Below are positions 1 to 64,000 of a DNA stretch of 64,000 nt, one piece after another. The stretch is from Tulasnella sp. 424 (Eukaryota > Basidiomycota > Agaricomycetes > Cantharellales > Tulasnellaceae). The position numbers and the translations under genes were made by a program. The notes under the pieces were generated by a model that saw only the letters and a program-made list of their open reading frames with translations, searched no databases and was not told the origin of the DNA. The first letter of the stretch is position 1, and each line of letters opens with the position of its first letter. The stretch covers positions 1 through 64,000 of the forward strand of contig WSUB01000092.1 of NCBI GenBank assembly GCA_019633425.1. The letters are read 5' to 3'.

Positions 1-1554
1 TGGGGGATGGCCCGGGGTCCCGCGCCCCGTCCCAGCCAGGCACCGCGGGACAGACCTGGCGGCTCTGGGCAACCGTAGTCCGTAGACATGTCCTAGATAC
101 CTCAACGCATCTGCAGCTGCTGTTTGGTTACTTGAAGACCTCGCGAGACACAGTGCTTCCTGCAACACCGAGGCAGCCGTTTCATAGTCATCCTGATTGT
201 AATGCATCTGCCCCAGTCGGTGTAACAGCTCGATAGATGGTACTCTGCCGTCGGAAGCCTGCCCCCCGGACGGGGGAATTGATGGCTGAAATAGAGAGCA
301 TGTTATGTCCCTTCACCATGAAATCACGACGGGACTCACGATCCATCGCAGCTCAGTACAGCAACGAGCAATATTCGGTCTGGCCTGCGGGTTGAATGCC
401 CAACAATCCTTCATGAGACTGCAAAGCGCAATGATCTGCGCCAGCTGTGCATCTTCGCGAGTCGCGGGAACCTCTCCTTGAATCACCATCAGCGTTATAG
501 CGCCCGCCGAGTTAACTTCATGAAACGGGACCTTGTCCGTCATGACCTGATGAGGAGTTGGTCCATGGAAATAGGCGATGACAACAATATTGAATATTTG
601 TATTACGGCTTACCTCCCAGGCGATCCAGCCGGCGGCCCAAATGTCGGTCGACAGAGCCGGGCGTCCCCCGTACACAACTTCAGGAGGCGCCCAGCGGAG
701 TGACCAGGCGGGCCCTGTCAGCGTTAACTGATTGCCAATAGCATTGACGTCTATTTGAAGGTGGGCTTGCTCCGTTGTCGGATTTTGCTGCACTTGCCGT
801 TCAAGTTCTTCATCTGTGGCGTCAACTTCAGACTCAATGATAGCACGTGCCGACCCAAAGTCGGTAATGATAGCGCGGTAGGACGAGCTGACGAGAATGT
901 TGAACTAGGAGGCATCAACGTGAGCTGTGAAGTTCCCATGGGGTGTGGATCGACCAACTCACCGACTTAAGGTCGCCATGGCAAATCGGTGGTTGGCGAG
1001 TATCTTCATACTCGACACCCTCAAATGTATCCTTGATCTGGAGTAAGAGCGCCATTGGCCTTTCCACACTCTTTCGCATCGACCGCTCTTACTTACAAGT
1101 GAAACACGTTCAGGAATTTCCCATCTTCCAGTGGCCAGGAATTCGCTGAAGTTTCCATTCGGCTCCCAGGACAAAACTATCCAAGCCTTTCCATCCTTGA
1201 GGTCTTCGACGAAGCCAACCAATCTGACGACGTTCTCGTGTGACAGCCCGGCCATTATCTCCACCTCATGAACGTATTCCTGATGGGATTTCGTAAGTGA
1301 CGTGCAATGAACCACACAGAATTGATCAATCTTACGTTTGAGAACTTCTTTTGGTTAATGCCTCGGTGAGATCGAAGTTTATTCACTGCCACGACTTGTT
1401 CCTCGCCCCCATTGTCCCGTCGAAACGTTGCCTGGACCACGTCTGCCTTTCCGCCACTTCCATGAGACCCCCCAGAGGTAAAGAGGATTTCACTAGGGTG
1501 AATTCGGTGACTCGCCAAGCCATCCAGTTTTTGCCGCTGTGACATCCTTGTCAA
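1..1554 (-). CDS. Protein kinase fused to TPR repeats, 3' end cut by window edge
   Basis: Joining minus-strand exons gives a kinase of the large basidiomycete group with the catalytic-loop motif ICHGDLKSFNILV, split by a short intron at about 914-955. In order I see a Gly-rich loop (GSHGSGG), helix C region, catalytic loop with HGD in place of HRD, an intact DFG (ITDFGSAR, near 860-880), then WAPPEVV and DIWAAGW of the C-lobe. After a further intron near 300-350 the frame runs into helix-turn-helix repeats (LLHRLGQMHYNQDDYETAA) that look like TPRs, so this is probably a kinase-TPR fusion. The position of the VAIK lysine reads VAVN (Asn codon at 1381-1383), with a lysine one residue later. This could weaken or alter ATP binding. 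The start at 1554 is the first Met before the kinase domain and may be internal. The last 60 bases at the window edge are very GC-rich and not clearly coding. Confidence 0.7.
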
Positions 1555-3129
1555 CGATTCTAAGCCAATCGCGCATGCGGAATCGGGCTCACCGCAGCCT
1601 CAGTTAGGGTAGGGAGGCATGGGTCCCGTCCGTTGTTTTCCTCAATCGTCGGGGTGTGAGCTCTTGATATCGGTGCCCTAACCCGAAGGGACCTGAATGG
1701 TGCGAGAAGCTTCGAGATAGATCCCTGCATTAGTGAACGGCGCCAAGAGCCCTTCGATTTGTTCGATGACGGTTAGAGAGACTAATTGCCGCAGGATAAA
1801 GAATTGAAGGTGGGTTGCGAGATGGTGGAATCGAGCCACCGTTTGGTCGCCATAGCTTTTCCCTCGACTGCTGCAAGGCACTCGAAGGCACGTGCACTGA
1901 ACATGCGATCGGAATGTTCGACGTTCGATCGACAGCTGCCCTGATGGCATTGCCCGTGCAAATATGGACAACTACAATTGCCCACTAGCATACCGTCACG
2001 CGTCTAATCGTCTAGTCTCACTTTCGACCTCGGGATGGTAAAACATGTGAGCCCGGAGCGCCGTGGAAGAGCTTGGATCTCGGATTCCACGGCTGAGCCG
2101 AGGTTCGGCCTCGCCTGGCTACCTCACCGCGCGTCAGTCGGCGACGTCACTTCAAACAGAGCGTACTTTGGCTGTATATCATACGAGCTTAACGGGGACC
2201 CTGTCCCCATCCGAAGTAAATCGTTTATGAGAATGTTCATTTCCATAAAGCACGCCATGTACCGTTGATACTCCAGCATACAAACAGTACACGTGTGTAG
2301 TCCACCTAGGGTACAGGGTCTACGGAAGAGTATAGATAGTGCAACATAGCTATGGTAAACTTACCCTTAGGCTGAACCTCTTTTGAGGGTACCAGCTGCC
2401 ATAGCACATGGTAGCGCTAATGACCCGTGCTAATTCCTCGCGAACGCAGGCTGCTTCATCTGCGTCGTCCACCAAGCCGACCTACGTAGCTATTAATGAT
2501 GTTGGATCTCTCTCGTATGCCGATGAACTAGGCCTATGAGGGTCATTTGAGTAGTTCAAAAAATATGGAGCCTCTACCATAGTTTGCCTCGCTCTCTGGT
2601 GGAAGTTATTCTCTAATACAAGAGTAAACCTTCTCCTGGACCTCTATTTCATTCTTCGTGTTTATATCACAGGGCTGTCTAATTTCCCTGAGATGGCAGA
2701 AAAGAGTACGCTTTCGCTGTGCTCCTGTTTTGAGCTGCTGTCCATTGCCCGACCTCGTCAAATCTCTTGACTTCCTACTGCCACGTTTACGTTGCGGAAG
2801 ATCGAGGTGACGCTCTGAGAAGACACGGTCCATTCGTACTAAGTGCCATGGGGAGGATGATACTGCAAGCGTTGCAATCAAAGCAGCATCTAAAGCGAAG
2901 GGAAAATGCCATCAGGTCTTGCCCGGTGTGAGGGCAAAATCGGGTTGCGATAAGTCTTAGGGCCTACATACTCGTTCAAAAGCACTGGCACCGACTCCAA
3001 GCTGCAAAGTTGTTCTTAACGACCATAACGAAAAGTAGCTAGCGGGAGGAGAGGTGATAGAACAGAGTTTCAAAGATAGTCTACAGCTTGACGGCGGAGA
3101 GAACGGATAAGGAACCTATCATTGGGAAG
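1555..3129. other. Intergenic stretch, no supported gene
   Basis: Only short unrelated open frames occur here in all six frames. I see no protein family, no repeat and no RNA gene. It probably includes the upstream region of the kinase-TPR gene. Confidence 0.4.
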
Positions 3130-3540
3130 GGATTATATATGGGATGTTGGGGTGGACGGATGCACGGCGTCAGGGTGTGGCTCCGGTGACACAGCCGCGA
3201 GCCGTTGAACGGCGTCCTCCTCGTACTTAGTGCTACCAATCTGAGCAGAGAAATCTTTTGCTCCTGCATAGTGTAACGCGGCCTTGCTTCCGGTGCAGGT
3301 ACCCAAGATCACGTTGCACCTTCGCTCGACCCAGGTCATTTCCGATACGGGCGTAGATTTCTTGCGCTCGGGGTACGAAATATTGTCTTTCCCAAAGTCT
3401 AGTGAAGGCATAAGTGACGGTCGAGGGACGCGAGCAAAACGAAGCTAGAGGAGAAAGCAGCCATACTTGTGAGGCCCAACCCAACAAAAAGGACTTGGTG
3501 TAAAGAATTTGGAAAGAGGAAAGAGAAAGCCTGCAAAAGA
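3130..3540 (-). pseudogene. TPR-repeat gene relic
   Basis: Two minus-strand frames read as consecutive TPR-like helices: one contains AQEIYARIGNDLGRAKVQRD followed by LGYLHRKQGR, and the next, in another frame, contains ALHYAGAKDFSAQIG and STKYEEDAVQRLA. Together they resemble the C-terminal TPR part of basidiomycete kinase-TPR or NTPase-TPR proteins. No domain precedes them and the frame changes within about 60 bases without a convincing intron, so I call a fragment. It lies upstream of, and on the same strand as, the kinase-TPR gene. It may be the leftover end of a second gene of that type. Confidence 0.5.
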
Positions 3541-4502
3541 CCATGAGGCACCCAGCAAGGGTGTGGACACCGCACGCGAAAAGAGGAAATCATTACGCTG
3601 AGTCGAAATATTACAAACACGAAAGACGAGCAGGGAGCGCGACAACGAGTTAGTGCAGACGGTATAAGGGAGAGAAAAACAGGAACGTCAGAACGGGATC
3701 GGAAGCGGAAACAATCGCTTTAGCACGTGCACGTGACAGCAAACAGAAAGCAGAAAGGGGACGAGTGTATTACTAATATAGCGTCGCATTCTGCGACTTC
3801 GCCCGCTACTTTAGTCCTCCATCGGTGCTACTGGATTGTAAATCCTAATCCCCTCTGTGGCTGCTTTATCATGCTCCAGCGACGAGACTTCGTCGTGCCT
3901 ACGCCAATCCCAATTCCGATAGTGCTCCAGAGCTGGTCACCATTCCAAATATCGTATGCGATTGTGTCATCCCTACCCCGACCTATGCTATGTTGGTCGC
4001 CTGTGTGCATGTTTTGACACGTTGTTCTCCTTCTATGATGTTCTCCGCCGTTCCCCACCGTTCTCTGCGTCTTTCCCCCCTGCGATGATATTCCATCTCC
4101 TGCTATTATATCGTGCCTCCTATCGTAATTTTATCTCGCCCTTGGTCTTCTTTCTAGATCTCTCGGGTTTTGATTTTGGTTTGCTTGTACTTGTATTGTT
4201 GCAGCCTTACACCTTGTAATATTCTACCATTTTGAGGAGGTATCACTGCTCAGCGTTTCGTAAACTTAACGAGTATGTAGCCTCCTTTTGAGAACGGCCA
4301 GAGAGGCGCCTACATCGTATCAAACTTTGGGATTCTCGCGCGAAGGTTTGTAATCACGTGCGATCAGTCAAAATCACGTGTGGTGTCGTTAAGGAGCTCC
4401 TCCCCCAAACCCCCTCCTTAAGAGACCCTCTACTAAAGTAGCGGGGATTAGTCAGAAACTACAAAGTAAATTCCGCTAACACGACATAACCTGTCAAAAC
4501 GG
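3541..4502. other. Intergenic stretch, no supported gene
   Basis: Short overlapping open frames on both strands around 3727-4219 have low-complexity, Pro/Ser-rich translations and no recognisable motif. A pyrimidine-rich plus strand from about 3800 to 4210 makes these frames look fortuitous. The 3' end of the endonuclease-kinase gene lies just downstream. Confidence 0.4.
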
Positions 4503-6504
4503 TTATGAGAACAATAGGCCGAGCATCGCAACATCGTGTTCCTTTCTCATAATGCCACAATTCACAACACCCTCAGGCCACTGGATACGTCCGTTCAATG
4601 CCGGAGGATACATGCCTTTACCATCTTCCCCGGCCCAATCAAAGTCGACGAGCATCGCACCTTGCTCGGTTCCAACACCTGGTGGATCGCGATCGCGATC
4701 GCACAGCATGACGTTGGGCCGCCGAAGATCTCCAAAAACCCAGTTCTTATCGTGTAACATGTCGACCGCTTTTTTGACGTCCTCGATAGCTCTCGGTGGA
4801 ATGGTGGTTGTATTGGAAGACTCTAGGTCTAGCCCAGCAATGTATTCCATGACCACCACATTCCAACCATTCTCTAATTTGCCACAGTGCAGGAGCTGGG
4901 GGGCAAGTCTCTCCTTCGCCAACAAAGTGTGGGCATCCTCGCAGTATCGTGGGGTGAATTTGACTTTGACAGGGGTCTCCTGCTCCTCGTTGGGCCCCTT
5001 AACCTTAGCGTTGAACATTGCCCGTCCGATCCGGTTGGACAGTAGGTTGCGACTGGTGTACGTAAGAGTGAATCCGTTATAGCTCCGGAAGAATGGCGAA
5101 AAACTGGTGGGCTGTTCCTTCTTTGCGGTTTTGAGTGATCTGTAGAAATTCGCCAAGTCGTTCAGAGAGTCTCTCAACGCCGCCATGACCTTTGCGATGT
5201 ATTCGGCTCGCCCGTAGGGATCAGGAAAGTTGGCGAGGCCAAGCATCTCGGTGAGAGGCTGGGCAATGTACTCCGTTGCAAGAACTCCGCCGTGGATTGT
5301 AATATGAGGGCCGGCCACCGAAAGTATGAAGGAGGGGCAGCAGCAAACATTCCGGACTCCTGATAACTGCGCCGTGCAACATTCAGCTACAAGGTTTCCA
5401 GAGGGTAAAGATAACGCACCGCATTCTCTGCCCAAAGCTTGCGAAATGCAAATGAGCCTTGAATATCAGGATCACTTCCAACTGTGCCGATTTCATTCTT
5501 CGCCTCCATCACCAGAAGTGGGATATCTCCGACCTGGTCTATGTGAAGCATGACTACGCCATCGGGTCTAATCTTGTCCCCCGCCGCAAGTCCTCCTATC
5601 AAGTGGCTCAGGAGATCACTAAGAAGTGGCTTCATTTGCTTCAGGCGATCGTCCTCGGATGGATAGACTCGGGAAGCTGCTTGGATCAAATCAAAGGCAG
5701 CGACTACGTCGTTGGGCTTGGGTTTGAACTGTGGATTCTGGATGTTGGCTTGGAATGCTGAGAAGACGGAATGATAGATAGAGACAGGTGGTCCTGTTTT
5801 GTCAAACGGACGGCCAATCTTCATCGGATAGGCGTCTTGCGCAGCCGAGAGAGCCGGAAGCTTGGCAGCGTCGGAAGGGACGGGGGCATTGGCACCATCT
5901 TGGATTGCTTTCCGGCGCTCTAGTCCGGAATCGGTTATAAATCAAACTGGTGCTGCGGCTAACGGAGATCGTACCTTTAATTAGCTCGTCAGTCTCTTCG
6001 TCGTTGCTTTGAACGGCAGACGGTTCGAGCGCAGAGCGGTAAAGCTCGAGAAGGTTCTTACGGGCCTCATTTACGAAGGATATGTATAGCGTGAGCTCCC
6101 CTAGAGGCTTTCTCTCAGTATGACAAAAAACTTTCAAGGCTGCGTGAGAACGTCACCTTCGCTTGGCAATTCCGTTGGCTCATTTACGGGTTTCTCGAGG
6201 GCCGTGATCCCTGCCTCAGAGTATATCCCTTGGTTGAGAAAGAGATTGACGACGAGTTCAAGCCAGAGCGCAGGCGAGCCTGACGCTCGCAGAGGTTCTA
6301 AGACGCGCTGAGGGCCTGCGCTCCCGTAACCATATCCTTAGGCTTGGTGATGCGGGTCCTCTTTGCATCTCGCTGTGACGAACCGCCTAAATCTCGCTGT
6401 GACGGGCCGCCTTGGGGTTCGCGGCTGCGTTTATTAGAGCCGGAGGAGCGAGTGTTCATGCTGAGGTTGTGGTTGTAGTTGTAATAATAATCCGAAATTC
6501 CCAC
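4503..6504 (-). CDS. Crinkler-type fusion: PD-(D/E)XK-like domain plus fungal protein kinase
   Basis: The first exon (from 6504, MGISDYYYNY) encodes a basic, Ser/Arg-rich leader (GSNKRSREPQGGPSQRD). A central exon (about 5440-5940) contains PDGVVMLHI followed by LLVMEAKNEIG, which fits the D-x(n)-E-x-K core of a PD-(D/E)XK nuclease fold. The last exon (4503 to about 5390) is a divergent kinase with WVFGDLRRPNVML as catalytic loop and LVDFDWAGEDGKG in place of DFG, ending with FS at a stop. This order (leader, REase-like core, kinase with DFDWAGE) is known from fungal Crinkler-RHS-related proteins, described in the literature as effector or conflict proteins derived from transposons. The intron before the kinase exon (about 5390-5420) needs confirming. 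Activity, nuclear action and secretion are inference only. The start codon lies only 128 bp from the divergent importin gene. Confidence 0.65.
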
Positions 6505-6632
6505 GAACCAAGGTTAACTTCGTTTTTGTCTTTGTTTTGCTCCTTGCTTTGTCCCTATCTTACGTCTCACGGCGACGATCGACTCGACATCCCACAACAT
6601 CCTCAGCTGCCAGCCACATCGACTCTGACACC
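6505..6632. promoter_or_regulatory. Short shared promoter between divergent genes
   Basis: The start codons of the Crinkler-type gene (minus, 6504) and the importin-13-type gene (plus, 6633) are separated by only 128 bp, so their promoters and 5' leaders must overlap. The plus strand is T/C-rich at 6520-6560. No clear TATA box is visible. Confidence 0.5.
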
Positions 6633-9600
6633 ATGGACCTCCCTTCAAATGCAATGGGCGATGAAGACGACCAGACCCAAAGACCAGATCTTCCATCGTT
6701 CATGGTCATATCACCTTCCGATGTGGAGCAAGCTGCCCTTGTGAATACAAATGCTTCTCTTTTGTTCCACCTCGCTGCTTTGGGCTCATCCTCAACTTCT
6801 TCTGCCTCTCTCGGCCACAAATGAACCAGATAGTTCAAAGAATGTACTCTCCTCAGACGGATCCGAACAGCTCGCAGAGCTTACAACGGGACTTGTTTGA
6901 GCTGCAAAGGAGACCAGAGGCTTGGGGGTTGGTGGTGCCCTTTGTCAACAGCCATGTGAGCGTCCCTGATAGCCTTCCTCTGACCGAGGCTGACCATAGC
7001 GTATTAATCGCGTCTTTAGGACCCGCAAGTTCAGTTCTTCGGAGCTCATACCGCTCAGGTCAAGATAGCTCGAGATTGGTGAGGCTTCAGTTTGCAATTC
7101 ACCGTTACCGGCCGCGGCAAAATTCGATTGACGGTGTCTCATGGAAGGGACCAATGGCCGACTCTGTACGCCCAAGCCCTGCGAGACATGCTGTTGAACC
7201 TCACCGCGCAAGCCGCGGCCAATGGAGTCAGCAGGGTCGTCATGCGCAAACTCTATGTCGCAGTACGTGTGCTTCGTTCCCAGTGGTTTTTTATCACCCC
7301 CGTTGCCTTGGCAAATTCTACGCTTCTTCTTCCTTGCTGACAATAAGTTCGTACAGCTCTCATCACTAGCCCTTCGATTATGCCCAGCGGAACCCTCATT
7401 GTGGCAAGACTGGATCAAAGACTCGTTAGTCGCGCTCATGGCCACCCCTGCCGTGGAAAGTGCTCCGGATTTTCTCCAAATCGCGGTAGAAGAAGTGAGA
7501 TCAGCCGATCTGCTTGCAGCTGCAAAGTAAGCAGGAGCCATTGCCCAAGGCAGCTTAGAAAAAGCTAATTCTGAGATTCACTCAGGGCGCGGATGCAAGC
7601 TAGCTTAAGACTAGCTTTACCTTTTGTGATGCAGCTCTTCATGGGGCATCTTCCTGTCCGTCCCGATGTCTCCGTTAGCGCCCGGCTAGCGTGGCTCAAG
7701 GCCGTCGAGGCTTGGGTCGCTTCGGCTCTACCTGGAGAGTACGTCTGGGATACTCGCTGGAGGACTCAGATATTGACGCTCTTCGCTTTTTTCCGCCAGC
7801 GAACTCACAACTCTCGTCTCTATCCTCATTGAATTACTTCGAAATCGTGATTCCTTCGTCGGCACGTGCGATGTCCTCGAAGAAATTATGTCTAAGTCAG
7901 CCCTATCAGGAGGTAAAGGAACCAAGGTGCTCACCGACCCGCTTTTGCAATGGGTTGCATCAGAAGGACACTTAATCCTTCAAGAGAGTCTCTCCAATGG
8001 CGGCCCGGACGAAACGTCTCATGCGTTTTGCAAGCTGCTTCTGGCGCTCGGAGATCACTCAACGGACTACTTGGTTTCGAAAATAGATCAACCTCTAGTC
8101 CAAACTCTCCTGAAGGTTCTATTGGGCTTTACCGGGTTCCCTGGATGGTACGGGGTTGATGAAGACGAAAGCGAGGTTCGTCCCTCGAGCTCCGATCCGA
8201 AGTTCTGTTGCGCTAACCCGAGGTTCAAAAAGATGACCTTGCAGTTCTGGTCAGCACTTCAAGACTCTATTATCGATTCAGAATTCGGCGATGAGGATTC
8301 TACTGCCAAGCAAGCTAGTATCAAGGCTCTCGATCTGGAGCTCGTCTTGACGTTAGTGCGCAAAGCTCGATGGCCTACGGTCGAGGAGGGAATCAGGACA
8401 TGGGCAAAAGGTCTGTTGGTCCCCATTATCCATGAGACGCCATCTGACGCCATCTTACCCCTATCTATTCGCTCCCCGCGGACAGATCAAAAGGAGAAAT
8501 TCCAGAAGTAAGCGATTGGGTCTCCACCTCGTCAATGTTGACGTCTCTGACCATCTCTCTCAGTTTCCGTCGCGACCTCGGTGACACCCTCATCAATACG
8601 TCAGCAAGTCCGCGAACCCGGCCAAAACACATTGCCTATAACTGACCAGAGGACTCCAACTACAGATATTATGTGTTGCGTGATGATTTCTTCAATCCCA
8701 TTCTTCCGACCGTCATTGAGCTGCTGGCGCCTGGCGGGGTTCCAGTAGGAGGATGGGAGGTAAGGTGTACGTGTCGCAACCATTAGAACTGGTCCTCACG
8801 TTCTCTTCTCTCAAGGGTGTCGAAGCTGCCATCTACTCAATAAAAACAATTCAAGAGGCCATTCCGGTAGGACCCAACCAGAACCTATCACGAGTTTTTG
8901 GTCCAGAAGTCCTTGGAAAGTTGCCCATGCAGGGCCACGAGCAAATACGACGGACTGCCCTCGACCTCGTTGGTCGGTCTCTTGACTAGGTCGAACTGAT
9001 ATAATGTTGCTGACCTTGCCTGGCTCTCCTAGGGTCTTATGCCACCTGGTTCCACGCTCAAGAGACACCGGACCTACTAATGAACGCCATGTCCTACGTC
9101 GTAGCTGCCTTCTCCGAACCTTTGCTTTCACTCCATGCAGCAAGAGCTCTACGGGACCTCTGCGAAAACAACCGGAAAGCACTTTCCAATCATATCGATT
9201 CGTTTTCGAATCTGTATGCAAACCTACCGTCTATTCCGGTGAGGGTTATGTCGCACTACGGTTCCATGACTGTTCGTGCCTAACGAAGCTCCGATACAGG
9301 ACACAGAGAAAGCCAAGGTGCTCCAAGCTATCTGCAGCGTGATACAAGCTTTACCTTTGAAAGATGCTATTGGACCTGTAGAGGTGAGTTTGTATTCGCC
9401 GCTGTTTGCACATCGACAAGCGGTAACCTTTGTTCCAGGGCGTTGTGGCTCCTCTAGTCGTTTCACTGGGAGAATCGCTCAATCGTGCTCCGCAGGTAAG
9501 ACAAAGAGTCTCGGCCATTCTTCAAATGCTGATACAGGGACCAAGACCCCCGAAGAAGCTCGAACGAGCACTGTGGCCCAGCTTCATGCTTTGAGCGGAT

Positions 9601-10985
9601 GTGCAAAGGGCCTCACAAACAACACGGACCCTCTTCTCGAATTCAGCACCGCCGACGAAGACCTGGAATCAGTCCGACTAATGGAACAGGCGCGAGAAGA
9701 TCCGAGGATGACGGAGCTACGAAACAAAATTATTCAAGTGCTAACCCTGGCTATGTCTATTTGGTCCGCGGATGCCGAGGTTGGAGATGTAAGCGTCCTA
9801 TCAACATGACCCGACTCGATATCGTTGTATTGAATTTATTCTTCTCAGGCTGTCAGCGATCTCATCAAGGCAATAACTTCTCTACCCTCGGACAACACGT
9901 TACTGTCATTACCGCCCGGTCCGGTACTCGAACTTGTATGCGCTGCGGCCCAACGGCAGACGACAGCTGTCTGGCTCAGCTTAGCGACTATGTTGACTAC
10001 TCAGCTGGACTCGGCCACCTCAAACGTGTCGCATCTACTGGGCAAGGCAGATAAGACGTCGAACCGGAATGCTGATCGGGCAGTGGTGGAACGGGGAACG
10101 GCCATGCTCGTGCAATACACCTTGACATTCCTATCGGCTCCATCAGCCATGGAGAATGTGAGTCTCACGACTATGAAAGGTTAAAACTTCTGCTAAAGGC
10201 ATCGCTCCCAGAATCCGGACGTCGTTCGAGCCTTCTTCACATTTCTCACAACCGTTTCAAATTCTTTCCCCTCGGCGATCGTAACCCTGCCCCCTCCACT
10301 GGCCAGTGCGCTTATGGAGTGCGCCATCAAAGGCTTAACCCTCCCCGAACGTTACTCGCTCGTCGATGCTGCCAAGTTCCTGGTAAGCAACGATTCTTCA
10401 GCACTCGACTTCCCCATACTGATAACCACCATAGAGTACATTCAGCCGAAGGGCGATAGGTAAATTATATCCTTCAACCTCTAGTATAATTTTCGTCTAA
10501 CCTCGGCAAACGATTAGCAAACCCCGACTACGTGGACGGTGCCAAAGTTCTACTGAAGCAACATGGGCCAGCCATGTCTCAAGCGTTGCTCAGCGGTATC
10601 GGTGGGGCTTCCCCTCGGTCCACAATACCCAACCTAGTCGAGCTATTGGCGATTCTTCTTGCCAAGATCCCTGAACATCGAACCTGGATGAAGGAGACCT
10701 TGTATTCGGTGAGCTCCTCATCGTAAAAGGGGTGTTTATCATGTTAACCTTTGCTGTCTTAGCCTGTTATGGAGAACCCTCGACTTACTCGGGAGGCCAA
10801 GGATAAGTTTTTGTTCGCTGCAACCTCGTCAGTGCATTTCTCTCTAAGGCAGGGTGGCGGCAACTGACGATCCAAGGGATAGGTCGCGGTCATCACGCCA
10901 AACGTCCGAAGCGGCCAACGAATTCTCCCTTGTTGCACGTGGATTAGATGGGTCTGGGTTCGGTTACGCATCTCTTCCTGCTTAA
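6633..10985 (+). CDS. Importin-13-type karyopherin (Kap122/Pdr6 family)
   Basis: Nuclear transport receptor of the importin-beta superfamily, expected to bind RanGTP and carry cargo through the nuclear pore. The N-terminal part after the first intron (6741-6829) reads QRDLFELQRRPEAWGLV, then VQFFGAHTAQVKIARDW, a strongly conserved importin-13 N-terminus. Exons read by eye include 6633-6740, 6830-6955, 7020-7078, 7148-7262, 7357-7526, 7586-7738 and 7800-8508. The frame continues through HEAT-like helices (PNLVELLAILLAKIPEHRTW) to a stop at 10983-10985 after ARGLDGSGFGYASLPA. Many small introns and full-length homology along the protein argue for an intact gene of roughly 1,000 residues. The ATG at 6633 is chosen because it opens a 36-codon first exon that joins in phase. 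Its 3' end faces that of aconitase, about 240 bp away. Confidence 0.85.
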
Positions 10986-11224
10986 GATGGCTGGGTAGCG
11001 GTTACCATATTGCACTCGATAATAATGCTAGAATCCGTTTTCGTGATATTGCCGTCGAACTAGAGCCTACACATAGAGAGAAAATACGACAGGAAGAAAA
11101 GAAAATAGTAAAAAGGACGGAAACGAGCATCATCCCCCATCGACACTGCAAGAGGAAAGATGGGCGGAGCGACAGCAGAGTTCGAGAGAGAAAGGAATTT
11201 TGAGAAAGCCAGGAGACTCTCTGT

Positions 11225-14200
11225 CTAGTTCTTCTTTGCCTTGGACGCCATCTGAGAAGCCAATCCAAGTCAGTTGAGTATTCATGAAGACAGGCCGTGG
11301 ACTACGTACCAGGTTAAGAGCACTGCCAGCCTTGAACCACTCGATCTGGCCCTCGTTGAAGGAGTGAGCGAGCGAGATCTCGTCAACGGTGCCGTCGGGG
11401 TGCTTGGCGACCAAAGTCAAGTTCTTGCCAGGGGCGAAGGTCTCGAGACCCTTGATGTCAACCTTATCCTCGGGGGTGATCTTGTCGTAGTCGGCGGGGT
11501 CGGCGAAGGTCAAAGCGAGCATACCCTGCTTCTTCAAGTTGGTCTCGTGGATACGAGCGAAGGAGCGGGTGATGATGGCGAGACCACCGAGGAAACGGGG
11601 TTCAAGAGCAGCGTGTTCACGGGAAGAGCCCTCGCCGTAGTTGTGGTCACCAATGACAACCCACTTGATGCCGTGGTCGCGGTAGTAGGCAGCGGTCTGA
11701 GGAACACCTCCCCATTCGCCGGTGACTTGGTTCTGGATCTTGTTGGCTTCCTTGTTGGCAATGTTGATAGCACCAATGAGGCAGTTCTCTACGAGTCGTG
11801 AAATCCAATCAGTTATCTGCTCCGACTGTGAAGCTCATCCCTCAACTCACGCGAGATGTTTTGGAGATGTCCACGGTACTTGAGCCAAGGGCCACCAGCA
11901 GAGATGTGGTCAGTAGCTAAATTCAAGCGGAACGTCAGCACCTTGTACGCAGGCTTGGTCCGCAAAATTCACTTACTGCACTTGCCGAGGACCTTGATCA
12001 AGACGGGGAGGTCCTTGGGTTCCTTGCCATCCCATGGCTGGAAGGGCTTGAGCAGCTGGAGACGGTCGGAAGTAGGGCTGACAATGACGTTGACGGAAGC
12101 ACGGTCCTCCGGTGGGGCCTGGAAGGTGTCCTCGCCAGGGTCGTAGCCACGAGGAGGAAGCTCGTTGCCAGTGGGATCCGCGAACTTGAAGGGCTTGCCA
12201 TCAGTGCCAGTGAGAGAGTCGGTCAAGGGGTTGAAGGTCAAGTCGCCAGCGAAAGCCATGGCGGTGACGATATCGGGAGAGGCGACGAAAGCGTGAGTGG
12301 CGGGGTTGGCGTCGTTGCGACCAGTGAAGTTACGGTTGTAGGAGGTGATGACTATATATGCACGATCGACATTGTTAGCTCCTTTTTTGGGGCGAGGCTA
12401 CCACCATACGTACTCGAGTTCTTCTCGCCCTTCTTGACGTCGCGGCGATCCCATTGACCAATGCAAGGGCCGCAAGCGTTGGCAAGGACCAAGCCACCGA
12501 CGCTCTCGAACATGCCGATTTGACCGTCACGTGCGATGGTAGCACGGACTTGCTCTGAACCGGGAGTGATGGTGAACTTGGACTTGACTTCCAAGCCGTG
12601 CTCAGAGGCTTGACGAGCGATCGAAGCGGAGCGCGACATGTCTTCGTAAGAAGAGTTGGTGCAAGAGCCGATGAGAGCGACCTTGAGTTCCTGGGGCCAG
12701 TCGTTCTCCTTCACTGCTTGAGCGAACTTGGAGATGGGAGTGGCCAAGTCGGGAGTGAAGGGACCGTTGATGTGGGGTTCAAGTTCGGAGAGGTTCTACG
12801 TAACACAAGCCATGTCAGAAAATGCACTTGCAGAGGAAACGAGGGATTTCTTACAATCTCGATGACTTGATCGTACTCGGCACCCTCATCAGACTTCAAG
12901 TTGTGCTGGAATTGCTTGGCGTAGTCGGCGATGTCACCACGCTTCGTAGCGCGGAGATAATCACCCATACGGCTGTTGTAAGGGAAGAGCGAAGTGGTGG
13001 CTCCGATTTCAGCACCCATGTTGCAGATGGTGGCCATGCCCGTGCAAGACAGGGACTCGACGCCAGGACCAGTGTACTCGACAATGGCACCAGTACCACC
13101 CTTGACGGTAAGGATACCGGCAACCTTGAGGATGACATCTGCGATAAAATCGTTTAGTCAGTTCCTGGTCAGGAAAAAAGGTTGAAGAATGTTCGTACCC
13201 TTGGGAGTGGTCCATCCACTGATCTTGCCAGTCAGGTTGACACCGATGACCTTGGGGCACTTCAACTCCCATGGCAAGTTGGCCATGACGTCAACAGCGT
13301 CGGCACCACCAACACCGCAAGCAATCATGCCGAGACCACCAGCGTTGGGAGTGTGCGAGTCGGTACCGATCATTAGACCACCGGGGAAGGCGTAGTTTTC
13401 GAGGATAATTTGATGGATGATACCGGAGCCGGGCTTCCAGAAACCAATGCCGTACTAAAGACGTGAAAATTGAATCTAGTTAGCGTCTCATCCTTAACGC
13501 GACGATGATAATTGGAATTCGGGAAGAATTGGACGAGTTCCCAAATGGATGAAAGGGCAATTATAACGCTTTCGTCCGGTCGCGGAACGAGCCGAGCCAA
13601 GATTGCCGAACGGCTGAGCGCCGGACGCACAATAGGGCTCCTCGAAACGAAGAACTTCTGCCGTATCGAACGGATGCCGTGCAATTGGAGTAAAATGGAT
13701 AGTCGCGTGGCGCCACCCAGAATAGAACGGCCGAGATAAGAAGATGACGTATGAGAGCTCACCTTGGCTGTAGCAGTGGCAAGGAAGTCGTAAACCTCCT
13801 TGTTGATGTCGATAGCGCGAGCCAAATCCTTAACACCGCCAATTTGGGCCTCAATCAAGTGGTCGCAGTGGACGGTGGTCGGAACAGCAGTCGTGGGCAT
13901 GCCTGCGGACATGAATTGAAGAATGGCCATCTAGAACGCGAAAACCGCCATCGTTAGCATTGGAGATTAGGGGAGAGACTCTTCGGAGCGTACCTGAGCA
14001 GTCGCATCCTGGCAAGCCACGCGCTATGAGGTGAAATGAGGCGTTTGAGATAACGCGGTTCAGACCAAAATTTCCATCACGACGCGAGAAGACACTCACG
14101 TCAGGACGAAGCTTGAGATAGCTCTTGCCACGGATAATCTCCTCGTTGACTGGATCGTCCAAATGGCCGTAAAGGATCTTTTCCGAGAGCGTGAGTGGTC

Positions 14201-14464
14201 GGTTGAGCCTAAAGGGTTCATTCGTGTGGAAGGACAACGTCAGTCGGTAACTAATTCCACGACATCGTCGGAACAAGGGATAAAGACCGACCTCTTGCGG
14301 ACAACAGCGAGGTTGTCCTCGATGCGCTGGTAGTTGATGTAGTTGCCCTCCTCCAGAGGACTCATGCGGACCTTGGTATCACCGATTCGAGGAGCGGCGG
14401 TAGCCATGCCCTTGAAGGGCACCAGGCGCCTCTTTACGACCGATCTTGATGTTCGGGAAAGCAT
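11225..14464 (-). CDS. ACO1: Aconitate hydratase, mitochondrial
   Basis: Converts citrate to isocitrate in the TCA cycle with a [4Fe-4S] cluster. The cluster cysteines are visible in [11 protein letters not shown] and in [11 protein letters not shown] (both near 12440-12680). Other conserved aconitase blocks are [15 protein letters not shown] and the C-terminal swivel-domain segments [16 protein letters not shown] and [20 protein letters not shown]. The first exon ([19 protein letters not shown]) is Arg-rich with no acidic residues, as expected for a mitochondrial targeting peptide. There are about ten exons, and the last coding one is tiny, encoding ASKAKKN before the stop at 11225-11227. 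All exons join in frame and no damage is seen. Confidence 0.95.
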
Positions 14465-14671
14465 GATGAAGGGAAGAAGTAGTGCGTCTTTGAAGACGAC
14501 TGTAAGAGGAGGGGGGAGAGAGGAGAGGGAAGGGCGACGACGAGGAAGGGGAGAAAGTTGGTGAGGACGAGAAAGAAATGGGAGAGGCTGTCGGTTTATG
14601 ACGGAACGACGAGAGGCCTGTGAAAGTGGGAACCTTGCCGAATCCTCCGAGGCCCAGTCACAGTCAGTCAG

Positions 14672-14676
14672 CCAAT
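14672..14676 (+). promoter_or_regulatory. CCAAT box upstream of aconitase
   Basis: A CCAAT pentamer lies about 210 bp upstream of the aconitase start. In fungi, respiratory and iron-dependent genes, aconitase included, are commonly controlled through CCAAT-binding Hap complexes. The match is short and could be chance. Confidence 0.3.
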
Positions 14677-15226
14677 CAGATCCATCACTTTAACACTCCA
14701 CGCTGTCCTCCCCGGGTCCTTCCACAAGTGACCGGAGTCCCCATGGTCTGCAGGTCGATCGCAAACACACCCAAATATCGGAGTGCGTCGGTAACACATG
14801 TCTCCAGACCACAGAGTCCCTGAAGAACGCCATATGCTCCGATAATACCTTGTCGCTCGCTGGCGGCCGTACATCAACCCTCGGGGTAGCGCACTCTCCG
14901 CCAATTCCGTTTCACCAAAATCCAATCCACTTTTTGCAACTCGCGTGCCGCTCTCGGGTATCCGGCTGAACATCTTCGAGTTCTCCGGCTTTCTCGCGCC
15001 CCCGTGAAGATTCGCCGCGCCCCAGTTTGCCCCGGACCCGGACAACCCGGGATGACCAAAAAGATACTCCCTGTATTTCACCGGATGAATACGGATAGTA
15101 ACCGCCACAAAAAAAGGAAGAACCCCTAGAAGCCCAAAAGAGAATCTACAGTTTTTGAAATCCAACCAAATATGGTAATCACTTTTTCAAAGGCACTGTG
15201 AGAACCAAGCTGAAACACCGACAAGC

Positions 15227-16771
15227 TCAGCTTCGTTCGCGACGGCCCACAATGCTTAGCTTGCCGTTCTGAACTTGGCATGTGTATGGTGGCGCGCAGA
15301 GTGTTGGCCCAACTGCAACGCGTAACCGCAGCACGCGCGTTCCATCCCAAATCAGTTACTCTCCGCTTATGCCGCACTCACAACTAATAACTTACGTGTA
15401 ACCAAACCCTCCGCACTGAGACCACTGCTGAATCTGATACGTCGATCCAATAAGTCCAACCTGAACCGTCGAGAACGTCACCGAAGCATTCAGTTCATTC
15501 ACGTCCACCAACGCGGGGTCTCCCGAATTCGTGGGGCACGTTCCTCGAGCCACTCCCGGCTAAGCTGAAGACGTACCGGCTGGGTAATTGCTGTCCAGCC
15601 ACAAAAGGTGTGCTGCGGGGTCATCCCCTGTTCAAAGATGCTCCCGAGTCCTCCATAATTCTCGAAGCTCGTCGGATCTCCAACCTCGATTCCTTCGCCG
15701 TGCAGTACCCTGCCGAAATGGAATTGCCTGCTGGGATTCCCGCAACGTTGACAGAGGCGTTCTGGATGATTGCGCCCCCTTGAATCCAGAGTCGTTGGAT
15801 CTCAGTGAGGGTACCCGTCGCCGTACCAGCGTCAGTAAGAAACTGCGTCACGACCGTGAACTTCTTCGTCCTGATGATCGTCTTGGAAGGACCTGCTGGC
15901 CATTGTGATAGGAATTGTAGTCGCAGCCAACTGGGTCGCAGACACCTCCGGTTGGGTCCGCCACGATGCCACATTCCGTCCCTGTGCATCGATATTGTCC
16001 CGTAACAGTCGACAAGCACGAGTGGCCGGTGAATGTCGATGAGATGGAGTTACCCTGAAAGAGGTCGATCTCGTTGCAGCAAAACCCGGATTTCACCACC
16101 CCTGAAGTCGACGATATAAGCGCCCAGTCGAGATTATTCACCTAACACGAACGGTCACTCAAGGTCAGCAAGCGAACTTGATACTTTCTGAGCGAACGTA
16201 CCTCTCCGCCGATCCACTTCAGATCCTTGGGGCACCGCGAATCACAGTACCCGACCCCGTACTTCGCTCCAGCGGTATTTCCGGGTTTTGCAGACACCCC
16301 ACCATCCGCTGCCATCTCGCCGAGTTGCGCTGACGCAGCGATCCCGCAAGGCAGTTTGCTCACGTCCACGTCGAACGCGATCTCTTGGTTCAAAAGCTTG
16401 AACAGCTCATACTTGGTACCAACATTCTGTCCTTGTTTCCACTTGAGAGTGACGGCCGTTCCGTTGCTGGTGATTCCGTAGGTACTGCTATAGTCCGCTC
16501 CTTCGAGCACGCAGTTGGACTTACACGTGGCCGGGTCGGGACAGATCGTTGTATCCCATTGGTTACCTGAGTTCGTGAAACCGGTCTTCGTGTGGTACCA
16601 CCTCCAGTTCGCGTCGAGAACGACTTGACCGCTGATGCTCTGTGCGCATCCGTGGCTTTCGCACAGCCGCCAGGTGAGTGAAGGATGGACCTCGGGGGTA
16701 AGAGTACTGGGACGCCGAGCGTTTGTGCATATAACTAGAAGCAGAGAGAGCAGAACAAGTGGGATTGCCAT
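15227..16771 (-). pseudogene. GH7 cellobiohydrolase-like copy 1 with degenerate CBM1, broken
   Basis: The first exon starts with a signal peptide (MAIPLVLLSLLLVICTNA) and carries GH7 blocks (PEVHPSLTW, VLDANWRWYH, NTAGAKYGVGYCDSRCPKD). After an intron the active-site strand reads CCNEIDLFQGNSIS, with Gln in place of the acid/base Glu. Beyond this the gene is broken. Frameshifts are needed near 15895 (after NGQQ), near 15690 (after YCTAKES) and near 15620, where about eight codons are missing. An in-frame TAG sits at 15560-15562. The C-terminus still shows part of a family 1 carbohydrate-binding module (WSQCGGFGYT, then LCAPPYTCQVQNG in a shifted frame), but the final YSQCL is gone. This is the only copy with recognisable CBM1 sequence on both sides of an intron. 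Confidence 0.85.
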
Positions 16772-17694
16772 GCTGCTTGCCTCGAGGGAGTCGTAATTTG
16801 GCTATGGCGTTCTCATTCAGCGTCCTCCGGTTCCTTCTTATACGCTCACAGGCGCAAAATGTCCGGTAGCCTGTCACAAAGACGAACTTTCAATGTTTAT
16901 TGTGTAGGTGCTTGGCGAATTAAAGAGGTTTATGAAAGTCGAATGAGCTCGGTCGCACCTACCTCAACGTATTACGACGTAGGCAGGGTCGCTGACCGAC
17001 TTTTTCTCTTCGCTTAGATCTAATTGATCTATCTGAAAGAGCGTCATTACACCGGGCAGCTTTAAGAAAATAATATTGTTTCTCCGTTTGCTCCTTATTA
17101 CTTAAGACATGCCTCAAGAGGGATTATAGCAGTGAAACCCTACCGTACCGATTAGCGTGCTATCATGACGTGTGAGTCCGAGGTGACGCCGCAGACAGTC
17201 TTGCCTCAGGCTATAAAAAGTACGGGTTGGCTGGGCAAAGTGAGTGGGAGGATTTACGACTGGGTACAGTCGGGCAGAAGCCTTGGATGCTTGTTCGGTG
17301 CGACAGCTAGTGCCAACGCCTCGTGTGTCCATACCCTCTCTCCTTCGAACTCACTTCTCCGAGCGCTCCTAATTCTATCACTCTCTGCTCGTCTTACTCT
17401 TCACCTACAGCTTCGATAACCAAAGAGCCTTTGGTCCGTCGTTCCGTCGTGATGCATGTAATTCAAAACCAGTTACATTTATGTTGAGCGGGGATCTAGA
17501 TGTATGATGTATCCGACTATGTACAAACACTCGGAGAAATACTCTATTCAACAGGTTAAATGTCAGCTTGGCTTTCGTCTCTTGATCCAAGCACCGGCAC
17601 AAACTCACGATTGACATATTGGCTATGGAGGAGTATAGGTATACAGTCCACTATGATCATCGAGATGCGCTTAGCTCTATATCAAGTTTGAATT
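16772..17694. other. Spacer upstream of GH7 copy 1 and downstream of copy 2
   Basis: Contains the promoter of GH7 copy 1: on the minus strand a TATAAG lies at 16837-16842, about 70 bp before the ATG, next to a TTTTGCGC element shared with copies 2 and 3. The stretch from about 17400 onward recurs at about 19960, so the left edge of the later duplication unit lies here. No gene is seen. Confidence 0.5.
16837..16842 (-). promoter_or_regulatory. TATA-like box of GH7 copy 1
   Basis: TATAAG on the minus strand, 66-71 bp upstream of the start codon at 16771. A GCGCAAAA element (plus-strand reading, about 16852-16859) follows. Similar elements at the same distance precede copies 2 and 3. Confidence 0.4.
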
Positions 17695-17750
17695 GTCTCA
17701 AGCCTTACGTGAATGCCTGACCACCACACGTTCCGTAGCGGGGAACGGTA
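17695..17750 (-). pseudogene. CBM1 relic just after the stop of GH7 copy 2
   Basis: Immediately beyond the stop codon at 17751-17753, a shifted minus-strand frame reads RYGTCGGQAFT and then meets a splice-donor-like GTAAGG. This matches the start of a family 1 carbohydrate-binding module (consensus YGQCGGxGYTG). It sits exactly where copy 1 has its CBM1 exon, with a donor at the same point. It suggests the ancestor carried a CBM1 that copy 2 lost through a frameshift and an earlier stop. Confidence 0.55.
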
Positions 17751-19176
17751 CTAAGCCGTTGTGCTGCCAATGGGTCCAGTCCGAATGTTCGAGAAGGTGA
17801 CATATGATTGTGCTCCGATTACTTCAATGTTCCCTTGGCTCGTAGGGCAGGTTCCCCTAAGCACACCAGGCTGGGTAGCTGGGGACGTGGGAGGATAGGC
17901 ACTGTCCAGCCAAAGGAAAGAGGTTGCCGGGTCGTTCTTGATGCTCAGCGACAAAACCATTCCTCTTTTCAACGCTGCGCTGAGAGTGCTGAACCCTCCG
18001 TGATTTTCGAAGCTCGGCGCGTCCCCGAATACGGACTCTTTCTGCGCACAGTAATTCGCAGTTATGGAATTAGCAGCACTGATACCAGGGACGTTGACCG
18101 AAGCATTCTGGATGACGACACCATTTTGGACCCAGAGTCGTTGGATCTCGGTGAGAGTTCCCGTTGCGGCTCCCGTGCCGGTGATGAATCGGGTGACGAC
18201 GGTGAACTTCTTACTGGTGTCGATAGTCTTGGCTGGGCCGTAGAATGTGGTCGCTCCATTTCGATAGCTGTTGTATTCGCATCCAAGGGGGTCGCAGACA
18301 CCTCCATAAGGACTTGTTGTCGTCCCGCAGGTTGCTCCAGAACATTGGTATAATCCCGTGACGGAGGATGAGCAAGAGTGACCGGCAAAGTCCGAGGAGA
18401 TCGAGTTGCCTTGGAAGAGGTCAACTTCGTTACAACACGCCCCATAATTGCCAGCCCCGTTCGGCGTCGAGGAAGTTACGGTCCAACCAAGGAGGTTTGC
18501 CTAAAGTGCCTCGACAAGGCAAGAGAGTGAGCAGGGAGTTGGTAATCTCCGGACACTTAGAGTGCCGAGTACCCACCTGTCCTTTGATCCATTTCAGATC
18601 TCTGGGACATTGCGCGTCGCAATATCCCACTCCGTACTTTGCCCCTGCCGTGTTCCCTGAGTCTGTTGACATTCCACCATCTGCCGCCATCTCGCTCAAT
18701 TGGACAGTCGCTGCCATGCCACATGGCAGGGCGCTCGCGTCCACGTCGATAGCAATCTCCTGGGCCAGGGGCGTGAATTTCTGATATGTGGTGTCGTTGT
18801 TGAGAAGGTATATCCTGGATCCCACAGTTGATCCTTGCACCCATTTGAGCGTGACTGAGCCGCCGCTAGTCGAAATGCCGTCGGAGAGGTAATCAACTCC
18901 TTCGATGACACAGTTTGCGTTGCATGTTACGGGATCCGGACAGAGGGTGGCGTCCCATGTGTTACCCGTGAAGCAGTTTGTGTAACCAGTACTTGCATGA
19001 TACCACCGCCAATTAGCGTCCAGGACAACCTTGCCGGCTTGGGTGGTGCATCCGCCAGCAGCCGTACATTTTGACCAGGTGAGGGAGGGGTGAACCTCAG
19101 GTGTCACCGTACCGGGATGTTGAGCGTTGGCAAGGAAAGCAAGGATAAGAGAAGAAAGCGTCGCGCGACGGTACAT
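17751..19176 (-). CDS. GH7-family protein, copy 2: intact frame, acid/base Glu replaced by Gln
   Basis: Two exons (18577-19176 and 17751-18500) join in phase to give 449 residues, close to the usual catalytic-domain length. A signal peptide (MYRRATLSSLILAFLANA) predicts secretion. GH7 landmarks are PEVHPSLTWSKC, VLDANWRWYH with the tunnel-entrance tryptophans, NTAGAKYGVGYCDAQCPRD, GGVCDPLGCEYNSYRNG and LWLDSAYPPTSPAT. The canonical active-site strand of GH7 is EMDIWE (nucleophile, Asp, acid/base). Here it is EVDLFQ, residues 225-230, so the nucleophile and Asp remain but the acid/base is Gln. The tryptophan preceding the LWLDS strand in active enzymes (SLWDD) is replaced (SIKND). I translated exon 2 codon by codon and found no stop. 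Normal hydrolysis is unlikely, and carbohydrate binding is possible. Confidence 0.85.
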
Positions 19177-19247
19177 TTTGGCGGAGCCTTGGTGAAGTGA
19201 ACGTGCTTATCGTTTGAGGTCTCGTACATTGTGTATTGAGACCCCGT

Positions 19248-19254
19248 TATATGA
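19248..19254 (-). promoter_or_regulatory. TATA-like box of GH7 copy 2
   Basis: A CATATAA sequence on the minus strand lies about 72-78 bp upstream of the ATG. A TTTTGCGC element follows about 15 bp further upstream. The arrangement matches copy 3 and resembles copy 1. Confidence 0.4.
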
Positions 19255-19659
19255 GGCTGCGAGCGCAAAATACACGGATAGTTATCGCCGAAAATATTTC
19301 AAGAGAATCTTGAAGGTTTGATTCTGATGCGTCTTATTCATAGAAGGGACCAAGTTTCGTGTGATCGGCGGAAGGAAGCCAGCGTATTCACCGCCCGATT
19401 CTGTTTAGCCTGATCTAGGGTATTGGACGGGCAGTGTTCAAATATTTTTTAGATATTTGGGCGGAATATCTCCTTCTAATGGGGCCAATCAGCTAGCTGG
19501 TGATACAGAGAAGAATCAGTAAAGTCACTCACGCGAACCTTGACGTGCCGACCCGAAGTGGATCCTCTTCTGCTCTCACGAAGGATTTTTTATGACTTGC
19601 ACCGATACCGACGGCATTCGTAGAACATACCGTTCCTTTGGTTGGCGGAGAGGGTTGTG

Positions 19660-19815
19660 CAAGAACCTATGCTTGTTACGACTGTGAATCTTTGACTGGT
19701 ATCGACAACCTTTCCAGGACCAACGCCGTAGAAAGAGGAATTTCCGAGTCGGTAAGGATTTTAATCTCATCCACCAGGATTACATGTGCGGCCGTATCTG
19801 TCGCCTTTGCAGAAG
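19660..19815 (-). pseudogene. Fifth GH7 relic (short fragment)
   Basis: On the minus strand this reads GDRYGRTCNPGG, a stop, then NPYRLGNSSFYGVGPGK and VVDTSQRFTVV. This is the segment that follows the active-site strand in GH7 enzymes (canonical [23 protein letters not shown]). It has two stops and no flanking GH7 sequence. It is closer to canonical cellobiohydrolases and to copy 4 than to copies 2 and 3. A nearby stretch (19610-19670) is repeated at 22145-22205. Confidence 0.65.
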
Positions 19816-20239
19816 CCTTGGGCGCCTTTCGGTGGGACAGCCTAGTACCCACGCCTCGCCGGCTCGGGTGTGGCTATTACCTCCCCCTTTTTCCAAATTC
19901 ACTTATCCGAGCACTCTTAAGCCTGCCACTTTCTGTATGTACTACTTTTCTCCTAAAACTTGGATAACCAAACAACCCTTGGTCCGTCGTTCCGTCGTGA
20001 TGCATGTCCTTCAAAACCAGTTACATTTAAATTGAGCGGGGATTTAGATATGTGATGCATCCGACTATTTACAAACACTGGGAGAAATGCTCTATTAACA
20101 GGTAAAAGGTTAGCTCGGCTTTCGTCCCTTGATCCGAGCACCGCCACAACTCACGATTGAGGTATTGGCTACAGAGGAGCATAGATATACGGTCCCCTGC
20201 AATCAACAAAATGCGCTTAGCTCTATCTCAAATTTGAAC

Positions 20240-20296
20240 TCTCTCCAAACTTACGTGAATGCCTGGACACCACGCGTTCCGTAGCCGGGAACGATA
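20240..20296 (-). pseudogene. CBM1 relic after the stop of GH7 copy 3
   Basis: Equivalent of the relic behind copy 2. The shifted frame reads GYGTRGVQAFT, so the cysteine of the CGG core is now Arg. This shows further decay after the duplication. Confidence 0.45.
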
Positions 20297-21719
20297 CTAA
20301 GCCGTTGTGCCGATGGGTCCAGTCCGAATGTTCGAGAAGGTGACATATGATTGTGCTCCGATTACTTCAATGTTCCCTTGGCTCGTAGGGCAGGTTCCCC
20401 TAAGCACACCAGGCTGGGTAGCTGGGGACGTGGGAGGATAGGCACTGTCCAGCCAAAGGAAAGAGGTTGCCGGGTCGTTCTTGATGCTCAGCGACAAAAC
20501 CATTCCTCTTTTCAACGCTGCGCTGAGAGTGCTGAACCCTCCGTGATTTTCGAAGCTCGGCGCGTCCCCGAATACGGACTCTTTCTGCGCACAGTAATTC
20601 GCAGTTATGGAATTAGCAGCACTGATACCAGGGACGTTGACCGAAGCATTCTGGATGACGACGCTGTTTTGGACCCAGAGTCGTTGGATCTCGGTGAGAG
20701 TTCCCGTTGCGGTTCCCGTGTCGGTGATGAACCGGGTGACCACGGTGAACGTCTGGCTGGTGTTGATAGTCTTGGCCGGGCCGTAGAACGTAGTCGCTCC
20801 ATTTCGATAGCTGTTGTATTCGCATCCAAGGGGGTCGCAGACACCTCCATAAGGACTTGTTGTCGTCCCGCAGGTTGCTCCAGAACATTGGTATAATCCC
20901 GTGACGGAGGATGAGCAAGAGTGACCGGCAAAGTCCGAGGAGATCGAGTTGCCTTGGAAGAGGTCAACTTTGTTACAACATGCCCCATAGTTGCCATCCC
21001 CGTCCGTCGAGGAAGTTGCTGTCCAACCAAGGAGGTTTGCCTAAAGTGCCTCGACAAGGCGAGAGAGTGAGAAGAGAGTCGGTAGTCTCCAGACACTGAG
21101 AGCGCCGAGTACCCACCTGTCCTTTGATCCATTTCAGATCTCTGGGACATTGCGCGTCGCAATATCCCACTCCGTACTGTGCCCCTGCCGTGTTCCCTGA
21201 GTCTGTTGACATTCCACCATCTGCCGCCATCCCGCTCAATTGGACAGTCGCTGCCATGCCACATGGCAGGGCGCTCGCGTCCACGTCGATAGCAATCTCC
21301 TGGGCCAGGGGCGTGAATTTCTGATATGTGGTGTCGTTGTTGAGAAGGTATATCCTGGATCCCACAGTCGATCCTTGCACCCATTTGAGCTTGACTGAGC
21401 TGTTGCTCGTCGAAATGCCGAAGTCGGAGAGATAATCAACTCCTTCGATGACACAGTTTGCGTTGCATGTTACGGGATCCGGACAGAGGGTGGCGTCCCA
21501 TGTGTTGCCCGTGAAGCAGTTTGTGTAACTAGTACTTGCATGATACCACCGCCAATTAGCGTCCAGGACAACCTTGCCGGCTTGGGTGGTGCATCCGCCA
21601 GCAGCCGTACATTTTGACCAGGTGAGGGAGGGGTGAACCTCAGGGATCACCGTACCGGGATGTTGAGCGTTGGCGAAGGAGGCAAGGATAAGAGAGAAAA
21701 GCATCGCGCGACGAAACAT
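20297..21719 (-). CDS. GH7-family protein, copy 3: intact frame, both catalytic Glu lost
   Basis: Near-identical tandem copy of copy 2, with exons 21117-21719 and 20297-21040 and a predicted 448 residues, including a signal peptide (MFRRAMLFSLILASFANA). The active-site strand reads KVDLFQ at residues 225-230: the nucleophile codon is AAA (Lys) where copy 2 has GAA, and the acid/base is Gln. The frame is nevertheless open to the end, cysteines are kept, and DANWRWYH and LWLDSAYP are intact. Other differences from copy 2 include QLSGMAADGG for QLSEMAADGG and NTSQTFTVV for DTSKKFTVV. With neither catalytic glutamate, this protein cannot use the known GH7 retaining mechanism. It is either a binding protein or an early pseudogene. 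Confidence 0.85.
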
Positions 21720-21790
21720 TTTGGCGGAGCCTTTGTGGAGTGAATGTGCTTATCGTTCGACGTCTCGTACATTGTGTACCGAGTCCCCGC

Positions 21791-21797
21791 TATATGA
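21791..21797 (-). promoter_or_regulatory. TATA-like box of GH7 copy 3
   Basis: TATATGA on the plus strand (TCATATA on the minus), 72-78 bp upstream of the ATG, at the same distance as in copy 2. A TTTTGCGG element lies just upstream. Confidence 0.4.
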
Positions 21798-22413
21798 GGC
21801 TGCGACCGCAAAAGACACGGGCAGTTATCGCCGAAAATAGTTCAAGAGAGTATCGAAGGTTTGATTCTCTTGCGTCTTATTTCTAGAAGGTACTAAACTT
21901 CGTGCGATCGGCAGAAGGATGCCAGCGTATTCACCGCCAGGTTCTGTTCAGCCTGACTTATTGAACGAGCAGTGTTCAAATATTTTTAGACATCTTGGGC
22001 GGAATATCTCTTCCCAACGAGGCCAAGCATGTAGCTGGCGATACAGAGAAGGATCGGTAAGGTCACTTACGTGCACTAACCTTGACGTGCCGATCCGCAG
22101 TGGAACCTCTTCTACTCTCACGAAGGATTCTGCCTAACTTGCATCGATGCCGACGGCACTCGTCGAACATACCGTTCCTTTGGTTGGCGGAGAGGGCGGC
22201 GCAAGATCCCATGCTTTCATACCACCACACAGCCTGATCCGATTTCTCTGGAACGAGTAAACCACGGGCCCCGGGGCATCACAAATGCAGTGTTTGACGC
22301 AGGAAACTTTCTATGGGAACCAACAACAGAATAGTAAACGAGTAAGCTCAAAGGGTAATGACACCACTGAGACGATTAACAGTAGGAAGTAGAGTGTGTG
22401 TTAGGAGCCATGT

Positions 22414-23882
22414 TTAGTACGTAGCGCCGATTGGACCAAATTTGATATTCGAAAATGTGACCGACGCATTAGGATACTGTGCTTCTAGTCCGTCGGAACT
22501 CCAGAGCTCTGGGAGCATGTCCCACGCGATGCCCCACTCCCTGTGGCGCCAGGAGGCTAGACACTGTCCAGCCAAAGTAGGTTCGCGTCAAGGTCGTCGC
22601 AGGGGCTGAGGATCAGTACCATACCTCCCGCCAGAGCCTTCGATATAGCCGGGAATCCTCCTTTGCATTTGAAGCGAGTAGTCTGGGGCCCGCTTCCTGG
22701 GCATTAACTCAGGTTATTGATACTGAGGGACGAGTTGCAGTAATCATCATTCAGAGAATTCCTAGGCCGCCGACGCCAAGTAGATTGATTGGAGCGTTCG
22801 AAATTACCACACCGTTCTGAACGTAAATGCGACAAACCTCGTTGATGGTTCCGGTGGGAGTACCATTGTCGGTGATGAACTGAGTTACGACTGTGATTTT
22901 CTTCTGGTATCGACAATTTTCCAGGACCAACGCCGTAATAAGAAGGGTTTCTGAGTCGGTCGGCATTGTAGTCGCATCCGTCAGGATCACAGAGACCGCC
23001 GTATCGGTTGCCGTTGGGCGAAGAGGTGCCACAGTCATCGGCGCCCTCCGTGCAGCGGTATTGATCAGAGATAGATGAAGAGTTGTTGGTGGAAATGGAG
23101 TTGACTTGCCAAAGGTCAACTTCCGCACAACATGACCCGTATCGGCCAACTCCGGACGTGGGAGAGGTCGGGACCCGGTCGTATATATTTGGCTCGACTC
23201 AGAAGTGAGACGTCAATGTGCAGTCGGAGGCTTGATGGAAGAGGAATCTCACCACGCCGTTGACAAACTTTAAATCTCTCGGGCACCGGGCATCAGTATC
23301 CCGTGCCGTACTTCGCCCCAGCCAGTTTCCATCCAGCCGATTTGGCCATCCCACCGTCCGCGTACATATCGGAAAAATGGACATCGGCGGCGATCCCACA
23401 GGGTAGATTAGATACATCGACATCGAACGCAACCTCCTCCGCTAGTGGGTTGAACGTTTCGTACGTGTTGTCGTCCTTCATGAGGTAGATTCGACAGCCT
23501 ACGTTTGGGTAGGTGATGATGCTTGCGGGGTGACGAAGCGAAGGGTTACGGAGTTCCCGCTTGTCATGATTCCATAGTTTCCGGCGTGCTCGTCTATTCC
23601 TTCGAGAACGTAGATGCCGTTGCAGGTTGGAAGGTTTGGACACCATTGAGCGTTGGTCCGAACGTTGCCGCTGAAACAGCCATGAGCGTCAACCTGCGTG
23701 TGATACCAGCGCCAGTTGGCATCCAGCACCATTTTGCCCGCCTGAGTGGTGCAACTGTCCCGAGAGACGCATTTCTGCCAGGTGAGCGTTGGATAAACCG
23801 AGGGGATCAGTGAGCCGGGGTGCTGTGCTAGTACCTGGACGAGGAAGCCTGATAGGACAGTAATTAGCCAAGGGTTGAGCAT
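22414..23882 (-). pseudogene. GH7 cellobiohydrolase-like copy 4, broken
   Basis: Starts with a signal peptide (MLNPWLITVLSGFLVQVLA) and reads through PSVYPTLTWQKC and VLDANWRWYH. Frameshifts follow near 23520 (after LRFVTP), near 23305 (two bases missing after YGTGY) and near 22915. The region 22480-22760 is also poorly alignable. The active-site strand is AEVDLWQVNSIS, so Trp is canonical but the acid/base is again Gln. The 3' end (ASVTFSNIKFGPIGATY, then a stop) is a normal GH7 catalytic-domain end without CBM1. It is clearly older and more diverged than copies 2 and 3. Confidence 0.8.
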
Positions 23883-24873
23883 AGTAAGAGATGGCAGCGG
23901 GGAGTGGATTCGATACCTATGATGCTTGGGTTGGTCTTTTCTATCTCCAAAAACTTCACAGGAATTTCGAGACAAAGTGTCTCACACCATTTGAATGAGG
24001 TTTGATAGGTGCTATAAGAAGCTCCTACAAGGCACGTCCTTGTTGCGAGGAGGAAGCGGAGGTTTCTTCGGGGGGAAAAGTCTTGGCAGCACTATGTGGT
24101 TCCTGAGGGAATTTCGTATATTCAGAGCGGAGCGTAGCTTGGGATCCGCATACAGCTTGCACGTCCACTTTTTGGAGGTATGCACAGAAGGGTGGATGTG
24201 CTGGGCCAGCAGAGGTAGGTATTGAATGTTAGGGCTCAGACCCCCTTCTCAGGGTTTCTTCATAAGCCAAATTCGATGTTGCTTTCCGCTACCAGGCTCA
24301 CTGGGCTACGGTTTCGGCCACTGCGACCAATCCGGAAGCCTGCAATCACAAGGTATCTAGGTAGAAATCAACCGTGATCTTGAGTTGGGAGGATTCTAGG
24401 ATTTGATAGCAGGCTCACAACACTCTTGCAGACCGGCCGCGACCCCCTTACTCCCTCCCGAAATATCTTCGAAGCTATAGCGATCCAGGACTCCGGTCAA
24501 TCACTCAGCCATCCTTCCTAAATTAGATGAGATGATTTATTCAGTAAGTCCTATCTCTCTGTAACCCCGCCGGAAGCCTATGCACTCCCTTGAGCGCGTT
24601 TGTTCCGGCCTGCCTCGAGGTGAACGCTACCCGATAGTCTTCCTAATGTCCAAGCTTCTCCCTGCCATTTTAGAATGTCATTACGTCGATGAACGGACAC
24701 TAGCAGTCTTGTGACGGGAGGTGGAGGATAACAAGTCTACGACATGTCCTTTGTCAGCATTGCGTCATGTGTCTCTGTCTCGCTCAGTATATCTCTTCCG
24801 CAGTGCTCAAGCAAAGCACCCCATTCTCGACTTCCTCTCAACCACTCGTAGAGCCCTACAAAAAGCATTCATC
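23883..24873. other. Intergenic stretch, promoter side of two genes
   Basis: Lies upstream of both GH7 copy 4 (minus) and the Rossmann-fold gene (plus). Only short open frames are present. An upstream in-frame ATG at 24721 would add about 50 residues to the Rossmann protein, but they look non-coding. Confidence 0.4.
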
Positions 24874-26246
24874 ATGGCCAACGAACCCTCTTTGATCGGC
24901 TCCGATTTGAAAGCTCTCTCTGTATTCGTGCTCGGTGCAACAGGATACATTGGAGGCTCTGTACTCGTTGGCATCCAGCAACGCTACCCCGAGTTCAACT
25001 ATACCGCTCTTGTTCGAAATCCCAAGGACAATCCTGTACTCGAAGGGATCGGCATCCGCGTCGTCCAAGGATCTCATTCGGATCTCGAACTGATCGAGAA
25101 AGTTGCCGCCCAGCACGATATCGTAGTCAACTGTGCAGACGCTGATGATCTGCCCTTGACCACTGCCATTCTCAAGGGAATGATTGGGAGGTCAAAGAGT
25201 GGGTCATCTCCGCGGAAGCCACTCTTGATCCACACCAGGTGGGTAATGTCTGACCTTGGCCTTCCGGCCAAAGCTCATCTGAATCTCCGCATCTTCAACA
25301 GTGGAACGAGTCTTTTATCCGAGGAGAAACCTATCGGATCCTTCATACCGGGATTCTCCGAGAAGATATATGACGTGAGCGCGGCACTTTTCACCTCCGC
25401 ACATCGTATTTGATGGTCGTCCACCATTTTTAAGGATAACAAAGTCGAAGACATTCGAGGCCTCGGCCCGAAGCAGCCCCATCGTACTATCGACCTACAG
25501 TAAGCTGCGACTCGCTCCGACTCGCACCCCACACGGAAACTAATGTCTATGTCAGAATTTTTGCCGCAGGCGAGGCGGGCTTTGTTGACACTTTCATCAT
25601 CGCCCCTTCAACCATTTACGGGAAAGGACACGGGCCATGCCGTAACCGTGAGTTATCTGTAACGTGCAATGGGTTCCGGAGTCTTAAAGGAATATCTGTT
25701 TTCCAGTTTCGCAACAGGTGAACGGGATGATCCGTACTGGTATGAAGCGCAAGCAAGTTGTTCAGATTGGCTCTGGAACTAACAGTACGACGTTCAACAT
25801 TATCTATGCCCGATTAATCTGACGACCTCCGTTTAGTCTGGAACAATGTTCACGTCGAGGACCTCATGGACCTGTATGGGCTCGTGCTCGAGCTGGGCCT
25901 TTCGGGGAACGCGCCGAGTGATGCCTATGAACGCTTCTTCTTCGGCTCTGCTGGGGAGCATGTTTGGGGCAACGTCGCGAAGGAGCTCTCCAAAATCATG
26001 CACCAGAAGGGATTGGTAGAAACAGCAGAAGTCAAAAGCATTGCTTTGGAAGAGGAGAAGAGCCTTCTCGCAACTGCGACCAACTCCAGGTCTGTCGCAA
26101 ATCGCGGGTTCGCCTTGGGGTGGAAGCCTTCTAGGGCGAGTTTGGTGGAGACTCTGCCACTCGAGGTTGAATGGACCGTTGAACAGATGAAAGATGGCTC
26201 GAAGGCTCCTAACGCCCCTATCCCCTACGGTATGGAGGATAAGTAA
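24874..26246 (+). CDS. NAD(P)-binding Rossmann-fold protein (epimerase/NmrA-like SDR)
   Basis: The N-terminus SVFVLGATGYIGGSVLVGI contains the GxxGxxG dinucleotide-binding motif of atypical short-chain dehydrogenases. Five short introns join in phase: the splice at 25238 gives HTSGTSLLSEE, and later exons give PSTIYGKGHG and VQIGSGTN-WNNVHVEDLMDLY, which resemble the substrate-side segments of epimerase-like proteins. The last exon ends at 26246 after PYGMEDK. I prefer the start at 24874 (MANEPSLIG) because the Rossmann strand begins shortly after it. The substrate is unknown. The neighbour on the opposite strand is an FAD oxidoreductase, about 190 bp away end to end. Confidence 0.8.
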
Positions 26247-26435
26247 CAGCATAGTAGTAATAAATGAATATCTTGATTGTTGATATGCATCCTGCACAAT
26301 GGATCTTTTGCTGGAGCCTGACTTCTTGCATTTCAATTTCCCCCCAGAAATTTACCCGAGCTCGTTATGCTACAACGTCAAATAGTCCGAATACCAGTGC
26401 ACACAAATTTCCAAGCAAAGCCTGCCGAAACACTT

Positions 26436-28044
26436 TCAAGGCATGAGCGCCGAGATGTCCGCGGAAATAGCTTTTCCATCCAGCATCAGTTCTGCCTGTA
26501 AAGAGCGAGCTGAACGTCAGCAGGATATGATGAAGGGCTTTAGGAGTAGGTTCATACCAGGACTTTCCCAGTGCCAGGTCCATTGTTGATGCCCCAGACC
26601 TGATGACCGCTCGCGATCCAAAGACTTATGAGACAGCGCGAGTAATTAGACTCCCTCCGATTCCGGGTCGAAAATGTACTTACCCCTCCCCAAATTTGCC
26701 GATAACGGGATCACCAGTTTTGCCAGAATTCGGTCGGTAGCAAGCCTGCGCTGCCTGTAGAGTTGCCTTGTTTCCGTCAACGTCAAGGAAATCTGGAGAT
26801 ACGTATGCAGCATAATTTTTGAGCTTTTGAACTATTTCGTCCGTTGCTTTCACCTGACTACACTTCTCCGGTAGAGGGTCGTCGGAGCTAGACCCACCAC
26901 CACAGACGTAGACGGAGCCATCGGAGCGAGGATATACTTCGGGTTCTCCGTACACACCCGAGGGCAGCTTAAGTACTGTGAAGAGCGCGTGACTTGATAT
27001 GGGAGCAGACCCCGGAGCGGGTCGGATGATGATCGAGTTTGAGCAGGTGCTTTGGGGTTAAGCGAGGGTGAGTCACAGGGTCTCAAGCATGAGGTCCGCG
27101 ACGCACCTTGGTTGTACATTCGCTGCTGGACCGGCCTTGTCTCCAAGTAGCTTCTTCGCCAGTCGACCGGTCCAGGGCCCAGCGGCGAATATCACATCAG
27201 TCGCAATGAAGGTGATCCTATCTCCATTGTCCGCCACAGCTACGACCTCTCGGGTTCCATCCCCTTTCTCGTGCAGCTCGGTGACCGTTGCAATTGAAAT
27301 CTGCACCCCTTTCTCCTTGGCCGCATCGGCTAGGACGGCAGTGAAGACTCCAGGAGTGACTTGTGCTGTGGTATCGGTTGTACCAGCTAAGCTAGGATGG
27401 CCGATTCTTCGTTAGCACGAGAACGATCCTCGCCGAATTCTCCCGAACAACTTACGAGCACTTGGTCACACTCTTCAGCCACTCTCCAGCGTCAGGTACT
27501 TGTTTCGTCCTTCCTCTCTTGGAGTCGATCTCTACGTTCATGGTGGTCAACCGCCGATAAGCCCACTTTGACTCGCCGTCGAACTCGTCCGAAAGTTGTT
27601 CATGGAGCTTGAATGAAAGTTGAGCCAAGGATGCAGTCCGAACGTTGTGCCAGTCCTTCGCTAAGAAGCCACCAGCTTTCCCAGAAGCTCTAAAAGAATG
27701 CGTTGAACGGTTCGCTGGATGGGTTCGTCCTCTGAAGTTACACACCCACGCACCCTGCAGCAATCGAACTCCCTTCGAAAAGATGGATCTTGGTAGACCC
27801 AATCTGGTAAAGAACATATTTAACAATCTATGCTAGATCTTTCATATAGAGCTGACCTTTGGGTGGCGAGATAGATAATATCTAAACGGGTCTGTGAAAT
27901 TAATGTTATGGGCGGCACAGCTAAGAAGAAACCGACGCACGCAGTGCATGTGCCAATTATTCCTCCCCTGCACGTGATGGTCAGAGAGCTGAGCTACGGT
28001 GAACGTTGCGCGACTGACCCAATGATAGCGATGGATTTTGACAT
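26436..28044 (-). CDS. FAD-dependent oxidoreductase, amine/amino-acid oxidase (DAO) type
   Basis: The first exon (MSKSIAIIG) joins through two small introns to GGGIIGTCTAYYLSRHPK, a clear FAD-binding GxGxxG. Next come IHLFEGSSIAAGASGKAGGF, then a central part ending in DVIFAAGPWTGRLAKKLLG, and the C-terminal ASGHQVWGINNGPGTGKV characteristic of DAO-family enzymes. A last intron gives AELMLDGKAISADISALMP and a stop at 26436-26438. Such proteins oxidise amino acids or other amines, with oxygen making hydrogen peroxide. The substrate here is not evident. All joins keep frame, so the gene looks intact. A broken copy of its 5' half lies at 32720-33173. Confidence 0.8.
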
Positions 28045-30200
28045 CGTAAGTTGAGCGTCCTGACTTGATGGGAAGAAGCCGAGATGGTGGCTGGGTGAAC
28101 TTTGTTCGGGTCGATTTCCGAACCGAACTAACGAGCCAAATAGATCCAAGCAGTTTAGTTCCCGATTCCCTTTGCACCCCTGTTGCCTGTGACTCGAGGG
28201 AGTCTGTCTTAAAGTCAGCAAACCTTATACTCCAACTAATTGGAACGGTCGTTATACTAAATTAAATTCCACGCTTCATTGAAACTCTAAAGAACCTCGT
28301 CATTTCACGCCGCAGAAGTAATCCCGTGCCTGCGCCCTCTCGCATTCCGCAGAAACTAAGCCCCTGCAAAGAAGAGAGCCGACCCGGCATCGCCATAATC
28401 CATTGTGTATCGTAGATATGTTCGGTCAATCGTCGACAGACCAACCGCCCACGGCATCCGCTTTTGGTCAAAGCGCGTTTGACCAAGCCTTCCAGGGAAC
28501 ACCACTTTTTGGAGGGTCAGGAGTTGCAACCTTGGGCAGGTCAAATTTTCAACTACCCCAGTATCGAAAGTAAGTATTTAATCCTTAGGCGCTTTATACG
28601 GATTACTCATGTTTGTCTAAGAATCGATTCATTGCCTCCAGAATTGCTCTCAGTCATTTTCCTGGAGGCTATGCCCCATTACGACTGGAGACACAGCATC
28701 CCCTTTGATCAAGAGAGATTTCGTGACCCACTATTACTCGTGTGCCGGGGCTGGCGGGACGTCGTCAACTCCACACCCGAAATGTGGTCAGTCATATACA
28801 TCGACATGAGAAGTCAACCGGGTGCCGTTCGACGACTGGTGGAGATGGCAAAGTCTTCAAGCTTGGATGTACACATATCCAAATTCAGGACATGGATTAA
28901 AGAAGATGAGGAGGACACTTTCAAGGCAGCCGTCGCCACCGCTGCTCTCAAAGCTGACCAATGGGGTACCCTTGTACTGAGTGGGCATTTTCCCGAAGTA
29001 CAGGAGCTATACGAGTGGATGCCTCACTCTCTACCGGGGCTTCACTCTGCTATGATTCATATTCAGCTTGAATCTAACCCCAACGTGTGGGTGCCGTCCA
29101 TCTCGGCCCCCAAACTCCGCAACCTCGTCGTTAGGGGTGACAGCCAGTTCACCTTTGCAGATTGCCCGGAACTCCGGGAGTTAGAATTGGTCGAACTCTC
29201 CAAATACTGGGGAAGTCCGGATGTGGTTTGGGCCGACAACGCGCAAAGCTACTTCGCCCGGCTTTCCGGCGCTTGTCCTTGCCTTGAACATCTCACATTC
29301 GACTTGACGTATTTGAAAATTCAGAATCACGATCCGGGAGAAGACGTTCCAAACCTGCCTAGTTCAACCTGGCCATCCTTCCCCCGACTCCAGGTAATAT
29401 CGTTCAAATATTCAACATCCTCGATTATCGATTACTTCCTACGGCACCTGAGCACCTCGAATCCTTCTATCCTAAAATTCACTCGAGTAGACTGCGAGGA
29501 ATACAGGCCTTCCAGGCAGCTGCGTATCCCCCCCCTGTCGTTTCCTCCAACTGTACGGGCAGCCACTACACGACATCACACTGTTCCTCAGCAGCTTCAG
29601 CGACTTGTCTGGAGCTCTAGTCCAGGTGGCCGATACCACAGCAGCACTTGGCTTCACAACTGAGCGGGACCTTCGCCCACGATCACTGAGGTTGATCAAC
29701 AACACCGAGGAGCAGATGGAGCGGGTTGAGCAAATCAAGGATGATTGGGGATGGATATCGTCGAATACAAGAGTTCGGTGGTATTTTCCGGGAAGCACTC
29801 TGAAGGAAGGGGTTGAAGGAATTGGAGTTGGTAAAGCAATAGTCTACGCGTGTCAAGCCCTCGCGTCCGCGTCCAGGTATGTCAACTTGAATAAGGAATC
29901 GGATTTGACTTTAAACATCTGGACCGAGCAGCAAAAGATGGCTGAACGACAACCCAAATCTGGGGACAAGACAACAGGTGGAAGTTATTCTGTCGATTTT
30001 GTTGGACGTTTGCAACTAGCACAAAGGGTTCGGTTCGATGTTTCGCTGAAATTATTGGCAGGAATGAAATCTACCTTCAACATACTATCGAGGAACCGAC
30101 AACTTTCTTGGATGAAATGTATCAAATTTTGTCTGATGCAACTCCGTGGTGACTCCCGATGCTTTACACCTGGATGCGTATCCAAGTGGATTTTATCATC
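27430..30200. repeat. Segmental duplication, block 1 (FAD gene 5' half plus F-box gene 1)
   Basis: Matches 32770-35380 in the same orientation, including the roughly 370-bp spacer between the two genes. The offset between blocks is about 5.1 kb. The NmrA-like gene at 31264-32517 lies between the blocks. Confidence 0.75.
28418..30019 (+). pseudogene. F-box gene 1 with FG-repeat N-terminus, frameshifted
   Basis: Close paralogue of the gene at 33549. The first exon begins MFGQSSTDQPPTASAFGQ and has four FG dipeptides. After an intron comes a typical F-box start, IDSLPPELLSVIFLEAMPHY, followed by VCRGWRDVV-STPEMWSVIYID, then a repeat-poor leucine-rich region. At 29528-29535 there is a run of eight C. 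Compared with the paralogue the frame shifts here, and the downstream part (SGALVQVADTTAALGFTTER) continues in another frame. The final exon, after a splice near 29878, ends in SILLDVCN and a stop at 30017-30019, exactly as in the paralogue. Without the frameshift it would be a full-length F-box protein. A homopolymer sequencing error is an alternative to true inactivation. Confidence 0.75.
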
Positions 30201-30272
30201 TGGTTTTACAAGCTCCTCGTAGCCCTCACCTCATCGCGTGGCCCATGACGAGGTCGGGGAATTTCTATTCGA

Positions 30273-30830
30273 TTAGACATCACCCAGATTAGTGCTAAAC
30301 TCACGCATCGACATATCGAACCCCGGAAAGCGAACGGTGCTGACACCAGGTAACGGAAACGCCCGAAAGCGGTAGGCCGTTTGATTTGTGACGATCCATA
30401 GTAGCGGAAAGATGTTAAGCGACGTCGAAGATCGAGATGGTACTCTGAAATCGACCCAACGGGAATGGACGGCGATAACGGCTGAGCGTGCCTGGCACTT
30501 GCAAGCTTCCCGAAGATCACCCGAAGGCTTGAAGACTTCAGCTACCCAGCGAGCGGCTCCAAGCCCATACTCCGCAGGATCTTTTCGATGCACAGGCTAA
30601 CGTTGTGGGCTAGAGGCCTGCAATGGCCGTCCGCCAGTGTTGGTAAACGAGATAACACACAGGCGAGCCGTACGATTTGCATATGTCCAGGGACGTTTTT
30701 GGATTGATGTCTGGAATGACGTGTTCGGAACTGCCTGGTTATTCAGCAAGCCATTCTTGGACTTCGGCGAATTGGAGCGGTCCCGTCGAGCTGCTACTTC
30801 CCCAGTCCGGAGATTCCACTGACAAATCAA
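30273..30830 (-). pseudogene. Possible decayed gene of unknown family
   Basis: Two minus-strand frames (30597-30830 and 30273-30593) lie end to end. Another frame at about 30765-30830 reads VFDLSVESPDWGSSSS and FAEVQEWLAE before a stop. The composition looks protein-like but no family is recognised and no clean intron links the pieces. It falls outside the F-box/FAD duplication. Confidence 0.2.
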
Positions 30831-31180
30831 AGACTGCGAAATTTGAAACTTATTTGTGCTTTGTAATGTTGATTGTAATGTGAGTGAGCCAAGAGATCTG
30901 TGGAAAGGTCTTAGCTACGCTGTGGTTCGAACGAACAACCCATCAGGACAAACCACGTTTGTAAGCCGTGATGACGTACACTGAATTACTACAACTTGCA
31001 CAGTTCGATGAGTAACGGACGAGCTCTGCAGATCATAATTTGAAAGCGCCTCCACCTATCCCTCTACTGTCTGAACTATGGAGAGCAATTGTGACTCGAG
31101 AGTCTCGATAATTAATCAGCCGTTCCGTCTGCGGGGCGTCCCTACGGAGACACTTTCAAAGAGGTTGTTTGACTTGAAGG

Positions 31181-31187
31181 TATAAAG
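31181..31187 (+). promoter_or_regulatory. TATA box of the NmrA-like gene
   Basis: TATAAAG lies 77-83 bp upstream of the ATG at 31264, the usual distance in fungal genes with a TATA box. A pyrimidine-rich leader follows. Confidence 0.5.
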
Positions 31188-31263
31188 TCTGAGACGACAG
31201 TACGGACGGTTCTTCAATCCCTCTCTCAATCTCAGCAATTTTTTCGTATTCTTCGCAGATACA

Positions 31264-32517
31264 ATGGCTCCCAGCGCAATCAACGTTGTCGTCGCCGGTG
31301 GAACAGGTGACCTAGGTACGGCACGCCAGACCTGGACTTCGTTTCCCCGTGTTTCTGATCAACTTTAACATAGGCAAGCATATTTCCAAGAATCTGCTGT
31401 CCACAGTATACCGCCCCAATCAAGTCAACCGAGTGGTTGTCCTGTCGCGAGACGATTCCTCGCCCATCGCCCAAGAACTCAAAGCACTCGGCGCAGAAAT
31501 CCACACAGGTCCCGTAACAACAGATACTCTCAAGGGTATAGATGTTGTGATCAATGCGTGGGGTTTCACGGTTCCGGGGGACATCAAGAACGCCTTGGTC
31601 AAGACTGCTGTGGAAGCTGGCGTGAAGGTCTACTTCCCCAGCGAATTTGGAGTGTAAGTTCCTCCTATCCGTATACCCCCATCCACAATTTCTGTCATAG
31701 TGTTGACTATGTGTTATGAGCAGTGAACCTCATTTACTCGACATCGAAGCGAAGATATTTCAAAGCAAAGTTGCGCAAGCCAACTACGCCCGTGAAGTCG
31801 GGAAAGGCAGCCTCAAAGTCATCGAACTCTACAATGGAGGCTTTTTGGGTCAAATCGGTCTATATGCGGTACGTATTTCTCGCAAGGGCGACACACGACT
31901 CCTAGAGGGCTTGTCGAGCTGATCGGAGTCGACGGAATGATAGCCTGCGATCGGCATAGACATTCCAAACAGGACCGTCACCTCGGTTGGCGAAGGCTCT
32001 GCCACAGTTCGTGTTAGCCTCACTTCCGAAAGGGATATTGCCTACTCCGCCGTTCGGTTGGCCATTCGCGCTGCTCAGGTAAATGGGTCAGCTCGATTGT
32101 TGAGTGGTCAGATGAGACTGATCGTGTGTTATAGGATCCTTCGTCTGTCGCGGACCAGGTCCGGATCAGTGGCACGAGTACCTCCTGGTCTCACCTGGCC
32201 GAGCTCTTGAGCAAGGAAACTGGTGCAGAGTTTGAGGTGAAGGAGGTTAGTGATGCCCCCTTCAGGGAGAAAATTGAGGAGGGAGACTTCGTTGCTGCCT
32301 TGAGGTACGCAAGCTTCTAGTGTGCTGCACATCATTGCTTCGGTTTTGACCATCCCGTCTCTCGTGTTCACCCGGGAACAGATACTCTTATGGAAAAGGC
32401 CATGTAGATCTGACAACTGGTACATCGAACGAATTAGTCAATCCCGGAGAAGAGTTGTGGAAATGGGAGACGGTGGAAGAATACGTGAAGAAAACAAAAG
32501 GTCTTTCTGCTGCTTAA
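31264..32517 (+). CDS. NmrA-like / isoflavone-reductase-type NAD(P)-binding protein
   Basis: Exon 1 (MAPSAINVVVAGGTGDLG) encodes the GxxGxxG NAD(P)-binding loop and is followed by an intron. The next exon reads GIDVVINAWGFTVPGDIKNA, then VKVYFPSEFGV, the FPSEFG block typical of isoflavone-reductase/NmrA-like proteins. Further exons (IELYNGGFLGQIGLYA, VTSVGEGSATVRVSLTSERD, ISGTSTSWSHLAELLSKETG) complete a protein of about 320 residues ending at 32517. Such proteins reduce aromatic or other small substrates or act as redox sensors. Which role applies here is open. It sits between the two halves of a segmental duplication but was not itself duplicated. Confidence 0.8.
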
Positions 32518-32719
32518 GCTGACTAGAGACAATGGCTGTACCTTTATGAAGCGATATTGAACATATGGCCTTAGACTTTAAAAGATGTTGTGTTGCGCAC
32601 TCGGCGCCCATTCAAACCCCACAGGTCGAAGCGCCTGGTTGAACTTTCCTCGACCCAAGGTACTATCACTCAGGCGTCCGACCCATCATGCCACTGAATG
32701 TGTCCTGTCTCACCTGAAC

Positions 32720-33173
32720 AGTTCAGATCCAATCAAGCGAGAATTTATCTGAGTCGACCAAGGAAAAACTATCCCTCTCTGATTCTCTTGAACAACTAAC
32801 GAGCACTTGGTCACACTCTTCAGCCACTCTCCAGCCTCCGGAATTCCCTTTGTTCGGCCTCTCTTGGAGTCGATCTCTACGTTCACGATCGTCAACCGTT
32901 GAACGGTTCGCTGGATGGGTTCGTCCTCTGGAGTTACACACCCACGCAGTTGCAGCAATCGAACGCTTTAAAAAAGATGGATCTTGGTGGACCAAATCTG
33001 GTCAAAAACATACTGAGTAATCTATGCCAGATCTCTCATCTTGCGAAGTTAGCGTTTTGGGCTGCAAAAGTGAGCACAGTGTGCCAATTATTCTCCCTTG
33101 CACGTGGTGATCAGAGAGCCGAACTACGGTAAATTTGTCCGAATGACCCAATGATAGCGATAGATTTTGACAT
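32720..33173 (-). pseudogene. Broken duplicate of the FAD-oxidoreductase 5' half
   Basis: Begins with the same first exon sequence as the gene at 28044 (MSKSIAIIG) and keeps the flanking introns. The sequence then jumps from within the third intron directly to NVEIDSKRGRTK, losing the exon that holds AAGASGKAGGF. Everything after VTKCS is missing. It cannot encode an enzyme and marks the edge of the segmental duplication. Confidence 0.8.
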
Positions 33174-35380
33174 CGTAAGTTGAGCGTCCCGACTTGATGG
33201 AAAGAAGCCGAGATGGCGGCTGAGTGAATTTTATTCGGACCAATTTCCGACCGAACGGCCGAGCCAAATAGGTCCAAAGAGATTTAGTGGCCATTCCCGT
33301 CCACTCCTGTTGCCTGTGACTCGAGTAAGTCTGTCTTAAAGGTCAGTAAACCTTGTCTTCTTGACAATCGGAGTGGGCTTATGCTAAATCGATTCCGCGC
33401 TTCATTGGAACCCTAGATACATAGTCTTGTCCCTTTACACCACAGAAATAACTCCGTACCCCGCGCCGTCTAGAACTTCGCAGACTTTAAGGCCTCTTTC
33501 TGCAAAAGAAAAGCCCGCCATCTCCATAACGCATTCCTTACTGTATACATGTTTGGTCAATTGCCGACAGACCAACCACCCATGGCATCCCTTTTTGGTC
33601 AACCCGCTTCTAGTCAGCTCGCCGCGTTCGGCCAACCCTTTCAGGGAGCACCAATCTTTGGCGGGTTTGAGGATGGACCCTTGGGCAGGTCTAATACCCA
33701 GATACCCCAGCATCGGAAGTAGGTAGATTGTCCTCTGGAGCTATACTACGCGGATCACTCATGCTTGTTCAAGAATCGATTCCTTGCCTCCAGAATTGCT
33801 CTCAGTCATTTTCCTGAAGACTATGCCCCATTACGACTGGAGACGCAACATCCCCTTCAATCAAGAGGGGTCTCGCGACCCACTATTACTCGTTTGTCGG
33901 GGCTGGCGGGACGTCGTTGAATCCACACCCGAAATGTGGTCTGTTATATACATCGACCCTAGGAGTAAACCAGGTGCCATTCGACGGCTGGTGGAGATGG
34001 CAAAGTCGTCAACTTTGGATATTTACATATCCAAACATCCTACATTCTCCATGCGCAATGAGGATGTTATGTTCAAAGCCGCCGTAGCCGTCGCTGCCCG
34101 CAAGGCAGACCAATGGGGTACCCTTGTGCTCAACGGGTATTTCCCCGAGGTACGGGAGCTATACGAGTGGATACCTCACTCTCTACGAGGGCTTCACTCT
34201 GCTATGATTCGTATTCAGCTTGAATCTAGCCCCAACGTGTGGGTCCCATGCATATCGGCCCCCAACCTCCGCACCCTTATCGTCCGGGGTGACAGCCAAT
34301 TCGCCTTCGCGGACTGCTCAGAGCTCCGTGACCTAGAGTTGGTCGACCTCTCTGAATACTGGGGAAATCCGGATGCGAATCCGGATGTAGTGTGGGCCGA
34401 CAACGCGCAAAGCTACTTCGCCTGGCTTGCCAGTGCCTGTCCATACCTTGAATGTCTCACATTCGGCTTTAGAAATTTGACGATCCCCACCCATGACCAA
34501 ACAGAAGACATTCCAAACAGGCCTGAAAGTAGCTGGCCGTGCTTCCCTCGACTCCAGGTAATATCATTCAACCACCCAACGTTATCAATCATCGATTACT
34601 TCCTACAGCACCTGAGGACCTCCAACCCGCTTATGCTGGAATTCAATGGAGTAGACTGTACAGCACAACCGCCTTCCAGGCGGCTCCACATCCCTCCCTC
34701 CTGTCGTTTCCTCCGGTTGTACAACCAGTCATTACATGGCATCAGACTGTTCCTCGGTAACTTCAGCGACCTGTCTGGAGCTCTGGTTGAGGTGGCCGAT
34801 ACCACGGCAGCATTGGGTTTCACAACCGAGATCGACCGCCGCCCACTACGGTTGAGGCCGGCCAGCAACGCAGTAGAGCAGATGGAACGGGCAGAGCGAA
34901 TCAAGGAGGATTGGAGATGGATATCATCAAACTCCAGAGTCCGATGGTGCTTTCCGCAAAGTGATCTGAATGACGGGGTAGAAGGAATTGGAGTCGGTAA
35001 AGCAATGGTTTACGCATGTCAAGCCCTCATATCCGAGTCCAGGTATGTCCTGTGAATGCAGCATCATATTTGAGTTAAAATAATATCCGGATCGAGCAGC
35101 AAAAGCCGGCTGAACGTCAACCCAAATATGGGAACAAGACCACAGGCGGAGGTTATTCTGTCCATTTTGTTGGACGTTTGCAACTAGCTCAAGAGGAATC
35201 CGGTTTGATATTTCGCGGACGGAATTAGCGAGCTGAATGGAGTGTGCCGTTAACATAATATGGAGGAATGCGACAATTCTCTTCGACAAACTTACCCAAT
35301 TCCTGCCGGAAGCAATCCCGTGATGACCATCGATGCTCTACACCTAGACAAAATGTTTAAGTGGACCTGATCAGCTGGTC
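32770..35380. repeat. Segmental duplication, block 2 (FAD relic plus F-box gene 2)
   Basis: Second block. The FAD copy has decayed while the F-box copy stayed open. In block 1 the opposite holds. Confidence 0.75.
33549..35187 (+). CDS. F-box protein 2 with FG-repeat N-terminus
   Basis: Exon 1 (33549-33718) encodes MFGQLPTDQPPMASLFGQ and continues with two more FG dipeptides, similar in look to nucleoporin FG repeats though very short. Exon 2 (from 33774) begins IDSLPPELLSVIF, an F-box, and runs with no break through VCRGWRDVVESTPEMWSVIY, several leucine-rich segments and SGALVEVADTTAALGF. It then splices near 35042 to a short last exon ending SILLDVCN with a stop at 35185-35187. F-box proteins link substrates to SCF ubiquitin ligases, and the leucine-rich part would be the substrate side. 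The last splice is supported by the paralogue, which conserves the same ending. Confidence 0.75.
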
Positions 35381-36050
35381 CAGCGGTACGCCTTGATGAT
35401 CGACCCAACAGAAATTTCTTTCCCTATTGTTCACTGGCAGCTCCTTCCACCCCAGCCTCTTCCCGAATGTCGTCCAGTCAAGACGTTAAGCCTGAAGTAT
35501 CAAGATTTATTGCTGCCATGAGGCCAGTCTCCCAATACATGTCGTATGGGCCACGAGTACGCGAGGGCTGAATCCTGATCGAGAGGGTTCCATTATGTAA
35601 TTATAACTTGGGTGATCCAACAGAAGTTCCCTTATCGTGGAAGCATGTCCTCTGCATTGGGGTTTGGTACATACCAGTGGCCCGCCCAATTTCTCCCTAA
35701 TTTTGAAGTCACCCCCAGACACGTCATGCAAGGCAAACGCCAAACTGATAAACGAAAGAGAGTGTCTCTCTGGTCTGTCTTCCGTCTCGCTGTTTTCATC
35801 CGTCAGCAAGGCTCCGTCTATTCAGGACTTCCTCGATTGTTTGTGGGCAGGGGTCGAGCTTCACGCCGCAAATAGTACCACAGAGCCTTGAATGAGTGTG
35901 GTCTCAGAAAACTTTGTCTTGAGCCTCTAAACGTTGAAACCAGTCGAACCCTACGACTTAAGGGTCGTCGGCACGCGCTGTTCGGAGTTTCAAATCTAGT
36001 TTGAACCTGAACCGAAGTTCCCCCTACCAAAAAAGCCATTATCCACTTCC
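35188..36050. other. Intergenic stretch, no supported gene
   Basis: The first 190 bp still belong to the duplicated block. The rest has only short frames. It contains the upstream region of the F-box/LRR-like gene. Confidence 0.4.
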
Positions 36051-37894
36051 ATGGCTGGTGGTAAACGAACAACGCGAAAATCATCGACTGCGCCGAAAGG
36101 CTCCGTAGAGGTCAAGCACTCCTCGACACCGGCAAGCGAGTCCAAATCCTCTTCGAGACCTGCCGACATAGCAATAACTTTTTTCTTGTCCCCGCAGCTA
36201 CCCGCGCTCTTTCCATCCCTGAAATTCTTATCACCGTTTTGAGTCTGTGTGGGAAGCCGGATCTCGGACGTGCCGCGCTCGCCTGCCGCAAGTGGAGTCC
36301 CGTGGCATTGGACCACCTCTGGGAGGAGTTGGACTCCATTGTGCCCCTCCTTGCTCTCGTTCAGCCCCTCCGGTTAGTCTTGGGTGATAACGAAGAGAAA
36401 AGATGGGTTAGTGTCTTTATTGGACTACTCGAGCTCGTGTTTCTTAAATCTGGCATTCTGCAGGAGTTTGAAGGCAACGTCGCGGATGCCGATTGGGGTC
36501 GGTTTCGACAATACGCGTACCGGATACGGATCGTCGTTTTTGATGAGAACGATACCATTTTGGGGAAGAAGAAGAGCTTTATCGCCTTCTCTTCTATCCA
36601 AGCTCTGGCGTTCGTTCATCCGTTTGGCCCATCGCTCCTGCCAAATCTCCAACGGATTTTTTGGTGCTGCACTAGAGACGACACAGCCTTATGTATCCTC
36701 CCATTCCTATCACCTTCACTCCATACCTTGGAGCTCGACATCGACTCAGCCGTTTCCAGCCAGAGCTTCCAAAGGCTCCTTCGTTCCCTGGTTCACAGGA
36801 CACCATGCTTGAAACACTTTCAGCTTTCAACGAAGCTCGTCGTTGCTGAAATTAGCGACATCCTCGCACAATTGCTCAGCACAACGCCCACACTCCAAAC
36901 CGCAACGTTGCCCCAGTTTTTTCATACCCCGGAGATTTTGGTGTCACTTGGGCGCTTGGAGCAATTGGAGGAACTAAAGGCAGATTGGCGATACGCTAAC
37001 ACAGATTACTTCGAGAGGGGAACCACTCTACTTTTCCCTAATGGTTCCTACCCTGCTCTGAGGACCCTCCATTTTCATAGCTCTCTCGCGTTAGCGACAA
37101 TGTTGTTCAAAACGACGGGTCCCATATCCCAACTGAAAGAAGTATGCTTCAGCACCCGCAAATGTTACCCTTTCAAATTACTCAAAGAGTTCCTCTCCGC
37201 CGTTACAAGAGGTTGCCCTCAACTCGAAGTTCTACACCTGAATTTCGCCTCGATCATCGACGACCCCGGCGCAGGAGGCTCACTCGCGCTAGACAACCTG
37301 CGGCCCTGTCTCTCTCTCGTTCACTTGAGGGAGTTACAGGTTGCCTATGATTGCTCATTTATCCTTCGAGATGACGACGTTTGGGAGATGGCACGAGCTT
37401 GGAAAAACCTCAGGGTTCTCCGGCTTTGCAGCGATCCAGGCGATTTCATGGAATATGTGGGCACCCCCATCGCCATTCTCAAGACCTTTTCTCGCGCAAT
37501 CCCCGACTTGGAGTATCTTTCCCTTTACTTCCATGAAAACGAAGTCCCTCAGTTTGAACCGGACCTAAAGTTCGAGGACGGCTTTAACGGTCCATTCGAA
37601 CTTGATGTGGGGTTCTCTCTCGTCCCAGGGGGTCAGGAACATTCCATAGGATTCTTCCTAGGGACCCTGTGTAGACAGAAGCCAACCATAAGCGTGACGC
37701 AGACGGACTGGACGGCGTGCAGCGATTATCAGTGGCCGCAGAAAGGAGAGCAGGAGGACAAAAAATGGGGTCGTGTGGAGGCGCTCGCTAGAATGATTTG
37801 CCAAGCAAAGATGAGCATCAATACGAGGATCCAAAGCCTTCTTTCAAGGGTCGAGAGTCTCGAAAGGATGATTGTTCCGACCGCTGCGGCTTGA
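36051..37894 (+). CDS. F-box/leucine-rich-repeat-like protein
   Basis: The main exon (from about 36198) opens with ATRALSIPEILITVLSLCG, then LGRAALACRKWSPVALDHLW, the usual layout of Agaricomycete F-box proteins. Leucine-rich segments follow (PNLQRIFWCCTRDDTALC, CPQLEVLHLNFAS, WKNLRVLRLCSD, IPDLEYLSLYFHENEV). The C-terminus has a predicted coiled helix (SINTRIQSLLSRVESLERMI). The start is less certain: an ATG at 36051 with a donor at 36058 and acceptor at 36197 gives MAATRALSIPEIL in phase. About 570 residues. A role as SCF substrate adaptor is inferred from the family. Confidence 0.65.
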
Positions 37895-38320
37895 GGGACA
37901 CGCCCTCGTGGCGAAGCACCGCAGATGTACGTCGTCAAATCGGCATTTTCAGTCAATGGCTAATTGATATGGGTCATGCTTAACTTTTTTTTGTTAGTTT
38001 TGTGCCCAGAAGCTGTTTGGTTAGAGTAGGGAGGAACAAAAGGCGGCTCAACGTGATAGTTGCATCTTCCCTTGAACGGAACCACCCTGGGATTTCTTTT
38101 TATGGAATTGCCGTTTTTGTTCATATTTAAACTCATCGCGTCAAATCTATCCCTGGCCGTTTCCGACTGTAGAGATTCATGCACCTGGTTGGGATTTCAT
38201 ACAGAACCAGCGTATATACGTAGTAATGACACAAGTGTAATTTTACCCACAGCGAGTTTAGACATCATGCGACTAATTACATTGTATGAGGAAAAGTGAA
38301 AGTAATTCGATTCCAGTCAA
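37895..38320. other. Convergent 3' spacer
   Basis: Lies between the ends of the F-box/LRR-like gene (+) and cellobiose dehydrogenase (-). A run of seven T at 37985-37991 could be part of a 3' processing signal. No gene is seen. Confidence 0.35.
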
Positions 38321-41550
<3,230 letters not shown>

Positions 41551-42451
41551 GGTTTTTTTGCTGGGGGTGTGGATCAGCGTGGGGGTAAGAGAGGGGGAAG
41601 GGAATAGCGAGACGATCCTCGTTACTCACCTAATCCCCCCCTGCCAAGCGGTATTTAATGATCGGCATTACGCTGGTGGATTGTCAGCCAGTAGTTGCTA
41701 ACGCATTATTGCCGTGGTCCAGGGATCTCCCGAAATTAGGGTTAGACAGAAAGTGAGAAATCCGTCATGGGCGGGACGTTGACAAGACCCGAGCTATGGT
41801 TCGCACGATGGCGCGTTTTCCAAAAGGAGGAAAGATTCTCAACTTTATATTGAAGTTGGTTTTACTTTTAGACGGGCGGAAGAACGTCTCTAGTCTGCGA
41901 GCAGCGATGTCGCCCCGAGGTAGACACGCTACGACGGTCGTTGCTCATCCGGCTCGGCGTGGCTTTGAGCCAATCAACTGTGGTCGAATTGTCGGAAAAT
42001 CCGACTTCCCGCCATCCACGAAGGTCGCTCACAAGATGCACATCAACTTCTTCGTCGCCCGTTAACAAGTGGTACAGACTTCAAATAAATGGGAATATGG
42101 GGCGAGTCAAGGAAAACAAGATAACGAAGAGAAAAAGGTTGGATGGTCGTGCTGCATAACCCGCAAAGGCGGGAAATCGAACGAACACCCGATGATCCAA
42201 ATACTAACAAACTACTCAAGCCAGAACCTCCACCTTAATTCTCGATCGCGAAGCGACGATCACGCAAGCAAAAAGAAGGAAAAAAGTCTCCGAGTCCCTC
42301 CCGGACGGCTTCCCCAGGGTGCTGTCAGAACGATCTTCCTTCCGTCAAGCTCCGACCTTCCAGAACCCGGGTAAAAAGTATAAAGAACCTGCCGAGACAA
42401 TCCTCCATGTTCCCCCAAGTAGCACTAAACCTCCCACCCGCCAGTTTATTT
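41551..42451. other. Upstream region of cellobiose dehydrogenase
   Basis: Contains the CDH promoter: an A/T-rich ATTAAATA on the minus strand at about 41651-41660 lies about 105 bp upstream of the ATG. Short plus-strand frames at 41796-42374 have no recognisable motif. Confidence 0.4.
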
Positions 42452-44720
42452 TTAGCGATAGAAGTCAGATGGAGGCGATGGCGGAGAGAAAGGAAGGCTC
42501 TGTTTCCTTTGGACTGACGAGGAGCCAGAGGATTGGGGGCCTTGAAGTCCATAAATAGGTGAGACTGGGCTCAGGCGGGTTTGCATTCCCGGACTCCTCC
42601 CTGTACCCACTGCGGGAGGTGGAGATCCCATGGTCGGTCTTGGCGGGAGATTTTCCGGTACGATCCTCAACCTCTGCACGACGCTGCCCTTCCGCTCTCT
42701 AAAGATACCCGTATCGTCGACCAGCCAGCTATCCTCTGCTACCTTGGCGATCGACTGCTTCATGAAGAAGGTTCCTGAGCGCAAGTCGAACAGGAGCGCA
42801 TGGTAAGTTTCTCCAGGAGGTGTGGCGAGGACGACTCCAACACCGAGATCGTGGTCGATGAAGATTGCGGACGGCGGGCCGCCGACGGCTTCGAAGGGCA
42901 TCTTCGTTTCCACTCGGTGTACGACTCCTGGGACCGGTGGACCAAGCTGGTGGATTGTGAACGAGAGCTTTAAACGCCCGGTTAAAAGCGGAGAAAATGA
43001 GAAGGAGTGATGTCGTCAGCATCCCTGACCGTAGTGACGTGCGAGTCTCAGCTATATGAAGCAAATGTCTCTCACCTCTTCTTCCGACTCTATTTTCACT
43101 ACTGCGATATGTGTCACTGTCTGGCCGCCCACTTCGCTCTGCGTGAAAGCTGCTAACACGCCGCTGAAGATCTTGCTCTCGTCGTTATTGGACGGATAGC
43201 AATGGATATCTCCCTGAGTCCGGTCTTTATTTGTGGCGACAATCGCATTCCATGCACCATCTCTCGTGGTCAGACATCGCAGTCTATCTCGAGGAGCCCG
43301 GTCGACCAGCCTGAAGATCAAGCCTGGCGGGAGCTTGTCCCCAAAATTCCATCTCCAGAACTTCCCGCTGTCATCGACAAGGCAGAAGCCGATGGAGTTG
43401 TAAGCCCATCGAGAAAGGTTCCGAAGACTGGCAGTCTTGATCGTGCGAGAGTTCACGATATCGTAGAGGGCCATTTCGTCCGCTATAATCAAGGGTTTTG
43501 GCCATTGTCAGCAACATAGTCTCAAAAGCAAGCATGTCGTGCTCACTGTAGCGGTAAAGCAAATATTTCCCGTAAGGCCCTAAACCTGCGCTGTCGTACC
43601 GGACTTTGATTTGCTGTTGCTTTTGGGCCTCTACATCGTATACGAGGACTTTCTTGCTCGGAGGAAGTTTGCTGTTCTGCGAGAAGAGGATGTGGCTCGT
43701 GTATAGACCGGTAAACTGCGTTTAAAAGCGAACAAGGTCAGCAAATCGGCGAACTCCTTTGGGAAATATCAGGTCAGGTGATCCGAGCTCGAACGTTCGT
43801 ACGAAGCCGTGACGGGCCGTCCAGTCGTGGAACGAGACGAACGCTCGGACCGACCACCGAGTCAGACATACTCACATGCCAGTCCTGTGCGAAGTTGGAA
43901 ACCTCTGGGACAAATGATGGGTGGAAGATGTTTTCCCACTCAAGGGGTTTCTTTATTTCGGCAGTTGACGGGAGACCAGGCGATGTGCTGATGCTACGAA
44001 AGAGGAGGAAGGGTAGGTACGAAGGTTTAGAGGGAGAGCGAGCTGCACAAGGGACCTACGTTGGCTGTCGGATACCTGACCTCCCTGACGAACTCCCTGA
44101 TGAGGCGGCGGAGGATGAAGCGGTGGAGATGGTCGAGGCCGTTTGGGGTCGATACGAGCCAGCGTATCTTGAAGATGAGCTTGGCTCAGGTCCAGTAGAA
44201 GGTCTTCGCTGAATAGCTGGGTCAGCGGGCGTAGGCCACTCGGCCTGATAGAACGGTTCGGGTCGACGACTTTCACCGATGTAGTTATTTGCAAGGTTAT
44301 AGCGGAGTGTTGTATCACTGTCTTGTCGGGAGGGAGCAGTAACAGTGTCGGGGGACCGTCTAAGATAGCGGACGTCAGGGTATTCGTGCTCCTGGGTGGC
44401 TACAGAGAGCGGCGGTCGGTTTGACGGTCGGGGGGAGATCGCCGAGCGTATTGGGGGTCCAAAGTCGTACGGGACATCGACTCGAGGCGGAGAACTTGGG
44501 TGTGCTAGAGTTGGACAACGGTGGGCCAAAAATCTCTCGTTGAATGTTTACGGAACGACCTACCTGGAGAGAGGTAACCCGAATCTGGATAACGTGACGC
44601 GCCTGAATTTGTGGGGATAGGCGCTGTCTGCTGGCGCCGTGCGTTGGGAGGAGTATATGACATCTGCTGTTCAGGGACAGGGAGGGGTCTCATCAGCCCA
44701 CCCAAAAACACTAAGCTCAA
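42452..44720 (-). CDS. Stand-alone clathrin-terminal-domain-like beta-propeller protein
   Basis: A Pro/Ser-rich, probably disordered N-terminus (NARRQQTAPIPTNSG; later SPRPSNRPPLSVATQEHEY) precedes a propeller. Joined exons read KKVLVYDVEAQKQQQIK, GPYGKYLLYRYTDEMALYDI, then SRWAYNSIGFCLVDDSGKFW, DRLRCLTTRDGAWNAI, FSGVLAAFTQSEVGG and ALLFDLRSGTFFMKQSI. The order and spacing of these blocks follow the N-terminal propeller of clathrin heavy chain (strands like [42 protein letters not shown]). The long helical leg of clathrin is absent. After the propeller the protein ends in another Pro/Ser tail at 42452. Start between 44693 and 44720. Similarity was judged by eye. An unrelated WD40-type propeller is the alternative. 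Confidence 0.55.
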
Positions 44721-47185
44721 ACAGGAGCTTCCGACTTACCTGTAGTGCGGAAAGCTATCTTATTGTGTCCCGAAAGAAGTAGCTAGAAGTAGAAACGATG
44801 AAATTGGTGCTCGGAAGATGGCCAAGCAGGCTGAGGGGGGAGGGGGGTAAGCGGTTGCGGAGAGGAAAGAGCTCCAAGCGACTCGGACCTTGGATGCGTT
44901 TTATCAGAGGTGGAGGAACCGCAACGTTACCATCCATGCCGAGAATGCGTTTTTCTTCTTCTTCTCCGGTCCGAATCATTGGATCATTTCCTGGGGAACT
45001 TCCCTTTGCATATCTAATCCAACAGTCAAGCACGTTCGTCACTCTCAACCTCAAAAAAGACATCCAGGACTCAAGATTGACCAGTAAAAGTTTACTCAAA
45101 CGACCCGCATACCGGTATTTCGGCATCATCACTCCTGAAAATCGTTATTTTTGATATAATCTAGCAGGGAGGAGTGCCTGGTCAACCGCGAGTGAGCGAC
45201 TGCCAAAGGACAAACGTGCGTGGCAGGTTGCTGAATAATCAGGTGTGCACGGACCAGGGACCCTGTTTACGCCTGCTGCCTCGCTATCTGTTCGTCCCCA
45301 TCACTCAATCACTGCCAGGAAAGGCGGTCAATCTGTTGCGCGTCTAATTTTGAGCTTAATCGGCTCCAATTGAGGTCGTGCGATGAAGACACTCCTATTA
45401 CAACCGTTCCTACAGTCCAACGTTCACTCCATCGCCCCCTCTTCGTTTTTTTTCGCTCTTCGGTGTCTATCTGACGCGGAGTTTCCCGATTACGAAATAA
45501 TTTCCACAACGACAGGTTTATCCTGCAGCAACTTTTGTTGATAAACTTACTTTAGATGAAGGACCGAACTCTGGCAGCTGACTTCGGATGACAGGGCAAG
45601 TGTCGGAACGTTGCATCCGGCCCAGACTGGAAACACTTCCTCTCCGCAAAGCACTTCCTCATACCGCAACTCCGGATCAACGAAGTCAAAAGTTTGTGTT
45701 GTTTTGATGTGCCTGGCCCGCCACAATTGAAGTCGACGCTACGGGAAATGTCGATCGCATGGCGCCTTTCGAATTTAACGCACCTTCGTCGTCTTGCATG
45801 CGCGCAACCGGAGTAGTCAGGTACCACCACCTCCTTCTCCTTTCACATTATATACCGAAGGCTTAAGGAGGTATGAAAACCGCTTTTGTCGAACTTGACT
45901 ATCGATTCGACCTAGGTTCCAACAGATGATAGCGAGGCTCGCTGGTAAGGTTCCGAATTACCACCTCCAAGAGAGCGGCGGCTCTCTTCTGAATGTACCC
46001 GAAAATCCCGGACTCTTCGTTACTTGCGACCAGCCTTGGCATGGAGCTTACAACGAGGCTCTCAAGTCCAAAAAGGCTCAAGGTCTCCCATCATCACGTC
46101 ATTTTGCATCAGCCCCTTCCAATATTTGCAAACGTGTACTTTCTCGACCTGGACAACCCCTTCAAAATGAATAGTGTCGGATACCCGATCCACCTAAAAA
46201 CGCTATTCTTGGTGTACGTATCACGTGGTGTACCCCGGGCTGCGGAGGGCCATCTTTGCATTTTATCTACATCACGCGGCAGATTTTTTTGAATCGTGCC
46301 TCCGGCCTCTGCTGCATTCTTCTACACTAGCTTTGGGCTAAGGGTTGGTCCTGGCCATGGTACGGCGTTTTACTCGTCTTCCTGGCAGGGTCAGCCCATG
46401 TGAAGCCCGGTTCAACGAACGTTCAACTTCACGACCTTAGCAGGGTCTGAAAGTGCGCTCGGTAAATCTATCGAACGGATGCCATGTGGGACACCGCGCG
46501 CCGCCAAGCAGCTGAAAGGGGTTAGAACTTTGCGGCTCGTGTGCCTCCTCTGCTATCTCTTGAGTAGGTTTGGGAAACAAATTTAACTAAATCAAGACGA
46601 AGGAGACCATATGGAGGGAACGATATCATGATCAATGTTGGCTCCGACTTGCAACTCCGTACTTTAGGCAATTGTAATATTTGCCTCTCCCCTTGGTACT
46701 CTGGCCTCTCGTTATAGATATCGAAACGGACACCTCAAAGTGGTCTCAGCGGCGATGCAAACACCGATTGCCGTTTCATGCTACATCCACGGAATCTGCA
46801 TAGTCAAATCTGAATTCGAGGACAACTCAGCATTGACAGCTTTGGCTCATGCTTGTATAGCCAATTGCGCTCCACGCTCTGACACTCTCCAAAAATGACT
46901 TTCACACTAGTCAAATCGTGGCGCGCACGATCAATTCGCGTGCAGACTCCCTGAAGTTCAGATAAAACGAGAGAACAAGAGACTAGGTCCCAATACAAAC
47001 TGCGAAGAAAAAAAGGAGGAAAGTGACAAAAAGAGCAAGGTAAGATGAAGGTACGAGAGAAATAAAATGACATAAGAAAGCAAGCAGGGAGGGGGTAATC
47101 AAACAACGCGTAACCAGGCGTCCTCCCGCATGCGCAGTAATTTCCCGAAACAGGCCCAGAAAAAGATATATCATGTGCGGTTATA
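44721..47185. other. Long intergenic stretch, no supported gene
   Basis: Overlapping frames at 44755-45154 on both strands and short frames at 45926-46292 lack motifs and codon consistency. The last 380 bp are probably 3' UTR of the membrane-protein gene. I see no transposon ends, repeats or RNA genes. Confidence 0.4.
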
Positions 47186-48653
47186 TCACCTCTTCTCCCC
47201 CTCCACAGACATGGCCTCGGGAATCCCACTCTTATACCCAACAGGAAGCTGACCACCCATCCCGTACTCAGGGCCCTTCGCACCAGGGGGCAATCCGGGG
47301 CTGGAGCTGGGTGCGAAAGGCGGTGGAGGTGTGATAGGGTTCGTCGTCCACGTTTGGCCAGTTTCATGAACCATCAGAGGCCCTTGGGATACACCGCCCG
47401 AAGACGTGCTGTTGTTCCCGAATTGAGACGGAGGTCCTGAGACGCGGGAGGATGGAGGCAAGGTTGCAAACATGGACGTGTCGTAGTCCTGTGACGCTGA
47501 AGCTTGGAAGGGGATTTGTGGGCTGGTGACGGCAGGGGAGTACGGGTATGGTTGGTGGCTGGTGGCGTAGGAAAGGCGGTTGGAGGCGAGGTCGACTGGT
47601 TGTTGTTGAGGACTTTGCACGGTGGGGCTGAAGTACATGGACGACGTTTTGACGTCCCCAGCACCAGGACCGTAATACGGCGTTGCGGCATGTTGAACCA
47701 TTTGGTCTCCTGCGTGGCCGTTTGAGTCTCCACCCTGGTAAGGAGTTGCATGGGTGTTGTTTTTAGCTTGTAGGTGCTTCCAGCCGAGCCATCCTCCGAC
47801 GACAATCGCGACCAAACCCAAAATGCCTCCCACCACGCCACCGACGATTGGACCGGTGTTGCTGTGTTTATGAGCGGCTCCAGCATCATTGGCAGATGTA
47901 CCTGTAGGCATGCTTGTTGACATGGTCATCGACCCCATATCCATGGTCATCCCGTCCATCGTCATTGTGGCGCTCGCATTGAGAGAAACGGCATAAGCTG
48001 CACAGCCTTCGTGGAAGGCTATTCAGGGGAAGCATGAGAAAATGAAGCGGGAGCGCCGAGTCACGATTCCGGCAAAGGGCGGGGTGACCGAAGGGAAAAA
48101 AAGGGTTTAAGGCAGAGCGTTCGTCAGCCGAAAATTCCTTATGCCGGCGGTCAAGACGGCCATACCCATATGCCCCTCCGTCACGGATTGTGTCTGCGCT
48201 GCAGTTGTAGTATTATCTGTTGGACTGAGCATGCATATTGCGCAGTACTAAAAAAGAACAACGCGTCAGCTATGGTCTTGGCGCTTCCGACTGAGCGCTT
48301 GGCGTACATGAATAGGGTCTTCGAGGCCACACCAGCATCCAGCCGAGCCTTGTAAACCCAAGCAGCGAGGAACCTAGTCATATAACCAATATCAGATGAT
48401 GCCTCCGCACGTTTGACCGCCCTAACCCATGACGCACCACGACGGTGATGACCTGCTGGCAGTAATCGGTCTTGTTGCAGGTTGGGGAGGATATGTTATC
48501 CCTTATCTCCAATGCGGCTGCAGTGATATTGTACCCTCCCCATACTTCATCTACCCCTCTCCTTGACTTGGTAGTAGTCCCGACGCCAGCCCATGGCGAA
48601 GCGCTGGTTAAAGGTGAGGCTGCAAGTAAAGAGAGGAAAACCGTCGGAAGCAT
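47186..48653 (-). CDS. Secreted-entry single-pass membrane protein with Met-rich segment
   Basis: The last exon (47186 to about 48000) encodes a Met-rich stretch (MTMDGMTMDMGSMTMSTSM), a Ser/Thr/Gly linker, one hydrophobic helix (IVGGVVGGILGLVAIVVGGW) and a long Pro/Ser/Tyr-rich tail expected in the cytosol. Upstream, an exon from 48653 starts with a signal peptide (MLPTVFLSLLAASPLTSA) followed by a small Cys-containing ectodomain (SPTCNKTDYCQQ). A middle exon around 48240-48360 (VYKARLDAGVASKTLFMY) probably joins them, but splice sites there are not certain. The layout resembles fungal cell-wall sensors. The Met motifs resemble extracellular copper-binding segments of CTR-type proteins. Function unknown. 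Confidence 0.5.
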
Positions 48654-49585
48654 TGGCCAAGACGGAAGATGAGGGGGCGGGAAGAGGAGGGGAAGATGGT
48701 TGAGAGTGAAATTTAGCCCACGACCTGGGGCTGGCTTCGAGAAGGCGTCGTCTGGTATACATACAACCTATCCGTAAAGGGAAGGCAGGGTCTACATACT
48801 CACGCCGAACGGGCACAAAACTCGTGCCCGCTTGCCCGCTTTGGCCAATCTCGGCCTCAACGCACTCGGCTCTGACTCCGACTTTGGTGATCTAATGTCA
48901 TAGCATTTGGTCGTCACCTGTCAAGATCACTGGTCAAGAGGGTTTCAAATGTGATCCACTGCCTTACGGGCAGGTCGAGGACGTGTTATTAATAGAGCGA
49001 CCCTGAAATAGAGCCTCCTTACATAATTTTTGCACATCACACTGATCACAGCACCTTTTGGGAGAAAATGTGTAAAACCCTTCTTTTAATGTTCCTCCCT
49101 CTTTCCGGTGCATTTTTATCACGTCAGCGGCAGAAAGATCAATATTTGTCTGGCCGAACGGCAACAACTCCCGAGAGCGCCTCGGTATCCCTATGCCGAT
49201 CGGACAAGGGCGTCGGGTGCTGAAAATTCGAAGCAAAAGGGAAAGCATGGATTTTGGCGTGGGAGGACACACGTGGCTCCCGACCTCTTCGAATCAGGAG
49301 TCCTCGGTCCGGGGAGAGCACAACCCGCGAGAACCTCGGATACAATTGCACATGCCAAGACATCGCCAAGCCAGAAAGATATATATTCCAGATATGACGT
49401 TTCATTTCTCTGTACACAAACTCGATCCTACGGTATCAACATAGTGACTGGTACATGGATATCGACCCTTCTCAGATGACGCTAGCGCGCTTAAACCTCG
49501 GTTTTGGCGCTGGTGGTGCAACTTCAAGACAATAAAGTGCATCATTAGAATACTTATGGCGACGACCAGAAAAGACGCCAAATGC
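48654..49585. other. Intergenic stretch between membrane-protein and DUF899 genes
   Basis: Holds the upstream region of the membrane-protein gene and the 3' region of the DUF899 gene. Short overlapping frames at 48964-49479 show no family. Confidence 0.4.
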
Positions 49586-50314
49586 TCACCAAGCACCATC
49601 TCCCTGGTTTTCATACTCATCGTGCCTCTTCAGCCACGCCATCTTGTATGGAGCAAACTCCTCATCGTCCCTCCCTTTGGGCGTGAAATCCAACTCATTG
49701 TGCGTCCCCAACAGAATATCCGCGCCCCTCGCGTAGGTCGAGTACGTGTGGTATATCTTACCCGTCTCCTTGTCCTTGAAGAAAACGCTGAGACCATGCA
49801 TCTCGGGGAAAAGAAACTTGGGCTGCCCATAGTTATAGACTTCGGTCCCGTCGAAAGGAGGGTTGAACGAGACCTTCATATCCTCCGGGAACCCATTCCC
49901 ATCCGCCGACACCCACTTCCAACTCCACCCCATCCTCTCCTTGTACTTGGCCAACTTATCGTACGGAGCCCGAGAAACCGCGACCCAAGTCGTATCGCGT
50001 TGCTCGAGATGGGCGTCCGTGCCGTTGTGGTGATCGCCGTAGAACGAGCAGCTGGGACAACCCGCTTCGGCATCTGGGCCAAACATGAAGTGATAGACGA
50101 TGAGCTGAGACTTGTCTTTGAAGAGAGCTTCGAGGGTTTCTTTGCCGTTGGGTCCGTCGAAGACGTAAGCCTTGCTGACTTCTTCCCAGGGGAGGGCGCG
50201 ACGTTCCTTGGCGATCTCGTCGGAGAGTCTGGTGAGTTCTTTCTCTTTGGCAAGCAGGGCTTTACGAGCATTGAGCCACTCTTGGGGGGAGACAACGGCG
50301 TGCGTGGTAGACAT
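49586..50314 (-). CDS. DUF899 thioredoxin-like protein
   Basis: A single exon of 242 residues. The start MSTTHAVVSPQEWLNARKAL and the blocks LSDEIAKERRALPWEEV, FGPDAEAGCPSCSFYGDH and VSADGNGFPEDM are characteristic of the DUF899 family, a thioredoxin-fold group common in bacteria and also present in fungi. CPSC is the likely redox-type motif. The long conserved frame on the other strand is a shadow. Lack of introns, in a window where most genes have several, would fit acquisition from bacteria, but that is inference. The enzymatic role of the family is not established. Confidence 0.85.
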   Translation of the reverse strand: MSTTHAVVSPQEWLNARKALLAKEKELTRLSDEIAKERRALPWEEVSKAYVFDGPNGKETLEALFKDKSQLIVYHFMFGPDAEAGCPSCSFYGDHHNGTDAHLEQRDTTWVAVSRAPYDKLAKYKERMGWSWKWVSADGNGFPEDMKVSFNPPFDGTEVYNYGQPKFLFPEMHGLSVFFKDKETGKIYHTYSTYARGADILLGTHNELDFTPKGRDDEEFAPYKMAWLKRHDEYENQGDGAW

Positions 50315-51476
50315 TTCTAAGAAGGCTCTGCGTCAGCGAAGAGAAAACATTAGGTGGTGGGCCGGTCTACGCACCGAGAGGACTTTAAGCGTGAGTGACT
50401 GAGAGTAAAGACGATCTATACAACTTCAACGTCAGATCAATTCACGCTGAGGGAGATGGGTGGAACTGGGTACCTGGGTGAATGACCGAGCTGGCCTGGT
50501 GAACACAACGCCAAACCTGTCCCTCCTCTTATAGGAGCCGGTGTCTTTCTGTGTAATGTCCATCTTTCTCCAAAAGCAGTTTAGAGTCGACCTTTCAGTT
50601 CTCATCTCTGATGTTGCATAAGCCACCTTGACTCCCAATCCTGCTCGATTTGATAGTCCCTTCATCCTATTTCGGTACCGAAGTGGAGTCTTCCGTCCGA
50701 ACAACCTCGACTTTGCTCGTCTTACCAAAGCAAAAACCAAGCTGACCAAGAACTCGACACCAAATACGGATATAGATCATAGTGACGTAGGAAAGCCCGG
50801 TCATGGCCGAAGCGGAATGACTCAGACGGGGATGGTTTCGATGAAGTAAGCCCCAACGCGGATTTTCCAAAGATGGATCTCGGATATCACAAGCCGCCAA
50901 GCTCGCGGGCCGTTCAATGAGCACAGATCATTCAGGAGAACGGCACGAGCCTACGTGGCCTACTTGCTCTTGATAACAATATTGGTCAGCCAAGAGAACT
51001 GCGCTCCCAAAGAGGATGTAGGGCTTGGTCAGACGGGGATAGAGTCGAAGACCTCCCTAAGTGTAGGACTTCGCGTTGCACGGTCTCTTCCTAAGCGTCA
51101 TATCTCTCGATAGCTGCCTTTCGCTGGAAATTAGATAACTTTGACCCAGTTCGGCGGTACCGCCTTCGAGAACCATGACGCTCGTAGCTAGTCGTTGATG
51201 TTGCCTAACCTCGCGAGAATGAGGACGCAAGATTGACCATAAAGTCTGCGGACTTGGATTTCGGAGACTGCTACAACGAGCGAGACGATAATGGCAAAAG
51301 AAAATGCGAGGCATAAGAGAAAAAGACTAGCCGGTATGGAGAGCCTGCAACCGCCGTATACCGTCCGGCGAGACCACAGTTATCGCGCTATCAAGGGAAA
51401 AGTTCGAACTAGCAGATATATTTCCGATGCGTAACAGGACGAGTACTATATTACATTTTCAATGATTCAAACTTTA
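50315..51476. other. Intergenic stretch, no supported gene
   Basis: Upstream region of the DUF899 gene and downstream region of gene A. Short frames at 50432-50924 and 51057-51314 show no motif. Confidence 0.4.
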
Positions 51477-54400
51477 CTATTTCGCGCCCTTCACCGCTAT
51501 TCCGGTTTTCACTACGGCCTTACAAGCAGCAGATGTACCCATGATCGCACCTGCAGCAAGCTTTGTAACGGGCTCCGGCACCAGGATGCCTACCGCAGTG
51601 GACAGTTTCTCTACTACTTCGAAAACCGAGTCTGATATATTGAGCGTCGTTTTCTCATCATCTCGGCCTTTCCAATCGCCCGTGAGCTGCTCGTGGTGAA
51701 CGACTTGCGCTAGCGAGAAGGCGGAAAGCCCGACGAGAATATCGGATGCAGCCATGATCTTGAGAGTGTATGGAATGAACAGCTTGCTGCTGATGGATAG
51801 AACAATTGTGTTGGTGAGGAGAACGCCCCAGATGGCGATACTAAATGGGTCGGATGGTTTAGAACGTCGTAAGGCTGCAGAAGCCGATGGAAGGAAATGG
51901 AGACTCACCGATAATCCCTTCCTGGCGACTCTTTATCCCAAGGGAAGGCAAAAAGCAGCCCAACTAGCTCAACCGCCAAACGAAGGACACTAAACTGAGG
52001 AGGCTCCGCTGGGACCTCTGCGGATGCCATCTTGAAAGCGTTTATGAGCGATTCGACGAGAGCCTTGGTGATGGCGATGTAACTTCCCAACTCGTTATAC
52101 GCCAACAGTGTTTCATCGTCCATTGGGCCCTTCTCTACCATCCTAGCAAAGTCGAAGTTCTGAATCTTCTTGGGAGGGTTTCCAGAGATGGCCTTGGCAA
52201 GGATGGTGGTGGGGATGGCCGCAACCACGGCTACAACGTCGAGTATGGAGAAGTCGGGGAGGTTGAATAGCTTCTTGAGGAGACCACCGAAGATGCCGAA
52301 GTCTAATACAGAGGTGTTGAGAAGGTCTTTGATGCCGGTAAGTACGATTTGACCGATCTTCATCAACCCTTGAACAATGGCTTTGATGAGAGTGACGACG
52401 AGGTGGACGAGCTCTCCTCCGATCGAAGCGTAGATATCTTCGACGGAGACATTCAGCCCGTCTTTGAAAATTGCCCAAATAGTGTCCGCAATCCTCTTTG
52501 CCCCTGCTCCGGCCTCTTTCATCGCTGGCTCGATGACGTCATTCCAAAGTGACTTGATCTCATCCGCTGTCGAGCCCGACTTGAACTTGGCCGTCTTCTT
52601 CCCCTCCTCGAAATGGTAAGTGGCGTTGTTGACTTCGGCGCTCTTGGTATGGCTGGCGGCTCCCGAAGTAGAGCGGTCGGACTCTACCGCTGCCTCCGAC
52701 TGCTTCTTCCCACCGTGGCCGTCGGGTAACTTGACCTTCAAGGCTTTCGCCAGCTGCTCCTCCAACCCATCAAACACCTTCCCAACTTCTTCCGTCTTTT
52801 CTGCTACGACCCTGATCCCGTATTCCAGTCCGGAGTTGACGATGTCCTTGATACCGTGATACGTCGTCTTGATGTCCTCCCACTCAAAGGCGTACTTGAC
52901 GGCCTCCCAAGCCTTCTTCAAGCCAACGCCGATCTTCTCCAGGACCAGCTGAACGCCCTTGACTACAGCTGCCGCGCTGTCAAGGATAAAGTTCCAAGCT
53001 TTGCCGGCGGCGGTGACGACGAAGTGCCATGCGTCTGAGACCCTATCGACGACGAAGGCCACGACCTTGTCTACTCCCCGCTTGATCCATTCGAAGAAAT
53101 CCCATCCAGAGTGACTAGCGCTGCTGGTTACAGCCGCCGTGTGTAAGGCGACAGTGACCGCCACTCCGCTCGTGTCCTTGGGGAGACTATCCTTGACATC
53201 GTGCATATCTCGGATCGCCTTGGCTGCGCTTTCGAGGTCCTTGTCGCTCCCTTGCGCACCAGCTTTCTTCAGCTCATCGACGGACCCAAATTTCTGAAGC
53301 TTGTCTTGAACTTTGTTGGACGGGTCCACGGTGACTGAACCGGAAGGGAAGAGGATCGTGGTGGCGCCTGCGGGGTCGCTGAATGTGTAGGTGTAGGCCG
53401 AAATACCGTCCGAAGGTTGGATGATGGTTAAAACGCCCTTGACGTTGGTCTCCACCGTCGCCGGCTTATCCTTTCCAACCATGTAATCGGTCCCGTTGAT
53501 GATGAGATTTGCCCAACCCGAGGTCGAGACGTTGACCTTAGTCCTGCTGAATGGCTGCTTGGTGCGACTGTCATGCAGCTCGACGTGGGATACGAAGGCG
53601 TTGGTCTCGACGAGTCCGTTGGGTTGGTTGACTAGAAAGGGCCGGGAATTCCACATTTTGGTTTCGACAGCTTGCTCCATCAGCACTAGGTGGTCGGCAT
53701 CCTCGACGACGATGAATGACTGTGACTTTGTGGACGGATCGATGATGGCGGAATAATCGATGCTGGGGCCGGCGGGTCGAAAGGGAACGGCGGGTCCAAG
53801 GAGCATCTGGTCATCTTTACCAGAGTTATCGGCATGCTGGTAACCAAGCACATGATCGGTGTTGCTGAACCAAATAGAGACGGTTTCGCTCGACTGGGCA
53901 ACGTGGAGGTTCGTAGCGCCTTGGTAGAGAGGGTCGGAAGAGATCCTCTTGATGGTGTTTCCGGAATCGGTTGCGTCGTTGGCAGGAATATGCCAGAGTC
54001 CATCGCCAGCAAGAATGAGACCGGTATAGCCCTCAGGATCGATATAAGTTGAGATGCTATTGGGATTGCAACCTGGCGATGGTTTTCTCGTAAGATGACG
54101 CATAGAAATAGGAACATGGTTTCCACTTACCATCGGGCACTCGGAGGTCGACCGTCCATGGAGAAGGATCGTCGATGGCTATGGTGGTAAACATGAGAGC
54201 CACCTTCTGGCTCTTCTTATATAGAACAAAGAGACCATCTCCAATGGTAAGGCTTCCCGGGGCGATACTGATGGTGGTCTTGGCTTGCTCGTAGATGCGG
54301 AGGTCCGAGGTCCAACGCCATTTGTTGGCTTCGACGAGGATGCGAGAGATGTTGGCCTGCAGCAATCCTGACAGTCGTAAGTATCATCTCATGTCTGACG

Positions 54401-55052
54401 TGAACAAGACAGCACGTACGTCCTTGTTGTGGTCTGCCACGTTGTTGTATGACGCGATGAGAAGCGGCCAGTCGTTCGCGCTACTTTTGGTGGCCTGGCC
54501 CTGAGGAGAGGTGACTAAGCCTTAGCGTACACCTTAGACGATATAAAGGTGCAGGGAGTATGCTTACTATGTAGAGAGCGTTGATCTTGACTTTGTCATT
54601 CTGAGCCGCACCGAAGATGACATGGCGGGTGAGTTGGTCAGGAGCGTCGAGAACCTCGGGCTTGAAGGGAGAAAGAACATGGAGCTCGCTGGCAGGTGAA
54701 TCGTTGACCGTGCTGGAAAAGGCAAGGAAGATTCCGTAGTCGGCGTCGTTGGCTTGCTTGACAATAAACGCATCGACGGTGCCTCGTGCACCAACAGCCG
54801 AAGAGACATTGATGGTATCGTTGGAGCCGGAGCCGTTTGCTTTGATGGCGTAGAGATGACCATCGTTTCCAATGGCTGAACAAAACTTTGTACGTGAGCC
54901 AAGCTCCTAGACAGCGAGAGGCACAGTCACATACAGAAGACAAGGGGCTGATGCTTTTCGTCGTGGATGGCAACGAGATGTTTCTTATTATTGATGGAAG
55001 TGGCTGGAAGCATGTGGTTCATGAGTTGGCTGTCGATGTGAAGGTCGGCCAT
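51477..55052 (-). CDS. Gene A of duplicated divergent pair: large two-part protein, unknown function
   Basis: Six exons join in phase into about 1,100 residues, starting MADLHIDSQLMNHMLPATS. The first half is rich in short strands with propeller-like phrases (GNDGHLYAIKANGSG, YTGLILAGDGLWHIPA, KSQSFIVVEDADHLVLMEQA). The second half is rich in amphipathic helices: DFFEWIKRGVDKVVAFVVD, AWHFVVTAAGKAWNFILD, LVVTLIKAIVQGLMKIGQIV, FSILDVVAVVAAIPTTILAK. A last exon (51477 to about 51865) adds one more hydrophobic segment (IAIWGVLLTNTIVLSI). No signal peptide is seen. I do not recognise a named family. The helical half looks membrane-interacting, but this is inference. It is transcribed away from gene B across a spacer of about 2 kb, and a broken copy lies in unit 2. 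Confidence 0.75.
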
Positions 55053-55124
55053 GGTGTGCAGGAGGAATGCAAGGAAAGGGAGGTAACTCGTGAGGGGATT
55101 GAGTTGTGAGTTCGTAATTGAACA

Positions 55125-55465
55125 TGGGCTCACAGGTACTTAGATATTCAGTCCGGGTGTTTCTTCGTCACTTCTCGAATATCCCCAAATTTGGCGGCTA
55201 TCGGCTTCACGGCTGCTTCGAGGTGGGGACCCCCGAGAGGAATTTGGCAGCTGATCTTGGGCACCCCGTGGGGAGAGTCGAGAATGCCCGGCCAAGCCAC
55301 TTTCCGAAGTCTTGCCCGGTGGACTTAACGCCCATAAGCCTCAGTTGGACAACGCCGAGGACCACGAAGCTCACTCACCGAGGAAAAGAAGAACGTCGTC
55401 GGGGCCGGGTGGCGTTTGTTCGCAGGAGCAGGATTGCCTCGGTGCTTCGACGATACAAGCCTTAG
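55125..55465. repeat. Spacer repeat R1, unit 1
   Basis: Direct repeat partner of R2, with several small indels. Read on the minus strand both share a peptide-like frame (VVQLRLMGV or VVQLRLMDI, then later GGPH-EA-V-PIA-KFG). They may be remains of one ancient exon, but the frame is not the same throughout. Confidence 0.6.
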
Positions 55466-56399
55466 GGGAGAGTGGTAAGATTAGAGCACGGCGGCGACAT
55501 GTGAGAACGAGCAGCCCATGTGCGGGCCGTTCCCGAACCCAAAACACGACCCAAGCCTTTTCTGCTAAAAGGGGTAAGTTGCTTGATTTTAGCTCATTCC
55601 TTCTTTCGTTCGAAATCTTTGTTTGTATACCGCTAAAAGGCTTGATTTGAGCTGGAAAAAACAACGTACTTTCCCCGAATTCAAACATGCCCTGGACGTG
55701 GGCACTCATTCCCATACATCCGCCGCATATTCGGATTCCGGACATTATCGACTTTCCCTTGTGCGACCTCACAAGGGGAGCGAGGCCATGTTATGTGTGT
55801 GAAAAATGCAAGATGCTCATCATGTGCTTAAATAAAAAAAACGCTCGATAAATGACCAATACATGGCTTAAACATGCACAGAGTATGATAAGTCTTTTAC
55901 ACACATTCCAAGCGTGCTATTGGCATGTTCCCCGTCCGAAACGCCTGTATCACATCCCATACATCTTCAAAACACGTCCAGGATACATGCAGTGTCGAGC
56001 GCATGTCCCATGAACTAGACGGATGTATTAGCGGTGCATGTATTGGTCCACCAAACTCGACCTGAACATGAATAGTACGGTTCACTGGTGGAAAAGGATC
56101 GTATTCCAGCCAATTTTGGGAGATGTTCAGTAACCGCAAACTCTTGGAAAATGCAGCAAATTCATGTCATGTTTAGGACCAAAAATTGCCCCATTTAAAG
56201 GAAGTATTAAGACCATTTTCGAATTCTAGATGTCAAACACGTGAAGTGTTTCCATGATGAAAATGAACAAATGTTGCGAGCATTTTCTTCGCCCAAAAGC
56301 ACTCCTGACATGGTTGGAATGCTCTCCAAACTCAGAATACGTGCCAAACTCACACCGATTTTAGGACATATTTCTCACCTATTGGTTAGAGTTCGTATT

Positions 56400-56730
56400 G
56401 GACATGGGCTCAAAGGTAGATATACAGCCCGGGCGTTCATCTCGAATGTTCCCAAATTTAGACGCTATTGGAACGACTGCTTCGAAATGGGGACCACCGG
56501 TGGAATTTTTGGAGATTGGCTTGGGCGCCTCGTGCGGAGAGTCGAGGATGCCCAAGCAAGCCACTATCCGAAGTCTCACCCCGGTGGAGTTAATGTCCAT
56601 AAGCCTCAGTTGGACAACGCCGGACCATGAAGCTCGAAAAGAAGAGCGTCGTCGGGGCAGGGTGATGGCATTGCTGTTTGTTTGTTCGTACGAGAAGTAT
56701 TCCCTCGGGGCTTCCATGCACGACCTCGAC
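56400..56730. repeat. Spacer repeat R2, unit 1
   Basis: Second copy. The minus-strand frame is open across the whole repeat (GGPHFEAVVPIASKFGNI to MEAPREYFSYEQT). Confidence 0.6.
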
Positions 56731-57071
56731 GTTGCGGTGTCTCCAAAGCTCTGAAATACGCAGCTTGAAAAGGGGTACTGATGGTCATCAAGTAAGCCAC
56801 TAATAGTAGGGCAGAAGGTCATTAATGCCGATGGGGCGCGGTTTTGGAGAGATCGGGGACTTAAAGTAAGTCCAGAAGCCCAAAGCTGCTAATTTCAGAC
56901 ACTGAACTTGACAAATCAATTGAGTTCGGGCATCTGAGCTACGCGGTGTTTGATATTGATCAGTCCGATAGGAGAATGTATAAGGACTTGGCTCACTTTG
57001 TCTCGATAATCTCCATCGCTCCAACTCTTTGCGACATCTCCATTCATCTCTCCAGAAAGCATCCTTCCACC

Positions 57072-59162
57072 ATGACCCAGACCCTCGACAAAGCAACCTA
57101 CGACAGACTGACGACCGAACGCATCACCAACACCAACATCGGTGCGTTCGACCAGCTCACTATCGTCTCGCAACGCGCCATCAACGGGCAGCTTGCCCAT
57201 ATGTGGAAAAACCCGAAATCCATCCTCCGCAAAATCGAAGTTAGACCTCGTCCCAAACTCACCGAGTACTACTTCGTCGCCGACCTCGATCCCCCGACCG
57301 TCAAGCTTCTCACTGGACCGAACAAGCAGCAAGTCATCTTCTACATCAACATCAAGGTGAGACCGTCTTTTTTTACCCGCCAGAGTAACTTGAGCGCTCG
57401 TTAACTGCTTCCCTTTTTTCAGTCCGGCACAGTTGGTTACTACGAAGGTGTAGGCCCTGAAGCAGAGTTAGTTCCAGGCCAGTCTTAACTTCGAGGCGAG
57501 ACGCTGATCACGTTTGACCGCTGTTAATAGACCTAAAACAGAGAAGCTCGGAACTTCTCGGCTTGCCCTTCGTGTCAACATGGCGCTCGATCAACTCAAA
57601 GAAAACGGGGTTCCTGAACACATCCAAAAGGCCCTCAAGAAGGTCGATGACTACAGCGTCAAGCAGCTACTCTTCGACTTCACCAGTTAGGTAGATTCAT
57701 ATTCAGGCGTGTGATTCTTTGCTGATGTCCGACTGTTCTTCAGCCGCCGACTTGATTCCCAAACTCAACGGAGTCGACAAGAATGAATCCGAATTCAACA
57801 TATCCAAAGAAGCCGAAACTTCCTTTTACGCTTTGCTCGGAGACTACCTCGATATTCTTCGAAAGAAAGACCCGAGTGGCAATCCTGGAGAACATAGCAT
57901 CCTTCACTACGTCGCCACGGCCAAGAACGCCCAGGTCTATACTGCAGCTCCTACCTGCGCCCCAACCGATTTGAACTTCCAGAACCTGCCGTTCGTAATT
58001 GTTGATAGCGATAGGACGGGAACGACCGACGTCCTTGAGGGGAAGAACAACATGTTGGTATACCTCCAGATGACGAATGACAACAAGATGCCCAATGCCC
58101 TGTTAGAGCCCTCTGTGAGTCTTTGCGATCTATGATAGAGGGTGAACAAAGCTGACCCAGAATTCTCTTTCTCCTGACGCTCTGTCACACTGGTGGTTTG
58201 CTCGACTGTGGTCACGCAGGCCAACTGGGTTATGCCTCCCTTCGACCAGACGTCTGAATCGTACGACGGTACGGTTTGCCTCTCCAAAGCCACCTTCCTC
58301 GATGGATTCCTTCTCCCTAAACTTGCCCTACTCAATTCTGAGTCTACGTGGGTCGTCAGCGAAGCTCGGGGGACGGCGGAATTCATTGCGCTTTTACCTG
58401 TGCCTCTGATCACCTACGAAATGCGCGGGCACCTCGGGTTGACGAAGGAAGACGAGCAAAACTTCCGGTTCAAGGATTATCAGTGGAAGCCGTCGAGCTC
58501 AGGAGATGGAACGATAAGGTACGAATACAAACATACGAACAGGATGGAACAGCCGGATCAGCGGGTCTATCAGCAAGGTGTGTTGTATGTGCGGTCGCTG
58601 GTGATGCCGAGGGCTGATGCACCGAATAGGGAAGACTACAAATTCTCTCACAGTCCCTGAGGGTCTCGACTCATCTGGCAAGTCCGTCATAAAGATTTCG
58701 GGTACTACGGAGGTCGAGTCGTTTCTCCACTTGCTGGGTGCGGTCGGAGAGATCGGCAAGACTACGTATGGCGCGCTTTCACTCACTCATCGGAAATTGA
58801 ACTCTGAATACCTTTCTCTTTGCAGTTGTTGGGTTACATGCGCCTGGGAAGCATCCCTTATCCTAGACGGTGTCGATGACGGGGGTCTCAAAATCACTGT
58901 CGACGAACTCAAACCCAAAACCACCACCAAGAACGACACGTCCTTCCTATACCCGGACATCTTGAAGGACATTGAAGAACAGTGCAAAAGACTATTCGAG
59001 AACAGCAATCTTAACCACATCAAGGCGAGTCTTGAAGGGCTGTTTGCAGACAGTTGGTCCTTCGTGTTCTCGCAAGGTCGGGATTTCTACATCGACAAGG
59101 CATGCTTCAACCGGGAGGGCGATCTCATCTGTCAGCTGAAGTACAAGAGCGCTGGCGTATAA
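57072..59162 (+). CDS. Gene B of duplicated divergent pair: unknown, possibly TULIP/P-47-like
   Basis: Six exons join in phase. Exon 1 starts MTQTLDKATYDRLTTERITN and reads TNIGAFDQLTIVSQRAINGQ, then FVADLDPPTVKLL. Later exons carry ADLIPKLNGVDKNESEF, ANWVMPPFDQTSESYDG and a C-terminal end WSFVFSQGRDFYIDKACFNREGDLICQLKY (read in two parts), with a stop at 59160-59162. About 600 residues, no signal peptide or membrane helix. The opening D-Q-x-x-x-S-x-x-A-I-N pattern, alternating strands with one helix, and the closing GD-L strand recall the P-47/OrfX group of TULIP lipid-binding proteins. This is a weak, by-eye resemblance. A second copy starts at 63299. Confidence 0.75.
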
Positions 59163-59562
59163 TTGGTGGTAGCCCATCCGTAGAATAAGTCGGCAGTGAT
59201 ATCGAGTCTGTATTCCCAATTGAATCAAGTCTAGCTGTAATGACCGTATGTCAACTTGCACGTCTCTCTTGCGTATTTCGAGCTCAATCTGAGAGCGTAT
59301 GGCGGCCATTATGTAAAAGAGTCCGAACAATCAGCAACCGACAGCTAGAAGAAACATGAGACGATGGCCAGGACCACATATAGTCTGTTTTGGTTAAAGG
59401 AAATGCTCGAAGTCCAATAGTCGTAGAGAGGAATTAGGTAGAGGTGCGGATAGAGCGCACATATTTGCCTGCCACGCTGCACGGAGAAGAGTGCTCTCCA
59501 CCTTGATCGATGATACCATCAACTATCGCTTCCGGCGAGACCGTATTTATGGTTACCAGGGT
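59163..59562. other. Junction between the two duplicated units
   Basis: Unlike the rest of both units, this stretch has no obvious partner. It should contain the duplication breakpoint. No gene is seen. Confidence 0.4.
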
Positions 59563-61266
59563 CTAAGAACGCAGAAATATATATATCCCCCCATAAGGTA
59601 GTTTTAGATAACCGGTAACTAACGAATCCAATACCTGCTCGTGTGCCTTCTTGACCGCAATTCCAGTCTTCACTACAGCCTTGCAAGCAGCAGAGGTGCC
59701 CATCACCGCACCCGCAGTAAGCTTTGTCAGGGGTTCCGGCGTCAAGATACTGACTGCCGTGGACAACTTCTCGACCAAGTCGAATACCGAGCCTGATATA
59801 TCCAGCGCTGTCTTTTCATCGTATCGGCCTTTCCAATTGCCCGTCAGCTGCTCGCGATGAACGACTTGCGCCAGCGAGAAGGCGAAAAGCCCGACGAGAA
59901 TATCAGACGCAGTCATTATCTTGAGAATATACGGACTGGTTGCGTGGGTGCAGACGGAGATTACAATCGTATTTGTGATACGAACTCTCCATATAACGAT
60001 GCTAGCTGGGTAAACCGAGTCTGATCAGAAGGATGCAGAGCCACGCGGGATAGACAAAGACTCACCGATATTCCCTGCCGGGTGCTTCTCTGTGCCAGGG
60101 GAGATGAGGAGTAATCCAATGAGATCGACTGTCAAACGAGCGGCGCTGAACGGGGGCGTTTCTACGAGGGCTTCCACTGTCGCCATCTTTGAAACATTCA
60201 TGATTGCATGGACGAGAGCCTTGGTGATCGCGATGTAACTTCCCAACTCGTTATACACCAACAACGCCTGGTCATCAGGGAGGCATTTCTCTACCATCAT
60301 GGCAAAGTCGAAGTTCTGAATCTTCTTAGGAGGCTTGCCAGAGATAATCTTGGCCAGGATGGTGGTGGGGATGGCCGCAACATGGCGACAACGTCGAGGA
60401 TGGAGAAGTCGGGGAGGCCGAATAGCTTCTTAAGAAGACCACCGAAGATGCCGAAGTTGAATATCGAGCTGTTGAGAAGGTCTTTGGTGCCGGTAAGCAC
60501 GATCTGGCCGATCTTCATCAGCCCTTGAACAATGGTTTTGATGAGAGTGACGAGGATGCGAGAGATGTTGGCCTGTAGTAATCCTGACAGTCGTTAGTAT
60601 CATCTCATGTTGGACGTGAGCAGGACACTACGTACGTCCTTGTTATGCTCTGACACGTAGTTGTACGAGGCGATGAGAAGCGGCCAGTCACTCCGGCTAG
60701 TTTTGGTGGCCTTGCCCTGAGGCGAGGTAAGCAAGCCTTAGCGTACACGTTAGAAGACGTAAAGGTGGAGGGAGTACTCTTACCATGTAGAGAGCGTTGA
60801 TCTTGACTTTGGCGTTCTGAGCCTCACCTAAGATGACATGGCTAGTGAGTTGGTCAGGAGTGTCGAGAACCTCGGGCTTGAAGGGAGAAAGAACATGGAG
60901 CTCGCTGGCAGGTGAATCGTTGACCGTGCTGGAAAAGGCAAGGAAGATTCCGTAGTCGGCGTCGTTGGCTTGCTTGACAATAAACGCATCGACGGTGCCT
61001 CGTGCACCAACAGCCGAAGAGACATTGATGGTATCGCTGGAGCCGGAGCCGTTTGCTTTGATGGCGTAGAGATGACCATCGTTTCCAATGGCTGAACAGA
61101 ACTTTGTACGTGAGCAAAGCTCCTAGACAGCGAGAGGCATGCAGTCACATACAGAAGACAAGGGGCTGATGCTTTTCGTCGTGGATGGCAACGAGATGTT
61201 TCTTATTATTGATGGAAGTGGCTGGAAGTGGCTCATGAGTTGGCTGTCGATGTGAAGGTCGGCCAT
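59563..61266 (-). pseudogene. Broken copy of gene A in unit 2
   Basis: Aligns with gene A at both ends but is damaged in three places. Four bases are missing just after the start (about 61230), which shifts the frame. One base is missing near 60381 in the segment matching VVAVVAAIPTT. A stretch of about 1,939 bp, equal to 52399-54337 in unit 1, is absent at the join near 60553. The flanking sequences in unit 1 share GACGA at the two deletion ends. The C-terminal exon is still similar (LSAFSLAQVVHHEQLTG in A, LFAFSLAQVVHREQLTG here), with a changed tail. Confidence 0.85.
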
Positions 61267-61335
61267 GGTGTGCGGGAGGAATGCAAGGAAAGGGAGGTAA
61301 CTCGCGAGGGGATTGAGTTGGAGTTCGTATTGGAC

Positions 61336-61675
61336 ATGGGCTCAAACGTACTTAGATATTCAGTCCGGGTGTTTACTCGTCACTTCTCGAATATCCCCAA
61401 ATTTGGCGGCTATCGGCTTCACGGCTGCTTCGAGGTGGGGACCCCCCGAAGAGGAATTTGGCAGCTGATCTTGGGCACCTCGTGGGGAGAGTCGAAAATG
61501 CCCGGGCAAGCCACTTTCCGAAGTCTTGCCCGGTAGACCTAACGCCCATAAGCCTCAGTTGGACAACGCCGAGGACCAAGAAGCTCGCTCACCGAGGAAA
61601 AGAAGAACGTCGTCGGGACCGGGTGGCGTTTGTTCGCAGGAGCAGGATTGCCTCGGTGCTTCGACGACACAAGCC
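61336..61675. repeat. Spacer repeat R1, unit 2
   Basis: Copy of 55125-55465 with scattered substitutions and one or two indels. Confidence 0.6.
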
Positions 61676-62611
61676 TTAGGGGAGAGTGGTGATATTAGAA
61701 CGCGGCGGTAACACGTGAGAACGAGCAGCCCATGTTCGGGCCGTTCCCGAACCCAAAACACGACCCAAGCATTTTCTGCTAAAGGGGGTAATTGGGTAAA
61801 TTTTAGCTCATTCGTTTTTTCGTTCGAAATCTTTGTTTGTATACCGCTAACAGGGTTGGTTTGAGCTGAAAAAAACAACGTACTTTTCCCGAATTCAAAC
61901 ATGCCCTGGACATGGGCACTCATTTCCCATACATCCGCCGCATATTCGGATTCCGGACATTGTCGACCACCCTTTGTACGACCTCACAAGGGGAGCGAGG
62001 CAATGTTATGTGTGTGAAAAATGCAAGATGCTCATCAGATGCTTAAGTAAGAAAAACTCTCAATATATGACTAATACATGGCTTGAACATGCATATGGAC
62101 AGAGTATGATAAGTCTTTTACACATATTCCAAGCGTGTTATTGGCATATCCCCCCTCCTAAACGCCTGTATCACGTCCCATATATCTTCAGAACACGTCC
62201 AGGATACATACAGTGTCGAGCGTATGTCCCGTGAACTATACGGATGTAATAGGGGTTTATTGGTCCACCAAACTCGGCCTGAACATGAATAGTACGGCTC
62301 ACTAGTGGAAAAGGATCGTATTTCAGTCAATTTTGGGAGATGTTCAGTATCCGCAAACTCTTGGAAGATGCAGCAAATTAATGTCATGTTTACGACCAAA
62401 AATTGCCCCATTTAAAGGAAGTATTAAGGCCATTTCTAGACGTCAAACACGTGAAGTGTTTCCATGATGAAATGAACAAATGTTGCGAGCATTTTCCTCG
62501 CCCAAAAGCACTCCTGACAAGGTTGGAATGGTCTCCAAACTCAGAATACGTGCCAAACTCACACCGATTTTATGACATATTTCTCACCTATTGGTCAGAG
62601 TTCGTATTAGA

Positions 62612-62955
62612 CATGGGCTCAAAGGTAGATATTCAGCCCGGGCGTTCGTTCATCGCGTCTCGAGTGTTCCCAAATTTAGACGCTATTGAAACGACTGCTT
62701 CGAAATGGGGACCACCGGGGGAGTTTTTGGAGATTGGCTCGGCGCCTCGTGCGGAGAGTCGAGGATGCCCAAGCAAGCCACTATCCGAAGTCTTACCCCG
62801 GTGGAATTAACGCCCATAAGCCTCAGTTGGACAAAGCCGGACCATGAAGCTCATTCATCGAGGAAAAGAAGAGCGTCGTCGGGGCAGTGTGATGGCGGCG
62901 TTGTTTGTTTCTTCGTACGAGAAGTATTCCCTCGGGGCTTCCATGCACGACCTCG
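62612..62955. repeat. Spacer repeat R2, unit 2
   Basis: Copy of 56400-56730. It differs by small indels, so the long plus-strand frames differ between units and are unlikely to be coding. Confidence 0.6.
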
Positions 62956-63298
62956 ACGTTGCGGTGTCTCCAAAGCTCTGAAATACGCAGCTTGAAAAGG
63001 GGTACTGATGGTCATCAAGTAAGCCACTAATAGTAGGGCAGAAGGTCATTAATGCCGACGGGGCGCGGTTTTGGAGAGATCGGGGACTTAAAGTAAGTCC
63101 AGAAGCCCAAAGCTGCTAATTTCAGACACTGAACTTGACAAATCAATTGAGTTCGGGCGTTTGAGCTACGCGGTGTTTGATATTGATCAGTCCGATAGGA
63201 GAATGTATAAGGACTTGGCTCACTTTGTCTCGATAATCTCCAGCGCTCCAACTCTTTGCGACATCTCCATTCATCTCTCCAGAAAGCATCCTTCCACC

Positions 63299-64000
63299 AT
63301 GACCCAGACCCTCGACAAAGCAACCTACGACAGACTGACGACCGAACGCATCACCAACACCAACATCGGTGCGTTCGACCAGCTCACTATCGTCTCGCAA
63401 CGCGCCATCAACGGGCAGCTTGCCCATATGTGGAAAAACCCGAAATCCATCCTTCGCAAGATCGAAGTTAGGCCTGATCCCGAAGATACTGACTACTACT
63501 TCGTCGCCGACCTCGATCCCCCGACCGTCAAGCTTCTCACTGGACCGAACAAGCAGCAAGTCGTCTTCTACATCAATATCAAGGTAAGACCCTTTTTTAA
63601 CCCACCAGAGTTACTTGAGCGCTCGTTAAACTACTTCCTTTTCTTTAGTCTGGCACAGTCGGTTACTGGAAAGGTCGCGGCCATCGAGCAGAGTTAGTTC
63701 CTAGCCAATGTTAACCTCGAGTCGAGACGCTGATAACGTTTGACCGCTGTCTATAGGGCTAAAACAGAGAAGCTCGGAACTTCTAGGCTTGCCCTTCGTG
63801 TCAACATGGCGTTCGATCAGTTCAAGGGAAATGGAGTTCCTGAAAACATTCAAAAGGCCCTTAAGAAGGTCGATGACTATAGCGTCAAGCAGTTAATTTT
63901 CGACTTTACCGGTTAAGTCGAATTCTTATTCAGCCATGTGATTCTTTGCTGATTCTGTCCGACTGTTCTTCAGCCGCCGACTTGATTCCCAAACTCAACG
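63299..64000 (+). CDS. Gene B copy in unit 2, cut by window end
   Basis: Starts with the same MTQTLDKATYDRLTT and keeps the first three introns at matching places. Exon 1 differs mainly in one loop (RPDPEDTDYYFVADLD against RPRPKLTEYYFVADLD). The next exons read SGTVGYWKGRGHRAE, then KTEKLGTSRLALRVNMAFDQ, and the window ends in the exon that begins with ADLIPKLN. No stop or frameshift appears in the visible part, in contrast to its broken gene A neighbour. Confidence 0.75.

Follow-up and report, generated by a model that had tools for sequence, protein, structure and literature searches.

A probable lineage of secreted GH7 pseudoenzymes in a tandem array of Tulasnella sp. 424

GH7 is a major fungal cellulase family, and the four GH7 copies (A, B, C and D) found on the minus strand of the window, the 64,000-nucleotide stretch of Tulasnella sp. 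424 DNA analysed here, are best read as a lineage of secreted GH7 pseudoenzymes, of which roughly a single maintained gene is left in this genome. The copies have in common the loss of the acid/base residue and of residues round subsites −1 and +1, the cysteine set is kept in B and C, and the lineage evolved under constraint after the loss. A catalytic residue is gone and purifying selection has persisted, the combination by which a pseudoenzyme is recognized. The lineage is nonetheless shrinking, because two of its four copies are dead.

Copies B and C have open frames of 448 and 449 amino acids, each with a single 76-bp GT-AG intron and a TAG stop. Copy C consists of exon 1 (18577–19176; residues 1–200) and exon 2 (17751–18500; residues 201–449 and the stop codon), separated by an intron (18501–18576) whose site and phase are those of the active paralogues. 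A TATAA lies 75 bases upstream of its ATG, and its hydrophobic N terminus, which resembles those of the paralogues, was taken as a signal peptide by eye alone. Copy B consists of exon 1 (21117–21719), the intron (21041–21116) and exon 2 (20297–21040); no TATA[AT] match occurs in the 200 bases upstream of its ATG. Copies D (15434–16771) and A (22417–23882) are broken, the frame of their GH7-like pieces shifting and an in-frame TAG lying between two pieces in each; in D, exon 1 has an open frame, exon 2 is spread over several frames and the in-frame TAG is the only one. Retroposition is ruled out because B, C and D retain the family intron. Copies C and B lie within duplicated units of the minus strand (17274–19674 and 19809–22216, respectively) that share 90.3% identity, and the unit junction holds a minus-strand GH7 remnant (19675–19809) with 77.8% identity to positions 22884–23016 in copy A. 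The initial annotation had described a four-copy array with a boundary at 15227; the four copies are present, but the remnant also belongs to the array, and the GH7-like pieces stop at 15434.

The PF00840 profile matches C with 553.1 bits and B with 541.1 bits (curated cut-off 27), covering positions 2–434 of 435, and the best PDB chain match is 4v1z_A (E value of 1.1e-144). The array shares its fold family over nearly the full length with GH7 cellobiohydrolases such as the Cel7A enzymes of T. reesei, A. fumigatus and Heterobasidion. Unlike these, the array proteins have no linker or CBM1, because the stop codon directly follows the catalytic domain. They resemble the active GH7 paralogues in cysteines, entrance tryptophans and intron position, but are four residues short in the A1-loop region.

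All four copies encode Gln at the acid/base position (residue 217; numbering is that of T. reesei Cel7A throughout), where the motif reads EIDLFQ in D (16072–16055), EVDLFQ in C (18428–18411), KVDLFQ in B (20971–20954) and EVDLWQ in A (23123–23106); the Gln codon is CAG in D and CAA in C, B and A. ExDxxE has been called typical of the GH7 family (PMC4176579). The acid/base loss originally noted thus holds for every copy but understates the state of B, where the nucleophile has also gone, replaced by Lys (E212K). Outside the window, at least 17 loci span the acid/base position, the genome search having scored best candidates only, and 16 of the 17 detected encode Glu (13 full paralogues, L013, L025 and L026), all 16 being either intact or truncated by a contig end. 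The sole exception is the pseudogene L024, which encodes Val. The position is not spanned by L012 or L027, nor by a second piece within L026. The four PDB references all have Glu.

The loss is centred on the catalytic site and goes deeper than a single residue. Both B and C have further lost Y145, N141, R251, D259, W367 and D368. When the 16 numbered residues of Table 1 in PMC8987026 are used as the contact list, invariant −1/+1 contacts are changed at 7 of 13 positions in C and the remaining invariant residues at 28 of 147 (p = 0.009), with corresponding values of 8/13 against 31/148 in B (p = 0.003), 6/12 against 31/139 in D (p = 0.04) and 5/11 against 27/138 in A (p = 0.06). Neither ExDxxE nor intact −1/+1 contacts, both expected of a catalytic GH7 enzyme and both features of the cellobiohydrolases, are found in the array, which instead has Gln as acid/base and substituted contacts. 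As initially described, the cysteines and the tunnel-entrance tryptophans W38 and W40 are retained in B and C, which keep all 17 invariant cysteines together with W376 and R394; among covered positions, the broken copies have lost 1 of 16 (D) and 2 of 14 (A) invariant cysteines. Copy C also retains E212, D214, H228, D173 and Q175. Conservation of the entrance residues in C is not above average (2 of 7 changed, versus 26 of 140 elsewhere).

The four copies form a single clade with an ultrafast bootstrap of 100, in which copy A is the deepest branch, and have the changes L91V, N141A, G142A, N200T and E217Q in common. Because of this single clade and its common changes, the replacement of Glu by Gln can be placed before the duplications, as had been proposed from the motifs; four independent losses of Glu are ruled out by the same changes. 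No relative was found in bacterial and archaeal contigs.

The old lineages evolved under strong codon-position constraint and not by plain decay. Inside the clade, synonymous sites are saturated, yet pN is just 0.25–0.35 (A versus C, pS 0.770 and pN 0.315), and C and D differ at first, second and third codon positions by 0.293, 0.225 and 0.606. Maximum-likelihood dN/dS on the long branches was discarded, having halted at the iteration limit on saturated synonymous sites; the old branches were assessed by codon-position counts only. Counting left out pieces of A and D shorter than 20 residues, alignment columns 1–20 and columns with thin coverage. Private changes of the C lineage fall at 66 of 467 sites at positions 1 and 2 and at 58 of 121 at position 3, a rate ratio of 0.30. 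In the control pseudogene L024, private changes (22, 22 and 23 by codon position over 287 codons) are detectable only where L022 and L023 agree, and counts restricted to these eligible sites give 44 of 536 and 23 of 201, a ratio of 0.72 (p = 0.20). The skew exceeds that of L024 in C (p = 0.0001), D (p = 0.0001) and A (p = 0.004), and the equal codon-position rates of a neutral pseudogene are seen in none of these three lineages. In unpolarized comparisons, the ratio of second- to third-position differences between L023 and L024 (0.52; 0.33–0.76) overlaps that between C and D (0.37; 0.30–0.44).

More recent history is recorded by B and C, which differ at 44 of 1,344 coding positions, 161 of 967 flanking positions and 8 of 76 intron positions. 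Their dN/dS is 0.33 by NG86 and 0.42 by maximum likelihood (interval 0.24–0.74; below 1 with p = 0.003). Gene conversion accounts for part of their likeness, codons 329–444 being identical and synonymous sites less diverged than the flanks. The two intact copies, described together in the initial annotation, are not equal in their polarized changes: 14 of 18 nonsynonymous changes, E212K among them, fall on B (p = 0.031 for the 14 to 4 asymmetry). Synonymous to nonsynonymous counts are 5:14 for B versus 12:4 for C (p = 0.0067; five more changes are unpolarized), a contrast that is noisy and weaker than it appears, since the polarizing outgroups D, A and L011 are saturated at third positions. 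When synonymous changes are split equally, copy B has an omega of ∼0.47 and copy C one of ∼0.13; branch maximum likelihood gives 0.067 for C (p = 0.053 against 1), and the difference between B and C is not significant in the branch model (LR 2.47, p = 0.12). Copy C looks constrained and seems maintained, the recent C branch taken alone being suggestive, and the relaxed-looking copy B is, since the duplication, compatible with neutrality, without clear constraint.

The array is not simply decaying, the outcome that the initial annotation had tied in part to a dN/dS near 1, because the values between the intact copies lie below 1 and the older lineages show codon-position constraint. An account in which catalysis was lost, all copies have drifted and B and C are merely unbroken so far seems rather unlikely to us. 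Low pN beside saturated synonymous sites, codon-position skew beyond that of a GH7 pseudogene, a B–C omega below 1 and the whole cysteine set of B and C all argue against it, even though it would explain why A and D are broken, why B has gathered most nonsynonymous changes, lost its nucleophile and lacks an upstream TATA[AT] match, and why third-position GC is lowered in the clade.

We consider it probable, on sequence grounds, that the array descends from an old GH7 lineage whose catalysis was lost before the duplications and which was then selected as a secreted, non-hydrolytic jelly-roll protein. Catalysis was lost in the ancestor of the array, and the general architecture of the protein was then preserved by selection over a long period. 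A glucan chain, either a cellulose end or a cello-oligosaccharide, would be threaded or held uncleaved at the retained tunnel entrance (W40, W38, N37, N49, K181, D179 and R107); the putative role is probably glucan binding. At present C looks maintained, B is drifting and A and D are dead. More tentatively, the copies may represent a GH7 branch with a lectin-like or decoy role, maintained, expressed and secreted both here and in related fungi. Such a branch would have shed the acid/base and the −1/+1 floor but retained the chain-entry half and every disulphide; this fuller proposal is possible but falls short of probable.

A dead GH7 protein might instead act on other proteins, binding a cellulase inhibitor or another partner and so shielding active paralogues, in the manner of PsXLP1 and PsXEG1. 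A precedent comes from Phytophthora sojae, whose GH12 protein PsXLP1, a catalytically dead paralogue of a glucanase that is secreted and active, serves as inhibitor decoy (PMC8960721). The many GH7 paralogues with intact motifs in the genome would be available for shielding, and retention of fold-holding residues with loss of the active centre would suit such a role. We regard it as unlikely, as PsXLP1 belongs to a different family, is inactive through a C-terminal deletion and is 67% identical to its partner (PMC8960721), whereas copy C is full length and only 54.5–58.7% identical to the 13 full paralogues. That the array proteins are still enzymes, using another acid, mechanism or substrate, is very improbable: E212, D214, H228, D173 and Q175 persist in C and an E217Q mutant has a quoted rate of 14.26 per min at 55 °C (one study in PMC8987026), but E212 is gone from B, and the other mechanism that had been suggested is unlikely because Y145, R251, D259 and W367, at −1/+1, are substituted along with the acid/base.

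The proposed non-hydrolytic lineage has two close points of comparison. The laboratory mutant E217Q of T. reesei Cel7A carries the identical acid/base substitution, and its crystal (PDB 4C4C) contains cellononaose (PMC8987026); unlike the array, it was made in the laboratory and its remaining active-site residues are intact. According to one study quoted there, E217Q in T. reesei Cel7A lowered kcat to 0.0063 per min, the starting value being 12.8; given the 14.26 per min quoted for an E217Q mutant at 55 °C, the change by itself may leave activity. In Moniliophthora perniciosa, the secreted chitinase-like GH18 effector MpChi is inactive and shows a natural Glu to Gln change in its catalytic motif (E167Q; PMC8960721), but it differs in family and ligand, and its binding of chitin oligomers has been demonstrated, whereas the array is known from sequence. 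Among the matches listed from titles and abstract openings in the open PMC subset, none describes a natural GH7 protein with a lost acid/base, which is a statement about those matches and not about the printed literature.

If the proposed lineage is real, the GH7 tunnel would be useful without cutting, possibly for holding chain ends, for sequestering cello-oligosaccharides (cellotriose has been described as a plant damage signal; PMC10026868) or for shielding active cellulases, and the array would offer mechanism studies a naturally evolved equivalent of their E217Q mutant. Gene counts based on PF00840 would then overestimate cellulase capacity. GC at third positions is 0.585–0.642 in the clade versus 0.682–0.786 in nine others, which could reflect weaker expression.

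The four GH7 copies lie on the minus strand in the transcription order A (broken; 23882–22417), B (open; 21719–20297), a GH7 remnant (19809–19675), C (open; 19176–17751) and D (broken; 16771–15434). Direct codon reading gives the active-site motifs EVDLWQ in A, KVDLFQ in B, EVDLFQ in C and EIDLFQ in D, confirming the initial annotation, which had placed Gln at the acid/base position (residue 217 in Trichoderma reesei Cel7A numbering) in all four. Outside the window, 16 of the 17 loci found to cover that position encode Glu (13 full paralogues, L026, and L013 and L025, both cut or disturbed close to contig ends), the exception being a broken gene, L024, with Val; three fragments that stop short of the position were left out of this count. 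In the protein tree the window copies form one clade, (A,(D,(B,C))), with ultrafast bootstrap 100 at every node, the attachment of which next to active paralogues is weak (ultrafast bootstrap 52). All four have L91V, N141A, G142A, N200T and E217Q in common. A single origin of E217Q is well supported by this clade and these common changes, in agreement with the proposed loss in the common ancestor before the duplications. D, B and C additionally have R251P and loss of D259 in common; copy A may represent an earlier stage of the loss, since its R251 and D259 are still present.

The replacements extend well into the catalytic centre. With residues mapped onto the T. reesei Cel7A sequence, 13 of the 16 numbered residues given as subsite −1/+1 contacts in Table 1 of PMC8987026 are invariant across 13 paralogues and four PDB sequences, and these 13 were tested. 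Copy C has replaced seven (A143T, Y145Q, E217Q, T226A, R251P, D259L and W367K), against 28/147 other invariant positions (p 0.009), and copy B has replaced eight, the same plus E212K, against 31/148 (p 0.003). Corresponding values are 6/12 against 31/139 (p 0.04) in broken D and 5/11 against 27/138 (p 0.06) in broken A. The expected cysteines and tunnel-entrance tryptophans are indeed present in the two open copies: 17/17 invariant cysteines are retained, as are W38 and W40, and a pair near the C-terminus, part of the 20 cysteines of the 13 full paralogues, is absent. Further losses beside the tabulated contacts are N141A and D368N, at positions that we take to be ligand contacts. For the seven entrance residues named in PMC5701224, whose offsets to T. 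reesei numbering were mapped here, N37, W38, W40, N49 and K181 are kept and N103 and N200 lost. This 2/7 is similar to the remaining invariant positions (26/140); the tunnel entrance is therefore retained, though not specially so.

Comparisons between the clade's older copies show saturation at synonymous sites (pS 0.76–0.79), with pN at 0.25–0.35. Private changes at codon positions 1+2 versus position 3 number 66/467 versus 58/121 in the C lineage (rate ratio 0.30), 79/470 versus 68/130 in D (0.32) and 127/528 versus 76/139 in A (0.44), where the A and D rows consist of in-frame pieces matching GH7 (396 and 379 codons in common with C for D and A), pieces under 20 residues being left out, so that divergence may be understated. 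The neutral control was the GH7 pseudogene L024 (G000:C3:30600–33400), which reads EMDVWV at its active site and is close to L023; it shows 44/536 versus 23/201 eligible sites (ratio 0.72, p 0.20), and the skew exceeds it in C (p 0.0001), D (p 0.0001) and A (p 0.004). The contrast is less clear in unpolarised ratios of differences at position 2 to position 3, 0.52 (interval 0.33–0.76) for L023–L024 versus 0.37 (0.30–0.44) for C–D, as expected with the constrained gene L023 mixed in. Low pN at saturated pS, together with a codon-position skew stronger than in the pseudogene, thus shows that selection on the protein persisted long after the acid/base loss.

The young pair as a whole also has omega below 1. 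B and C are housed in a direct duplication of 2.4 kb (17274–19674 versus 19809–22216, 90.3% identical), and the remnant at its junction is 77.8% identical to the interior of copy A, so that the breakpoint probably fell inside an A-like gene. B and C each have one 76-bp intron at the same site as in active paralogues. They differ at 44/1344 coding, 8/76 intron and 161/967 flanking positions; NG86 gives dS 0.076 and dN 0.0255 (Fisher p 0.0005). A dN/dS near 1 in the intact copies was part of the initial refuting condition; the ratio between them is below 1 (ML omega 0.42, interval 0.24–0.74, p 0.003). Since their synonymous sites are less diverged than the flanks (p 9e-6), gene conversion probably contributed to the likeness of the coding parts. 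Codons 329–444, in exon 2 (17751–18500 in C, 20297–21040 in B), are identical, with flanks differing by 15–18%, and are probably a conversion tract; the mature part without this 3′ tract still gives ML omega 0.44 (0.22–0.89).

Polarised with D, A or the GH7 locus L011 as outgroup, nonsynonymous changes fall 14/18 on B and 4/18 on C (p 0.031), with three more unpolarised; the synonymous split (5 on B, 12 on C, 2 unpolarised) is unreliable because the outgroups are saturated. A seven-taxon branch model points in the same direction (omega 0.067 for C, with p 0.053 for the test against 1, and a value for B not distinguishable from 1), without significantly separating B from C (p 0.12). TATAA lies upstream of C at −75 and of D at −71, and no TATA[AT] match occurs within 200 bases upstream of B or A; 13/13 other loci, a set without L016, L025 and L026, have one between −94 and −142. 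B and C are unequal, and C is the strongest candidate for a functional gene.

As quoted in PMC8987026, E217Q in T. reesei Cel7A lowered kcat from 12.8 to 0.0063 per min (about 2000-fold) in one study, this mutant holding a cellulose chain in the crystal, and a second study gave 14.26 per min at 55 °C for an E217Q mutant. Given the latter value, E217Q by itself need not be fatal to activity. Hydrolysis by copy C is nevertheless very unlikely, as Y145, W367, R251 and D259 are lost on top of E217Q. Of the initial suggestion of a protein that binds rather than cuts, or uses another mechanism, another mechanism is thus unlikely for C, and binding is proposed by analogy. The N-terminus of C and B was taken by eye as a signal peptide. 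The product of C would be a secreted jelly-roll retaining the entry half of the tunnel, with a predicted role as binder of a chain end or cello-oligosaccharide; the model for this reading, as described in PMC8960721, is MpChi, the inactive GH18 of Moniliophthora perniciosa with a natural E167Q. The main rival to a binder is a protein decoy in the manner of PsXLP1, the inactive GH12 paralogue of Phytophthora sojae.

Screening bacterial and archaeal genomes turned up no confirmed relative, which was the expected outcome. A Pfam scan of ten neighbouring frames gave no hint of function for the array. The frames include an NmrA-like gene, a DUF899 gene and F-box-like genes, two below the Pfam cut-off with translations alike by eye (28416–29663 and 33727–35055) and one above it (36065–37894); five others have no match over the curated cut-off. 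Open frames at 56865–57404 and 63092–63697, about 6 kb apart, are near-identical by eye; the latter, the one of the pair scanned, has no Pfam match.

The genome (46.8 Mb, 448 contigs) yielded at least 48 PF00840 profile matches. Those inside the window make up four copies and one remnant, and the others at least 20 loci or fragments; the search scores best candidates only, so that locus counts are lower bounds. The family is expanded, with several members on contigs C65 and C235, and GH7 genes with linkers and CBM1-like tails, as judged by eye, occur in the genome; together with its introns they point to a fungus, probably a basidiomycete. L026 (G000:C257:165500–171200) is a divergent GH7 with motif EVDLFE, an intact catalytic triad, the active-site changes R251V, W367S, Q175K, A143S, T226S and N141K, a linker and CBM1-like tail by eye, and a second GH7 fragment downstream.
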